A stretch of DNA of 64,000 nucleotides from Kitasatospora kifunensis (GTDB taxonomy: Bacteria; Actinomycetota; Actinomycetes; Streptomycetales; Streptomycetaceae), in the NCBI RefSeq assembly GCF_014203855.1, contig NZ_JACHJV010000001.1, forward strand, positions 7,564,001 to 7,628,000. Direction: 5' to 3'. The notes under the pieces are model-generated. The model ran no database searches, had not been told where the DNA came from, and saw only the letters and a list, made by a program, of their open reading frames with translations. The position numbers and the translations under genes are program-made. Of the stretch, positions 1 to 64,000 are shown in pieces (the first letter of the stretch is position 1; each line of letters starts with the position of its first letter).

Positions 1-1
1 G

Positions 2-2599
2 GACTCGCTCGTGCTGCGGGCCCCGGCCACCTCGGAGACCGACTCCGCCACCCGCGATCCGCTCTTCCGGGTGGACTGGGTGCCTGCCGCCGTCGACCTG
101 GAGCCCGCGCCGGTGCGCTGCGTGGCGCTGGGCGCAGACACCTTCGCGCTCGGCTCCTCGGTCGACACCCTCGCCGAGCTCGCTGGCTCCAACACCGAGC
201 TCCCCGAGCTGGTCGTTCTCGCCCTGCCGCCCGCCACCGAGGAGGTGCCGGCCACGGTGCACCGGCAGAGCGCCGAGGTGCTCGCCCTGGTGCACGAGTG
301 GCTGGCGCAGGAGCGGTTCGCCGATGCCCGCCTGGTCTTCGTGACCCGGGGTGCCGTGCGCGGCCTGGACACCGACGTGCTCGGCGACCTGGCCGGTGGT
401 GCGGCCTGGGGCCTGGTGCGCTCGGCGAACTCCGAGCACCCCGACCGCTTCGTGCTCCTCGACGTCGAGAGCGACCAGGACGTCGCCGCCGCGCTGCCCG
501 CGCTGCGCGGCCCGCTGGCCGCCGGCGAGGCCCAGTTCGTCGTCCGCGACGGCGAGTTGCTGGTCGGCCGACTCGCTCGGGTCACCAGCCAGGCCACGCC
601 CCGCAGTTGGGACCCGGACGGCACGGTGCTGATCACCGGTGGCACCGGCGCGCTGGCCCGTCACCTGGCCAAGCGCCTGGTGGCGGGCGGCGCCCGGCAC
701 CTGCTGCTCACCAGCCGCCGCGGCCAGAGGGCGCCCGGAGCCGCCGAACTGGCCGCCGAGCTGGGCGCCTTGGGCGCACAGGTGACCATCGCGGCCTGCG
801 ACACGGCCGATCGCGAGGCCGCCGCCGCGCTGCTGGCCGCCGTCCCGGCCGAGCACCCGCTGACCGCCGTCATCCACACCGCCGGTGTGCTCGACGACGG
901 CATCGTGACCTCGCTGACGTCCGACCGCCTGTCGACCGTGCTGCGACCGAAGGTGGACGCGGCCTGGCACCTGCACGAACTCACCAGCCGGCTCGACCTG
1001 GCCGCCTTCATCACCTTCTCGTCCATCGCGGGCGTGATGGGCAGCCCGGGTCAGGGCAACTACGCCGCCGCCAACTCCTTCCTGGACACCCTGGCCGACC
1101 ACCGCAGGTCGCTCGGCCTGGCCGGTATCTCGCTCGCCTGGGGCCCGTGGGCCCAGGACGACGGCATGACCAGCGAGTTGAGCGAGACCGACATGCGCCG
1201 CATGCAGTCCGGCGGCATGCCGCCGCTCGCCGTGGAACAGGGCCTGCGTCTGTTCGAGGCCGCCATCGACTCCGCCGAGCCGCTGGTCGTGCTGCTCGGC
1301 CTGGCCGGTGGTGCGATGCGCCCGCAGGGCGAGGTGCCACCGCTCTTCCGCGGCCTGGTCCGCAGCGCCCGGCGGACCGCCGCGGATGCGGCCGGCGGCA
1401 CCCAGACGGCCGGCTCCTTCACCCGGCAGTTGGTGGAACTGGGGGAGCAGGACCGGATGCGCTACCTGGTGGACACCGTGCGCACCGAGGTCGCCGCCGT
1501 GCTCGGCCACGCCTCGGCGGCCGAGGTGGCCGAGGACCGGGACTTCTACGAGCTCGGCTTCGACTCGCTGACCGCGGTCGAACTGCGCAACCGCCTGGCC
1601 GCCGTCACCGGTCTGCGCCTGCCGGCCACGGTCGTCTTCGACAGCCGCACGCCCGGCGACCTGGCCAGCTGGATCCGCAGCGAACTCTCTGCTCAGCCGA
1701 GCCTGGACCCCTCGGGCGGCGGTGCGGTCGCGGTGCCGTCCAGTGACACCGAACTGGACTCGCTGGAGCGCCTGTTCATGGACGCGCTGGGCACCGGCAA
1801 GATCGCCGAGGCGCAGCGGATGCTCGCGACGGTCGCCGCGTTGCGCCCGACCTTCGCCGCCACGGCGGAGCTGGAGGACCTGCCCTGGGCGGCCAACCTG
1901 GCCGAGGGCCCGCGAAAGCCGCGGCTGATCTGCGTGAGCGCGCCCACCGCCAACGCGGGCATCCACCAGTACGCCCGGCTGGCCGCCCACTTCCGCGGCG
2001 AGCGGGACGTCGCCGCGCTGCCGCTGGTCGGCTTCGCCACCGGCGAGCGGCTGCCCGCGAACGCGGAGGTGGCCACCCGGGTGATCGCCGAGAGCGCGCT
2101 GCGGGCCAGCGACGGCCACCCCTTCGTCCTGGTCGGCCACTCCTCGGGCGGCTCCTTCGCCTACGCGGCTGCCGGACTGCTGGAGAGCACCTGGGGGATC
2201 AAGCCGGCCGGCGTCATCCTGCTGGACACCCTCAGCTTCCAGCACAACAGCGATGAGGGGGTCGACTACACCGGCATGATGCGACTCAACTTCACCAAGA
2301 GCGCGGACACTTCGCCGGTCCGGCTGACCAACTCGCGCCTCTCCGCGATGGGCCGGTGGATGGTGCTGCTCAACCAGCTGGAGGTTCAGCACACTTCGGC
2401 GCCGGTGCTGCTGGTCACCTGCAGCAAGCCGCTCTTCGGCACGGAGTCGGACGCGGAGCCCGTGCAGCAGCAGGAGCAGCCGCCGCTGGTTCCCGGCGCG
2501 GACGTCCGTCCGGTGGCGGCGGATCACCTGTCGCTGATCCGGGAGGACTCGGCCCTCACGGCGCAGATCGTGGAGGAGTGGTTGCAGCAGCTGGGGTGA
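2..2599 (+). CDS. Type I PKS, 3' part only: DH tail-KR-ACP-TE (chain-terminating module)
   Basis: This is the distal end of a modular type I PKS. The frame is open at the left edge (first full codon at base 2), so the gene starts upstream and its KS, AT and most of its DH are not visible. Visible order is the last residues of a DH (DSLVLR), the KR structural half, the KR (620-1160), an ACP (1478-1690) and a thioesterase (about 1900-2596). The KR has a TGGTGALA cofactor loop, a B-type LDD signature at 890-898 and the catalytic Tyr codon at 1061. The ACP has LGFDSL with the phosphopantetheine Ser codon at 1565. The TE has GHSSG (Ser codon 2141), an Asp in LLDT (codon 2225) and a His in ADHLS (codon 2525). 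By family knowledge the TE releases the finished chain as a macrolactone or acid; sequence alone does not say which. The gene sits on the same strand as the two giant PKS genes downstream but must act last. Whether its DH is active cannot be seen. Confidence 0.93.
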
Positions 2600-2622
2600 C
2601 GTTCAGTCGGATGCGCACAAAG

Positions 2623-2659
2623 GGCGTGCCGGTCACCCGTCGGGGGTGACCGGCACGCC
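2623..2659 (+). terminator. Strong hairpin terminator after the TE-bearing PKS gene
   Basis: A perfect 16-bp inverted repeat (left arm 2623-2638, right arm 2644-2659, 5-nt loop) begins 23 bp after the PKS stop codon. There is no T-run, as is usual for high-GC actinomycete terminators. It could also serve the convergent MerR-type gene that ends at 2722. Confidence 0.8.
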
Positions 2660-2721
2660 GGCGTTCACACTGCTACGGCCCGACCGTCAGGCCGCCGGGG
2701 GATCCGCACACGGCCGAGGGC

Positions 2722-3471
2722 TCAGCCGTGCTCGCGGAGGTACGCCTCCAGCTCCGCGGCCCCGGTCAGCATCGCCCGCCCGCGGGTGGACAGCCGACCG
2801 TGCCAGCCGCACAGTGCGGCCTCCAGCGGCTCCAGCCCGCCGGCCGCCCGCACCTGGGCGAGCAGTGGGGCGATCTGTTCCAGCAGGTAGCCGCCCCGCC
2901 TGAGCTGGTGGGCCAGCCGGGCGTCCCGTACGTCGGCCTCGTCGTAGACGCGGTACCCGGTCCCTGGGTCGCGGCGCGGGCGCACCAGCCCGGCGCGCTC
3001 CCACTTGCGCAGCGTCGCGGGCCGGATGCCGAGCCTTCCTGCCAGCGGCCCGATGAACGTGCCGCCGGGTCCGGACCCCGCGACCGGCTCGGACCCCGCA
3101 CCGGGCTCGGGTGCCGTGGTGGACTCCAGGTCGCGGAGGGCGCTCTGCACGGCCTGGAGGGTCCGCCGGTCGTCGAGGAGCTGGGCGTGGCTCTCGTCGA
3201 TGAGGCGGAACGCCTCATCGACCGCGCCCTGGTTCACGGCCCGCATGATCGACGTCGCCCCCTGGTGGCCGTGGCCGGGCACCAGGGCGAGAAACGCGCG
3301 CAGGGCCCCCGCGTGCAGCGAGGTGTAAGTGCGGTAGCCGTGCGGTGTGCGACCGGCGGCCGGAAGGACGCCGGCCTCCTCGTAGTTCCTGACCGCCTGC
3401 GTGGACAGACCGTGCCCGCGTGCCAGATCAACCGGCCTGAGCCGATCACCGGTTTGAAGGTTTCTCCCCAT
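2722..3471 (-). CDS. MerR-type regulator with two DNA-binding domains (TioE-like)
   Basis: A predicted 249-aa transcription regulator with two MerR-like winged helix-turn-helix domains. The first is at about residues 8-75 (RPVDLARGHGLSTQAVRNYEE then HGYRTY). The second follows a Gly/Pro/Ser-rich linker (GPLAGRLGIRPATLRKWE then GTGYRVYDEADV). Canonical MerR proteins have one such domain followed by a coiled coil; the duplicated arrangement resembles the TioE group of actinomycete regulators. The ATG at 3471 was chosen because the frame upstream of it has no domain and would run through the neighbour. The gene is divergent from the esterase-like gene at 3530, with only 58 bp between them, so the pair is probably co-regulated. 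Ligand and target are unknown. Confidence 0.8.
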   Translation of the reverse strand: MGRNLQTGDRLRPVDLARGHGLSTQAVRNYEEAGVLPAAGRTPHGYRTYTSLHAGALRAFLALVPGHGHQGATSIMRAVNQGAVDEAFRLIDESHAQLLDDRRTLQAVQSALRDLESTTAPEPGAGSEPVAGSGPGGTFIGPLAGRLGIRPATLRKWERAGLVRPRRDPGTGYRVYDEADVRDARLAHQLRRGGYLLEQIAPLLAQVRAAGGLEPLEAALCGWHGRLSTRGRAMLTGAAELEAYLREHG

Positions 3472-3529
3472 GTACCTGACGATATCGCGGGAAAGTTTCA
3501 ACCGAAGGTTCAACGATAGCGTTGAAGGC
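3472..3529. promoter_or_regulatory. Divergent promoter with three 12-bp-spaced half-sites
   Basis: This 58-bp divergent intergenic region contains TTCAAC at 3497-3502 and 3509-3514 and its complement GTTGAA at 3521-3526. The three start exactly 12 bp apart. The last two form a 6-6-6 inverted repeat, and AACC-GAA-GGTT (3500-3510) is a nested palindrome. MerR-type operators are palindromes within the promoter spacer, so this is the likely binding site of the neighbouring double-HTH regulator. The last half-site touches the esterase start codon. Confidence 0.6.
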
Positions 3530-4747
3530 ATGGCTACTGACATCAAGGACGCCGCCCATGCCGTCGAGGCTGCCGCCGTCATGAGGCTGCTCCCGGCCCG
3601 GCCCCGGCTGCTCGCCCTGGGCGAGCCCACCCACGGCGAGGACACTCTGCTCGACCTGCGCAACGAGCTCTTCCGGCAGCTCGTCGAGCAGGAGGGCTAC
3701 CGGACGATCGCGATCGAGAGCGACTGCATGATGGGCCTGGTCGTGGACGACCACGTCACCTCGGGCACGGGCACCCTCGACGAGGTCATGGAGCAGGGCA
3801 TCAGCCACGGCTGGGGCACCTGCGCGGCCAACCGCGAGCTCGTGCGCTGGATGCGCGCCTACAACATCCGCGCCGACAACGACGGCCGGCCCGCATCCGA
3901 GCGGCTCCGCTTCGCCGGTTTCGACGGCCCGTTGGAGATCACCCACGCCGCGAGCCCCCGGCAGGCCCTCACCGCACTCCACGGCTACCTCGCGGCCCAG
4001 GTGGACGCGGACCTGCTCCCCTGCACCGGGGAAACGCTCGACCGCCTGCTCGGCGCCGACGACCGCTGGACCGATCCCGCCGCGATGACGGACCCGGCCC
4101 AGTCCGTGGGACAGTCGGCCGAAGCCGGCCAACTGCGCCTGCTCGCCGACGATCTGGTGGCGCTGCTCGACCAGCAGAGGCCGCACCTGCTCGCGACGAC
4201 CCCGCAGGACGCCTGGGACCGAGCGCGCCTGTACGGGCGCACCGCGACCGGCCTGCTGCGCTACCACTACTGGATGGCCGACACCTCACCGGCCCGCATG
4301 ACGCGGCTGTGCGCGCTGCGGGACTCGATGATGGCCCACAACCTCCTCGCCCTCGCCGAACGGGGCCCGGCACTCGTCCACGCCCACAACTCCCATCTCC
4401 AGCGGGAGAAGAGCACGATGCAGATGTGGCAGGGGCCGGTGCAGTGGTGGAGCGCCGGTGCGCTGGTGAGCGCCCAATTCGGCCAGGAGTACGCCTTCGT
4501 GGCCACGGCCCTCGGCACGATCCGGCACCGGGCAGTGGACACGCCGCCGCCGGACACCGTCGAAGGCCTCCTGTACGCGCTCCCGGAGGAGCGCTACGTC
4601 ATCGACGCCCCGCGACTGGCCACCACCCTCGGCGACACGCTGCCCGCGCCCCGCGTATCCCCCTGGTTCGGCTACTCCCCGCTTGCCCCGGCCCACTTGG
4701 CGGACAGCGACGGCATCGTGTTCGTCAAGGACGTCCCGCGAAGCTAG
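3530..4747 (+). CDS. Erythromycin esterase-like hydrolase
   Basis: A 405-aa protein of the erythromycin esterase family (EreA/EreB-like), recognisable from LALGEPTHGEDTLLDLRNEL near the N-terminus, the following IESDC segment, and the distal HAHNSHLQ motif. Characterised Ere enzymes hydrolyse the lactone of 14-membered macrolides, but many actinomycete homologues have no known substrate. ATG 3530 was chosen over the in-frame ATG 3470 because the latter would overlap the divergent gene and consume the operator. A GAAGG lies only 1 nt before ATG 3530, too close for a normal ribosome binding site, so translation may be leaderless. The partner is the divergent double-MerR regulator, a pairing that suggests inducible resistance. 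A link to the polyketide made nearby is inference only. Confidence 0.8.
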   Translation: MATDIKDAAHAVEAAAVMRLLPARPRLLALGEPTHGEDTLLDLRNELFRQLVEQEGYRTIAIESDCMMGLVVDDHVTSGTGTLDEVMEQGISHGWGTCAANRELVRWMRAYNIRADNDGRPASERLRFAGFDGPLEITHAASPRQALTALHGYLAAQVDADLLPCTGETLDRLLGADDRWTDPAAMTDPAQSVGQSAEAGQLRLLADDLVALLDQQRPHLLATTPQDAWDRARLYGRTATGLLRYHYWMADTSPARMTRLCALRDSMMAHNLLALAERGPALVHAHNSHLQREKSTMQMWQGPVQWWSAGALVSAQFGQEYAFVATALGTIRHRAVDTPPPDTVEGLLYALPEERYVIDAPRLATTLGDTLPAPRVSPWFGYSPLAPAHLADSDGIVFVKDVPRS

Positions 4748-4775
4748 GCCGGGCGGTTTCGGGTGATGGTCGGGA

Positions 4776-5258
4776 TCAAGCGGCGACGCCGAGTTCCGTG
4801 CGCGTGCGGTGGAGGAACTCGGCGACGCGGGGCTCGCGGCGCCAGGGGGTGAGGGCGTTGTTGAACTCGCGGACGTAGTCCAGGGCCCGGCTGGACTGGA
4901 CGCGGGCGAGGACGTCGACGGCCTGGTGGCCCAGCGCGAGGCCCTGATCGAGGTCGCGGCCCTGGAGGTGGGCGGTCGCCACGATCGCCAGCCGCATCCC
5001 TACCGAGCGGGTGAACACCCCGGGCGGCATGGCGGCGGCCTGCGCGTTCCAGGTCAGCGCGGCCTTGGGGTTCTTGAGGTCGCGGAAGATCTCGGCGGCG
5101 TCGGCGGACAGTCGGGCGTGGTGGTAGAAGTCGATCCAGGCCGGCTCCTCGGCGCCGTCGCGGGCCTGGCCGAGCAGAGTCTCGGAGGCGGACAGTGCGG
5201 CGGAGGCGGCCTTGGCGTCGTTGTCGCGCGCGTGAGCCCGGGCCACGTGACCGGCCCG
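4776..5258 (-). pseudogene. C-terminal remnant of an XRE/TPR-type Streptomyces regulator
   Basis: About 160 residues on the minus strand resemble the C-terminal TPR-like region of the large actinomycete XRE-family regulators. Segments such as EEPAWIDFYHHARLSADAAE, SVGMRLAIVATAHLQGRDLD and LTPWRREPRVAEFL are characteristic. The N-terminal helix-turn-helix and most of the TPR region are missing. Upstream of about 5258 the reading frame continues only through sequence that codes for something else on the other strand. It is therefore a truncated remnant, probably created by the same rearrangement that truncated the hydrolase fragment beside it. Family assignment is from recognition of the residue pattern. 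Confidence 0.6.
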
Positions 5259-5552
5259 GCGGGTCTCAGTGACACCTTCCTGCCCAAGGGCGCCGAGTTC
5301 CCCAGCCCGCACGCCCAGGGCTACACCAACCAGACCCCGAACGGCCAGCAGGCCATCTCCACGAACTGGGAACCCAGTTGGGGTTGGGCGGCCGGTGCTG
5401 AGATCTCGACGCTGGACAACCTGCACACGTGGGCCTTCGACGTCGCCACCGGTACCCTGCTCGGCAAGGCCGTCCAGGCGCAGCGGACCGACTTCGTCAA
5501 CACCGGCGTCGCGACTCCGGGCAACATCTACAACCTCCCACCGGCCGGCTGA
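5259..5552 (+). pseudogene. Internal fragment of a beta-lactamase-like serine hydrolase
   Basis: About 97 residues (DTFLPKGAEFPSPHAQGY, then EPSWGWAAGAEISTLDNL, then ATGTLL) match the middle of the secreted beta-lactamase/D-alanyl-D-alanine carboxypeptidase family. The N-terminal SxxK nucleophile region is absent, and the frame stops at 5552 before the family's C-terminal part. The frame is open leftward to 4809, but that part is only the antisense of the neighbouring regulator remnant. It should be treated as a broken gene abutting another broken gene. Confidence 0.6.
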
Positions 5553-5629
5553 TCCCGTGAGCGGTGTGCTGGCGATGCCGTGATCTGGTGATCTGGTGAT
5601 CGACCGTCGGCGGGCGCTGGGAGACCATG

Positions 5630-5668
5630 GGTAGCCGCCCCGTCCCAGCTGCGGACAGGGCGGCTACC
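5630..5668 (-). terminator. Hairpin downstream of the SDR gene
   Basis: A perfect 11-bp inverted repeat (GGTAGCCGCCC at 5630-5640, GGGCGGCTACC at 5658-5668) has an inner GTCC/GGAC pairing that extends the stem. It lies 21 bp beyond the stop codon of the leftward dehydrogenase gene and after the rightward hydrolase remnant, so it probably terminates transcription, possibly in both directions. Just before it, GATCTGGT is repeated in tandem (about 5580-5600). Confidence 0.7.
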
Positions 5669-5689
5669 GGGGCAACCCAGGGGCGCGGG

Positions 5690-6436
5690 CTAGACGGCGG
5701 TGCGCCCGGCGTCCACCGCCAGGTTGGCGCCGGTGATGTAGCCGGCACGGTCGGTGGCCAGGAAGAGGATGGCCTCGGCGATCTCGCGGGGCGCGGCGAG
5801 GCGACCGAGCAAGGTGGTGTCGGCGAACTGCTGGGCCGCGTCCTCCCCGACGGTGGTGAGGATCGTGTCGGTGCGGGTGGGGCCGGGGGAGACGGTGTTC
5901 ACCCGGACGCCTGCCGGGCTGAACTCGGCGGCCCAGGAGCGGGTCAGTGATTCGAGTGCCGCCTTGGAGGCACTGTAGACGGACAGGCCGGGAATGCCGA
6001 TGCTGGCTGCCATGGTGCTCACGTTGATGATGCTGCCGGAGCCCCTGGCGACCATGCCGGGTGCCAGGGCGGCGGTCAGGAAGTACGGGGCCCGGATGTT
6101 GGCCGCGAGCACCGCGTCGAAGGTCTCCACGTCCTGTTCCACGGTCGGGGCGCCGGGGAAGACTCCGGCGTTGTTCACCAGGATGTCGACCTCGCCCGCA
6201 GCGTCGGCGAGTTGGCGCAGCGAGGCGAGGTCGGTGAGTTCGGCGGCGATGAAGCGGGCCGTGCCGCCACTGTCCGTGATCGCCTGGACCGTCGCCGCGC
6301 CGCGCTCGGCGTTGCGGCCGGAGACGACGACCTCGGCGCCTGCGGCGGCCAGCAGTTTGGCGGTCTCGGCTCCGATGCCGCCGGTCGAGCCGGTGACGAG
6401 GGCGGTCTTGCCGGTGAGTTCCCTGGTGAGTTCCAT
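5690..6436 (-). CDS. Short-chain dehydrogenase/reductase
   Basis: A 248-aa classical SDR. It has the Rossmann cofactor loop TGSTGGIG near residues 14-21, NNAG, the catalytic Ser in NVSTMAASIG, the catalytic YxxxK in YSASKAA, and the PGPTRTD region that closes the active site. Length is normal for the family. Substrate is unknown; such enzymes reduce or oxidise alcohols and ketones with NAD(P)H. ATG 6436 is supported by a GGAAGG ribosome binding site 8 nt upstream. A much longer frame upstream has no coding character. It is transcribed divergently from a TetR regulator across 96 bp that hold two operator-like palindromes, so it is probably the regulator's target. Confidence 0.88.
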   Translation of the reverse strand: MELTRELTGKTALVTGSTGGIGAETAKLLAAAGAEVVVSGRNAERGAATVQAITDSGGTARFIAAELTDLASLRQLADAAGEVDILVNNAGVFPGAPTVEQDVETFDAVLAANIRAPYFLTAALAPGMVARGSGSIINVSTMAASIGIPGLSVYSASKAALESLTRSWAAEFSPAGVRVNTVSPGPTRTDTILTTVGEDAAQQFADTTLLGRLAAPREIAEAILFLATDRAGYITGANLAVDAGRTAV

Positions 6437-6463
6437 GACGGAGTTCCTTCCAGAAGCCCTGAA

Positions 6464-6512
6464 TGGGTTGTACAGCCCACCATGGCGAAGGAAAAATGGG
6501 TTGTCTAATCCA
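6464..6512. promoter_or_regulatory. Two TetR operator-like palindromes between SDR and TetR genes
   Basis: Two related imperfect palindromes share the half-site TGGGTTGT: TGGGTTGTACAGCCCA at 6464-6479 and TGGGTTGTCTAATCCA at 6497-6512. Their starts are 33 bp apart (about three helical turns) within the 96-bp divergent region. This fits autoregulation of the TetR gene plus repression of the dehydrogenase. The assignment comes from position and symmetry, not a known consensus. Confidence 0.55.
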
Positions 6513-6532
6513 AAACTGTTAGCCTGGGGATT

Positions 6533-7162
6533 ATGAGCACCGAGCCGCGGCAGTCCTCCGGCAAGCCGCTCACCCGCAAGGGTCAGCAGACCCGGCAGCG
6601 GATCGTGGCCGCTGCCGCCCAACTGATGTACGAGCGTGGCCTGACCGAGGCCACGCTGGAGGACGTGCGCGCCGCCGCGGGGGTGAGCGGTTCGCAGATC
6701 TACCACTACTTCGCCGACAAGCAGGCGCTGCTGCTGGCCGTGATCGACTACCAGACCCAGGGCGTGCTCGAGCGGCAGGCCCCGCTCTTCTGCCGCCTCG
6801 ACACGCTGGAAGGCCTGCGGCGCTGGCGTGACGCCCTGGTCGAACTCCAGAAGCGCCTGCAGTGCCGCGGTGGTTGCCCGATCGGCTCCCTCGGCAGCGA
6901 GGTCGCCGAGAACAACCCCGAAGCGCGCCTCGCCGTCGCCTCCGGCTTTGTGCGTTGGGAGGCCGCCATCAGGGCCGGCCTCACGGCCATGCACGCCCGC
7001 GGCGAACTCGACGGCGACCCCGACGACCTCGCCCTCGCCACCCTCGCCGCCCTCCAAGGCGGCCTGCTGCTCACCCAGTTGCAGCGCCAGGTCCGGCCCC
7101 TGGAGGTGGCCCTGGACGCGATGCTCGACCACATCGAGGCCCATGTACCGAGGCCTGTATAA
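6533..7162 (+). CDS. TetR/AcrR-family transcriptional regulator
   Basis: A 209-aa regulator. The N-terminal helix-turn-helix (residues about 19-65) reads TRQRIVAAAAQLMYERGL, then VSGSQIYHYFADKQALL, typical of TetR. The C-terminal ligand domain carries GCPIGSLGSEVAE, seen in TetR subfamilies that control dehydrogenase or efflux genes. The gene starts at ATG 6533 after a short GGGG element. It is divergent from the SDR gene and convergent with the WD40 protein gene (79 bp apart, no clear terminator between). It probably represses the SDR and itself; the inducer is unknown. Confidence 0.88.
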   Translation: MSTEPRQSSGKPLTRKGQQTRQRIVAAAAQLMYERGLTEATLEDVRAAAGVSGSQIYHYFADKQALLLAVIDYQTQGVLERQAPLFCRLDTLEGLRRWRDALVELQKRLQCRGGCPIGSLGSEVAENNPEARLAVASGFVRWEAAIRAGLTAMHARGELDGDPDDLALATLAALQGGLLLTQLQRQVRPLEVALDAMLDHIEAHVPRPV

Positions 7163-7241
7163 GGCCTGTACATCGAGGCTCGCATGAGGCAGTCGAAGGC
7201 CGCTGAGCACGCGATCGGTTGAAGGGCCCGTCGCGCGGGTG

Positions 7242-10200
7242 TCAGCCGCCCTGACCGCCCTCGCCGAGTACGGCGGGATCCAACCGGAGGGCGAGCAGGC
7301 CGTCGGCCAGGCCGACCACGAGGTTGCCCTCCGCGGTGGTGAGGGCGTGGGCGGGGGAGTAGACGGGGATCTCGACGAGGCAGCGTGGGGTGAACGGGTC
7401 CCAGAGGCGGACGGTGCGGTCGACGCTCGAACTGGCGAGCAGGGAGCGTGAGCCGAGCCGGACGGGATGCAGGGCGGTGACGGGGGCGCCGTGGCCGTGC
7501 AGGGTGTGCAGCTCGACGCCGCTGACGGGGTCCCAGACGCGGACCGTGCGGTCGGCGGAGCCGCTGGCGAGGAGCAGTCGGCCGTCAGCGGGGAAGGCGC
7601 AGAGCGAATCCACCGAGTCGAGGTGACCGGTGATCGGGTCCAGCGCGGCGGCGGTGTCGTCCAGCCGCCACCGCTGGATCGTGCCGTCGGCCGCTCCGGC
7701 GGCGAGCAGGAGCTGGTCGGGGAGGTCCATCGCACACAGCGCCAGGATGGCGGTCGGTCGTTGCCTGAGCCGGTGCAGCGCCGTGCTGGTCTGCGGTTGC
7801 CAGATCCGCACGGTGCCGTCGCTGTGACCGGTGGCGAGCTGGCTGTGGATCGGGTGGATGCTCCGGATCGAGTCCATCACGCCCATCAGGAGGCGCTCGC
7901 GGCCCGACTCGGGATGCCAGAGCCAGACGCCGGGGCCCTGCCGACCGGTGCCGGCCAACACCGTGCGGTCGTCGACGCGGCTGCGGCAGAGCGTCAGCAC
8001 ATTGGGCGGGCCGGCGTGCCCGACCTGCACCGGGTCGCCGTCGGACGCCGCGCGGTACTGGGCCTCGCGGTCGCCTCCCGCGTAGGCCAGTACGGTCCTG
8101 CCGCGGATGTCGACGGTGGACAGGGTCGCCGCCTGGACGGACTGCTCGAGACGGCTCCCGGCCAGTGACCATCTGACGTCGGGGTGCCAGATCCGTACGG
8201 TGCGGTCGGCACCGCCACTGACCACCATCGCCCGGCCGTTGACCTGGACGGTGCAGACGCTGTTCACGGCGGAGCGGTGCCCTTGCAGGGCGCCGAGCGC
8301 TTTTGCCTTGCCGCCGGACTGCCAGAACAGCAGGTTGCCGCTGGCGTCGCCGGCGACGATGACCGCCTCGGTTGCCGGAAGTTGAATCGTGCAGAGCGCC
8401 GTGAGCGCGCCGGTCGGGTTGACCAGGGTCCGCCTGATCGCGCCCGTGCTGTAGTCATGGATCTCCAGTGCCGTGACGCGGCCCCAGGCGATGAGTCCCT
8501 TGCCGTGGGTCGGCACCCCGCACATGACCTCCGTGGGCCGCTGCCAGGGGGCGTAGTCCCGGACCGAGCCGTCGGCACCGGCCCTCCAGATCTTCGCCGT
8601 CCGGCCGTCGCCGTCCGTGATCAGGACCTCGTCGGCGGTGGCCCCGGAGACCTCGCCCAGCGGAACCAGCGGTCCGGCATGCCCGGCCAGCGAGCCGAGT
8701 TGATGTCCCGTCACCGGGTCCCAGAGCCGCACGGTGCGGTCCTCGCCCGAGCTGGCCAGCAGGTCGCGCCCGTGTGCCCGCACGGCGCACAGGTGGCGGG
8801 CCTCGCCGGCGTGCCCGTGCAGTGCGTGCAGGCGCCGACCGGTGAGCGGGTCCCAGAGTCGCACCGTACCGTCCGCGTTGGCGGTGGCGAGCCAGGGGCC
8901 CGCGGTGGTCGGCACGGTGCAGACGGCGTTCATGCGGCCGTCCTGGCCCGGGAGGATGTTCAGGATCTCGCCGGTGGCGGGGTCCCAGATCCGGACCGCC
9001 GACTCGTCCAGGCTGGCCAGCAGCGAGCGGCCCTCGGTGGGGATCTCGCAGACCGCGATGACCTCGCTCAGGTGCCCTTCCAGGACGGCTTCGGCCTTGT
9101 GGGTCGTGACCGAGGCCCACCGCGCCGTGTAGGGGACGCCGGGGACCTCACGTGTGTAGCCACCCGCCGGCAGACCTTCGCGGGCCTCGGTGACGGTGAA
9201 CATCGCGGCCCGTTCCGCCGGGGCGGCGGCGATGGCGCGCGGGGTGCGGCGCAGCAGGGTGGCCCGACGCCGGGCCGGTGCCCGGGTGGCGAGGTAGGCC
9301 TGCGGGATCAGCCGGGTGAGGTCCACCTGCAGCAGGTAGGCGTCGTCGGTGAGCAACTCGTCGATCATGCCGCCGCGCGCGGCGTGTCCGGGCAGCGCAC
9401 GGCGCAGGTAGGCCGGTGCCCGGTCCCAGCCCAGTGAACGGCCCACCTCCAGCAGGGTGCGGGTGATGGCGCGTTCGTCGCCCTCGGTGGCGTCGAGGTC
9501 GGCGCGGGCGCCGAGCAGGGCGTCGTTCAGGGCCTGGTGGAAGAGCCGGAAGAGCCGGTCGCTGCCCGTGTCGCTGGCCTCCACCAGGAAGTTGGCCGCC
9601 GAGGAGCGGGCGAAGGCCCGCAGCGCCTCCTCGCCGGGGGCCATCCCGTAGAGCGCGCTGATGGTGGCCCGCCACACTGCCAGCGGCATGCCGGGCGGCT
9701 CGGCGTACGCGAGCGCGGTCAGCGCGTCCCAGGCGGTGCAGCCCGCCACCGGCGGCAGCAGCTTGAGGTACTCGCGCAGGGCCGCGTCCACGGTCGGGGT
9801 GAACGCCACCGCGGCGGGGGCCACCGGTTCCCGGTCGGCCATCCCGTGGGTGCGCGCGACCAGGCCGGCGATCAGGAAGTTCTGTTCGGCCAGCGCGGCG
9901 ATCCGCTCGGCCACCGGGGCGGCCACCCGCTCGTCCTGGTACGGGTTGCCGGGCCGTTCGTCGCCGACCAGTTGCAGGGTGGCCAGCGCGTAGGCGGCCA
10001 GGTCGGCCTCGGCGAAGTAGGCGGCGTCGTCCAGGTCGATCTCGTGCTTGGCCGTCCCGAAGACGGTGAGCAGCCCGCCGCCGTTGTCCCGGCGTCGGCT
10101 GCCGAGCACCACCCGCACGCCCAGGTCGGAGCAGGTCTCGACCAGTGGCTGCACCACGGCGGTGATCACCGCGCGTGCCTCCGGCGGGCTCGCGGCCTCG

Positions 10201-11339
10201 TCCAGGGCGTCGATCACTACGTTGAACCCGTGCCGGTGACGGCTGCTCAAGGCGTCGCGCAGGGCGGGCGCGAGGTCCTGGGCGACGGCGGGCAGCGCGG
10301 CCGAGGCGGCTCGGGCGATCTCCTCGGCCACCGCCAGCGCGGTCTTGCCCTTGGCGTGCACGGCGCAGGCGATCGAGCCCAGCGGTGCTCGCACGGCGTC
10401 GTCCTGTGGCGGCAGGGCGGCCGCGATGGCGGCGTCGGCGGTGGTGACGATCCGGCCGAGCACCGCCGACTTGCCCACCCCGGGCGAGCCGGTGACCACC
10501 AGGGCCTGCCGCTCGGCGTCGCGGTCCAGCCAGTGCACGATCTCGCTCAGCGCGGCGGTGCGCCCGCGGAACCGGAAGCCCCGCTCCGCATCGGTGCTGA
10601 CCCCGCGGGCTCGCGGACGCCAGTGCCGGCGGGCCTCCGGGTCGCTGTCCAGCTTCCAGCCCCAGGCGGCCAGCGCGCCCTCGCCGGCGGCCTCCGCCGA
10701 CCACTCGGTGAGCTGGGCCAACTTCTGTTCGGGCAGGCAGAGATCGGCCATCCACAGGGTGATCGCCTGGGCGTCGCCGTGCTCCCCGTTCGCCTGACCG
10801 AGCACGCCCACCACGGCGTCGTACTCCGGCGACCAGAGGGCCGCCCCGCTGAAGCCCGGGCGGACGGGATAGCGGGAGCTGGTGTCCAGGCGCACCCAGC
10901 CGAAGCCGAGAGACTCGCCGACGCCGCCGTCGGCCGAGTTGCCGAGCAGGCGGCCGTTCGGGAAGCCGAAGGACCACCAGCTCTTGCCCACCAGGTCGTC
11001 GGGGGTCGGCCGGCGCAGCCGGGCCGCGGCGTGCGGGGGAGCGGGCTCGGCGAGCACCAGGACCGCCAGATCGGGCTGGGCGGCCTGGAACTGCGGCTCG
11101 GGCAGTACGACCTGCTCGACCTGGATCCGCCGGGTCATCAGCTCGGGCAGCTTGGGGAAGGCGACCCAGAGTTCGCCCTCCGGGCGGCTTGCCGGACGGG
11201 CGACGTGTGCGCAGGTCAGCACCCGACGCTCGTCGAGCAGGAAGCCCGAGCCGAGGGCCTCGCCGGCTGCCGAAGCATGGATGGAGGTCACCCAGCCGTC
11301 CGACGGCGGGCGTCGGACGGCGCGCTGCTCTCCACTCAC
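7242..11339 (-). CDS. Trypsin-like protease-STAND NTPase-WD40 protein
   Basis: A 1365-aa multidomain protein. Residues 1-205 form a trypsin-like serine protease with a visible triad: His45 in TCAHV, Asp90 in QPDLAVLVL and Ser164 in PGFSGAALW. Residues about 255-600 form a STAND/NACHT-like NTPase with Walker A GSPGVGKSA (284-291) and Walker B VVIDALDEA (374-382). Residues about 750-1360 are WD40 repeats, many ending in VRLWDP or VRIWDP, roughly 12-14 blades or two propellers. By family knowledge such proteins sense a ligand through the propeller, oligomerise on NTP binding and unleash the effector, here a protease. The start is GTG at 11339, overlapping the upstream gene's stop by 4 nt, so the two are translationally coupled. 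No signal peptide is visible, so it is probably cytoplasmic. The trigger and protease substrate are unknown. Confidence 0.85.
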   Translation of the reverse strand: MSGEQRAVRRPPSDGWVTSIHASAAGEALGSGFLLDERRVLTCAHVARPASRPEGELWVAFPKLPELMTRRIQVEQVVLPEPQFQAAQPDLAVLVLAEPAPPHAAARLRRPTPDDLVGKSWWSFGFPNGRLLGNSADGGVGESLGFGWVRLDTSSRYPVRPGFSGAALWSPEYDAVVGVLGQANGEHGDAQAITLWMADLCLPEQKLAQLTEWSAEAAGEGALAAWGWKLDSDPEARRHWRPRARGVSTDAERGFRFRGRTAALSEIVHWLDRDAERQALVVTGSPGVGKSAVLGRIVTTADAAIAAALPPQDDAVRAPLGSIACAVHAKGKTALAVAEEIARAASAALPAVAQDLAPALRDALSSRHRHGFNVVIDALDEAASPPEARAVITAVVQPLVETCSDLGVRVVLGSRRRDNGGGLLTVFGTAKHEIDLDDAAYFAEADLAAYALATLQLVGDERPGNPYQDERVAAPVAERIAALAEQNFLIAGLVARTHGMADREPVAPAAVAFTPTVDAALREYLKLLPPVAGCTAWDALTALAYAEPPGMPLAVWRATISALYGMAPGEEALRAFARSSAANFLVEASDTGSDRLFRLFHQALNDALLGARADLDATEGDERAITRTLLEVGRSLGWDRAPAYLRRALPGHAARGGMIDELLTDDAYLLQVDLTRLIPQAYLATRAPARRRATLLRRTPRAIAAAPAERAAMFTVTEAREGLPAGGYTREVPGVPYTARWASVTTHKAEAVLEGHLSEVIAVCEIPTEGRSLLASLDESAVRIWDPATGEILNILPGQDGRMNAVCTVPTTAGPWLATANADGTVRLWDPLTGRRLHALHGHAGEARHLCAVRAHGRDLLASSGEDRTVRLWDPVTGHQLGSLAGHAGPLVPLGEVSGATADEVLITDGDGRTAKIWRAGADGSVRDYAPWQRPTEVMCGVPTHGKGLIAWGRVTALEIHDYSTGAIRRTLVNPTGALTALCTIQLPATEAVIVAGDASGNLLFWQSGGKAKALGALQGHRSAVNSVCTVQVNGRAMVVSGGADRTVRIWHPDVRWSLAGSRLEQSVQAATLSTVDIRGRTVLAYAGGDREAQYRAASDGDPVQVGHAGPPNVLTLCRSRVDDRTVLAGTGRQGPGVWLWHPESGRERLLMGVMDSIRSIHPIHSQLATGHSDGTVRIWQPQTSTALHRLRQRPTAILALCAMDLPDQLLLAAGAADGTIQRWRLDDTAAALDPITGHLDSVDSLCAFPADGRLLLASGSADRTVRVWDPVSGVELHTLHGHGAPVTALHPVRLGSRSLLASSSVDRTVRLWDPFTPRCLVEIPVYSPAHALTTAEGNLVVGLADGLLALRLDPAVLGEGGQGG

Positions 11340-11653
11340 TCCTCGGTGCCCGCGCCCGACTCCGGACGCCAGGTGAGGGTCACCTCGAAGCTGGCCTCGG
11401 TCGCGGCCTTGGCGATCAGCCAGTTGGCGCTGCCGTCGACCTTGATGCCGAACTTCAACTGCACCTCGTCAGGGCCGATCTCGGCGACCTTGGCCAGCAC
11501 CGCGCGGGCCGCCTCGACGGTGGGGCGCACGGCCGCCTGCACCTGGGCGACCACCTCGGCGGCGCCGACCGGGTGGAAATCGTCCGTCGACTCGATCTCG
11601 AAGCTGACGACCGTGTCGTCGTCGAGCCCGTACGAGACCACCTGGGATGCCAT
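11336..11653 (-). CDS. Small trypsin-co-occurring protein (CU044_2847/Trypco1-like)
   Basis: A 105-aa protein starting at ATG 11653 (MASQVVSYGLDDDTVVSFEI), with a central segment VQAAVRPTVEAARAVLAKV and a C-terminal beta-rich half (EVQLKFGIKVDGSANWLIAK, then FEVTLTW). This matches the pattern of the small CU044_2847-type proteins named for occurring beside trypsin-like proteases. Its frame runs a further 34 codons upstream without domain character. Its stop overlaps the GTG start of the protease-STAND-WD40 gene. It probably modulates the protease or is its target; no biochemical role can be read from sequence. Confidence 0.7.
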   Translation of the reverse strand: MASQVVSYGLDDDTVVSFEIESTDDFHPVGAAEVVAQVQAAVRPTVEAARAVLAKVAEIGPDEVQLKFGIKVDGSANWLIAKAATEASFEVTLTWRPESGAGTEE

Positions 11654-11970
11654 CTCGGCCCGCCCCCTCCTTCGGCCGTGGGGAGGCCAGCGTACAGCTC
11701 GACAACTGGTCGGTTGGCAGTGTTTCTGACAGAAACTCAGGCACTTTTTGATCACGCGGGCCGTCCGGGGCGGGGGAGCCGAGTCCTGGGGGGAGCCGGG
11801 TCCCAGGTGAGCCGAGTCTTAGGGGAAACCGCAGTCAGTGATGGTCAGACTGGGCGGACACGGGTCGGACCTGAACGGCAGGAGCCTGCACCGGTCCGTG
11901 CGGCGGGGGCCGCGCGGCAGCCTGTCCGGACCGGCATTCCCGGTACTCACCTTGAGAGGTTGACATCCTG
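11654..11970. promoter_or_regulatory. 317-bp divergent intergenic region upstream of the 5613-aa PKS gene
   Basis: No gene is apparent here. It separates the leftward Trypco1 operon from the rightward PKS operon, so it should hold both promoters. Visible structure: a perfect 7-1-7 palindrome GTTTCTGACAGAAAC (11722-11736), three tandem imperfect repeats beginning GAGCCG (11776-11825), and a probable ribosome binding site GAGAGG (about 11954-11959), 11 nt before the PKS start codon. I could not assign -10/-35 elements with confidence. Confidence 0.6.
11776..11825. repeat. Three tandem imperfect 16-17-bp repeats upstream of PKS
   Basis: Units are GAGCCGAGTCCTGGGGG (11776-11792), GAGCCGGGTCCCAGGT (11793-11808) and GAGCCGAGTCTTAGGGG (11809-11825). 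CCTGGG in the first and CCCAGG in the second also form an inverted repeat. Regularly spaced direct repeats upstream of a biosynthetic operon are possible activator sites. They do not match the 11-bp-spaced SARP heptamers I know. Confidence 0.55.
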
Positions 11971-12069
11971 ATGTCGAACGAGGAGAAGCTCCGCGGCTAC
12001 CTGAAGCGGGCGATCTCAGACCTTCACGAGACTCGCGAGCAACTGCGAGAGGTGAGTGAGAAGAGCCGG
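11971..12069 (+). other. N-terminal docking domain of the 5613-aa PKS
   Basis: Residues 1-33 ([20 protein letters not shown] onward) form the coiled-coil helix typical of N-terminal class 1 PKS docking domains, directly followed by the KS motif [15 protein letters not shown]. It should bind the C-terminal docking helix of the protein carrying the previous module, which is not in this window. Confidence 0.85.
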
Positions 12070-15000
12070 GAGCCGATCGCCATCGTCGGCATGGCCTGCC
12101 GCTACCCGGGCGGCGTCCGGTCGCCCGAGGAGCTGTGGGAGCTGGTGCGCGGCGGTGTGGACGCGATCTCGGGCTTTCCGGCCGATCGTGGCTGGGACCT
12201 CGCCACGCTCTTCGATCCGGACCCCGCCCACCCGGGGACGACCTACACGCGCGAGAGCGGATTCCTGCACGAGGCCGGCGAGTTCGACGCGGGCTTCTTC
12301 GGGATCTCGCCGCGCGAGGCGCTCGCGATGGACCCGCAGCAGCGGCTGCTGCTTGAGACGGCCTGGGAGGCGGTGGAGCGGGCGGGTATCTCGCCCGAGT
12401 CGCTGCACGGCTCGCCGACCGGGGTGTTCATCGGCGCGGGCCACGGCGGGTACGACCTGGGCGGGTTCACCGGGCCGCGCCGCGAGGAGGTGGCGGGGCA
12501 CCTGCTGACCGGCAACACCGTCAGCGTCGCCTCCGGGCGGATCTCCTACACGCTCGGCCTCGAAGGCCCGGCGGTCACCGTCGACACGGCCTGCTCCTCC
12601 TCGCTGGTCGCCCTGCACCTGGCCGTGCAGTCGCTGCGGCGCGGCGAGTGCTCGCTGGCGCTGGCCGGCGGGGTGACCGTGATGTCGACGCCGCAGATGT
12701 TCGTGGAGTTCTCCCGCCAGCGCGGCCTGGCCCCGGACGGGCGGTGCAAGCCGTTCGCGGCGGCGGCCGACGGCACCGCGTGGAGCGAGGGTGCCGGGGT
12801 GCTGCTGGTGGAGCGGCTGTCGGACGCCGAGCGCAACGGGCACCGGGTGCTGGCGGTGGTGCGTGGCACGGCGGTCAACCAGGACGGCGCGTCCAACGGT
12901 CTGACCGCGCCCAACGGCCCCTCGCAGCAGCGGGTGATCCGCCAGGCGCTCGCGGACGCCCAGGTGCGCGCGGGCGAGGTCGACGTGGTGGAGGCACACG
13001 GCACCGGGACCAGGCTCGGGGACCCGATCGAGGCGGCGGCACTGCTGGCGGCCTACGGGCAGCACCGCGAACGCCCCCTGCTGCTCGGCACCTTGAAGTC
13101 GAACATCGGTCACACGCAGGCCGCGGCGGGTGTCGCGGGCGTGCTGAAGATGGTGCTGGCGATGCAGAACGGCGAGCTGCCGAAGACGCTGCACACGGAC
13201 GCGCCTTCGCCACATGTGGACTGGAGCGCGGGCGCGGTCGAGCTGCTGACCGAGCGGACCGACTGGCCTGCCACCGGCCGCCCACGCCGGGCGGGTGTGT
13301 CGTCCTTCGGGGTCAGCGGCACGAACGCGCACGTGATCCTGGAGCAGGCGCCGGACGTTGAGCCGCCGGTCATTTCTGACGAAGCGTCAGAAATGCTGCC
13401 CTGGTCGCTCTCGGCGCGCAGTGAGCAGGCGCTGCGCGCCCAGGCGGCCCGGCTGGCCGCGCACCTCAGGATGCACCCGGAGCTCGCCCCGGCCGAGGTC
13501 GCCCGTTCACTCTTCACCACGCGCACGCTGATGACGCACCGGGCCGTGCTGGTCCCGGAGTTCGTGGACGGGCTGGACAGCCTGGACGGTCCGGACGTGC
13601 TGGACGGTCTGGACGGTCTGGACGCGCTGGCCGAGGGGCGGACGGCCGCCGGGCTCTTCACCGGTGTGGCAGGGGCCGAGGAGCAGGCGCCGATGGCGTT
13701 CCTGTTCTCCGGCCAGGGGTCGCAGCGCCTCGGGATGGGACGTGAACTGTACGGCCGTTTCCCGGTGTTCGCGGCGGCGTTCGACGCGGTCTGCGCGGAA
13801 CTGGACGGACGGCTGGACCAGCCGGTCCGGGAGGTGGTGTGGGGCGAGGACGACGAGCTGCTCAACCAGACCGGGTACGCCCAGGCCGGGCTGTTCGCGA
13901 TCGAGGTGGCGCTGTTCCGGCTGCTCGAATCGTTCGGCGTGCGGGCGGACTTCATGGCGGGCCACTCGATCGGTGAGGTCGCGGCGGCGCACCTGGCCGG
14001 GGTGTTCTCGCTGGCGGACGCCTGCACGCTGGTGGCCGCGCGCGGCCGGCTGATGCAGGCGCTGCCCACCGGCGGCGCAATGCTCGCGGTGCAGGCCACC
14101 GAGGACGAAGTCCTGCCGCTGCTCGATGAACTGGTGTCGATCGCGGCGGTCAACGGGCCGACCTCGGTGGTGGTTTCCGGTGCCGAGGAGGCGGTGGCGG
14201 CGGTCCGCGCCCACTTCGAGGCAGCGGGGCGCAAGACCAGCCGTCTGCGGGTGTCCCATGCGTTCCACTCCCCGCTGATGGATCCGATGCTCGAGGACTT
14301 CCGCAAGGTCGTCGAGGGGCTGTCGCTCCAGGCGCCCACCACCCCCGTGGTGTCGAACCTGACGGGTGAGTTGGCGACGGCCGAGCAGCTCTGCTCGCCG
14401 GAGTACTGGGTGGCGCACGTGCGCCAGGCGGTGCGCTTCGCCGACGGCGTGCGCACGCTCACCGCCCAGGGGGTCGGCCGGTTCCTGGAGTTGGGCCCGG
14501 ACGGTGTGCTGTCCGCGCTGGCCGCCGAGTCGGCCGCCGAAGAGGCGCTGCTGGTCCCGGTGTTGCGCAAGGGGCGGGGTGAGGAGTCCACCGTGCTCCA
14601 GGCGCTGGCGCGCCTGCACGTCGATGGCGCCCCGGTGGACTGGGCCGAGCTGTTCGCCGGTCGCGGTGGCGGTCGCGATGGTGGCGGCAGCGGCCGGACG
14701 GTCGAGCTGCCGACCTATGCCTTCCAGCGTCAGCGGTTCTGGCTGCCGCTCGGTGACCCGGACGAGACGCAGGCCGAGGCGGCGTCCGATCCGGTCGAAG
14801 CCGCCTTCTGGACGGCGGTCGAGGACGGCGACCTCCCCGCTGCCGCCGCCGTCCTGGGGATCGACGGTGCACCCGCCGAGGCCTCGCTCGACAGCCTGCT
14901 GCCGGTGCTGGCCGCCTGGCGGCGCAGGCGCCGGGTCCAGTCCACGGTGGACGGGTGGAGCTACCGCACCACCTGGGCCGCCGTCCCCGCAGCCGCGAAC

Positions 15001-18000
15001 CTCGTGCCGCACGCGAACCCAGTGCCGGAGCCGGGCCGCTGGTTGCTGGTGGCCCCGGCGGACGACTCGGTGGCGCCCGAGTGGATCGCCGAGCTGGTCG
15101 AGGGCCTGGCCGAGCAGGGCATCCGAGTCGACCGGCTGATACCCGAAGCTGCCGCGGACCCGCTCGCTCTGGTGGACCGGCTGCGTGCGGCCCTGACCGA
15201 GCGGCCGGTCGTCGGCGTGCTCTCGCTGCTCGCGCTCGATGAGCGCCCGCACCCCCAAATCCCCTCCGTCCCCAGCGGATTGTCCGCCACCCACGAGCTG
15301 CTCCAAGCCCTTGAGCAGGTCGACGCGACCGCCCCGCTCTGGTGTGTGACGCGCGGCGCGGTCGCGGTGGACCAGCGGGAGGCGCTGACCAGCCCGACCC
15401 AGGCGCAGGTCTGGGGGCTGGGGCGGGTGGCCGCGCTGGAGCACCCGCAGCGCTGGGGCGGGCTGCTCGACCTGCCCGCCGGGCCGCTCGACAACCGGAT
15501 CCTGTCCCGAGTGGCCGCCGTGCTTGCCAGCCGCGAGCTGACGGAGGATCAACTCGCTGCCCGAGCAGCGGGCCTGTTCGCCCGCCGCATCGAACGCGTC
15601 CCGGCCGTCGGCTCGGCCACCGCCGACCCCGCCACCGCCGACTCGGCCGCCGACCCCGCCACCGCCGACTCGGCCGCCGGCTCGGCCGCCGCCGGCTCGG
15701 CCGCCGACTGGACGGCCCCGCGTGGCACCATCCTGCTGACCGGCGGCACCGGCGCGCTGGGCAAGCACGTGGCGCGCTGGCTGGCCGCCGCCGGGGCCGA
15801 GCACCTGCTGCTCACCAGCCGACGCGGCCCGACGGCCGACGGCGTGGCCGAGTTGACCGCCGAGCTGACCGCACTCGGCACCCAAGTCACCGTGGCCGCC
15901 TGCGATGTGGCCGACCGGGAGGCGCTGGCGGCGCTGCTCGCGGAGGTGCCCGCCACCGCCCCGCTGACCGGCGTGGTCCATGCCGCAGGCGTGCTGGACG
16001 ATGGCGTGTTGACCTCGCTGACCTTGGACCGGTTCGACGCCGTGCTCCGGCCGAAGGCCCAAGCCGCCTGCAATCTCGACGAGTTGACCCGCGCGAGCGC
16101 CCTCGAACTCTTCGTGCTCTTCTCCTCGGTCACCGGTGTGCTGGGCAACGCGGGCCAGGCCAACTACGCCGCCGCCAACGCCTATCTGGACGCGCTGGCC
16201 GAGCAGCGCCGCGCCGCAGGTCTGCCCGCGACCTCCCTCGCCTGGGGAGCCTGGGCGCAGAGCGGCATGGCGGCCGACATGACCGACACGGCCAACACGG
16301 CCGACACGGCCGACGCGGCCAACACGGCCGACATGGCCGCCGGTCACGCGCCGCAGCGGGTCCGCCGCAGCGGCGTGCTCCCGATGGCGCCCGAGACGGC
16401 GATCGCCGCGCTGCAGCGCGCGGTGGCCGAAGGAACGAGCTGCCTGACCGTAGCCGACCTGGACTGGGAGCCGCTGACCGCCACCCTGACGGCGGCTCGC
16501 CCCGCCCCGCTGATCAGCCGACTGCCCGAGGTCCGCCGCCTCCTGACCGCGCCGGGCTCCGCTGCCGCGCAGGCCCCCGGCACAGCTGCCTCGCCCTGGC
16601 ACGAGCGCCTGGCCGCCCGGCCGGCGGCGGAGCAGGACCGCGCCCTGCTCGACCTGCTGCGCGAGGAGATCGCCCGGGTGCTCGGGCACGCCTCCGCCGC
16701 CACCATCGACCCCGACCGCGCCTTCCGCGAGCTGGGCTTCGACTCGCTGACGGCGGTCGAGCTGCGCAACCGGCTGACGGCCGTGACCGGCCTGCGCCTG
16801 CCGGCCACCCTGCTCTTCGACCATCCCACGGCCGCCGCCGTCGCCCGCCACCTGCGTGCCGAACTCCTGGGCGCCCAGGGCGCGACAGCGCTGCCCGCGA
16901 CCACCGCCACCGCCCCCGCCGAGGACGAGCCGATCGCGATCGTCGCGATGGCCTGCCGCTTCCCCGGCGGGGTGAGCTCGCCGGAGGAGTTCTGGGAGCT
17001 GCTCGCCACCGGTGCCGACGCCATCACGGCCTTCCCGTCGGACCGCGGCTGGGACGCCGAGGGGCTCTACGACCCTGATCCGGACCACCAGGGCACCAGC
17101 TACGTGCGCGAGGGCGGCTTCCTGAGCGATCTGGCCGGGTTCGACGCGGGCTTCTTCGGCATCTCGCCGCGCGAGGCGGTGGCGATGGACCCGCAGCAGC
17201 GGCTGCTCCTCGAGACCGCCTGGGAGACCGTCGAGCGCGCCGGGATCGCGCCGGACTCGCTGCGGGGGAGCGCGACCGGCGTCTTCGTCGGCTCCAACTT
17301 CCAGGACTACCAGACGCTGCTCGGCGACACCCAGGACGAGGTGGCCGGCTACTTGATGACCGGCAACGCGGCGAGCGTGGTCTCGGGCCGGCTCTCCTAC
17401 ACCTTCGGTTTCGAGGGTCCGGCGGTCACCGTCGACACGGCCTGCTCCTCCTCGCTGGTCGCCCTGCACCTGGCCGCCCAGTCGCTGCGGCGCGGCGAGT
17501 GCTCGCTGGCGCTGGCCGGCGGGGTGACCGTGATGTCGACGCCGCAGGTCTTCGTGGAGTTCTCGCGTCAGCGCGGCCTGGCCCCGGACGGGCGGTGCAA
17601 GCCGTTCGCCGCCGCCGCCGACGGCACCGGCTGGGCCGAGGGGGTGGGCCTGCTCCTGGTGGAGCGGCTCGCCGACGCCCGCCGCAACGGGCACCAGGTG
17701 CTGGCGGTGCTGCGTGGCAGCGCGGTCAACCAGGACGGTGCGAGCAACGGCCTGACGGCGCCCAACGGGCCGTCCCAGCAGCGGGTGATCCGCCAGGCGC
17801 TGGCCGACGCGGGCCTGACCACGGCGGACGTGGACGCGGTGGAGGCGCACGGCACCGGGACCAGGCTGGGCGACCCGATCGAGGCGCAGGCGCTGCTGGC
17901 CACTTACGGTCAGGACCGCCCGGCGCAGCGGCCGTTGCTGCTCGGCGCCGTGAAGTCCAACCTCGGGCACACCCAGGCCGCCGCCGGTGTCGCGGGGGTG

Positions 18001-21000
18001 ATGAAGATGGTGCTGGCGATGCGGCACGGCCTGCTGCCCAAGACCCTGCACCTCGATGAGCCGTCCGCCCAGGTCGACTGGTCGGCCGGCGCCGTCGAGC
18101 TGCTCGCCGAGCCGACCCCGTGGCCGGCGGTGGACCGGCCGCACCGGGCCGGGGTCTCCTCGTTCGGGGTCAGCGGGACCAACGCGCACGTGATCCTGGA
18201 AGCGGCCCCCGCGCCGGAGCCCACGCCGCAGACGCGCTCCGCCCCCACCGCCCTGCCCTGGGTGCTGTCGGCCAAGAGCCCGGACGCGCTGCGCGAGCAG
18301 GCCAGTCGGCTGGCCGTGTCCGTGAGCGGTGCGCCCGAGCTCGACCTCACCGCCGTCGCGCACGCGCTGGCGACCACCCGCACCGCGATGGACCACCGCG
18401 CCACCGTCGTCGCGGCCGACCGGGACGGCTTCCTGGCCGGGCTCGACGCGCTGGCCGAGGGCCGGCCGGTGCCGGGCCTGAGCGAGGGCGTCTGCGAGGG
18501 AGCGGGCGAGAGCGTCTTCGTCTTCCCCGGCCAGGGCTCGCAGTGGGTCGGGATGGCCCTGGAACTGCTGGACGAAGCGCCGCTCTTCGCCGAGCGGCTG
18601 CGCGCCTGCGAGGAGGCACTCTCCCGCTACGTCGACTGGTCGCTGATCGACGTGCTGCGCGGTGCTCCTGACGCTCCGTCACTGGAGCGGGTCGACGTGG
18701 TGCAGCCGGTGCTGTTCGCCGTCATGGTCTCGCTCGCCGAGCTGTGGCGGGCCCACGGCCTTGAGCCGGCTGCCGTCGTCGGCCACTCGCAGGGCGAGAT
18801 CGCGGCGGCCTGCGTGGCCGGCGCGCTGAGCCTGGACGACGCCGCCCGGGTGGTCGCGCTGCGCAGCCGGGCGCTGACCGCGCTGGCGGGCCTGGGCGGC
18901 ATGGTCTCCGTCGCGCAGCCCGTCGAGCAGGTGCGCGCTCGCCTGCTCGGGTGGGGCGAGCGGGTCTCGGTGGCCGCCGTCAACGGGCCGAACTCCGTGG
19001 TGGTTTCCGGTGAGCCGCAGGCGCTGGAGGAGCTGATCGCCGCCTGCGAGCAGGACGGCGTGCGGGCCCGCAAGGTGCCGGTGGACTACGCCTCGCACTC
19101 CGCCCAAGTGGAGCTGATCGAGCGGGAGTTGCTGGAGGTGTTGGCGCCCGTCGCGCCCCGCTCGGCGCGGATCCCGTTCTACTCCACGGTCACCGGCGCA
19201 CTGCTGGACACCGCCGTGCTGGACGCCGGGTACTGGTACCGCAACCTGCGCGGGACAGTGGAGTTCGAGGCCGCCACCCGCGCGCTGCTCGCCGACGGGC
19301 ACCGGATCTTCATCGAGGTCAGCCCGCACCCGGTGGTGACCACCGGCGTGCAGGAGACGCTGGTCGACAGCGGCCTGCCGGGCACCCTCGCCACGGGCAC
19401 GCTGCGGCGCGCCGACGGCGGACTCGACCGGTTCCTGCGCTCGCTGGCCGAGGCCCGCGACCACGGGGCCCGGATCGACTGGTCGGTCTTCTTCGGGCCG
19501 GGCGGAGCCCATCTTGTGGACCTGCCCACCTACGCCTTCCAGCACCAGCGCTTCTGGCCCCGCCCGGCGGCCGGCGCCGGTGACGTGGCCTCCGCGGGTC
19601 TGGGCTCGCCCGACCACCCGCTGCTCGGCGCCGCCGTTCAACTCGCCGGTGGTGACGGGCTGGTGGCCACGGCCCGGTGGTCACTGCGCACCCACCCCTG
19701 GCTGGCCGACCACGCCGTGGCCGGTAGCGTGATCGTGCCCGGCGCGGCCCTGGTCGAAGCGGTGATCCGGGCCGGCGACGAGCTCGGCTGCGGCCGGGTG
19801 GTGGAACTCACGTTGCAGGCACCGGTGTTGCTGCCGGAGCGGGGTGGACTCCAGGTCCAGATCGCGATCGGCGCCCTTGACCGGGACAGTGAAGGCGGCC
19901 AGGGCGGCCTGCGACCGGTGAGCGTGCACACCCGCCCGGGTGAGGGTGAGCCGTGGACCCGGCACGCGACCGGCACCCTCGGCGCTCCCGTGGCCGCACC
20001 GGCGGACGAGCTCGCCAGTTGGCCCCCGGCCGACGCCGAACCGCTCGACGTCACCCACCTCTACGCCGAACTGGCCACCGACGGCTACGCGTTCGGCCCG
20101 GCGTTCCAGGGCCTGCGCGCGGCCTGGCGGCACGCGGGCGAGCTCTACGCCGAGGTGGCGCTGCCCGAGCAGGAGCAGTCGGCGGCGGCCCGCTACGGCC
20201 TCCACCCGGCGCTGCTGGACGCGGCCCTGCACGCGGCGCACCTCACGAGGGAGGCCGACCAGGGCGACCAGGACGGCCGGACCCGGCTGCCGTTCTGCTG
20301 GGCGGACGTATCGCTGCACGCGGCCGGCGCCACCGCACTGCGGGTCCGGCTCACGCCCACCGGGCCGGACGCCGTCCGCGTCCTGATGGCCGACCGGACG
20401 GGCCGTCCGGTGGCCTCGATCGACTCGCTGGTCGTGCGGGCCGTCGCCGTCGAATCGCTTGACGATGCGTCAACTCTGGTCCGCGAGTCGCTTCTCCACC
20501 TCGACTGGACCACGCTGGCGGCCCGCACCCCGGCTGAGCCGGCCGACTGGGCGCTGCTCGGCGAACTGCCCGCCGAGGCGGCCCAGGCCCTCGCCGCGGC
20601 CGGGGTGCGGCTGCGCGCGCTGGACGCCGTTGACACGGCTCCCCAGACGCCCGAGACCCTCGTACTCCTGGCCCCACCCACCCCCGCCACTACCGCCGTC
20701 CCCGAGGCCACCGCCGCGGCCCTCGAACAGCTCCTGGCGCAGGTGCAGGCCTGGCTCGCCGACGAGAGCCACGCCCAGAACCGGCTGCTCGTGGTCACCC
20801 GTGAGGCCGTCGCCGCCGAGCCCGGTGGCGCCGTCCAGGACCTGCCGGGCGCCGCGCTCTGGGGCCTGCTCCGCTCCGCGCAGAGCGAGCACCCGGGCCG
20901 GATCGTGCTGGCCGACCTCGACGGCGAGCCGAGCTCCTGGCAGGCGCTGCCCGGCGCTCTGGAGACCGACGAGCCCCAACTGGCCCTGCGCCAGGGCACC

Positions 21001-24000
21001 GCCTACGTCCCCCGGCTGGCACGCACCCACGCGGCCGAGGCGCTGGCCGTCCCGGCCACCGGCCCCTGGCGCCTGGACATCCCCGAGAAGGGCACCATCG
21101 ACAACCTCGCCCTGCTGCCCGCCCCGGACGCGGCCGCGCCGCTCGAAGCAGGTCAGGTCCGGCTGGCGGTCCGTGCGGCCGGTCTGAACTTCCGTGACGT
21201 CCTCAACTCCCTTGGCATGTACCCCGGTGGCGCGCGCTTCCTCGGCGCGGAGGCCGCCGGCGTGGTGCTGGAGGTCGGACCCGGCGTGACCGAACTGGCC
21301 GTCGGTGACCGGGTGATGGGCATGGTGGAGGGCGGCTTCGGCCCGCTGGCCGTCGCCGACCACCGGGTCCTGGTCCGGATGCCGCGCGACTGGAGCTTCG
21401 CGCAGGCGGCCGCCACCCCCGTGGTCTTCCTGACCGCCTACTACGCGCTGCGCGACCTGGCGGGCCTCACCGCGGGGGAGTCCGTCCTGGTGCACGCCGC
21501 CACCGGCGGTGTCGGGATGGCCGCCACCCAGCTGGCCCGCCTGTGGGGCGCCGAGGTCTACGGCACCGCCGGCGAGCGCAAGCAGCGGCTGCTGCGCGCC
21601 GAGGGCTGGCCCGCCGAGCGCCTGGCCTCCTCCCGCACGCTGGACTTCGAGGACGCCTTCCGCACCGCCACCGGCGGCCGGGGCGTGGACGTGGTGCTGA
21701 ACTCGCTGGCCGGCGAGTACGTCGACGCCTCGCTGCGCCTGCTGCGCCCCGGGGGCCGCCTGATCGAGATGGGCAAGACCGACATCCGCCAGGCCGAGGA
21801 GGTGGCCCGGGACCACCAGGGCGCCGGCTACCGCGCCTTCGACCTGAAGGAGGCAGGGCCGGAGCGGATCCAGCAACTGCTCACCGAGCTGGTCGAGTTG
21901 TTCGAACAGGGCGCGCTGCAGCCGCTACCGGTCACCAGCTGGGACGTCCGGCACGCCCGCGAGGCGTTCCGGCACCTGGCCCAGGCCCGGCACGTCGGCA
22001 AGGTGGTGCTCACCGTCGCGCGCGCCTGGGACCCCGAGGGCACCGTGCTGATCACCGGCGGCACCGGCGAGCTCGGCGGCCTGCTGGCTCGTCACCTGGT
22101 GACCGAGCACGGCATCCGCCACCTGCTGCTCACCAGCCGCCGCGGCCCGGACAGCCCCGCTGCCCCGGCGCTGCGCGAGGAGCTGATGGCGCTGGGCGCC
22201 ACCGTCACCATCGCCGCCTGCGACGCGGCCGACCGGGCGGAGCTGGCCGAGCTGCTGGCCGCCGTGCCCGCCGAGCACCCGCTGACCGCCGTCATCCACG
22301 CGGCGGGCGTGCTGGACGACGGCGTGGTCACCTCGCTGACCCCCGAGCGGCTGCGGGCCGTGCTGCGGCCCAAGGCCGACGCGGCCTGGCACCTGCACCA
22401 GCTGACCGAGCGGCTCGACCTGGCCGACCTGGTGCTCTTCTCCTCGGCCGCGGGCGTCTTCGGCTCGCCAGGGCAGGGCAACTACGCGGCGGCGAACGCC
22501 TTCCTGGACGCCCTGGCCCAGCAGCGCCGCACGCACGGCCTGCCCACCAGCTCGCTGGCCTGGGGCCTGTGGGAGCAGGCCAGCGAGATGACCGCGCACC
22601 TCGACCAGGCCGACCTGGCCAGGTCCCGGCAGGCGGGCGGGCTCGCGCTGTCCAGCGCGGACGGTCTGGCGCTCTTCGATGCGGCGCTGGCGGCCCGCCG
22701 GGCCCTGCTGGTGCCGGTGCGCCTGGATGCCGCCGGCCTGCGTGCGCGTGAGACGGGCGGCGTGCCGCCGGTGCTGCGCGGGCTCTTCCACGCGCCCGCC
22801 CGGCGCGTGCTGGACCGCGAGCGGGACACGGGCGGCAGCGGTGGCGGTAGCGGTCTGCGCGAGCGCCTGGCCGCCCTGCCTGCCGCCGAGCGGCAGGCCC
22901 AGGTGCTCGACCTGGTGACCGGCTACGCCGCCGCCGTGCTGGGCCACGCGAGCGCCGAACTGGTGCACACCGGGCGGGCCTTCCGCGAGCTGGGCTTCGA
23001 CTCGCTGACCGCCGTCGAGCTGCGCAACCGGCTGAGCACCGCGACCGGCCTGCGCCTGCCGGCCACCCTGGTCTTCGACTACCCGAGTCCGGTCGCCCTG
23101 GCCGAGTACCTCGACGGGCAGCTCGCACCCACTGATGATGCGTCAGTTTACGTGGACCGAAGCATGGTTGGTGTGAGCGACGAACCGGTCGCGATCGTCG
23201 GCATGGCCTGCCGCTACCCCGGCGGCGTCCGCTCGCCGGAGGACCTCTGGACGCTGCTGGCCACCGGCACCGACGCCGTCGCGGGCTTCCCCACCGACCG
23301 CGGCTGGGACCTGGAGCGACTCTACGATGCGGTACCCGAGCACCCCGATGCCTCCCGCACCCTGGAAGGCGGTTTCCTGCACGACGCCGCTGAGTTCGAT
23401 GCCGACTTCTTCGGCATCGGTCCCAACGAGGCGCTGACCATGGACCCGCAGCAGCGGCTGCTCCTCGAGACCGCCTGGGAGGCGGTGGAGCGGGCCGGCA
23501 TCGACCCGCGTTCGCTGCGCGGCAGCCGGACCGGCGTCTTCGCCGGGCTCTCCTCCAGCGACTACCTCAGCGGTGCGGCACCGGTCGCCGAGGAACTCGC
23601 GGGGTACGTCAACAGCGGAAACGCGGTGAGCGTGGTCTCCGGGCGAGTCGCCTACACGCTCGGCCTGGAGGGTCCGGCGGTCACCGTCGACACGGCCTGC
23701 TCCTCCTCGTTGGTCGCCCTGCACCTGGCCGCCCAATCGCTGCGCGGTGGTGAGTGCTCGCTGGCGCTGGCCGGCGGGGTGACCGTGATGTCCTCCCCGC
23801 TGATCATCGTCGACTTCTCCCGCCAGCGCGGCCTGGCCGCCGACGGCCGCTGCAAGCCCTTCGCCGCGGCCGCCGACGGCACCGGATTCGCCGAGGGCGT
23901 CGGCCTGTTGGTGCTGGAGCGGCTGTCCGACGCGGTGCGCAACGGGCACCAGGTGCTCGCGGTGGTGCGTGGCAGCGCGATCAACCAGGACGGTGCGAGC

Positions 24001-27000
24001 AACGGCCTGACGGCGCCCAACGGCCCGTCCCAGCAGCGGGTGATCCGCCAGGCGTTGGCCAGTGCGGGCCTGTCCACGGCCGAGGTCGACGCGGTGGAGG
24101 CGCACGGCACCGGGACCAGGCTGGGCGACCCGATCGAGGCGCAGGCGCTGCTGGCCACCTACGGTCAGCAGCGGCCCGCCGAGCGGCCGTTGCTGCTCGG
24201 CTCGGTGAAGTCCAACCTTGGGCACACCCAGGCCGCGGCCGGTGTCGCGGGGGTGATGAAGATGGTGCTGGCGATGCGGCACGGCCTGCTGCCCAAGACC
24301 CTGCACCTCGATGAGCCCACCCCGCACGTGGACTGGTCGGCCGGCGCCGTCGAGCTGCTCGCCGAGCCGACCCCCTGGCCGAGCGGCGAGCGTCCCCGAC
24401 GAGCGGGAGTCTCCTCGTTCGGCATCAGCGGCACCAACGCCCACGTCATCCTCGAACAGGCGCCTGAGGCGCAGGCGCCGGAAACCTCGGCAGCCAAGTC
24501 GCCCGAGCAGCCCGTGCCGTGGCTGCTCTCGGCCCGCACCGCACCGGCGCTGCGCGGCCAGGCGCAGGCCCTGCTGGCCCACCTGGACACCGTGTCCGGC
24601 GCCGAACCGGCGAACATCGCCCACTCGCTGGCCACCGGCCGCGCGATGCTCGAACACCGCGCCGTCGTGCTGGGCGCCACCGCCGAGGAGCTGCGCGCGA
24701 GCCTGAGCGCCCTCGCCGAGGGCGCCCCGGCGCCGGGCCTGGTGCACGGCCGCCACGCCGCGGGCCGCCCCCGCAAGGTCGTCCTGGTCTTCCCGGGGCA
24801 GGGCTCCCAGTGGGCCGGCATGGGCACCGAACTGCTCGCCGCTTCACCGGTGTTCGCCGCGAAGATCGAAGAGTGCGAGCAGGCCCTGGCCCCGCACGTC
24901 GACTGGTCGCTGCGCGAGGTGCTGCACGGCGCCGAGGGTGCGCCCACGCTGGAACGGGTGGACGTGGCCCAGCCCGCGCTGTGGGCGGTCATGGTCTCGC
25001 TGGCCGAGGTATGGCGCAGCCACGGCGTGCGGCCGGCCGCCGTGCTCGGCCACTCCCAGGGCGAGTTGGCGGCGGCCTGCGTGGCCGGCCTGCTCTCGCT
25101 GTCCGACGCGGCCCGCGCGGTCGCCGTGCGCAGCCAGGCCATCGCTGACGATCTGTCAGGTCACGGCGCGATGGTGGCGGTTACGGCCGGAGCAGCCGAA
25201 CTGCTGGACCGCCTGCGGCCCTGGGGCGAGCGGATCTCGATCGCCGCGGTCAACGGCCCGGCCAGCACCGTGGTTTCCGGCGAGCCGGCCGCCCTGGAGG
25301 AGCTGATCGCCGCCTGCGTGCGCGACGGCGTGCGAGCCAAGAAGATCCCGGTGGACTACGCCTCGCACTCCGCCCAGGTCGAGCGGATCCGCGACACCCT
25401 GCTCACCGACCTGGCGGGCCTGGACACGCATCGGCCGGGCCCCGAGTCGGGCACGATTCCCTTCCTCTCCACCGTCACCGCCGACTGGCTGGCGGCCGAC
25501 ACCCCACTCGACGCCTCCTACTGGTACGAGAACCTGCGCCGCACCGTCCGCCTGGAGGAGTCGCTGCGTGCCCTGCTCGACCAGGGGCACGACGTCTTCG
25601 TCGAATGCAGCCCGCACCCCGTGCTCACCGCGGCCATCGAGGACACGGTCGCCGCCGCGGAGAGCGAGGCGAGCGTCCTCGGCTCGATCCGCCGCGACGA
25701 CGGCGGCCCGGCGCGCCTGCTGACCTCGCTGGCCGAGGCGCACGTGCACGGCGTCCGGATCGACTGGCAGCAGACCCTCGCTGCCGGTCGGACGGTGGAC
25801 CTGCCGACCTACGCCTTCCAGCGGCGGCGCTACTGGCTGCCCAGCGCCCCGGCGGTCACCGGTGGCGGCACGGCGACGGACCCGGCTGGGCTGAACACGG
25901 TGCTGTGCCTGGCCGACGGCGACACCGTCGTGCTCACCGGCACGATCGGGCTGGAGACCCACCCGTGGCTCGCCGACCACCGGGTGCTCGGCTCGGCGGT
26001 GCTGCCGACGACCGCACTGGTCGACTGGGCGCTGCGCGCGGGCGACGAGAGCGGCTGCGCGCTGCTGGCGGAGCTCACCGAGCACCTGCCGCTGGTCCTC
26101 CCCGAACAGGGCTGTGTCGAGCTTCAGTTGACGGTCGGTGGGTTGGACGAAGGTTCGGACGGGGCATCAGGCCGACGTCCGTTCACCGTGCACTCCCGCA
26201 CGGCCACCGACGGCCCGTGGCTCCGCAACGCCAGCGGAACCCTCGCCGTCAGCGCCGTCAGCGCCGTCAGCGCCGTCACGCCCGGCGCGGCCCCAGCCGA
26301 GCCCTGGCCGCCGCAGGATGCCCAGCCGGTCGAGCGGGCGCGGCTCGACCAGCTCGACCAGCGACTCGCCGAGCACGGCCACGGGCACGGGCCGGCCTTC
26401 GACACGGTGCGCGCGCTCTGGCACCGGGCCGGCGAGACCTTCGCCGAGCTGGCGCTGCCCGCGCAGGTGCCGACTGACGGCTTCCGCTTGCACCCCGCCC
26501 TTCTGCAGTCGCTGCTCACCCTGGTGGGCGCCGACACCACACCGGACGGCGTCCCCGCTCCGCCCGTCGCCTGGTCCGGGGTCTCGCTCTTCGCGACCGG
26601 CGCGGACCTGCTCCGCGTCCGGCTCACCCCGGGCGAGGGCGGCACCCTCGCGCTGGCCGCCACCGACGCCGGCGGCGCGCCGGTGCTCACCGTGGACGCC
26701 GTGACCACCCGCCCGCTCACCGAGGAGCAGCTCACCGCCGCCGGTGCGGCCGGCCCCGACGCGCTGTTCGAGCTCGGCTGGTTGACGCCGACCGAGCCCG
26801 GCCACGCGCAGCCGACCGGCTCCTGGGCCGTGCTAGTGCCGCGTCAGGCAACAGGCGCGGACCAGCAACTCGCGGACCAGCAACTCGTGGACGAGCAACT
26901 CGTGGACGAGCGGCTCGCGGCGGCCGTCGAGCGCGCCGGGGTGCCGGTCCACCGCTGCGCCGAGCTGCCTGACCTGCTTGATCTGCCCGACCTGCCGGCT

Positions 27001-28812
27001 GCCGCGCCCGACACCGTGGTGCTGCGCCTGTCCCACGAGCCGTCGGCGGCGGGCACCGTGGCCGACGCCGCGCACCTCGCCACGGCCGAGCTGCTGGGCC
27101 TGGTCCAAGCCTGGCTGGGCGAGGCCCGGTTCGCGTCCTCGCGGCTGGTCGTGGTGACCCGTGGCGCGGTCGCCACCGGCCCCGACGACCAGGTGGCGGA
27201 GCTGGCACACGCGCCGCTCTGGGGCCTGATCCGCTCGGCGCAGTCCGAGCACCCGGGCCGGTTCCAGCTGGTCGACCTCGACACCGCGGCGAGCTCCGAG
27301 GCGGTCCTCGCCACCGCGCTGACCACCGGAGAGCCCCAGCTGGCCATCCGGGACGGGAAGGTGATGGTGCCTCGCCTGCTGCGGGTGCGCCCGAGCCAGG
27401 GCCGGACCGGCGACCCCGTCTGGCAGTGGGACGCGACCGGCGACGGCACCGTGCTGATCACCGGCGGCACCGGCACCCTCGGCGCCCTGCTCGCCCGCCA
27501 CCTGGTCACCCGCCACGGCGTGCGTCACCTGCTGCTCACCGGCCGGCGCGGCCTGCGGGCCCCCGGCGCCGCTGCCCTGCGCGAGGAGCTGGCGACCCTG
27601 GGCGCCGAGGCCACCGTCGCCGCCTGCGACGCGGCCGACCGCGAGCGCCTGGCCGAGGTGCTGGCCGAGATCCCCGCCGCCCACCCGCTGACCGCGGTGG
27701 TCCACGCGGCCGGCGTGCTCCAGGACGGGCTGCTGGAGGGCCTGACGGCCGAGCAGCTTTCGGCCGTGCTGCGGCCGAAGGTGGACGCGGCCTGGCACCT
27801 GCACGAGCTGACCCGCGAGCTGCCGCTCTCGGCCTTCGTGCTCTTCTCCTCCTTCGCCGGCGTGGCCGGCGGCCTGGCCCAGGCCAACTACGCGGCGGCC
27901 AACACCTTCCTGGACGCGCTCGCCCAGCACCGCCGGGCGCAGGGGCTGCCGGCCGTCTCACTCGCCTGGGGATACTGGGGAGAATCGAGTGGAATGACGG
28001 GCACCCTGGACCGCGTGGATCTTGCCCGCTTCGCACGTTCCGGAATGCTGCCGCTCTCCGCCGCCCAGGGGCTCGGCCTGCTCGACGCCGCCTCGCTCGT
28101 CGAGCGCCCGCTGCTGGTGCCCGTCCGGCTGGACCTGCGCGCGCTCGCCGCCGGCGGCCTGGCGCCGCTGTTCAGCGCGCTCGCCCCGGTCCGGCGTGCA
28201 CTGACGCGCCGGACCGGAGCCACCGGGCCCGAGCACACCGAGCAGGCCGAACAGGCCGAGCACGGCCTGCGCGAGCGGCTGGCCGGGCTCAGCGCGGCCA
28301 AGCAGGAGCAGCTGCTGCTCCAGCTGATCGCCGCTCAGGCCGCCACGGTGCTCGGCCACGGCACCAGTGAGGCGATCGACCCCGAGCGCGGCTTCCTGGA
28401 CCTCGGGATGTCCTCGCTGACCGCGGTCGAACTGCGCAACCGCCTCAACGCCGAGACCGGCCTGCGGTTGCCGACCACCGCGATCTTCGACCACCCCAAC
28501 CCGGTCCAACTGGCCCGCCACCTGCGCACGCTGCTCGGACCCGAGCTGGTGGCCGACCCGGACGCCGAGTGGGCCGCACCGGTCTTCGCCGAACTCGAAG
28601 GCCTCGAAGTGGCGGTCTCGGCCGCCGAACTCGACGCCGAGGCCCGCACCCGGCTGATCGCCCGCCTGAAGTCCCTGCAGTGGAGGCTCGACGCCGCCGA
28701 CGAGGACTCCCTGGACGGGGTCGGGGACGGGGCCGGCGAGGACGCCGACCTCGACGCCTCCACCGACGACGAGATGTTCGACCTCATCGACAAAGAACTC
28801 GGCCTCGCCTAG
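11971..28812 (+). CDS. Type I modular PKS, three modules (KR / DH-ER-KR / inactive DH-KR)
   Basis: A 5613-aa polyketide synthase with an N-terminal docking coiled coil, three complete extension modules and a C-terminal docking region. Domain order is KS-AT-KR-ACP, KS-AT-DH-ER-KR-ACP, KS-AT-DH(dead)-KR-ACP. AT signatures predict malonyl, methylmalonyl, methylmalonyl. All three KS domains have the active-site Cys, so there is no loading module here and an upstream protein must hand over the chain. Its C-terminal helix ([14 protein letters not shown]) is the class that docks onto N-terminal coils like that of the next gene, 63 bp downstream on the same strand with no hairpin between. The two genes are almost certainly co-transcribed, and their proteins probably act consecutively. 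Several interdomain linkers contain in-frame microsatellites. Confidence 0.96.
13371..13395. repeat. Perfect 10-5-10 palindrome in the KS-AT linker of module 1
   Basis: CATTTCTGAC, 5 nt, GTCAGAAATG: a perfect inverted repeat with 10-bp arms inside coding sequence (encoding ISDEASEM). It is the most complete member of the TGAC-N5-GTCA family seen elsewhere in these PKS genes. Confidence 0.85.
15610..15710 (+). repeat. In-frame GC-rich tandem repeat in the KR linker of module 1
   Basis: Repeated GCCGACCCCGCCACCGCCGAC/TCGGCC units encode a run of Ala-Thr-Ala-Asp-Pro and Ser-Ala-Ala-Asp peptides just before the catalytic KR. It is probably a flexible linker expanded by slippage. Confidence 0.75.
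16273..16335 (+). repeat. Seven 9-bp in-frame repeats after KR of module 1
   Basis: Seven consecutive units related to GCCGACACG or GCCAACACG encode alternating Ala/Thr-Asp/Asn-Thr/Met residues in the loop after the KR active site, where the family has only a short variable segment. Confidence 0.8.
16927..23120 (+). other. PKS module 2: KS-AT(methylmalonyl)-DH-ER-KR-ACP
   Basis: The KS (16927-18204) has Cys codon 17443. The AT (18514-19380) has GHSQG (Ser codon 18787) and YASH (19087-19098), the methylmalonyl-CoA signature. The DH (19615-20460) has catalytic His codon 19711 in HxxxGxxxxP and Asp codon 20218 in [10 protein letters not shown]. The ER (21061-22017) has LNFRDV and the NADPH loop ATGGVGMAA near 21499. 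The KR (22039-22560) has LDD and Tyr codon 22483. The ACP Ser is at codon 23002. Predicted result: full reduction of the module-1 carbonyl to CH2, with a new methyl branch. Confidence 0.93.
20459..20473. repeat. TTGAC-N5-GTCAA palindrome in the linker after DH2
   Basis: TTGAC GATGC GTCAA is a perfect 5-5-5 inverted repeat in coding sequence (LDDAST) at the junction between the DH and the following KR structural half. It belongs to the TGAC-N5-GTCA family. Confidence 0.75.
23131..23147. repeat. TGAC-N5-GTCA family palindrome in the ACP2-KS3 linker
   Basis: ACTGAT GATGC GTCAGT is a 6-5-6 inverted repeat with one mismatch, lying in the linker between ACP2 and KS3 (TDDASV). Confidence 0.65.
25145..25159. 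repeat. CTGAC-N5-GTCAG palindrome inside AT3
   Basis: CTGAC GATCT GTCAG is a perfect 5-5-5 inverted repeat within the AT coding sequence (IADDLSG), in a position where other ATs of this cluster lack it. Confidence 0.7.
26245..26280 (+). repeat. Four 9-bp in-frame repeats in DH3
   Basis: GCCGTCAGC is repeated three times and followed by GCCGTCACG. It encodes (Ala-Val-Ser)n in the loop between the two DH halves of module 3, the same domain that lost its catalytic Asp. Confidence 0.8.
26857..26916 (+). repeat. Four 15-bp in-frame repeats before KR3
   Basis: Two copies of GCGGACCAGCAACTC are followed by GTGGACGAGCAACTC and GTGGACGAGCGGCTC. They encode an Ala/Val-Asp-Gln/Glu-Gln/Arg-Leu pentapeptide repeat at the edge of the KR structural half of module 3. 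Confidence 0.85.
28540..28809 (+). other. C-terminal docking domain of the 5613-aa PKS
   Basis: After ACP3 comes a helical segment ([20 protein letters not shown]) and an acidic tail ending [14 protein letters not shown]. This two-part layout is the classical C-terminal PKS docking domain, expected to pair with the N-terminal coil of the 10462-aa PKS. Confidence 0.85.
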
Positions 28813-28875
28813 CCAAGTCATCGACCCACGTACGCCTCCCGCACCGCCAGTTCCGAACTGCGAGGTTTTCCCCCC

Positions 28876-28980
28876 ATGGCCAGCTCCTCCGAGGACAAGC
28901 TCCGCGACTACCTCAAGAAGGTCACCGCAGACCTGCGGCGTACCAGGCAGCGCTTGGAGTCCGTCGAGGCCAGGCAGCAC
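28876..28980 (+). other. N-terminal docking domain of the 10462-aa PKS
   Basis: Residues 1-35 ([20 protein letters not shown] onward) form a class 1 docking coiled coil leading directly into the KS motif [15 protein letters not shown]. It is closely similar to the coil of the preceding PKS. The expected partner is the C-terminal helix of the 5613-aa protein. Confidence 0.85.
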
Positions 28981-31900
28981 GAGCCGATCGCCATCATCGG
29001 CATGGCCTGCCGCTACCCGGGCGGCGTCGGCTCGCCCGAGGAGCTGTGGCAGCTGGTAGCCGACGGGGCCGACGCCATCGGGGACCTCCCCAGCGACCGT
29101 GGTTGGGCCGTCGAGACGCTCTACGACCCCATCCCGGGCACCCCGGGCAAGAGCTACGTGCGCCACGGCGGGTTCCTGGACACCGTGGCCGACTTCGACG
29201 CGGAGCTGTTCGGCATCGCGCCGCGCGAGGCGCTGGCCATGGACCCGCAGCAGCGCCTGCTGCTGGAAGCGGCCTGGGAGGCGGTCGAGCGGGCCCGGAT
29301 CAACCCGAGCACCCTGCGCGGCAGCGAGACCGGCGTCTTCGTCGGCGGCGCCGACACCGACTACGGCTCGCTGGCCCGCCAGAGCGAGGAGACCGAGGGG
29401 CACCTGCTGACCGGCGGCGCGGTCAGCGTGCTCTCCGGGCGGATCGCCTACACGCTCGGCCTGGAGGGCCCGGCGGTCACCGTCGACACCGCCTGCTCCT
29501 CCGCGCTGGTGGCCCTGCACCTGGCGGTGCGCGCGCTGCGGGCCGGTGAGTGCTCGCTGGCCCTGGCCGGTGGTGTCGCGGTGATGCCCACCACCCGCCT
29601 GTTCACCGAGTTCTCCCGGCAGCGGGGCCTGGCGCCCGACGGCCGCTGCAAGCCCTTCGCCGAGGCCGCCGACGGCACCTCCTGGGCCGAGGGCGTGGGC
29701 CTGCTCCTGGTCGAACGCCTCTCGGACGCGCGCCGAAACGGGCACCAGGTGCTGGCCGTGGTGCGCGGCACCGCCGTCAACCAGGACGGCGCCAGCAGCC
29801 GGCTCACCGCCCCCAACGGCCCCTCCCAGCAGCGCGTGATCGCCGCCGCTCTGGCCGACGCGCAGCTCACCGCCGACCAGGTCGACGCGATCGAGGCGCA
29901 CGGGACCGGCACCACCCTGGGCGACCCGATCGAGGCGCAGGCGCTGCTGGCGACCTACGGTCAGGACCGGCCCGCCGACCGGCCGCTGCTGCTCGGCGGC
30001 ATCAAGTCCAACATCGGCCACGCCCAGGCGGCCGCCGGTGTGGCGGGCGTGATCAAGATGGTGATGGCGATGCGGCACGGCGTGCTGCCACAGACGCTGC
30101 ACGTGGACGCGCCCTCCTCGCACGTGGACTGGAGCGCGGGCGCGGTCGAGCTGCTGACCGAGCGCACCGACTGGCCGGCCACCGGGCGCCCGCGCCGGGC
30201 GGGCGTGTCGGCGTTCGGGATCAGCGGGACCAACGCGCACGTGCTGCTGGAGCAGGCCGAGGCCCTCGAACCGGTTGAGGCCGACGAACCGGTGCTGTCG
30301 CCGGGCGTGGTGCCGGGCGTGGTGCCGTTGGCGCTGTCGGGCAAGACGCAGGGGGCACTGCGGGCACAGGCCGAGCGCCTGGCGGCCCAGCTGCGCGAAC
30401 ACACCGACCTGGCGAGCCTGGACCTCGGCCTGTCGCTGGTCAGCCAGCGCTCGACCTTCGCCCACCGGGCCGTGCTGCTCGCCGCCGACCGGGGCACGGC
30501 GCTGGCGTCACTCACCGCGCTCGCCGCCGGTGAGGCGGGGGCCGCCGGGGTGGTCGAGGGTTCGGCGCGTGGTGGCAGGAGTGCGTTTCTCTTCTCGGGT
30601 CAGGGTTCGCAGCGTCTGGGGATGGGGCGTGAACTGCACGGCCGTTTCCCGGTGTTCGCTGAGGCGTTTGATGCGGTCTGTGCGGGGTTGGACGGGCACT
30701 TGGAGCGGCCGCTGCGTGAGGTGGTCTGGGGTGCGGACGAGGAGCTGCTGAACCAGACGGCGTATGCCCAGGCCGGGTTGTTCGCGGTCGAGATGGCGTT
30801 GTTCCGGTTGCTCGAATCGTGGGGTGTGCGGGCGGACTTCGTGGCCGGGCATTCGATCGGTGAGGTGGCTGCGGCGCATGTGGCCGGTGTGTTCTCGCTG
30901 GCGGATGCGTGTGCGTTGGTGGCGGCGCGTGGTCGGTTGATGCAGGCGTTGCCTGCGGGTGGTGCGATGGTCGCGGTGCAGGCGACGGAGGCGGAAGTCC
31001 TGCCGTTGCTGGGTGAGTTCGTGTCGATCGCGGCGGTGAACGGGCCGTCTTCGGTGGTGGTCTCGGGCGCGGAGGAGGCGGTGGCGGCCGTCCGTGCGCA
31101 CTTCGAGGCTGCGGGGCGCAAGACCTCGCGGTTGCGGGTCTCGCACGCGTTCCACTCGCCGCTGATGGACCCGATGCTGGACGAGTTCCGTGCGAAGCTG
31201 GCGGAGCTCAGCTTTGACGTTCCGTCAGTTCCGGTGATCTCCAACCTGACCGGCGCGGTGGCCGATGAGGAGCGGCTCTGCTCGGCGCAGTACTGGGTCG
31301 AGCACGTCCGGCACGCGGTGCGGTTCGCTGACGGCGTGCGCACCCTGCACGCACAGGGAGTGACCCGGTTCGTCGAACTGGGGCCGGACGGCGTGCTGTC
31401 GGCCATGGCCGCCGAGTCACTGCCGAGCGGTTCGCCCGGCTCAGCCGGCCTGCCTGGCCTGCCTGGCCTGCCCGGCCTGCCCGGCTCGCCTGCTGACGAG
31501 GTGCTGGTGACGCCGACCCTGCGCCGCAACCAGGGCGAGGAGGCCACGGTGCTCGGCGCCGCGGCCCAACTGCACGTCGCCGGCCAGACCGTGGCCTGGC
31601 CGGCGCTCTTCGCCGGCACCGGCGCCCGTCAACTCGACCTGCCGACCTACCCGTTCCAACACCAGCGGTTCTGGCCGAACGTCGCCGCGAGCACCGGTGA
31701 CGTCAGTGCCGCCGGCCTGGTGGCCGCCGACCACCCGCTGCTCAGCGCCTCGGTCGAACTCTCCGACGGCGAGGGCCTGCTGTTCACCTCCCGGCTTTCG
31801 GTGCAGTCGCACCCGTGGCTGGCGGACCACGTCGTGCTGGGCTCGGTGCTGCTGCCGGGCACCGCCTTCCTGGAACTGGCGATCCGCGCGGGCGACGAGG

Positions 31901-34900
31901 TCGGCTGCACGCTGGTGGAGGAACTGACCCTCGCGGCGCCGCTGGTGCTGCCCGAGCAGGGCGGCGTCCAGCTCCAACTGCGGGTGGGTGCGGCCGACGA
32001 GACCGGCCGCCGCAGTGTCAGCGTGCGCTCCCGGGCGGAGGGGGCCGAGGACCTGCCGTGGGCCCAGCACGCGAGCGGCGTGCTCGCGGCGCGGCAGGAG
32101 CAGGCCGCCGAGATCGGGCGGGCCACCGAGGCCGAGCGGGCCGCCGAGATCGGGCCGGGCACGGCTTGGCCCCCGGCGGGCGCCGAGCCGGTGGACCTGG
32201 CCGATCTCTATGACCGGATGTCCGAGGGCGGCTTCGACTACGGACCGCACTTCCAGGGACTCCGCACCGCCTGGCGGCGCGGCGAGGAGGTCTTCGCCGA
32301 GGTCAGCCTGCCCGAGGTGGCACAGGCAGCGGCGACGGCGTTCGGCCTTCACCCGGCACTGCTGGACGCGGCGCTGCACGTCACCGCGTTCAACGGGCTG
32401 CGGCACGGGGTCGTGCCGTTCTCCTGGAGCGGGGTGTCGCTGCACGCGGCCGGCGCGTCCTCGGTGCGCGTGCGAGCCACCCGGACGGGCGAGGAGTCGC
32501 TCTCCCTGGTGGTCGCGGACACCGAGGGCAACCCGGTGGCCTCGGTCGCGGAACTGGCCCTGCGAGCGGTCTCCGCCGCCCAGGTGGGTGGCTCGCAGTC
32601 CGCTGCGGGTCGGGACTCGCTGTTCCGGGTGGACTGGGTTGCCGTGCGCGGGGCGGAGCCGCTCTCCTGGGTGGAGGTCGGGGAGCTGACCGAGGTGTCG
32701 GCGGAGGTCCCGGATGCGGTGGTCGTGCGGGTTGGCGCTGACGGTGGTGAGGTCCCGCAGCAGGTGCACGCGGTGACGGCGCGGGTGTTGGGGCTGGTGC
32801 GGGAGTGGTTGGCGGATGAGCGGTTCGCCTCCTCGCGCCTGGTGTTCGTGACGCGTGGCGCGGTCTGCGGCAGCGACCTGGCGGGTGCGTCGGTGTGGGG
32901 TCTGGTGCGGTCGGCGCTGTCGGAGAACCCGGGCCGGTTCGGTCTGGTGGATCTCGAAGACGCCGAGGCCTCCGATAGTGAGGTGGCGTCGGCGCTGGGG
33001 CTGGCTGAGCCGCAGGTGCTGGTGCGGGGTGGGGAGGTGCTGGCGGCGCGGTTGGCGCGGGTGGCGGCTGCGTCGGAACTGCCTGCTGCGCCGGTGTGGT
33101 CGGCCGAGGGAACCGTTCTGATCACCGGTGGAACGGGTGGTCTGGGCCAGGTGGTGGCACGGCACTTGGTGGTCGAGCACGGGGTGCGGAGCCTGCTGCT
33201 GGTCAGCCGGCGCGGCCTGGCAGCCGAGGGGGCGGAGCAGCTGGCCGCCGAGCTGACCGAGCTCGGAGCCTCGGTGACGATCGAGGCGTGCGATGTGGCG
33301 GACCGGGCCGCGATAGCGGACCTGATAGACCGTCACCCCGTACGTTCGGTGGTGCACACGGCGGGTGTGCTGGACGACGGTGTCGTCTCCGCGCTGACGC
33401 CGGAGCGGCTGTCGGCCGTGCTGCGTCCGAAGGTGGACGCGGCCTGGCACCTGCACGAGGCGACGGCCGGTCTCGACCTCGACGCCTTCGTGCTCTTCTC
33501 CTCGGTGTCCGGCATCTTCGGTGGGCCCGGACAGGCCAACTACGCTGCGGGCAACGCCTTCCTGGACGCGCTCGCCCGGCACCGCCAGGCGCAGGGCCTG
33601 CCGGGCGTCTCGCTCGCCTGGGGTCCGTGGACGCAAGCAGGCGGCATGATCGCCACCCTGTCCGAGGTCGACCTCCAGCGCATCGCGCGCACCGGAATGC
33701 CGGAACTCTCACCGGCCGAAGGCGCCGCGCTCTTTGACGCCGCGCTGGCGGTTCCCGAGGCCCTCGTGCTGCCGGTCCGTTTCGACTTCGCCGCTCTGCA
33801 GGCGCAGGGCGAGGTGCCCGCGCTGTTGCGCGGGCTCGTCCGGACCCGGACCCGCCGTGCGATGGCGGCCGCAGCATCGCCCGCGGCCGCCGGGCTGACG
33901 CAGCGCCTGTCCGGGTTGTCCGAGGTTGAGCGGCGTGAGGTGTTGTTGGATCTGGTGCGTGGTCAGATTGCGCTGGTGTTGGGGCATGCGGGTGCGGCGG
34001 AGGTGGATCCGGGGCGGGCGTTCCAGGATCTGGGGTTCGATTCGCTGACGGCGGTGGAGTTGCGGAACCGCTTGGGCAAGGTGTGCGGGTTGCGGTTGCC
34101 GGCGACGGTGGTGTTCGACTATCCGTCGGCGGACGCGCTGGTGGGCTTCCTGCTGGACGGGTTGTTCGGCGCTGCCGCAGTCGCTTCCACTGAGGCGTCT
34201 GTGTCGGCGCCCGTGGCGGATGATCCGATCGTGATCGTGGGGATGGCGTGCCGCTATCCGGGTGGGGTCAGCTCGCCGGAGGAGCTGTGGCGGCTGGTCA
34301 GTGAGGGTGTGGATGCGGTCGGTGGGTTCCCGGCGGACCGTGGCTGGGACGTGGAGTCGCTCTACAACGCCGATCGTGCGGTAGCTGGCACCTCGTACAC
34401 GCGCTCGGGTGGATTCCTGTACGACGCGGGGGAGTTCGACCCGGAGTTCTTCGGGATGAGTCCTCGTGAGGCGCTGGCCACGGATGCGCAGCAGCGGTTG
34501 CTGTTGGAGACGACGTGGGAGGCGTTCGAGCGGGCCGGGATCGACCCGGTCACGCTGCGGGGCAGCCAGACCGGTGTCTTCGCCGGCGTGATGTACACCG
34601 ACTACCGCGACCTGCTCACCGGCGAGCAGTTCGAAGGCTTCCGTGGCAACGGGAGCGCCCCGAGCATCGCCTCGGGCCGCGTCTCGTACAGCTTCGGCTT
34701 CGAGGGCCCGGCGGTGACGATCGACACGGCGTGCTCCTCCTCGCTGGTGGCCATGCACTGGGCGGCCCAGGCGCTGCGCTCGGGTGAGTGCTCGCTGGCG
34801 GTGGCCGGTGGCGTCACGGTGATGTCCACGCCGAGCACCTTCGTCGAGTTCTCCCGCCAGCGCGGTCTCTCACCGGATGGACGCTGCAAGGCATTTGCCG

Positions 34901-37900
34901 ACTCGGCGGATGGGGTGGGGTGGTCCGAGGGTGTGGGCATGGTGGTGCTGGAGCGGCTGTCGGATGCTCGACGCAATGGTCACCGGATTCTGGCGGTAGT
35001 GCGCGGTTCGGCCGTCAACCAGGATGGCGCGTCGAACGGTTTGACGGCGCCGAACGGCCCGTCGCAGCAGCGGGTGATTCGGCAGGCGTTGGCCAGTGGT
35101 GGGCTTTCCGCGTCTGAGGTGGATGTGGTGGAGGCGCACGGTACGGGCACCACGCTCGGTGACCCGATCGAGGCACAGGCACTGCTGGCGACCTATGGTC
35201 AGGATCGGGGTGCGGATCGGCCGTTGTGGTTGGGTTCGTTGAAGTCGAACATCGGTCACACGCAGGCGGCTGCGGGTGTGGCTGGTGTGATCAAGATGGT
35301 GATGGCGATGCGGCATGGTGTGCTGCCGCGGACGCTGCATGTGGATGCGCCGTCCTCGCATGTGGACTGGAGCGAGGGCGCGGTCGAGCTGCTGACCTCG
35401 CGCACGGTCTGGCCGGAGGGGGAGGGGCCGCGTCGGGCGGGTGTGTCGTCCTTCGGGATCAGCGGCACCAACGCCCACGTCGTGCTGGAGCAGTTCGAGG
35501 CGAGCCCTGCCATTTCTGACGATCTGTCAGTTACTCCTTCCGTCGTCCCGCTGACGCTGTCGGGCAAGACGGACGGAGCGCTGCGTGCACAGGCGGCGCG
35601 GCTGCTCGCCTACCTGGAGCAGTCGGCCGAGATCGACCTGCCGGCGGTGGGCCACTCGTTGGCCGCCCGCTCGACCTTCGCCCACCGTGCGGTGGTGGCG
35701 GCTGGGGACCTCGAGGAGGCGCTACGCGGACTCGCCGCGCTCGCTGCCGGTGAGACGGTCGAGGGTTCGGCGCGTGGCGGCAGGAGTGCGTTTCTCTTCT
35801 CGGGGCAGGGTTCGCAGCGTCTGGGGATGGGGCGTGAACTGCACGGCCGTTTCCCGGTGTTCGCGGCGGCGTTCGATGCGGTCTGTGCGGGGTTGGACGG
35901 GCACTTGGAGCGGCCGCTGCGTGAGGTGGTCTGGGGTGCGGACGAGGAGGTGTTGAACCGGACGGTCTATGCGCAGGCCGGGTTGTTCGCGGTCGAGGTG
36001 GCGTTGTTCCGGTTGCTCGAATCGTGGGGTGTGCGGGCGGACTTCGTGGCCGGGCATTCGATTGGTGAGGTGGCTGCGGCGCATGTGGCCGGTGTGTTCT
36101 CGCTGGCGGATGCGTGTGCGTTGGTGGCGGCGCGTGGTCGGTTGATGCAGGCGTTGTCTGCGGGTGGCGCGATGCTTGCCGTGCAGGCCACCGAGGACGA
36201 GGTCCTTCCCCTGCTCGACGGTCGTGTCTCCATCGCGGCTGTGAACGGTCCGAGCTCCCTGGTGGTTTCCGGCGCCGAGGAGGCGGTGGCGGCGATCCGT
36301 GCCCACTTCGATGGCGAGGGTCGCAAGGCCACCCTGCTGCGGGTGTCGCACGCGTTCCACTCCCCGCTGATGGACCCGATGCTGGAGGAGTTCCGCACGG
36401 TCGTGACGGGCCTGGCGCTTCGGGCTCCTCGCCTCCCGGTGGTGTCCAACCTCACCGGCGCTCTCGCCACGGCCGAGCAGCTCAGCTCGCCGGAGTACTG
36501 GGTGCGGCATGTGCGTGAGGCGGTCCGGTTCGCCGACGGCATCGGGTGCCTGTCGGCCCTGGACGTGACCCGCTTCCTGGAGCTCGGCCCGGACGGCGTC
36601 CTGTCGGCGCTGGCCGCCGAGTCGGCCGGCGAAGAGGCGCTGCTGGTACCGGTCCTGCGCAAGGACCGGCCGGAGGAGTCGGCAGCCGTGGATGCCGTGG
36701 CCCGCCTGCACGTCCACGGCGCGAAGGTCGACTGGCCCGCGCTCTTCGCCGGGACCGGCGCCGGTCGGGTGGAGTTGCCCACCTACGCTTTCCAGCACCA
36801 GCGGTTCTGGCCGGTGGGTTCGGCGCTGCGGGTCGGCGATGTGCGGTTCGCCGGTCTCGAATCGGCCGCCCACCCCCTGCTGGGCGCGAGCGTCGAACTG
36901 GCAGGCACGGAAGGCTTCCTGTTCACCGGTCGGCTGTCCGTTCAGTCGCACCCGTGGTTGGCGGATCACGTGGTGCTCGGTTCGGTGTTGGTTCCGGGGA
37001 CGGCGCTGCTGGAGCTGGCGGTGCGGGCCGGTGATGAGGTGGGCTGTGAGCTGGTGGAGGAGTTGACGCTGGCCGCGCCGCTGGTGCTGCCCGAGGCCGG
37101 TGGCGTGCGGGTGCAGGTGTGGGTCGGCGAGCTGGACTCCTCCGCGCGACGCGCGGTGACGGTGCACTCGCGTCCGGACGGGGCGGGCGAGCAGGCCTGG
37201 ACCTTGCACGCGAGTGGTGTGCTGTCGGCCGAGGCGGTCGAGCCGCTGGCGTTCGACGCCTCGGTGTGGCCGCCGGTCGGCGCCGAACCGATGTCGGTCG
37301 AAGGCATCTACGACCGGCTGTCGGAGGGCGGGTTCGAGTACGGGCCGGTGTTCCAGGGGCTGCGTGCGGCCTGGCAGTTGGGTACGGACGTAGTCGCCGA
37401 GGTCGCGCTGCCGCAGGACGTCGACGGTACGGCGTTCGGCCTGCACCCTGCCTTGTTCGACGCGAGCCTGCATGCCCTCGGGCTGGCCGGGGGAGACGCC
37501 GGCGGCGTCCCCTTCTCGTGGAGCGGGGTGTCGCTGCACGCGGCGGGCGCCTCGGCGGTGCGAGTGCGCCTGTCGCGGTCCGGCGAGGGCGCGGTGTCGC
37601 TGGCGATCGCGGACACCACGGGCGCGCCGGTGGCCTCGGTGCACTCGCTCGCGGTGCGCCCGATAACGGCGGAGCAGCTGGGCGCGAACGATCCGCTCGC
37701 GCGGGACTCGCTCTTCGAACTGGACTGGGTCGCCGTGCGGGGGGCGCAGTCGCTCTCCTGGGTGGAGGTCGGGGAGCTGGCCGAGGTGTCGGCGGAGGTC
37801 CCGGGTGTGGTGGTCGTGCGGGTCGGTGCTGACGGCGGCGTGCTGGAGTCGGTGCACGCGGTGACGGCACGGGTGCTGGACCTGGTGCGGGAGTGGTTGG

Positions 37901-40900
37901 CGGATGAGCGGTTCGCCTCCTCGCAGCTGGTGTTCGTGACCCGTGGCGCGGTCTGCGGCAGCGACCTGGCGGGTGCGTCGGTGTGGGGTCTGGTGCGGTC
38001 GGCGCAGCTGGAGAACCCGGGCCGGTTCGGTCTGGTGGATCTCGAAGACGCCGATGGCTCCGAGGCTTCCGAGGATGAGGCGGCGTTGGCGTCGGCGCTG
38101 GGGCTGGCTGAGCCGCAGGTGCTGGTGCGGGGTGGTGAGGTGCTCGCCGCGCGGTTGGCGCGGGTGGTGGCTGCGTCGGAACTGCCTGCTGAGCCGGTGT
38201 GGTCGGCCGAGGGCACGGTGTTGATCACCGGTGGTACGGGTGGTCTGGGCCGGGTGGTGGCACGGCACTTGGTGGTCGAGCACGGGGTGCGGAGCCTGTT
38301 GCTGGTGAGCCGTCGCGGTGCGGCGGCGGAGGGTGTGGCCGAGCTGGTCGCGGAGCTGGCCGACCTGGGTGCGACCGCTGTGGTCGAGGCTTGCGATGTG
38401 GCAGAGCGGGACGCCGTACGGGAGCTGATTGTCCGTCACCCGGTTCGGGCGGTGGTGCACACGGCGGGCGTGCTGGATGACGGTGTGGTCTCGACGCTGA
38501 CGCCGGAGCGGTTGGCTGCGGTGCTGCGTCCGAAGGTGGATGCGGCCTGGCACCTGCACGAGGCGACGGCCGGTCTCGACCTTGATGCCTTCGTGCTCTT
38601 CTCCTCGGTGGCAGGGACCTTCGGAAGCGCTGGGCAGGCCAACTACGCGGCCGGCAACGCCTTCCTGGACGCGCTCGCCCGGCACCGCCAGGCGCAGGGC
38701 TTGCCGGGCGTCTCGCTCGCCTGGGGACCCTGGGCGCAGACGGCCGGCATGACCGGGGAGCTGACCGAAGCCGACCTTGAGCGCATAGCGCGGCTGGGCA
38801 TGCCGATGCTCTCCCCCGAGCAGGGGCTGGCGCAGTTCGATGTCGCGCTGTCCGGAGGCCGACCGGCGCTGCTGCCGGTCCGCCTGGACCTGGCCGCGCT
38901 GCGGGCCCAGGGCGAGGTGCCGGCGCTGCTGCGCGGCCTGATCCGCACACCGGCTCGCCGCACGGCCGCGGTTGGTGCGGCTGCCGTCGACCTCACCCGT
39001 CGCCTGTCCGGGTTGTCCGAGGTTGAGCGGCGTGAGGTGTTGTTGGATCTGGTGCGTGGTCAGATTGCTCTGGTGTTGGGGCATGCGGGTGCGGCGGAGG
39101 TGGATCCGGGGCGTGCGTTCCAGGATCTGGGGTTCGATTCGCTGACGGCGGTGGAGTTGCGGAACCGCTTGGGCAAGGTGTGCGGGTTGCGGTTGCCGGC
39201 GACGGTGGTGTTCGACTATCCGTCGGCGGATGCGCTGGTGGGCTTCCTGTTGGACGGGTTGTTCGGCGCTGCTGCCGTCGCCCAGGTCTCTGTATCGGCA
39301 CCTGTGGCGGATGATCCGATCGTGATCGTGGGGATGGCGTGCCGCTATCCGGGTGGGGTCAGCTCGCCGGAGGAGCTGTGGCGGCTGGTCAGCGAGGGCG
39401 TGGATGCGGTCGGCGCGTTCCCTGCGGACCGTGGCTGGGACGTGGAGTCGCTCTACAGCGCCGACCGCGACGAGTCGGGTACCTCGTACACGCGATCCGG
39501 TGGATTCCTCTACGAAGCCGCGGAGTTCGACCCTGACTTCTTCGGCATGAGCCCGCGCGAGGCGCTGACCACGGATGCGCAGCAGCGGTTGCTGTTGGAG
39601 GCGACGTGGGAGGCGTTCGAGCGGGCCGGGATCGACCCGGTGACGTTGCGGGGGAGCCAGACCGGTGTCTTCGCGGGTGTGATGTACAACGACTACGCCA
39701 GCCTGTTGGGTGGGCGTGAGTTCGAGGGTTATCAGGGCAGCGGCAGTGCGGGGAGTGTGGCTTCGGGTCGGGTGTCGTACACGCTGGGCTTGGAGGGTCC
39801 GGCGGTGACGGTGGACACGGCGTGCTCGTCGTCGCTGGTGGCGATGCATCTGGCGGGTCAGGCACTGCGTTCGGGTGAGTGCTCGTTGGCGGTGGCCGGT
39901 GGCGTCACGGTGATGTCGACGCCGAACACGTTCATCGAGTTCTCCCGCCAGGGCGGCCTGTCGGCCGACGGCCGTTGCCGCTCGTTCGCGGATGCGGCGG
40001 ATGGGGTGGGGTGGTCCGAGGGCGTGGGCATGGTGGTGCTGGAGCGGCTGTCGGATGCTCGACGCCATGGTCACCGGGTGTTGGCGGTGGTGCGTGGCAG
40101 TGCGGTGAACCAGGATGGTGCGTCGAACGGTTTGACGGCGCCGAACGGCCCGTCGCAGCAGCGGGTGATTCGGCAGGCGTTGGCCAGTGGTGGGCTTTCC
40201 GCGTCTGATGTGGATGTGGTGGAGGCGCACGGTACGGGCACCACGCTCGGTGACCCGATCGAGGCGCAGGCGCTGCTGGCGACCTATGGTCAGGATCGGG
40301 TTGCGGATCGGCCGTTGTGGTTGGGTTCGTTGAAGTCGAACATCGGTCACACGCAGGCGGCTGCGGGTGTGGCGGGTGTGATCAAGATGGTGATGGCGAT
40401 GCGGCATGGTGTGCTGCCGCGGACGCTGCATGTGGATGCGCCGTCCTCGCACGTGGACTGGAGCAAGGGTGCGGTTGAGCTGCTGACCTCGCGCACGGTC
40501 TGGCCGGAGGGGGAGGAGCCGCGTCGGGCGGGTGTGTCGTCCTTCGGGATCAGCGGCACCAACGCCCACGTCGTGCTGGAGCAGGGCGAGCCGGCCCCTG
40601 AGTGTGTCGACGATCCGTCGGTTGAGCCGACCGTGGTGCCGTTGGTGCTGTCGGGCAAGACGGAGGCGGCTCTGCGGGCGCAGGCCGTCCGTCTGCTGAC
40701 GCACCTTCAGGAGCACGCCGACCTGGCGGCCCTGGACGCGGGCCTGTCCCTGGTCACGCAGCGCTCGGTGTTCACCTACCGCGCGGTGCTGGTGGCAGCC
40801 GACCATGAGGAGGCGCTGCGCGCACTGGCCGCAGGCGAGCGCGACGCGGGCGTGATCGAGGGCTTGGCGACGGCCGGCAAGTCTGCCTTCCTCTTCTCAG

Positions 40901-43900
40901 GTCAGGGTTCGCAGCGCCTGGGGATGGGGCGTGAACTGTACGACCGCTTCCCGGTGTTCGCGGCGGCGTTCGATGCGGTCTGCGCGGGGTTGGACGAGCA
41001 CCTGGAGCGGCCGATCCGCAGCGTGGTCTGGGGCGCGGAGGAGGAGCTCCTCAACCAGACGGTGCACGCTCAGGCGGGGCTGTTCGCGATCGAGGTGGCG
41101 CTGTTCCGGCTGCTCGAATCGTTCGGTGTGCGGGCGGACTTCGTGGCCGGGCACTCGATCGGTGAGGTGGCTGCCGCGCACGTTGCCGGTGTCTTCTCGC
41201 TGGCGGATGCGTGCGCCCTGGTGGCGGCACGCGGACGCTTGATGCAGGCGCTTCCCGCTGGCGGCGCGATGCTCGCCGTGCAGGCGACCGAGGACGAGGT
41301 CCTTCCCCTGCTCAACGACCGTGTCTCCATCGCGGCCGTGAACGGTCCGAGCTCCCTGGTGGTTTCCGGGGCCGAGGAGGCGGCGGCGGCGGTCCGTGCC
41401 CATTTCGATGGCGAGGGTCGCAAGGCCACTCTGCTGCGGGTGTCGCACGCGTTCCACTCCCCGCTGATGGATCCGATGCTGGAGGAGTTCCGTACGGTCG
41501 TCGCGGGCCTGTCGCCGCAGGCTCCCCGGCTTCCGGTGGTCTCCAACCTCACCGGTGAACTCGCCGCACCCGAGCAGCTCTGCTCCCCGGAGTACTGGGT
41601 GCGGCACGTGCGCGAGGCGGTGCGCTTCGCCGACGGCATCGCGTGCCTGTCGGCCCAGGGTGTGACCCGTTTCCTGGAGCTCGGCCCGGACGGCGTCCTG
41701 TCCGCGCTGGCGGCCGAATCCGCCGGCAAGCAGGCGGTGTTCATCCCGGTCCTGCGTAAGGGCAAGCCCGAGGAGTTCACCGCCGTCCAGGGGCTGGCCC
41801 GCCTGCACGTCCACGGCGCCAAGGTCGACTGGACCGTACTGTTCGCCGGGACCGGTGCCCGGACCGTCGACCTGCCGACCTACGCCTTCCAGCGGCAGCG
41901 GTACTGGCCGACGGGCTCGGTGCAGCGTGCGGGCGATGTGCGGTTCGCCGGGCTGGGCACGGCGGAACACCCGCTGCTCGGAGCAGCCGTTGCACTGGCG
42001 GGCGAGGGCGACGACGGTGTGCTGCTCACCGGCCGCTTGTCGCTGTCCACGCACCCGTGGCTGGCCGACCATGTGGTGCAGGGTGCCGTGCTCCTGCCTG
42101 GCACGGGGCTGCTTGAACTCGCCATCCGAGCGGGCGATGAGGTCGGTTGCGAGCTGGTGGAGGAGTTGACGCTCGCCGCGCCGTTGGTGCTGCCCGCGCA
42201 GGGCGGCGTGCAGGTGCAGGTGCGTGTCGGGAGTCCGGAGGAGTCGGGCCGGCGGGTGCTGGGCGTGTACTCCCGCCCGGACGGTTCGGCCGGCCAGGAC
42301 CACGCTCCCTGGGTCGAGCACGCGAGTGGTGTGCTGGCACCCGGGACCAGCGAGCCCCTGAGCTTTGATGCTTCGGTCTGGCCGCCGACCGGCGCCGAGC
42401 CGGTGTCGGTCGATGGCGCCTACCAGGCCTTCGCCGCGGTCGGGTTCGGCTACGGACCGGTGTTCCAGGGTCTGCGGGCCGTCTGGCGGCGCGGCGACGA
42501 GGTCTTCGCCGAGGCCGAACTGCCGGAGCGGGCGCAGGGTGAGGCCGGCCGGTTCGGCCTGCACCCCGCGCTGCTGGACTCCGCGCTGCATGCAGGCATC
42601 CTCGCGGGCGACAGCGAGGACACCGTGGTTCCGTTCCTGTGGAGCGGGGTGTCGCTGCACGCGGTTGGCGCGTCGGCGGTGCGGGTGCGCCTGACCACAC
42701 TGGGCGAGGGCCGGCTGTCGCTGGCGGTGGCGGACAGCACGGGTGCGCCGGTGCTGTCGGTGGCTTCGATGGTGGGCCGTCCGGTGTCGGCGGAGCAGTT
42801 GGGTGCTGCCGCTGGTGTGTCGAGTGGGCCGTTGTACGGGGTGGATTGGTCGGTGGTGCCGTCGGGTGATGGTACGGGTCTGAGCTGGGTGGCGTGGGAG
42901 GAGTTGGCCGAGTCCGGGCCGGTGCCGGATGTGGTGGTGCTGGACTGCGGTGTGCCGGTGGAGTCGCTGTCCGTGCCTTTGGCGGTCCGTGCGGTGGCGC
43001 ACCGGGTTCTGGCGGTCGTTCAGTCGTGGTTGGTGGATGAGCGGTTTGCTGGTTCTCGGTTGGTGGTGGTGACGCGTGGTGCGGTGGCTACGTGTGTGGG
43101 TGTGGGTGTGGATGTGGTGCAGGCTCCGGTGTGGGGTCTGGTGCGGTCGGCGCAGGCGGAGAATCCGGGTCGGTTCGTGTTGGTGGACACGGACGGGGAT
43201 GCTGTCGACAGCGTGCTGTTGTCTGCGGTGGCGGTGGGTGAGCCGGAGTGTGCGGTGCGTTCGGGTGCGGTGTGGGTGCCGCGTCTGGTGCGGTTGGCAC
43301 CGGCGGATGCGTCGCAGTCGGTGGTGTTCGATCCGGCGGGGAGTGTGTTGATCACGGGTGGTACCGGTGGTCTGGGTGCGGTGGTGGCCCGGCACCTGGT
43401 GGCCGAATCTGGTGTGCGTCACTTGGTGTTGACCAGTCGCAGTGGTCTGTCGGCTCCGGGCGCGCCGGAGTTGGTGGCGGAGTTGGCTGAACTCGGTGCC
43501 GAGGCGCGGGTGGTGGCCTGTGATGTGTCGGATCGCGGGGCGTTGGCGGGGCTGTTGGCCGGCATCGGGCGTCCGTTGACGGCGGTGGTGCATGCGGCGG
43601 GTGTGGGTGACAACGCGCTGGTGGGTGCTCTGACTCCGGAGCGGATGGATGCGGTGCTCGCGCCGAAGGCGGATGCGGCGTGGTATCTGCACGAGTTGAC
43701 CCGGGATCTGGATCTCGCGGCGTTCGTGCTCTTCTCGTCCGCTGGTGGTCTGGTGTTGACGGCGGGTCAGGGTAACTACGCGGCGGCGAACGTGTTCCTG
43801 GACGGTCTGGCGGCTCAGCGTCGGGCCGAGGGCCTGGTCGCCACCTCGATGGCCTTCAGCCTCTGGGACGCGGGCGCAGGCATGAGCCAGTTCCTCGGCG

Positions 43901-46900
43901 AGGTCGACCGCAAGCGCCTGGCGACCCAGGGCGTGCCCGTGCTCGCGCACGACGCGGGCCTGGCTCTCTTCGCGGCCGGACTGCGCAGCGAGCGCGCCAA
44001 CCTCGTCCCGATCCGGGTCGACGCCGCCGCCCTGCGGGCCCGCACCGACGAGGTCCCCGCGCTGCTGCGCGGCCTGGCCCCGCGGGCCCGGCGGGCGGCA
44101 GCGGCCGCCACGCCGACCTCGACGCTCGCTCAACGACTGGCCGGGCAGACGGCCGGTGAGCGGCACCGCACCGTCCTGGGCATCGTGCGGGCACAGGTCG
44201 CCGCCGTGCTCGGGCACGCCTCGGCGGAGGCGATCGAGCCGCAGCGCGCGTTCCAGGAGCTCGGCTTCGACTCGCTGGCCGCGACCGAGCTGCGCAACCA
44301 GCTCAACACCCTCACCGGCCTGCGCCTGCCGGCCACCCTCGCCTTCGACTACCCCAACGCCCAGGCCGTCGCCAAGCAGATCATCACACTGCTCAATGAT
44401 CACGGAGACGGCGCGCCGGATGCGATGAGCCCGACCCGACGCACCGGCGTCGAACGCCCGTCCCATGACGAGCCGATCGCGATCGTCGGCATGGCCTGCC
44501 GCTACCCGGGGGTGACCACGCCCGAGGAGCTGTGGCAGCTGCTGGTCGACGGGCGCGACACCGTCGCGGACCTGCCGACCAACCGTGGCTGGAACATCGA
44601 GGACCTCTACGACCCCGAGGTCGGCAAGGAGGGCAAGAGCTACACGCGCCGCGGCAGCTTCCTCTACGACGCGGCCGAGTTCGACCCGGCGTTCTTCGGC
44701 ATCTCGCCGCGCGAGGCGCTCTACATGGACCCGCAGCAGCGACTGCTGCTCGAAGCGTCCTGGGAGGCGCTGGAGCGGGCCGGCATCGACCCGGCCTCGC
44801 TCAAGGGCAGCAGGACCGGCGTGTACGCGGGCGTCATGTACCACGACTACGCGCTGAACGCGAACCCCTCCGGCACCAGCGGCGGCAGCGTGGTGTCGGG
44901 CCGGGTCTCCTACACGCTCGGCCTGGAGGGCCCGGCGGTCACGGTCGACACCGCCTGCTCGTCCTCCCTGGTCGCGCTGCACCTGGCGGCTCAGGCGCTG
45001 CGCTCGGGCGAGTGCGAGTTGGCGCTGGCAGGTGGCGCCACGGTGATGTCCACGCCGGGGATGTTCATCGAGTTCAGCCGGCAGCGCGGGCTCTCCGCGG
45101 ACGGCCGGTGCAAGGCGTTCGCCGGCGCGGCGGACGGTGTCGGCTGGTCGGAGGGCGTCGGCGTGCTGCTCGTCGAGCGGCTCTCGGACGCGCGGCGCAA
45201 CGGCCACCAGGTGTTGGCGGTGATCCGCGGTTCCGCCGTCAACCAGGACGGCGCGAGCAACGGCTTCGCCGCTCCCAACGGGCCGTCGCAGCAGCGGGTC
45301 ATCCGGCAGGCTCTGGCCGCGGCCGGTCTCTCGCCTGCCGAGGTCGACGCGGTGGAGGCGCACGGCACGGGCACCACGCTCGGTGACCCGATCGAGGCAC
45401 AGGCACTGCTGGCGACCTACGGTCAGGACCGGCCCGCCGACCGGCCGTTGCTGCTCGGCTCGGTGAAGTCCAACCTCGGCCACGCCCAGGCTGCGGCAGG
45501 CGTGGCGGGTGTGATCAAGATGGTCCTGGCGATGCGGCACGGCGTGCTGCCGCGCACCCTGCACGTCGATCAGCCTTCACCGCATGTGGACTGGTCCGAA
45601 GGCGCCGTCGAACTGCTCACGGAGTCCGTCGACTGGCCGGTCACCGACCGTCCGCGCCGGGCGAGCGTCTCGGCGTTCGGGATCAGCGGCACCAACGCAC
45701 ACGTGGTCCTTGAGCAGCCTGCGGCGACTCCTTCGATGGCTGACGAACCGTCAACTTCACATGGTGTTCTGCCATGGCTGCTCTCCGCCGCGACACCGGC
45801 GGCCCTGCGGGCCCAGGCCGAGCGGCTGCGGTCGTTCCTGCTGTCCGACCCGACACTGAGCCCGCTGGCCACGGCCACCGCGCTGGCAACGACCCGCGCC
45901 GCGCTGGAGAGCCGGGCGGTGGTGATCGGCACCGGACGGGACGAGCTGCTCGCCGGCCTCGGCGCACTGGCGCAGGGCGACTCCGCGCCCGGCGTCTTCA
46001 CGGCCTCGGCGCGCGGTGGCGACCTGACGGCGTTCCTCTTCTCGGGGCAGGGCTCGCAACGCCTTGGCATGGGGCGTGAACTGTACGACCGCTTCCCGGT
46101 GTTCGCGGCGGCGTTCGATGCGGTCTGTGCGGGGTTGGACGAGCACCTGGAGCGGCCGATCCGCGAGGCTCTCTGGGGCGCGGACGCGGACCTGCTCAAC
46201 CAGACGGTGCACGCCCAGGCAGGGCTGTTCGCGATCGAGGTGGCGCTGTTCCGGCTGCTCGAATCCTGGTCGGTGAGCCCGGACTTCGTGGCCGGGCACT
46301 CGATCGGTGAGGTGGCTGCGGCGCACGTCGCCGGTGTCTTCTCGCTGGCGGACGCGTGCGCCCTGGTGGCGGCTCGCGGACGGTTGATGCAGGCGCTGCC
46401 TGCAGGCGGCGCGATGCTCGCCGTGCAGGCGACCGAGGACGAGGTCCTTCCCCTGCTCAACGACCGTGTCTCCATCGCGGCTGTGAACGGTCCGAGCTCC
46501 CTGGTGGTTTCCGGCGCCGAGGAGGCGGTGGCGGCGATCCGTGCTCACTTCGATGGCGAGGGTCGCAAGGTCACTCTGCTGCGGGTGTCGCACGCGTTCC
46601 ACTCCCCGCTGATGGACCCGATGATCGACGACTTCCGCCAGGTCGTCGCCGGCCTCTCCCTCCACACTCCGACCATCCCGGTCGTCTCCAACCTGACCGG
46701 CGAACTCGCCGCACCCGAGCAGCTCTGCTCCCCGGAGTACTGGGTGCGGCACGTGCGTGAGGCGGTGCGCTTCGCCGATGGCATCGCGTGCCTGTCGGCC
46801 CAGGGCGTGACCCGCTTCCTGGAGCTCGGCCCGGACGGCGTCCTCACCGCGCTGGCCGCCGACTCTGCCGCCGGTGCGGTGTTCGCCCCGGTCCTGCGCA

Positions 46901-49900
46901 AGGACCGGAGCGAGGAGTCCACCGTCGTGGAGTCCGTGGCTCGCCTGCACCTGCATGGCGCCAAGGTCGACTGGACCGCGATCTTCGCCGGCGTCGATGC
47001 CCGGCAGGTGGAGCTGCCGACCTACGCCTTCCAGCGTCAGCACTACTGGCTCGACGCCACCAGCGGCTCCAGCGACCTGAGTTCGGCCGGTCTTGGCTCG
47101 GCGGCGCACCCGCTGCTGGGAGCAGCTGTCGAGCTGGTCAACGCCGACGGTTACCTCTTCACCGGTCGGCTGTCGCTGACCACACACTCGTGGCTGGCCG
47201 ACCACGCCGTGCTCGGGAGCGTGCTGCTCCCCGGTACCGGGCTGCTCGAACTCGCGCTGCGGGCGGGCACGGAGGTCGGCTGCGCCACGGTCGAGGAGTT
47301 GACACTGGCCGCGCCGCTGCTGCTGCCCGAACAGGGCGGCGTGCAGGTGCAGGTCTGGGTCGGCGAGTCGGATGGCAGCGGTCGCCGCGAACTCGCCGTG
47401 CACTCCCGCCCGGACGACGGCCAGGGCGAGGAGTGGGTGCGCCACGCGTCCGGTTTCCTGACGCCTGGCGCCACCGAGCCCTTGAGCTTTGATGCTTCGG
47501 TCTGGCCGCCGACCGGCGCCGCGTCGGTGTCGATGGACGGCGCCTACGAAGGCTTCGCGGCTGCCGGGTTCGGCTACGGGCCGGCATTCCAGGGGCTGCG
47601 GGCCGTCTGGCAGCGCGGTGAGGAACTGTTCGCCGAGGTCGAGCTCCCGGCCGACGTCGACGGTGCCGCGTTCGGCGTGCACCCGGCCCTGCTCGACGCC
47701 GTCATGCATGCGGCGATCCTCACCAGCTCCGGCGAGTTGGCGATTCCGTTCCTGTGGAGCGGGGTGTCGCTGCACGCGGTTGGTGCGTCGGTGGTGCGGG
47801 TGCGGTTGACCCGTCTCGGCGATGGTGGGCTGTCGCTGGCGGTGGCGGACAGCACGGGTGCGCCGGTGCTGTCGGTGGGCTCGATGGTGGGCCGTCCGGT
47901 GTCGGCGGAGCAGTTGGGTGCTGCTGCTGGTGTGTCGAGTGGGCCGTTGTACGGGGTGGATTGGTCGGTGGTGCCGTCGGGTGATGGGGCGGGTCTGAGC
48001 TGGGTGGCGTGGGAGGAGTTGGCCGAGTCCGGGCCGGTGCCGGATGTGGTGGTGCTGGACTGCGGTGTGCCGGTGGAGTCGCTGTCCGTGCCTTTGGCGG
48101 TCCGTGCGGTGGCGCACCGGGTCCTGGCGGTCGTTCAGTCGTGGTTGGTGGATGAGCGGTTTGCTGGTTCTCGGTTGGTGGTGGTGACGCGTGGTGCGGT
48201 GGCCACGTGTGAGGGTGTGGGTGTGGATGTGGTGCAGGCTCCGGTGTGGGGTCTGGTGCGGTCGGCGCAGGCGGAGAATCCGGGTCGGTTCGTGTTGGTG
48301 GATACGGATGCCGGTGTGGACGATGGGTTGTTGTCTGCGGTGGCGGTGGGTGAGCCGGAGTGTGCGGTGCGTTCGGGTGCGGTGTGGGTGCCGCGTCTGG
48401 TGCGGTTGGCGCCGGTGGATGTGTCGGAGTCGGTGGTGTTCGATCCGGCGGGGAGTGTGTTGATCACGGGTGGTACGGGTGGTCTGGGTGCGGTGGTGGC
48501 CCGGCACCTGGTGGCCGAATTCGGTGTGCGTCATTTGGTGTTGACCAGTCGTAGTGGTCTGTCGGCGTCGGGTGCGCCGGAGTTGGTGGCGGAGTTGGCT
48601 GAACTCGGTGCCGAGGCGCGGGTGGTGGCCTGTGATGTGTCGGATCGCGAGGCGTTGGCGGGGCTGTTGGCTGGCGTCGGGCGTCCGTTGACGGCGGTGG
48701 TGCATGCGGCGGGTGTGGGTGACAACGCGCTGGTGGGTGCGCTGACTCCGGAGCGGATGGATGCGGTGCTCGCGCCGAAGGCGGATGCGGCGTGGTATCT
48801 GCACGAGTTGACCCGGGAGCTGGATCTCGCGGCGTTCGTGCTCTTCTCGTCCGCTGGTGGTCTGGTGTTGACGGCGGGTCAGGGTAACTACGCGGCGGCG
48901 AACGTGTTCCTGGACGGTCTGGCGGCTCAGCGTCGGGCCGAGGGCCTGGTCGCCACCTCGATGGCCTTCAGCCTCTGGGAGGTCGGCGCCGGCCTCGGCG
49001 AGTTCCTGCGGGACGTGGACCGCAAGCGGATGGCGACCCAGGGCGTTCCCCCGCTGACCCATGACGCGGGCCTGGCTCTCTTCGCGGCTGGGCTGCGCAG
49101 CGAGCGGGCCAACCTCGTCCCGATCCGGGTCGATACCGCCGCCCTGCGGGCCCGCACCGACGAGATTCCCGCGCTGCTGCGCGGCCTGGCCCCGGCGGTG
49201 CGGCGAGCCGCGACGGCCGCCGTCGCGTCGACGGTGACCCTGGCGGAGCGCCTGGCCGGCCTGACGGCGGCCGAGCGGCACCGCACGGTGCTGCACCTGG
49301 TGCGCACCGAGGTCGCCGCCGTGCTCGGGCACGCCTCGGCGGAGGCGGTTGAACCGGACCGCGCCTTCCAGGAGCTCGGCTTCGACTCGCTGGCCGCGAC
49401 CGAGCTGCGCAACCACCTCAACACCCTCACCGGCCTGCGCCTGCCGGCCACCCTCGCCTTCGACTACCCCAACGCCCAGACCGTCACGGACCACGTCACT
49501 GCTGAGCTGTGGCCGGCCGGGACGGTCGGCAGCGGCGAGAGTGCCGTAACCGGCGAGGACGAGCTCCGCGAGGCACTGCGGTCGATCCCGACCAGTCGCC
49601 TGCGCGACGCGGGGCTGATGGACAGCCTGCTCGAACTGGCGGAGATCAACCCCCTCGACATCGCGGACGTCAATGCAACTCAAGAAGAGGACGTCAGCAC
49701 AACCCAAGAAGGTGACACCGGCGACGCGCTGAGCGCCGCCCGCAAGGATGCGGCCCAACTGCGGGCGCAGAACCGCAAACTCACCGCGAGCCGGCACGAG
49801 CCGATCGCCATCGTCGGCATGGCCTGCCGCTACCCGGGCGGCGTGGTGACGCCGGAGGACCTGTGGCGGCTGGTGAGTTCGGGCGGTGACGCGATCTCGA

Positions 49901-52900
49901 CCTTCCCGAACGACCGTGGCTGGGACCTGTCCGCGCTGCGCGACCCGAACGCCGAGCGCCCGGACACCTACTACACCCGCGAAGGCGGATTCCTGCACGA
50001 GGCAGCGGAGTTCGACCCCGGCTTCTTCGGCATCTCGCCGCGCGAGGCGCTGGCCATGGACCCGCAGCAGCGACTGACGCTGGAGCTCTCCTGGGAGGCG
50101 CTGGAGCGGGCGGGGATCGACCCGACCTCGCTGCGCGGCACCCGCACCGGTGTCTTCGCCGGTGTGATGTACCACGACTACCCCGGCAGCGACGGCAACG
50201 GCAGCGTGGTGCCGGGCCGGGTCTCCTACAAGCTCGGCCTGGAGGGCCCCGCGGTGTCGGTCGACACCGCCTGCTCGTCCTCCCTGGTCGCGCTCCACCT
50301 CGCGGTTCAGGCGCTGCGCCAGGGCGAGTGCTCGCTCGCACTGACCGGTGGTGTCACCGTGATGGCGACACCCGGTGTCTTCGTCGAGTTCGGGCGCCAG
50401 GGCGGTCTCGCCTCGGACGGCCGATGCAAGTCCTTCGCCTCGGCCGCCGACGGCACGGGCTTCGCCGAGGGCGCGGGCTTCCTCGTGGTCGAGCGGTTGT
50501 CGGACGCTCAGCGCAACGGCCACCAGGTCCTGGCGGTCATCCGCGGCTCGGCCGTCAACCAGGACGGCGCGAGCAACGGCCTCACCGCGCCCAACGGCCC
50601 CTCCCAGCGCCGGGTGATCCGGCAGGCCCTGGCCAACGCCCGCCTGGCAGCCGACCAGATCGACGTGGTGGAGGCGCACGGCACGGGGACCACACTGGGC
50701 GACCCGATCGAGGCGCAGGCGCTGCTCGCGACCTACGGCCAGGGCCGAGCGGCGGAACAGCCGCTCTGGCTCGGCTCGGTGAAGTCGAACATCGGGCACA
50801 CGCAGGCGGCCGCCGGTGTCGCCGGCGTGATCAAGATGGTGATGGCGATGCGCAACGGCGTTCTGCCTTCGACCCTGCACGTGGACGAGCCCAGCCACCA
50901 GGTCGACTGGACCACGGGCGCGGTCCGGCTGCTGACCGAGACCCGGGAGTGGGCTGCCACGGGGCACCCGCGCCGGGCGGGCGTCTCGTCCTTCGGGATC
51001 AGCGGCACCAACGCGCACGTCCTGGTCGAGGAGGCACCCGCACCGGCCCCGGCGGCGCCCGGCGAGTCCGAGCCGACCGTGACCGCGACCGCGACTGCGA
51101 CCGTGCACCCGGCGCCCGTCGTCCCCTGGCTGCTCTCCGCCGCGACCCCGGACGCGCTGCGTGCGCAGGCCGAACGGCTGCTCTCGCTGGTCAGCGGTGA
51201 GCCGGAGCCTCGTCCGCTGGACATCGCCTTCTCACTGGCCACGACCAGGGCCGCACTCGAGCACCGGGCGGCAGTGGTTGCCGCCGATCGCGACGAACTC
51301 CGCTCCGGGCTGGGTGCGTTGGCACGTGGCGAGCGGCCCACGGGCGTGGCAGCCGCCGGACTCCAGGCGTTCCTGTTCTCGGGGCAGGGTTCGCAGCGCC
51401 TGGGGATGGGGCGTGAACTGTACGACCGTTACCCGGTGTTCGCGGCGGCCTTCGATGCGGTCTGCGCGGGGTTGGACGAGCACTTGGACCAGCCGATCCG
51501 CGAGGCCCTCTGGGGCGCGGACGCGGACCTGCTCAATCAGACGGTGCATGCCCAGGCAGGGCTCTTCGCCCTTGAGGTGGCCCTGTTCCGGCTGCTCGAA
51601 TCCTGGTCGGTGAGCCCGGACTTCGTGGCCGGGCACTCGATCGGCGAGGTGGCTGCGGCGCATGTCGCCGGTGTCTTCTCGCTGGCGGACGCGTGCGCCC
51701 TGGTGGCGGCACGCGGCAGGCTGATGCAGGCGCTGCCCGCTGGCGGCGCGATGCTCGCCGTGCAGGCCACCGAGGGCGAAGTCCTTCCCCTGCTCAACGA
51801 GCGTCTCTCCATCGCGGCCGTGAACGGCCCGAACTCCCTGGTGGTTTCCGGCGCCGAGGAGGCGGTGGCGGCGATCCGTACCCACTTCGATGGCGAGGGT
51901 CGCAAGGTCACTCTGCTGCGGGTGTCGCACGCGTTCCACTCCCCGCTGATGGACCCGATGCTCGAAGACTTCCGCCAGGTCGTCGCGAGCCTGGCGCCGC
52001 AGGCTCCTCGCCTTCCGGTGGTCTCCAACCTCACCGGCACTCTCGCCACGGCCGAGCAGCTCTGCTCGCCGGAGTACTGGGTGCGGCACGTGCGTGAGGC
52101 GGTGCGCTTCGCGGACGGTATCGGGTGCCTGTCGGCTCAGGGTGTGACCCGCTTCCTGGAGCTCGGCCCGGACGGCGTCCTGTCCGCGCTGGCGGCCGAA
52201 TCCGCCGGCGAGCAGGCGGTGTTCATCCCGGTCCTGCGTAAGGGCCGTGCCGAGGAGTCCGCCGAGGAGTCCGCGGTGGTGGACGCCCTGGCCGGGTTGC
52301 ACGTCAGCGGTGTACAGGTCGACTGGGCCTCGTTCTACGCCGAAACCGACGCTCGCACGGTCGAGTTGCCCACCTACGCCTTCCAGCACCAGCGGTTCTG
52401 GCCGGCGGTGATGGCGTTCGCCGGTGGCGCGGAGTCCGTCGGGATGACCCCGGCGCAGCACCCGCTGCTCACGGGAGCGGTGGAACTTGCGGGCTCCGCA
52501 GGGTTCTTGCTGACCGGTCGGCTGTCTGTTCAGTCGCACGCGTGGTTGGCGGATCACGTGGTGCTCGGTTCGGTGTTGGTTCCGGGGACGGCGCTGCTGG
52601 AGCTGGCGGTGCGGGCCGGTGATGAGGTGGGCTGTGAGCTGGTGGAGGAGTTGACGCTGGCCGCGCCGCTGGTGCTGCCCGAGGTGGGTGGTGTGCGGGT
52701 GCAGGTGTGGGTCGGTGAGCTGGACGACTCCGGGCGGCGTGCGGTGACGGTGCACTCGCGTCCGGATGGGGCAGACGAGCAGGCCTGGACCTTGCACGCG
52801 AGTGGTGTGCTGTCGGCCGAGGCGGTCGAGCCGCTGGCGTTCGATGCCTCGGTGTGGCCGCCGGTCGGTGCCGAGCCGATGTCGGTCGACGGCGTGTACG

Positions 52901-55900
52901 AGCGGTTCGGTGCGGGTGGCTTCGAGTACGGGCCGGTGTTCCAAGGCCTCCAGGCCGCCTGGCGGTTGGGCACGGAGGTGTTCGCCGAGGTTGCCCTGCC
53001 GGAGACCGCTGACGGCGGTGCGTTCGGTCTGCACCCGGCGTTGTTCGATGCGGCGCTGCACGCTTCGGCGTTCTTCGCGGCCGACGAGCCGGGGCAGGGT
53101 GGCGGCGTCCCCTTCTCGTGGAGCGGGGTGTCGCTGCACGCGGCGGGGGCCTCGGCGGTGCGGGTGCGCCTGTCGCGGTCCGGCGAGGGCGCGGTGTCGC
53201 TGGCGATCGCGGACACCACGGGTGCGCCGGTGGCCTCGGTCGAGTCGCTGCTGGTGCGGCCGGTCACGGCCGAGCAGGTGAGCGGGGCGGGTGCCGTGGT
53301 GCGGGATTCGCTCTTCCGGGTTGACTGGGTTCCGGTCAAGGCCTCGGCCGACGAGTCCGCTTCCTGGGTGGAGGTCGGGGAGCTGGGCGAGGTGTCGGCG
53401 GAGGTCCCGGGTGTGGTCGTCGTGCGGGTTGGCGGCACAGGCGCGGTGCCGCCGCAGGTGCACGCGGTGACGGCACAGGTGCTGGACCTGGTGCGGGAGT
53501 GGTTGGCGGATGAGCGGTTCGCCTTCTCGCGGCTGGTGTTCGTGACCCGTGGCGCGGTCTCTGGCACCGACTTGGCGGGTGCGTCGGTATGGGGTCTGGT
53601 GCGGTCGGCGCTGTCGGAGAACCCGGGCCGGTTCGGTCTGGTGGATCTCGAAGACGCCGAGGCCTCCGAGGGTGAGCTGGCGTTGGCGCTGGGGCTGGCT
53701 GAGCCGCAGGTGCTGGTGCGGGGTGGTGAGCTGCTCGCCGCGCGGTTGGCGCGGGTGGTGGCTGCGTCGGAACTGCCTGCTGAGCCCGTGTGGTCGGCCG
53801 AGGGCACGGTGTTGATCACCGGTGGTACGGGTGGTCTGGGCCGGGTGGTGGCACGGCACTTGGTGGTCGAGCACGGGGTGCGGAGCCTGCTGTTGGTGAG
53901 CCGTCGCGGTGCAGCGGCGGAGGGTGTGGCGGAGCTGGTCGCGGAGCTGGCCGACCTGGGTGCGACCGCCGTGGTCGAGGCCTGCGATGTGGCGGAGCGG
54001 GACGCCGTCCGGGAGCTGATGGAACGTCACCCCGTGCGGGCGGTGGTGCACACGGCGGGCGTGCTGGACGACGGTGTGGTCTCGACGCTGACGCCGGAGC
54101 GGTTGGCTGCGGTGCTGCGGCCGAAGGTGGACGCGGCCTGGCACCTGCACGAGGCGACGGCCGGTCTCGACCTCGATGCCTTCGTGCTCTTCTCCTCGGT
54201 GGCAGGAACCTTCGGGAACGCTGGCCAGGCCAACTACGCGGCGGCCAACGCCTTCCTGGACGCGCTCGCCCGGCACCGCCAGGCGCAGGGCCTGCCGGGC
54301 CTGTCGCTGGCGTGGGGTCCGTGGACCCACACGGGTGGTGGCATGACCGGTGAGCTGACCGAGGCCGATATCGAGCGGATGACGCGGGCGGGCGTACCGC
54401 CGATCGCGCCAACGCAGGGCCTGGCGCTCTTCGATGCGGCCTTGGCGGGCACGGAGCCCAGCGTGCTGCCGGTCCGCCTGGACCTGGCCGCGCTGCGGGC
54501 CCACGGGGAGGTGCCGGCGCTGCTGCGCGGCCTGATCCGCACACCGGCTCGCCGCACGGCCGCGGTTGGCGCGGCAGCGGCCGACCTCACCCAGCGGCTG
54601 GCCGGGCTGGGCTCGGCGGAGCGCCACGATGCGCTGCTGGACCTGGTGCGTGCCCAGATCGCGCTGGTGCTCGGTCACGCGGGATCCGAACTGATCGACC
54701 CGACACGGGCGTTCCAGGATCTCGGGTTCGATTCGCTGACGGCGGTGGAGTTGCGGAACCGCTTGGGCAGGGTGTGCGGGTTGCGGTTGCCGGCGACGGT
54801 GGTGTTCGACTATCCGTCGGCGGATGCGCTGGTGGGCTTCCTGCTGGACGGACTGTTCGGCGCTGCCACCGCCGAGGCGCCTGCCTTGGCAGCCGCGCCG
54901 GTGGCGGATGATCCGATCGTGATCGTGGGGATGGCGTGCCGCTATCCGGGCGGGGTCAGCTCGCCGGAGGAGCTGTGGCGGCTGCTCGCGGACGGCACGG
55001 ACGCGATCTCCGGATTCCCGACGGACCGCGGCTGGGACGTGGAGTCGCTCTACGACCCGGACCCGGAGCACCTGGGCACGTCCTACACCCGATCGGGCGG
55101 TTTCCTGCACCAGGCTGGGGAGTTCGACCCGGCGTTCTTCGGGATGAGTCCTCGTGAGGCGCTGGCGACGGATGCGCAGCAGCGGTTGCTGTTGGAGACG
55201 ACATGGGAGGCGTTCGAGCGGGCCGGGATCGACCCGGTGACGTTGCGGGGGAGTCAGACCGGTGTCTTCGCGGGTGTGATGTACAACGACTACGCGAACC
55301 TGTTGGGTGGGCGTGAGTTCGAGGGTTATCAGGGCAGTGGCAGTGCGGGGAGTGTGGCTTCGGGTCGGGTGTCGTACACGCTGGGCTTGGAGGGTCCGGC
55401 GGTGACGGTGGACACGGCGTGCTCGTCCTCGCTGGTGGCGATGCATCTGGCGGGTCAGGCGTTGCGTTCGGGTGAGTGCTCGTTGGCGGTGGCCGGTGGC
55501 GTGACGGTGATGTCGACGCCGAGCACCTTCGTCGAGTTCTCCCGCCAGCGCGGTCTCTCACCGGATGGACGCTGCAAGGCATTTGCCGACTCGGCGGATG
55601 GGGTGGGGTGGTCCGAGGGTGTGGGCATGGTGGTGCTGGAGCGGCTGTCGGATGCTCGACGCAATGGTCACCGGGTGTTGGCGGTGGTGCGTGGCAGTGC
55701 GGTGAACCAGGATGGTGCGTCGAATGGTCTGACGGCGCCGAACGGCCCGTCGCAGCAGCGGGTGATTCGGCAGGCGTTGGCCAGTGGTGGGCTTTCCGCG
55801 TCTGATGTGGATGTGGTGGAGGCGCACGGCACGGGAACGACGCTCGGTGACCCGATCGAGGCGCAGGCGCTGCTGGCGACCTATGGTCAGGATCGGGGTG

Positions 55901-58900
55901 CGGATCGGCCGTTGTGGTTGGGTTCGTTGAAGTCGAACATCGGTCACACGCAGGCGGCTGCGGGTGTGGCTGGTGTGATCAAGATGGTGATGGCGATGCG
56001 GCATGGTGTGCTGCCGCAGACGCTGCATGTGGATGCGCCGTCCTCGCATGTGGACTGGAGCGAGGGCGCGGTCGAGTTGCTGACCTCGCGCACGGTCTGG
56101 CCGGAGGGGGAGGGCCCGCGTCGGGCGGGCGTGTCGTCCTTCGGGATCAGCGGCACCAACGCCCACGTCATCCTGGAGCAGGGCGAGCTGACCCCTGAGT
56201 GTGTCGACGATCCGTCGGTTGAGCCGACCGTGGTGCCGTTGGTGCTGTCGGGCAAGACGGAGGCGGCTCTGCGGGCGCAGGCCGTCCGCCTTCTGACGCA
56301 CCTTCAGGAGCACGCCGACCTGGCTGCCCTGGACACGGGCCTGTCCCTGGTCACGCAGCGCTCGGTGTTCACTCACCGTGCGGTGCTGGTGGCAGCAGAC
56401 CGGGACGAGGCGCTGCGCGGACTCGCCGAGCTCGCCGCCGGCGAGATGGCCGAGGGCCCCACGCGCAGTGGTAGGTCCGCCTTCCTCTTCTCGGGGCAGG
56501 GTTCGCAGCGCCTGGGGATGGGGCGTGAACTGTATGACCGCTTCCCGGTGTTCGCGGCGGCGTTCGACGCGGTCTGCGCGGGGTTGGACGAGCACCTGGA
56601 GCGGCCGATCCGCAGCGTGCTCTGGGGCGCGGACGCGGACCTGCTCAACCAGACGGTGCACGCCCAGGCGGGGCTGTTCGCGATCGAGGTGGCGCTGTTC
56701 CGGCTGCTCGAATCGTTCGGTGTGCGGCCTGAGTTCGTGGCCGGGCACTCGATCGGCGAGGTGGCTGCTGCGCATGTCGCCGGTGTCTTCTCGCTGGCGG
56801 ATGCGTGCGCCCTGGTGGCGGCACGTGGACGGTTGATGCAGGCGCTGCCCGCTGGCGGCGCGATGCTCGCCGTGCAGGCCACCGAGGACGAGGTCCTTCC
56901 CCTGCTCGACGACCGTGTCTCCATCGCGGCCGTGAACGGCCCGACCTCCCTGGTGGTTTCCGGCGCCGAGGAGGCGGTGGCGGCGATCCGTGCCCACTTC
57001 GATGGCGAGGGTCGCAAGGTCACTCTGCTGCGGGTGTCGCACGCGTTCCACTCCCCGCTGATGGACCCGATGCTCGAAGACTTCCGCCAGGTCCTCGTCG
57101 GCCTCTCCCTCCACACTCCGACCATCCCGGTCGTCTCCAACCTGACCGGTGAACTCGCCGCACCCGAGCAGCTCTGCTCCCCGGAGTACTGGGTGCGGCA
57201 CGTGCGTGAGGCGGTGCGCTTCGCCGACGGCATCGCGTGCCTGTCGGCCCAGGGCGTGACCCGCTTCCTGGAGCTCGGCCCGGACGGCGTCCTCACCGCG
57301 CTCGCCGCCGAGTCCGCTGCTGAGGGGGCGCTGCTGGTCCCCGTCCTGCGCAAGGACCGGTCCGAGGAGTCCACCGCCGTCCAAGCGCTGGCCCGCCTGC
57401 ACGTCCACGGCGCCAAGGTCGACTGGACTGCGATCTTCGCCGGGACCGGTGCCCGCACCGTCGACCTGCCGACCTACGCCTTCCAGCACCAGCGCTTCTG
57501 GCCGACGGGCTCGGCGCTGCGGGCCGGTGACGTGCGCTTCGCCGGCCTCGAACCGGCCGCTCACCCCCTGCTCACGGGAGCCGTCGAACTGCCGGGCTCC
57601 GATGGCTTCCTGCTGACCGGTCGGCTGTCCGTTCAGTCGCACCCGTGGCTGGCGGACCACGTGGTGCTGGGTTCGGTCCTGGTGCCGGGTACGGCGCTGC
57701 TCGAACTCGCGATCCGCGCCGGGAACGAGGTGGGCTGCGAGGTGGTCGAGGAGTTGACGCTCGCCGCGCCGCTGGTGCTGCCCGCGCAGGGCAGCGTCGG
57801 ACTTCAGGTGGCCGTCGGTGCCCCGGACGCGTCGGGCCGGCGCGCACTGAGCGTGCACTCCAAGCCCGGCACCGATCGGTCCGGCACGGGCGCCGAGGCC
57901 GGCTGGATCCTGCACGCCAGCGGTGTGCTGAACGCCGAGGCGGCCGAACCGGTGGTGTTCGACTCCTCGGTCTGGCCTCCGGCCGACGCCGAGCCCGTCT
58001 CGGTCGAGGGCGCCTACGAGCGGTTCGTGGACGCGGGCTTCGAGTACGGGCCGGTGTTCCAGGGGCTGCAGGCCGTCTGGCGGCGCGGCGAGGAGCTGTT
58101 CGCCGAGCTCGCGCTCCCGGCCGACGTCGACGGTGGCGCGTTCGGCCTGCACCCGGCGCTGTTCGATGCCGCGCTGCACGCCTCGGCGTTCTTCACGACG
58201 GAGGAGCAGGGCCAGAGCGGCGGGGTGCCGTTCTCGTGGACCGGGGTGTCGCTGCACGCGGTCGGCGCCTCGGCGCTGCGGGTGCGGCTGACCCGATCGC
58301 CCGAGGGCGCGCTCAGCCTGGCCATCGCCGACCCGGCGGGTGCGCCGGTGGCCTCGGTCGAGTCGCTGGTGGTGCGCCCGATCGCGGCCGAGCAGCTGGG
58401 GGCGGTCGGCTCGCTCGGTCGGGACTCGCTCTTCGAGGTCGGCTGGGTCCCGGTCCAGGCCTCGACCGAGGACTCGGTCTCGTACACGGAGATCGCGAAC
58501 CTCACCGAGCTGTCGGCGCCAGAGGTGGGGGCAGTGGCAGCGGCTCCAGCCATGGTGGTCGTGCGCGTCGCCGGCACCGGCGAGCTGCCGCAGCAGCTCC
58601 ACGCGGTGACGGCACGGATCCTGGGACTCACGCAGTCCTGGTTGGCCGACGAGCGGTTCGCCGACTCCCGCCTCGTCTTCGTGACCCGAGGTGCCGCCTG
58701 CGGCGCCGATCTCGCGGGGGCCTCGGTCTGGGGCCTGCTGCGTTCGGCGCAGTCGGAGAACCCGGACCGCTTCGGCCTGGTGGACCTCGAAACCGTCGCC
58801 GACGAGGCGATGCTGCCGCAGGCGCTCGCCCTCGCGCTGGAGGAACCGCAGCTGCTGATCCGGGACGGTGAGGTGCTGGCGGCGCGGTTGGCGCGGGTGT

Positions 58901-60264
58901 CGGTGTCGGAGCCGGTGTCGGAGTTGCCCGGCGAGTCGGTCCGGCCGGTCTGGCCGATGGACGGCACGGTCCTGATCACCGGTGGTACCGGTGGCCTGGG
59001 CCGGGTGGTGGCGCGCCACCTGGTCGCCGAGCACGGGGTGCGCAGCCTGCTGCTGGTCAGCCGTCGCGGCGCCGCGGCGGACGGCGCGGCCGAACTGGTC
59101 GCCGAGCTGGCGGCCTTGGGAGCCGAGACGGTGGTCGAGGCCTGCGATGTCGCGGACCGCGAAGCCGTGACGGACCTGATCGACCGTCACCCCGTACGCG
59201 CGGTCGTGCACACGGCCGGCGTGCTGGACGACGGCGTCCTGACCACCCTGACGCCCGAGCGCCTGGCCGCCGTCTGCCGCCCCAAGGCGGACGCGGCCTG
59301 GCACCTGCACGAGGCGACCAAGGGCCTCGACCTCGACGCCTTCGTCCTCTTCTCCTCGGCGGCGGGCACCCTCGGCAACGCGGGGCAGGCCAACTACGCG
59401 GCGGCCAACGCCTTCCTGGACGCGCTGACCCGCCACCGCCACGCTCTCGGCCTGCCGGGCGTCTCGCTCGCCTGGGGACCCTGGGCCCGCACCGCCGGCA
59501 TGACCGGCGAGCTCAGCGACTCGGACATCGAGCGGCTGACCCGGGCCGGGATGCCGCCGCTGACCCCGGAGCAGGGGTTGGCGTTGCTGGACGCGGCGGT
59601 GGCGGGTGCGCGGCCCAGCGTGCTGCCGGTCCGCCTGGACCTGGCCGCCCTGCGAGCCCGCGGCGAGGTGCCGGCCCTGCTGCGCGGCCTGATCCGCACG
59701 CCCGCCCGGCGCGCGGCGGCCGTGGGCGCGGGCGACCTCGTCCAGCGCCTCTCGGCGCTGCCGCAGGTCGAACGGCGGGAGGCGCTGCTGGAAGCGGTGT
59801 GCGGCCAGGTGGCCGCGGTGCTCGGCCACGGCGGTGCGGCGGAGGTGGATCCCGACCGGGCCTTCAAGGACCTCGGCTTCGACTCGCTGACCGCGATCGA
59901 GCTGCGGAACCGGTTGAACCAGGCAACGGGGCTGCGCCTGCCGGCCACCCTGGTCTTCGACTACCCGACGCCCGGTGAGCTGGTGGACCAGCTGTACACC
60001 CAGCTCGAACTCGCCCCCGCCGAGCAGTCGGGCCCTGCGGCACTGCTGGCCGAACTGGCCAAGCTGGAGCGCTCGTTCGCCGAGGTGGAGGTCGACGCTG
60101 AGGTGTTCGAGCAGGTCGCGGGGCGCCTGGAGGTCCTGAAGGCGAAGTGGGGCGCGCTGCGCGGCGACGCCACCGCGGCTCCCGAGGGCGGCGCGTTCGA
60201 CTTCGACACCGCCTCCGACGAGGAGGTCTTCGACCTCTTCGACAACGAGTTGGGCCTCTCCTGA
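28876..60264 (+). CDS. Giant type I PKS, six malonyl DH-KR modules (polyene synthase)
   Basis: A 10462-aa polyketide synthase with an N-terminal docking coil, six complete modules and a C-terminal docking domain. Every module is KS-AT-DH-KR-ACP, every AT has GHSIG/HAFH (malonyl-CoA), and every DH keeps its HxxxGxxxxP and HPALxD motifs. It should therefore install six consecutive conjugated double bonds. Size and module number resemble the NysC and AmphC proteins of polyene macrolide pathways. There is no ER and no TE. Between modules 7 and 8 lies an unusual 97-residue insert that looks like a fused C-terminal plus N-terminal docking pair. Modules share near-identical DNA tracts over 1 kb long, and codon usage switches between C-ending and G/T-ending styles in blocks. 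The start codon follows the previous PKS stop by 63 bp, with only a weak CGAGG ribosome binding site. Confidence 0.96.
28981..34170 (+). other. PKS module 4: KS-AT(malonyl)-DH-KR-ACP
   Basis: The KS (28981-30255) has Cys codon 29494 in TACSSAL (Ser-Ala after the Cys-Ser, unlike CSSS in the others). The AT (30580-31440) has GHSIG (Ser codon 30853) and HAFH (31144-31155). The DH (31732-32570) has His codon 31828 and Asp codon 32365. The KR (33106-33640) is B-type with LDD at 33370 and Tyr codon 33541. The ACP Ser is at codon 34042. Predicted result: the first double bond of the polyene, next to the methyl branch from module 3. Confidence 0.92.
31447..31491 (+). repeat. Five 9-bp in-frame repeats after AT4
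   Basis: GGCCTGCCT/GGCCTGCCC units, four clear copies and a fifth degenerate one, encode (Gly-Leu-Pro)n near the C-terminal end of the AT4 region. Confidence 0.75.
35511..35530. repeat. CTGAC-N5-GTCAG palindrome in the KS-AT linker of module 5
   Basis: CATTTCTGAC GATCT GTCAG has the same left arm as the module 1 element at 13371 and sits in the same KS-AT linker. The right arm is shortened. The homologous linkers of modules 6 and 9 have a decayed form around GACGATCCGTC. Confidence 0.75.
36928..37305 (+). repeat. DH tract shared by modules 5 and 8 (copy 1)
   Basis: About 380 bp covering the DH N-terminal half differ from 52516-52893 by only scattered substitutions, mostly synonymous. The downstream KR tracts of the two modules (about 37765-38615 and 53356-54206) are likewise very similar. 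Confidence 0.8.
39590..40803 (+). repeat. 1.2-kb KS tract shared by modules 6 and 9 (copy 1)
   Basis: Bases 39590-40803 align without gaps to 55188-56401 (constant offset 15598) with few substitutions, covering most of the KS and the KS-AT linker. Long stretches are letter-for-letter the same, including third codon positions. This indicates recent duplication or gene conversion. Confidence 0.85.
42636..43868 (+). repeat. 1.2-kb DH end/KR tract shared by modules 6 and 7 (copy 1)
   Basis: This tract is nearly the same as 47751-48980, with one 3-bp length difference near 43190. Similarity stops abruptly just after the KR catalytic region, at the shared ATGGCCTTCAGCCTCTGGGA, which marks a conversion boundary. 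Confidence 0.85.
45740..45754. repeat. TGAC-N5-GTCA palindrome in the KS-AT linker of module 7
   Basis: TGAC GAACC GTCA (45741-45753), coding for ADEPST, is a weaker member of the palindrome family at the same linker position as the elements in modules 1 and 5. Confidence 0.6.
47751..48980 (+). repeat. 1.2-kb DH end/KR tract shared by modules 6 and 7 (copy 2)
   Basis: Second copy of the tract at 42636-43868. Both have unusually many GTG, TTG and GGT codons compared with flanking C-ending codons, so they read as blocks of foreign-looking style within the gene. Confidence 0.85.
49506..49797 (+). other. Internal docking-domain pair fused between modules 7 and 8
   Basis: Residues about 6878-6974 lie between ACP7 and KS8. 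The first part ([20 protein letters not shown] then MDSLLELA, from codon 49558) resembles the C-terminal tails of separate PKS proteins. An Asp/Glu/Thr-rich stretch follows, with a short repeat of [14 protein letters not shown]. The last part ([20 protein letters not shown], from codon 49723) resembles the N-terminal coil that precedes a first KS. Other intermodule linkers here are only some 15-40 residues. The simplest reading is a fusion of two ancestral PKS genes that kept both docking segments. Confidence 0.75.
49798..54870 (+). other. PKS module 8: KS-AT(malonyl)-DH-KR-ACP
   Basis: The KS (49798-51030) has Cys codon 50272 and a slightly divergent sequence ([28 protein letters not shown]). 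The AT (51367-52210) has GHSIG (Ser codon 51637) and HAFH (51928-51939). The DH (52459-53280) has His codon 52555 (SHAWLADH, with Ala for the usual Pro) and Asp codon 53047. The KR (53803-54340) is B-type with LDD at 54064 and Tyr codon 54235. The ACP Ser is at codon 54733. Its KS follows a docking-like coil, as expected for the first module of a protein. Predicted result: one double bond. Confidence 0.92.
52516..52893 (+). repeat. DH tract shared by modules 5 and 8 (copy 2)
   Basis: Counterpart of 36928-37305 at a constant offset of 15588, with long letter-for-letter runs across third codon positions. Confidence 0.8.
54913..60010 (+). other. PKS module 9: KS-AT(malonyl)-DH-KR-ACP
   Basis: The KS (54913-56180) has Cys codon 55420 and the TDAQQR variant. 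The AT (56476-57320) has GHSIG (Ser codon 56749) and HAFH (57040-57051). The DH (57562-58390) has His codon 57658 and Asp codon 58165. The KR (58963-59500) is B-type with LDD at 59224 and Tyr codon 59395. The ACP Ser is at codon 59884. Predicted result: the sixth double bond, conjugated to the thioester. The chain must then move to another protein, because no TE follows. Confidence 0.92.
55188..56401 (+). repeat. 1.2-kb KS tract shared by modules 6 and 9 (copy 2)
   Basis: Second copy of the tract at 39590-40803. The portion 55530-55680 instead matches module 5 (34832-34982) letter for letter, so module 9 KS is itself a mosaic of module 5-like and module 6-like sequence. Confidence 0.8.
60016..60261 (+). 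other. C-terminal docking domain of the 10462-aa PKS
   Basis: Helical segment [20 protein letters not shown] and onward, then an acidic tail ending [15 protein letters not shown]. It is the same class as the tail of the 5613-aa PKS. The partner protein carrying module 10 is not in the window. Confidence 0.82.
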
Positions 60265-60445
60265 GGGTCAGTCAGATCACCTCCCGTGTACAACGTAGGC
60301 CGGGACGATGTCGGCATCTTTGTGGCTTCTGCCAGTACGACGGCCCACCGGGGGCGCGGCAGACTGCCCGTCAGAGGCTGCGGCGCGTCCCGGCGGCGGT
60401 GGGGCGAGGCCACGGAGATGACGAAGCACAGGGGAGGACAACACG
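60265..60445. other. 181-bp intergenic region between PKS and methyltransferase
   Basis: No gene and no strong hairpin terminator were seen. The only clear element is a strong ribosome binding site GGGGAGG at 60431-60437. The methyltransferase could therefore be read through from the PKS or have its own promoter here. Confidence 0.5.
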
Positions 60446-61186
60446 GTGAGCGTGCAGCAGTACGACGAGATCGGTGAGGCGTTCGAGGGCTTCAAGTCCC
60501 TGCCGCTGGCGCGGTACGCAGAGGTGCCCGGCTTCCTGGCCATGGTCGGGGACGTGCGCGGCAAGGCGGTCCTCGACCTGGCCTCCGGCACCGGCTTCTA
60601 CAGCAGGGAGTTCAAGCGGCGCGGCGCCGCGGAAGTGCTCGGGGTCGACATCTCCAGTGTCATGGTCGCCGCGGCACAGGCGTTGGAGGAGCATGATCCG
60701 CTGGGTGTGCGCTACGAGGTGGGCGATGTGTCCGAACTGCGGCCCCTCGAGCGGCGCTTCGACGTCGCCACGGGGGTCCAGTTGCTCAACTACGCGCAGG
60801 ACGTCGCCGCCATGGAGCGGATGTGCCGCAACGTGCACCGGAGCCTTGCGCCCGGCGCCGAGTTCTTCGTGCTCGCCCAGAACCCCGACTACCGCTTCGA
60901 CGGGCCGCCGCTGGACAAGTACGGCTTTCGCTGCGAAGCGACCGGCGAGGAGATCGAGACCGGACCGCGAGTGCGGATCACGGCGCTGCTCGACCCGCCG
61001 ATCTCCTTCGTCGGCGCCTGCCCGCGCCGCGAGGTCTACGAAGGCTCTCTGCGGGCAGCCGGATTCAGCGAGGTGACCTGGGTCCCCCTGGGGGTGTCCG
61101 AGGCCGGCCTGCGCGCGTTCGGCGCGGACTTCTGGGCGGACTGCCTCGCCAACCCGCCGCTGGAGATGCTGCGTTGCCGCGCCTGA
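60446..61186 (+). CDS. Class I SAM-dependent methyltransferase
   Basis: A 246-aa protein with the Rossmann-like SAM-binding motif I (VLDLASGTGFYS, residues about 42-53), the acidic VDIS after beta-2 (about residue 68), and a VGDVSEL/RFDVATGVQLLNY region corresponding to motifs II-III. The C-terminal half (PPISFVGACPRREVYEGSL) is substrate-side and not diagnostic. GTG 60446 is chosen because a GGGGAGG ribosome binding site sits 8 nt upstream. It is transcribed in the same direction as the PKS genes, 181 bp after them, so it is a candidate O-, N- or C-methylating tailoring enzyme. Its involvement is inferred from position only. Confidence 0.8.
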   Translation: MSVQQYDEIGEAFEGFKSLPLARYAEVPGFLAMVGDVRGKAVLDLASGTGFYSREFKRRGAAEVLGVDISSVMVAAAQALEEHDPLGVRYEVGDVSELRPLERRFDVATGVQLLNYAQDVAAMERMCRNVHRSLAPGAEFFVLAQNPDYRFDGPPLDKYGFRCEATGEEIETGPRVRITALLDPPISFVGACPRREVYEGSLRAAGFSEVTWVPLGVSEAGLRAFGADFWADCLANPPLEMLRCRA

Positions 61187-61237
61187 CGACCGACCGGAGG
61201 TCTGTCCAGCGCCCTGATGCCTCCGGGCAGTTGGAGT

Positions 61238-61804
61238 TCAGGCCTGCCACTCGTGGGCGAGCGTCGCGTAGATGTACTCACTGCCCCAGCGGTCTCCGTC
61301 GAGGTCGTTGTCGACCAGATGCGCCTCGCGGCGCATGCCGAGACGTTCGCACACGCGCACCGATGCGGTGTTGAGGACGTCGAGCCGGGCGAAGAGCCGG
61401 TGGACTCCCAACTGGGCGAAGGCCAGCGAGGCCAGGGCGCGCGCCGCTTCGGTGGCGTAGCCCTGTCCGGCGTACCGCGGGTGGAAGATCCAGCCGATCT
61501 CGGCCTGCCGGGCGCGCGCGGTCGCGAGGGTGAGGACCACCTCACCGACGACTCCGGGCTGCTCCGCCCGGCACACGGCCAGCAGGAGCGCGTCGCCATC
61601 GCTCTGCCAGGCGGTCCCGCCGGCTCGCGCGGCGATGGACTCGGCACAGCCCGCACGGGTGAGCGGCGGGCGATAGAGGTAGCGGGCGACCTCCGGCAGG
61701 CACTGGTACGAGTGCCGGTCATCAACGTCACCCGAGGTGAACAGTCGCAGGACCAGCCGCTCGGTGGCGATGGCTGCCGGGACGTACGGCGAGACGGCGG
61801 TCAT
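61238..61804 (-). CDS. GNAT-family N-acetyltransferase (RimJ/RimL-like)
   Basis: A 188-aa acetyltransferase. ATERLVLRLFTSGD at the start, the GWIFHPRYAGQGYATEAARA acetyl-CoA loop and the RLFARLDVLNTASVRVCERL then GMRREAH distal motif are hallmarks of RimJ/RimL-type GNAT proteins. Related enzymes acetylate ribosomal-protein N-termini, metabolites or drugs; the substrate here is unknown. ATG 61804 is supported by a GGGGGA ribosome binding site. It is leftward and probably follows the TetR gene (55 bp away). No evident link to the polyketide. Confidence 0.85.
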   Translation of the reverse strand: MTAVSPYVPAAIATERLVLRLFTSGDVDDRHSYQCLPEVARYLYRPPLTRAGCAESIAARAGGTAWQSDGDALLLAVCRAEQPGVVGEVVLTLATARARQAEIGWIFHPRYAGQGYATEAARALASLAFAQLGVHRLFARLDVLNTASVRVCERLGMRREAHLVDNDLDGDRWGSEYIYATLAHEWQA

Positions 61805-61858
61805 CGAATCTCCCCCATGTCCGGTCGCTGACCTGCCCGGACAGACTAGTCGGTCCTC

Positions 61859-62485
61859 CTAGTCGGTCTCCGCATCCCACTGGGCATCCCGCTGGGCATT
61901 GCGCCGAGCGGCGTCGAAGAGGACCTCGGCGGCGGCGCGGGCGTCGTGGCCCGCGGCGGCCTCACCGTCGATCGCGGTGATCATCGTGGCCCCTTCGATC
62001 AGCAGCAGCATGTGCCGGGCGAGAGCGGCGGGTTCGGCGATGCCGGCCTCGGAGAGCAGCCCTTCGAGCAGCTCTCGGTAGCGCATGAGATGGGCCCGGG
62101 GCAGTTCGCGCACCACGCCGTTGAGGTGGCGGGTCTCGACCGCCGTGTTGACGATCGCGCACCCCAGGTAGCCCTGCTCGGTGTACCAGCGGGTGAGCAG
62201 GTCGAACAGTGCCATGACCCGTTCGCGTCCGGCGGGGATCTGCTCCAGTTCGGTGGCCAGCCACCGGTGGACCCGCTCGCTGCGGTCCCGTAGCGCCGCC
62301 TCCACCAGGCCCTCCTTGGAGCCGAAGTTCCGGTAGATGGTCAGCTTGGATGCTCCGGCGTGCTGCGCGATCTCGTCGACGCCCACGGCGTGTACGCCAC
62401 GCTCGTAGAAGAGCTGGACCGCGCTGTCCAGCACGCGGCGCCGGGTGGCCTGCGGGTCGAGGGTGGTTCCTGCCTTCACTGGCAT
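61859..62485 (-). CDS. TetR-family transcriptional regulator
   Basis: A 208-aa regulator with a standard TetR N-terminus (RRRVLDSAVQLFYERGVHAV, then ASKLTIYRNFGSKEGLV, residues about 13-60) and a C-terminal helical ligand domain containing GYLGCAIVNTAVE. It is divergent from an MFS exporter, with a large inverted repeat in the gap. The usual role is repression of the exporter, relieved by the exported compound. The C-terminus ends in a short DAQWD-type repeat. Confidence 0.88.
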   Translation of the reverse strand: MPVKAGTTLDPQATRRRVLDSAVQLFYERGVHAVGVDEIAQHAGASKLTIYRNFGSKEGLVEAALRDRSERVHRWLATELEQIPAGRERVMALFDLLTRWYTEQGYLGCAIVNTAVETRHLNGVVRELPRAHLMRYRELLEGLLSEAGIAEPAALARHMLLLIEGATMITAIDGEAAAGHDARAAAEVLFDAARRNAQRDAQWDAETD

Positions 62486-62510
62486 GGCACCAGTCTACGT
62501 GTCGCGGCGA

Positions 62511-62561
62511 TGAGACGGTACCGTACTGTTTCCATAGATGAAACAGTACGGTACCGTCTCA
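62511..62561. promoter_or_regulatory. Double TetR operator: 21-bp perfect inverted repeat
   Basis: Arms 62511-62531 and 62541-62561 are perfect 21-bp complements around a 9-nt spacer. Each arm contains the self-complementary decamer ACGGTACCGT (62516-62525 and 62547-62556), centred 31 bp apart, about three helical turns. This looks like two TetR operators placed symmetrically between the divergent regulator and exporter genes. An ATG at 62538 lies in the spacer. Confidence 0.8.
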
Positions 62562-62564
62562 CCT

Positions 62565-63839
62565 ATGGACTCTCGGTCACCCGTCCCCGTGCGGCGGCTC
62601 TGGGCAGCGGTGCTGTTCGGATACCTGTCACTCGGCGCCACGCTCCAGGCGCTTCCCACCTACGTCGTCCAGCACTTCCGCGGCGGGCCCCTGATCGCCG
62701 GGACGGCGGTGGGTGTCGCCTTCCTCGCCACCGCCTGCGCGCGGCCCTTCGCCGGGCGGCTCGCCGATGCCGGATACGCCCGTCCCGTCGTCGCGATCGG
62801 CGGACTGCTGGGCGCGGTCGGTGGCGTGGGGCATCTGATCGCTCCCAACACCTGGACGCTGATGGTGGCCAGGCTGGTCATGGGGGCCGGCGAGGCCGCA
62901 CTGTTCTCCGGGGCCATTCCCTGGGTGCTCGCCGACACGCCGCCGGAGCGCCGCGGCCGGATCGCGGGCTGGTTCGGCCTGTCCATGTGGAGCGGACTGG
63001 CGCTGGGTCCGGTGGCCGCCGTCGGCCTCCACAGCTGGCAGGGCTTCTCCGGGGTCTGGTGGGGCGTCACGGTTTTCGGCATCGTCGCCGCGGGCCTCGT
63101 GCTCGCCACCCCACGCGAGCACCGGGCGGCCGAGGGACTGCCGGCGATGCCGCGCAGCCTGCGGGAGATCGTGCCCGCCGGGGCGTCGCTGCCGGGGCTC
63201 GCTCTCGGCCTGTCCAGCTACGGGTACGGCACGGTCAACGCGCTGCTGGTGCTGTATCTGCGCCATGACGGGATCGGCGGTGAGAGCGCGGCGCTCGCGG
63301 TGTTCGCCGCCGGATTCCTCCTGGTCCGCGCCCTCGGCTCCCCGCTGGTGGACCGCAAGGGCGGCCTGGCCGTGGCCTCGGGGACCCTCGTGGTGGAGAC
63401 CGTGGGCCTGATTCTGGTCGCCCTGGCCCCGAACAGTGTGACGGCCCTGCTGGGCACCATGCTCGCCGGGGCCGGAGTCTCCCTGATGTACCCGGCCACC
63501 GTCGCGCTGACCCTGCACCGGACCGGCCCCCTGCGCCCCGGCGCCTCCGTCGGCGCGATGACCTCGTTCTGGGACCTCGGCATCATGGTCGCCGGGCCGC
63601 TCGGCGGCCTGATCGCCGCCGGGTCCGGCTACCCGGCGGCCTTCGCCGTCGCGGTCGTGACCACGCTGGCGGGCCTGCTCGTGGTCGCGACGGGGCTGCG
63701 CGGCTCCCGCGACTCCCGCGACTCCCGCGACTCCGGCGACTCCGGCGACTCCGGCGACTCCCGCGACTCCGGCGGCCCGCGCGGGAACCGGGCGTCGGAC
63801 CGGGCGGCCGAGCCCGCCGTGGAGCGGAGCGCGAGGTGA
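62565..63839 (+). CDS. MFS transporter (probable exporter)
   Basis: A 424-aa (from ATG 62565) major facilitator superfamily membrane protein. About 12 hydrophobic segments alternate with short loops, and the MFS loop motif appears as ARPFAGRLADAGYARP after the second helix. It is probably a drug or metabolite exporter in the cytoplasmic membrane. ATG 62565 (MDSRSPVPVRRLWAAV) is preferred over ATG 62538, because the latter lies in the operator spacer and the intervening codons would be palindrome arm; neither has a clear ribosome binding site. The C-terminal cytoplasmic tail carries an Arg/Gly-Asp-Ser microsatellite. Its stop overlaps the next gene's GTG start by 4 nt. Control by the divergent TetR is likely. 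Confidence 0.85.
   Translation: MDSRSPVPVRRLWAAVLFGYLSLGATLQALPTYVVQHFRGGPLIAGTAVGVAFLATACARPFAGRLADAGYARPVVAIGGLLGAVGGVGHLIAPNTWTLMVARLVMGAGEAALFSGAIPWVLADTPPERRGRIAGWFGLSMWSGLALGPVAAVGLHSWQGFSGVWWGVTVFGIVAAGLVLATPREHRAAEGLPAMPRSLREIVPAGASLPGLALGLSSYGYGTVNALLVLYLRHDGIGGESAALAVFAAGFLLVRALGSPLVDRKGGLAVASGTLVVETVGLILVALAPNSVTALLGTMLAGAGVSLMYPATVALTLHRTGPLRPGASVGAMTSFWDLGIMVAGPLGGLIAAGSGYPAAFAVAVVTTLAGLLVVATGLRGSRDSRDSRDSGDSGDSGDSRDSGGPRGNRASDRAAEPAVERSAR
63702..63773 (+). repeat. Eight 9-bp in-frame repeats in the MFS C-terminal tail
   Basis: One GGCTCCCGC unit is followed by seven units of GACTCCCGC or GACTCCGGC. They encode an Arg/Gly-Asp-Ser repeat in the cytoplasmic tail beyond the last membrane helix; copy number probably varies between strains. 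Confidence 0.85.
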
Positions 63840-64000
63840 GCGCCGAGCCCCCCACCCGCGCTGTCTACCACGAGGGCGAGCGAGCAGTGCAGCGGGCGGC
63901 CGGGCTCACACAGGAGGCCGACCGGGTCGCCGACATCATGGGTGGGCGGCTCAGTCTGACCGCCCAGGCCTTCCTGTCGATCGCACCGTGCCTCGCCCTG
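63836..64000 (+). CDS. Probable PPOX-family flavin protein, 5' part only
   Basis: GTG 63836 overlaps the MFS stop (GTGA) and opens a frame that runs off the right edge (55 codons). The start reads SAEPPTRAVYHEGERAVQRA. The YHEGERAVQ opening resembles actinomycete pyridoxamine-5'-phosphate-oxidase-like proteins. The flavin-binding core is not in the window, so the call rests on the N-terminus and the translational coupling to the exporter. Confidence 0.45.
   Translation, partial: MSAEPPTRAVYHEGERAVQRAAGLTQEADRVADIMGGRLSLTAQAFLSIAPCLAL

Follow-up and report, generated by a model that had tools for sequence, protein, structure and literature searches.

A probable scar of an old gene fusion at a class 1b docking junction within a six-module polyketide synthase of Kitasatospora kifunensis

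The closest described counterparts of the element analysed here are the class 1b docking domains of polyketide synthases (PKSs), as in the PikAIII-PikAIV docking pair (PDB 3F5H). In class 1 C-terminal docking domains the helices alpha1 and alpha2 serve dimerisation and helix alpha3 makes the contact with the N-terminal coil, as stated in PMC9113145. In PMC1994986, Thattai et al. (2007), whose H2-T2 class we take to be class 1b, place docking regions at protein termini only and never in the interior. Of 462 catalogued cis-AT subunits, 88% contain no more than three modules (PMC12284057), and together with the restriction of docking to the termini this means that natural joins of the size described below run against the trend. 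Such joins have been engineered: when 14 bp with the stop and start codons were removed, sceQ and sceR were fused and production continued, although the yield was lower (PMC5785472, the reference list of which also cites the engineered fusions of the borrelidin and lankacidin PKSs). A report of a natural docking relic in the interior of a PKS protein was not recognised in the openly licensed literature (CC0, CC BY, CC BY-SA), which is not proof of absence.

The window, i.e. the whole stretch of 64,000 nucleotides from Kitasatospora kifunensis that was analysed, contains the gene of a six-module type I PKS of 10462 aa, here called P2 (28876..60264, + strand). According to its motifs each module has the order KS-AT-DH-KR-ACP, and the KS domains start at aa 36, 1783, 3480, 5199, 6975 and 8679. 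The two ends of P2 are of the class 1a docking type, with an N-terminal helix (28876..28980, +; 48 bits with Pfam Docking) and a C-terminal tail (59989..60261, +), and the same type is found at both ends of P1, the three-module PKS upstream of P2 (11971..28812, +). The original prediction was therefore right in that the true termini of these two proteins use a different docking class than the interior element described below. Upstream of P1 and mostly beyond the window lie Pa (six modules), Pb (two modules) and Pc (three modules), the last of which has a thioesterase-like motif and ends at window position 2599. DH and KR motifs are present in P1 module 3 and in P2 modules 1-6, which gives seven consecutive DH-KR modules, and a gene for a GDP-mannose dehydratase lies near the cluster. 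Judged from this run of motifs and the dehydratase gene, the product of the cluster may be a heptaene macrolide. Its proteins can presumably be likened to the candicidin proteins FscB-FscF, and AmphC, NysC and FscC, which we take to be hexamodular polyene synthase proteins, are possible orthologues of P2. Like these presumed relatives P2 combines six modules in one protein, in its case six DH-KR modules.

Between the fourth ACP and the fifth KS of P2 (ACP7 and KS8 in the earlier count) an insert of 97 residues was confirmed at aa 6878-6974, corresponding to 49507-49797 (+), where the start had first been placed one base early at 49506. The insert opens with LWPAGTVG, and EPIAIVG follows directly on its last residue. 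The ACP of module 4 in front of it (49273..49506, +) is taken as the last domain of an ancestral upstream protein and the KS of module 5 behind it (49798..51072, +) as the first domain of an ancestral downstream protein. The insert begins with a variable linker from the ACP to helix alpha1 (49507..49557, +), followed by alpha1-alpha2, the dimerisation element of a class 1b C-terminal docking domain (49558..49644, +). Behind these comes an acidic spacer (49645..49719, +), where alpha3, the stop codon, the intergenic DNA and the start codon would have been, and then the putative remnant of a class 1b N-terminal docking coil, alpha4 (49720..49797, +). That an acidic stretch joins the two halves had been seen correctly, as the spacer has seven D/E and no K/R in 25 residues.

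Compared with PikAIII/PikAIV, the insert shares the alpha1-alpha2 hairpin after the ACP and a putative coil of the pattern ALRxS..LRxxNRxL before the KS. However, it lies in the interior of a protein, its alpha3 is undetectable, one hydrophobic residue of the coil is charged, and the first turn of the coil is gone together with the start codon. The position within an uninterrupted ORF of 10462 aa, and not at a protein terminus, breaks the termini-only rule in a wider sense only, because the 'head' of Thattai et al. is alpha3 alone, and this helix is missing here.

Ordinary ACP-KS linkers of cis-AT PKSs occupy the same position within one chain but are of a different length. From junctions that could be delimited by pattern, 77 intermodule linkers were obtained and sorted by the presence of RLRDAGL, a motif of alpha1-alpha2. 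All 60 linkers without the motif measure 22-31 aa (median 26), whereas the 17 with the motif measure 61-147 aa, so that the insert is not a common feature of ordinary junctions. In a plasmid collection 123 records matched a query that ran from the ACP through the insert to the start of the KS, and in each of the six records examined (L093-L098) an annotated gene end lies within the match. Four of these (L093-L096) have class 1b-like tails on read-through, and in L093-L095 a clear hairpin is missing. The junction is of class 1a in L097 and of another type in L098, which indicates that some of the plasmid matches are carried by the ACP and KS parts of the query.

Scored with a profile that was built from 20 real tails of class 1b, the insert reaches 52 bits (E 4.6e-15), and none of 1000 shuffled inserts was reported at E <= 10. 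None of 13 other intermodule linkers of the cluster scores above 1.6 bits with this profile (the pattern delimited 14 of the 15 internal junctions; the exception is in Pc), and when 24 linkers and termini of the cluster were scored, only the insert and the Pa tail exceeded 2 bits. The match of the N-terminal coil profile to the insert is weak, with 13.4-13.6 bits (E about 0.002), and Pfam Docking (PF08990) aligns its positions 15-29 of 29 with insert residues 80-94 at 18 bits (E 0.0024), below the cut-off of 20.9; the second half of the coil is the part that is present. As the training tails of the tail profile had been picked via a motif of the insert, two sequences of this cluster that had entered via the coil side, the Pa tail and the Pb coil, were compared pairwise with the insert, and in 0/1000 shuffles was either score reached. 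The docking-profile search of aa 6878-6974 thus did find the similarity that had been proposed, i.e. a first half like the tail of an independent PKS protein and a second half like the coil before a first KS. Neither of the two outcomes that had been named in advance as refuting, a lack of such similarity or a wide spread of the insert at ordinary junctions, was obtained.

A search of the own genome with the insert gave six further places (E up to 0.4), and all six are true gene ends of PKSs, either of other PKSs or of this cluster. One example is a tail ...EAGLLETLLALV...DDMDVADLVQRALGTTN*, which is followed by the start MTAPDEQIVNALRASLKENARLQQENQRL. Real split class 1b junctions are found elsewhere in the same genome, and within this cluster Pa and Pb meet at one; the insert also matches the split tails L020 and L027 of another cluster. 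The profile of the split coils matches PDB 3F5H with E 6.6e-10 and that of the split tails, in its alpha3 part, with E 1.4e-4, and the insert is therefore assigned to class 1b. On sequence comparison both of its halves are homologous to ends of class 1b docking pairs. Searched alone, the insert hit 0 families of NCBIfam and gave no phmmer match in the PDB at E <= 10. All 29 Foldseek matches at E <= 0.001 were matches of the carrier protein. In a search of the phylum with the insert 1/396 genomes was found, which is its own genome.

The reading frame is uninterrupted through the junction, and the sequences on its two sides match termini that form a cognate pair. There is good support for two PKS genes having fused in frame at a docking junction, and this part of the original prediction stood. 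The part that gave each ancestral gene three modules did not, as four modules of P2 lie upstream of the insert and two downstream. Probably an old in-frame fusion at a class 1b junction left the insert behind as its scar, where docking decayed once the joint was covalent and dimerisation was kept. The ancestral upstream gene would have ended after module 4 of P2 with alpha1-alpha2-alpha3, and the downstream gene, with two modules, would have begun with alpha4, the coil that precedes the module 5 KS. A deletion spanning the stop and start codons would then have joined both genes. The split relative L096, in which the stop and the likely next start are three codons apart in the same frame (the annotated start lies 18 codons past the stop), shows how near such a joining can be.

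In the engineered sceQ-sceR fusion two adjacent PKS genes were likewise joined in frame at a docking junction (PMC5785472), whereas the fusion in P2 appears to be natural and old, is common to several genera and has a decayed docking helix. With the junction covalent, docking would no longer have been needed, and alpha3 and the binding face would have been free to decay. The hydrophobic coil residue that is taken to face alpha3 would have become charged and the spacer loose, while the dimer parts would have been kept; the coil before the KS would have been retained in most lineages and is absent in some.

A motif scan of genome contigs gave 39 loci, 19 of them fused and 20 split, and the fused loci belong to Kitasatospora, Streptomyces, Actinokineospora enzanensis and Sinosporangium album. 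In a search that used the KS after the insert only, and is thus independent of the helix motif, 16/375 genomes of the family matched at E <= 1e-217. The interior helix is present in 15 of the 16 matches, and the remaining one is split (G256, 79% identical) and sits in a differently built cluster. In the orthologue of G920 four KSs lie ahead of the junction KS within one frame of 11164 aa. Two of the 15 interior matches are damaged near the junction: L078 is without part of the ACP and L074 has a frame change upstream of the helix. Such damage, and the fact that PKS repeats do break assemblies, would fit an assembly or sequencing artefact that joined two genes. However, the same in-frame junction is found in many separate assemblies, e.g. 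in G052, G007, G238 and G341 with contigs of 8.8, 8.9, 8.1 and 6.9 Mb, and an artefact is exceedingly improbable. The KS search of a class-wide sample matched 2/325 genomes, both already known. A split gene at this point in orthologous clusters, for which the original prediction had proposed to look, was not found: in the 375 + 325 sampled genomes the KS search (with 4-5 candidates each scored where many were found) gave no orthologue that is split at this module position.

The fused KSs form one clade (SH-aLRT 99, 20 rows). This clade has a support of 100 in a tree of 94 rows that includes internal KSs (14 fused rows; row L007c is L084 from G007), and of 100/99 in a further tree that held 5/20 split rows. 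In the tree with internal KSs the KSs of the modules flanking the junction also group by orthology. The simplest account would be that the genes fused once, in an ancestor that these clusters have in common, and horizontal spread of the cluster may also have occurred. In the KR-ACP tree, which covered 12/19 named fused loci and the window, the fused rows and P2 module 3 fall inside a group that has the Actinomadura sp. 7K507 split junction as its neighbour (90), and the fused rows form no clade by themselves. In the first KS tree the fused clade was nested among split KSs (89). This nesting was dropped as evidence, because the rows had been selected by the helix motif and the 94-row tree leaves the sister unresolved; in the latter tree class 1b-initial KSs are scattered, with 9 changes for 11 rows.

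The direction from split to fused is one that we infer, as a split gene at the same position was not found. It is suggested by the split junctions, which are widespread compared with the one fused clade, and by what the fused form lacks, and not by a rooted tree. In the reverse direction an interior hairpin with a coil would be ancestral and separate genes would have arisen from it by fission, with which the failure to find a split orthologue in the 375 + 325 genomes agrees. This is very improbable, as ends of class 1b are spread over many clusters that differ from each other whereas the interior form is a single clade, and as fission would need to invent alpha3 and its partner surface, since the interior copies are without alpha3.

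Helix alpha3 (SIDAMDxESLIxxAL) is undetectable in all 18 fused linkers that were scored by PSSM, and a 19th linker is too short to hold it. The 18 linkers score -0.2 or lower, compared with 42.6-48.4 for the four training tails and 24.4 for the untrained Pa tail, and the insert of the window scores -13.7 (shuffle p 0.83). A stretch of 10 residues in the insert that looks like alpha3 by eye was rejected, since -13.7 is the best score in this linker. Alpha3-like stretches in 3/18 linkers (L044, p 0.016; L049, p 0.019; L036, p 0.043; all from shuffles) have scores far below those of real tails and were not counted.

In the coil the L of 'ASLK', which by the heptad pattern would face alpha3, is L, V, I, M or A in 25/25 split coils (the 20 without L059, plus six added by hand, among these L013 with a shortened start). 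In 15 fused coils this residue is R (14) or Q (1). Other positions are mostly retained in the fused coils (13-15/15), namely A and L in 'ALR', A in 'AS', L in 'RLR' and the N. At the hydrophobic position four residues ahead of the L in 'ALR', 15/15 fused coils have D, T, S, A or G, as expected if the first turn of the coil is gone. In 5/20 fused rows (L039, L040, L047, L048, L053) the coil is absent, and the best tree accounts for this by two state changes.

The original prediction had held that the fused genes kept a covalent docking pair, and had seen in it either a fossil of how giant polyene synthases arise or a working intramolecular clamp. In a working clamp the tail would still bind the coil, within the chain or across the dimer. 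For such a clamp speaks that both halves are recognisable and covalently joined. However, the helix responsible for coil contact in class 1 docking (PMC9113145) is undetectable in the scored linkers, the residue taken to face it is charged or polar in 15/15 fused coils, and the coil itself is missing from five rows. By the state of alpha3 and the R/Q residue an intact docking clamp is largely refuted, and the chance that the tail still binds the coil is very small. The dimerisation element was kept, and the coil in 15/20 rows.

The joint is not under uniform selection. The pN/pS is 0.25 for the ACP, 0.88 for the variable linker with the ACP end, 0.375 for alpha1-alpha2, 0.99 for the spacer and 0.21 for the KS; for the coil it is 0.81 when all 19 rows are taken and 0.56 when the count is restricted to the 14 with a coil. 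As the scan of the genome contigs used RLRDAGL, the conservation of this motif is partly built in, and without it alpha1-alpha2 has a pN/pS of 0.49. By these ratios alpha1-alpha2 is under purifying selection and the spacer drifts neutrally. In K. kifunensis the GC3 of the spacer is 0.64, compared with 0.88-0.95 for the neighbouring parts. In some orthologues the spacer has short repeated units (DVRNEH, EHEGN, DG; L034 near 8001-8459, L049 near 40-513), which may explain its changing length.

The neutral spacer, together with the absence of the coil from five of the fused rows after two changes of state and the range of linker lengths from 61 to 147 aa, would also fit an insert that is in its entirety a decaying scar, with the spacing of ACP and KS as its sole role. 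This is unlikely, as alpha1-alpha2 has a low pN/pS, with or without the scan motif, directly next to a stretch with 0.99, and as RLRDAGL is present in 15/15 interior junctions that were found via the KS alone. If instead docking decayed and dimerisation was kept, as we prefer, alpha1-alpha2, and the coil where present, would today keep both chains of the dimer attached to each other midway along a six-module protein, and the free spacer would let the ACP reach the KS. A model of the ACP with the insert (37 rows, mean pLDDT 83.1) has the ACP, helices at 95-105, 108-113 and 116-123 and the coil as a long helix at 151-175, with an unsure helix at 128-137 and a pLDDT < 50 in the stretch 138-147 of the spacer. 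The model from the ACP to the KS is poor (mean pLDDT 43.6).

We tentatively suggest, as a possibility that we rate at somewhat below even chances, that the fusion turned the C-terminal dimerisation element to a new use as an internal staple, which holds the two chains in register and lets so long a dimer work. If this is true, docking and dimerisation, which are normally one unit, were separated by evolution. The orthologues offer a natural record of the way in which a giant synthase may have grown, by a single fusion and then the absence of alpha3, a charged coil residue, a neutral spacer and, for some lineages, a missing coil. For engineers the series suggests that alpha3 may be droppable when subunits are fused, and that alpha1-alpha2 is the part kept by selection.

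Some further observations were made on P2 and its surroundings. The KSs of P2 modules 2, 3 and 6 (window 34222, 39313 and 54910) form a tight group with short branches, from which those of modules 4 and 5 stand apart. In their KR-ACP pieces modules 3 and 4 share 89% identity. Together the KS group and this identity point to recent copying or gene conversion within P2. The 31-aa linker preceding the KS of P2 module 4 (window 44377-44469; KS at aa 5199) is, with its KS, unlike the other ordinary linkers and KSs of P2, and may be an older, fully worn junction.

Amid the PKS genes lies an ORF of 1365 aa with a trypsin-like domain and WD40 repeats (window 7245-11339, -), and an erythromycin esterase family protein is encoded next to the PKS genes (window 3470-4744, +). 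Just outside the cluster three paralogous ORFs of 505-546 aa were found, the second halves of which are repeat-rich (L067, G000:C1:7501043-7507860). About 30 kb beyond P2 a protein is encoded that has AMP-binding, ACP, KS, AT and ACP domains and a class 1a-like tail (L069:7069-12642 (-), G000:C1:7654065-7659641), and judged from its domains it is a candidate starter-loading protein for the cluster.
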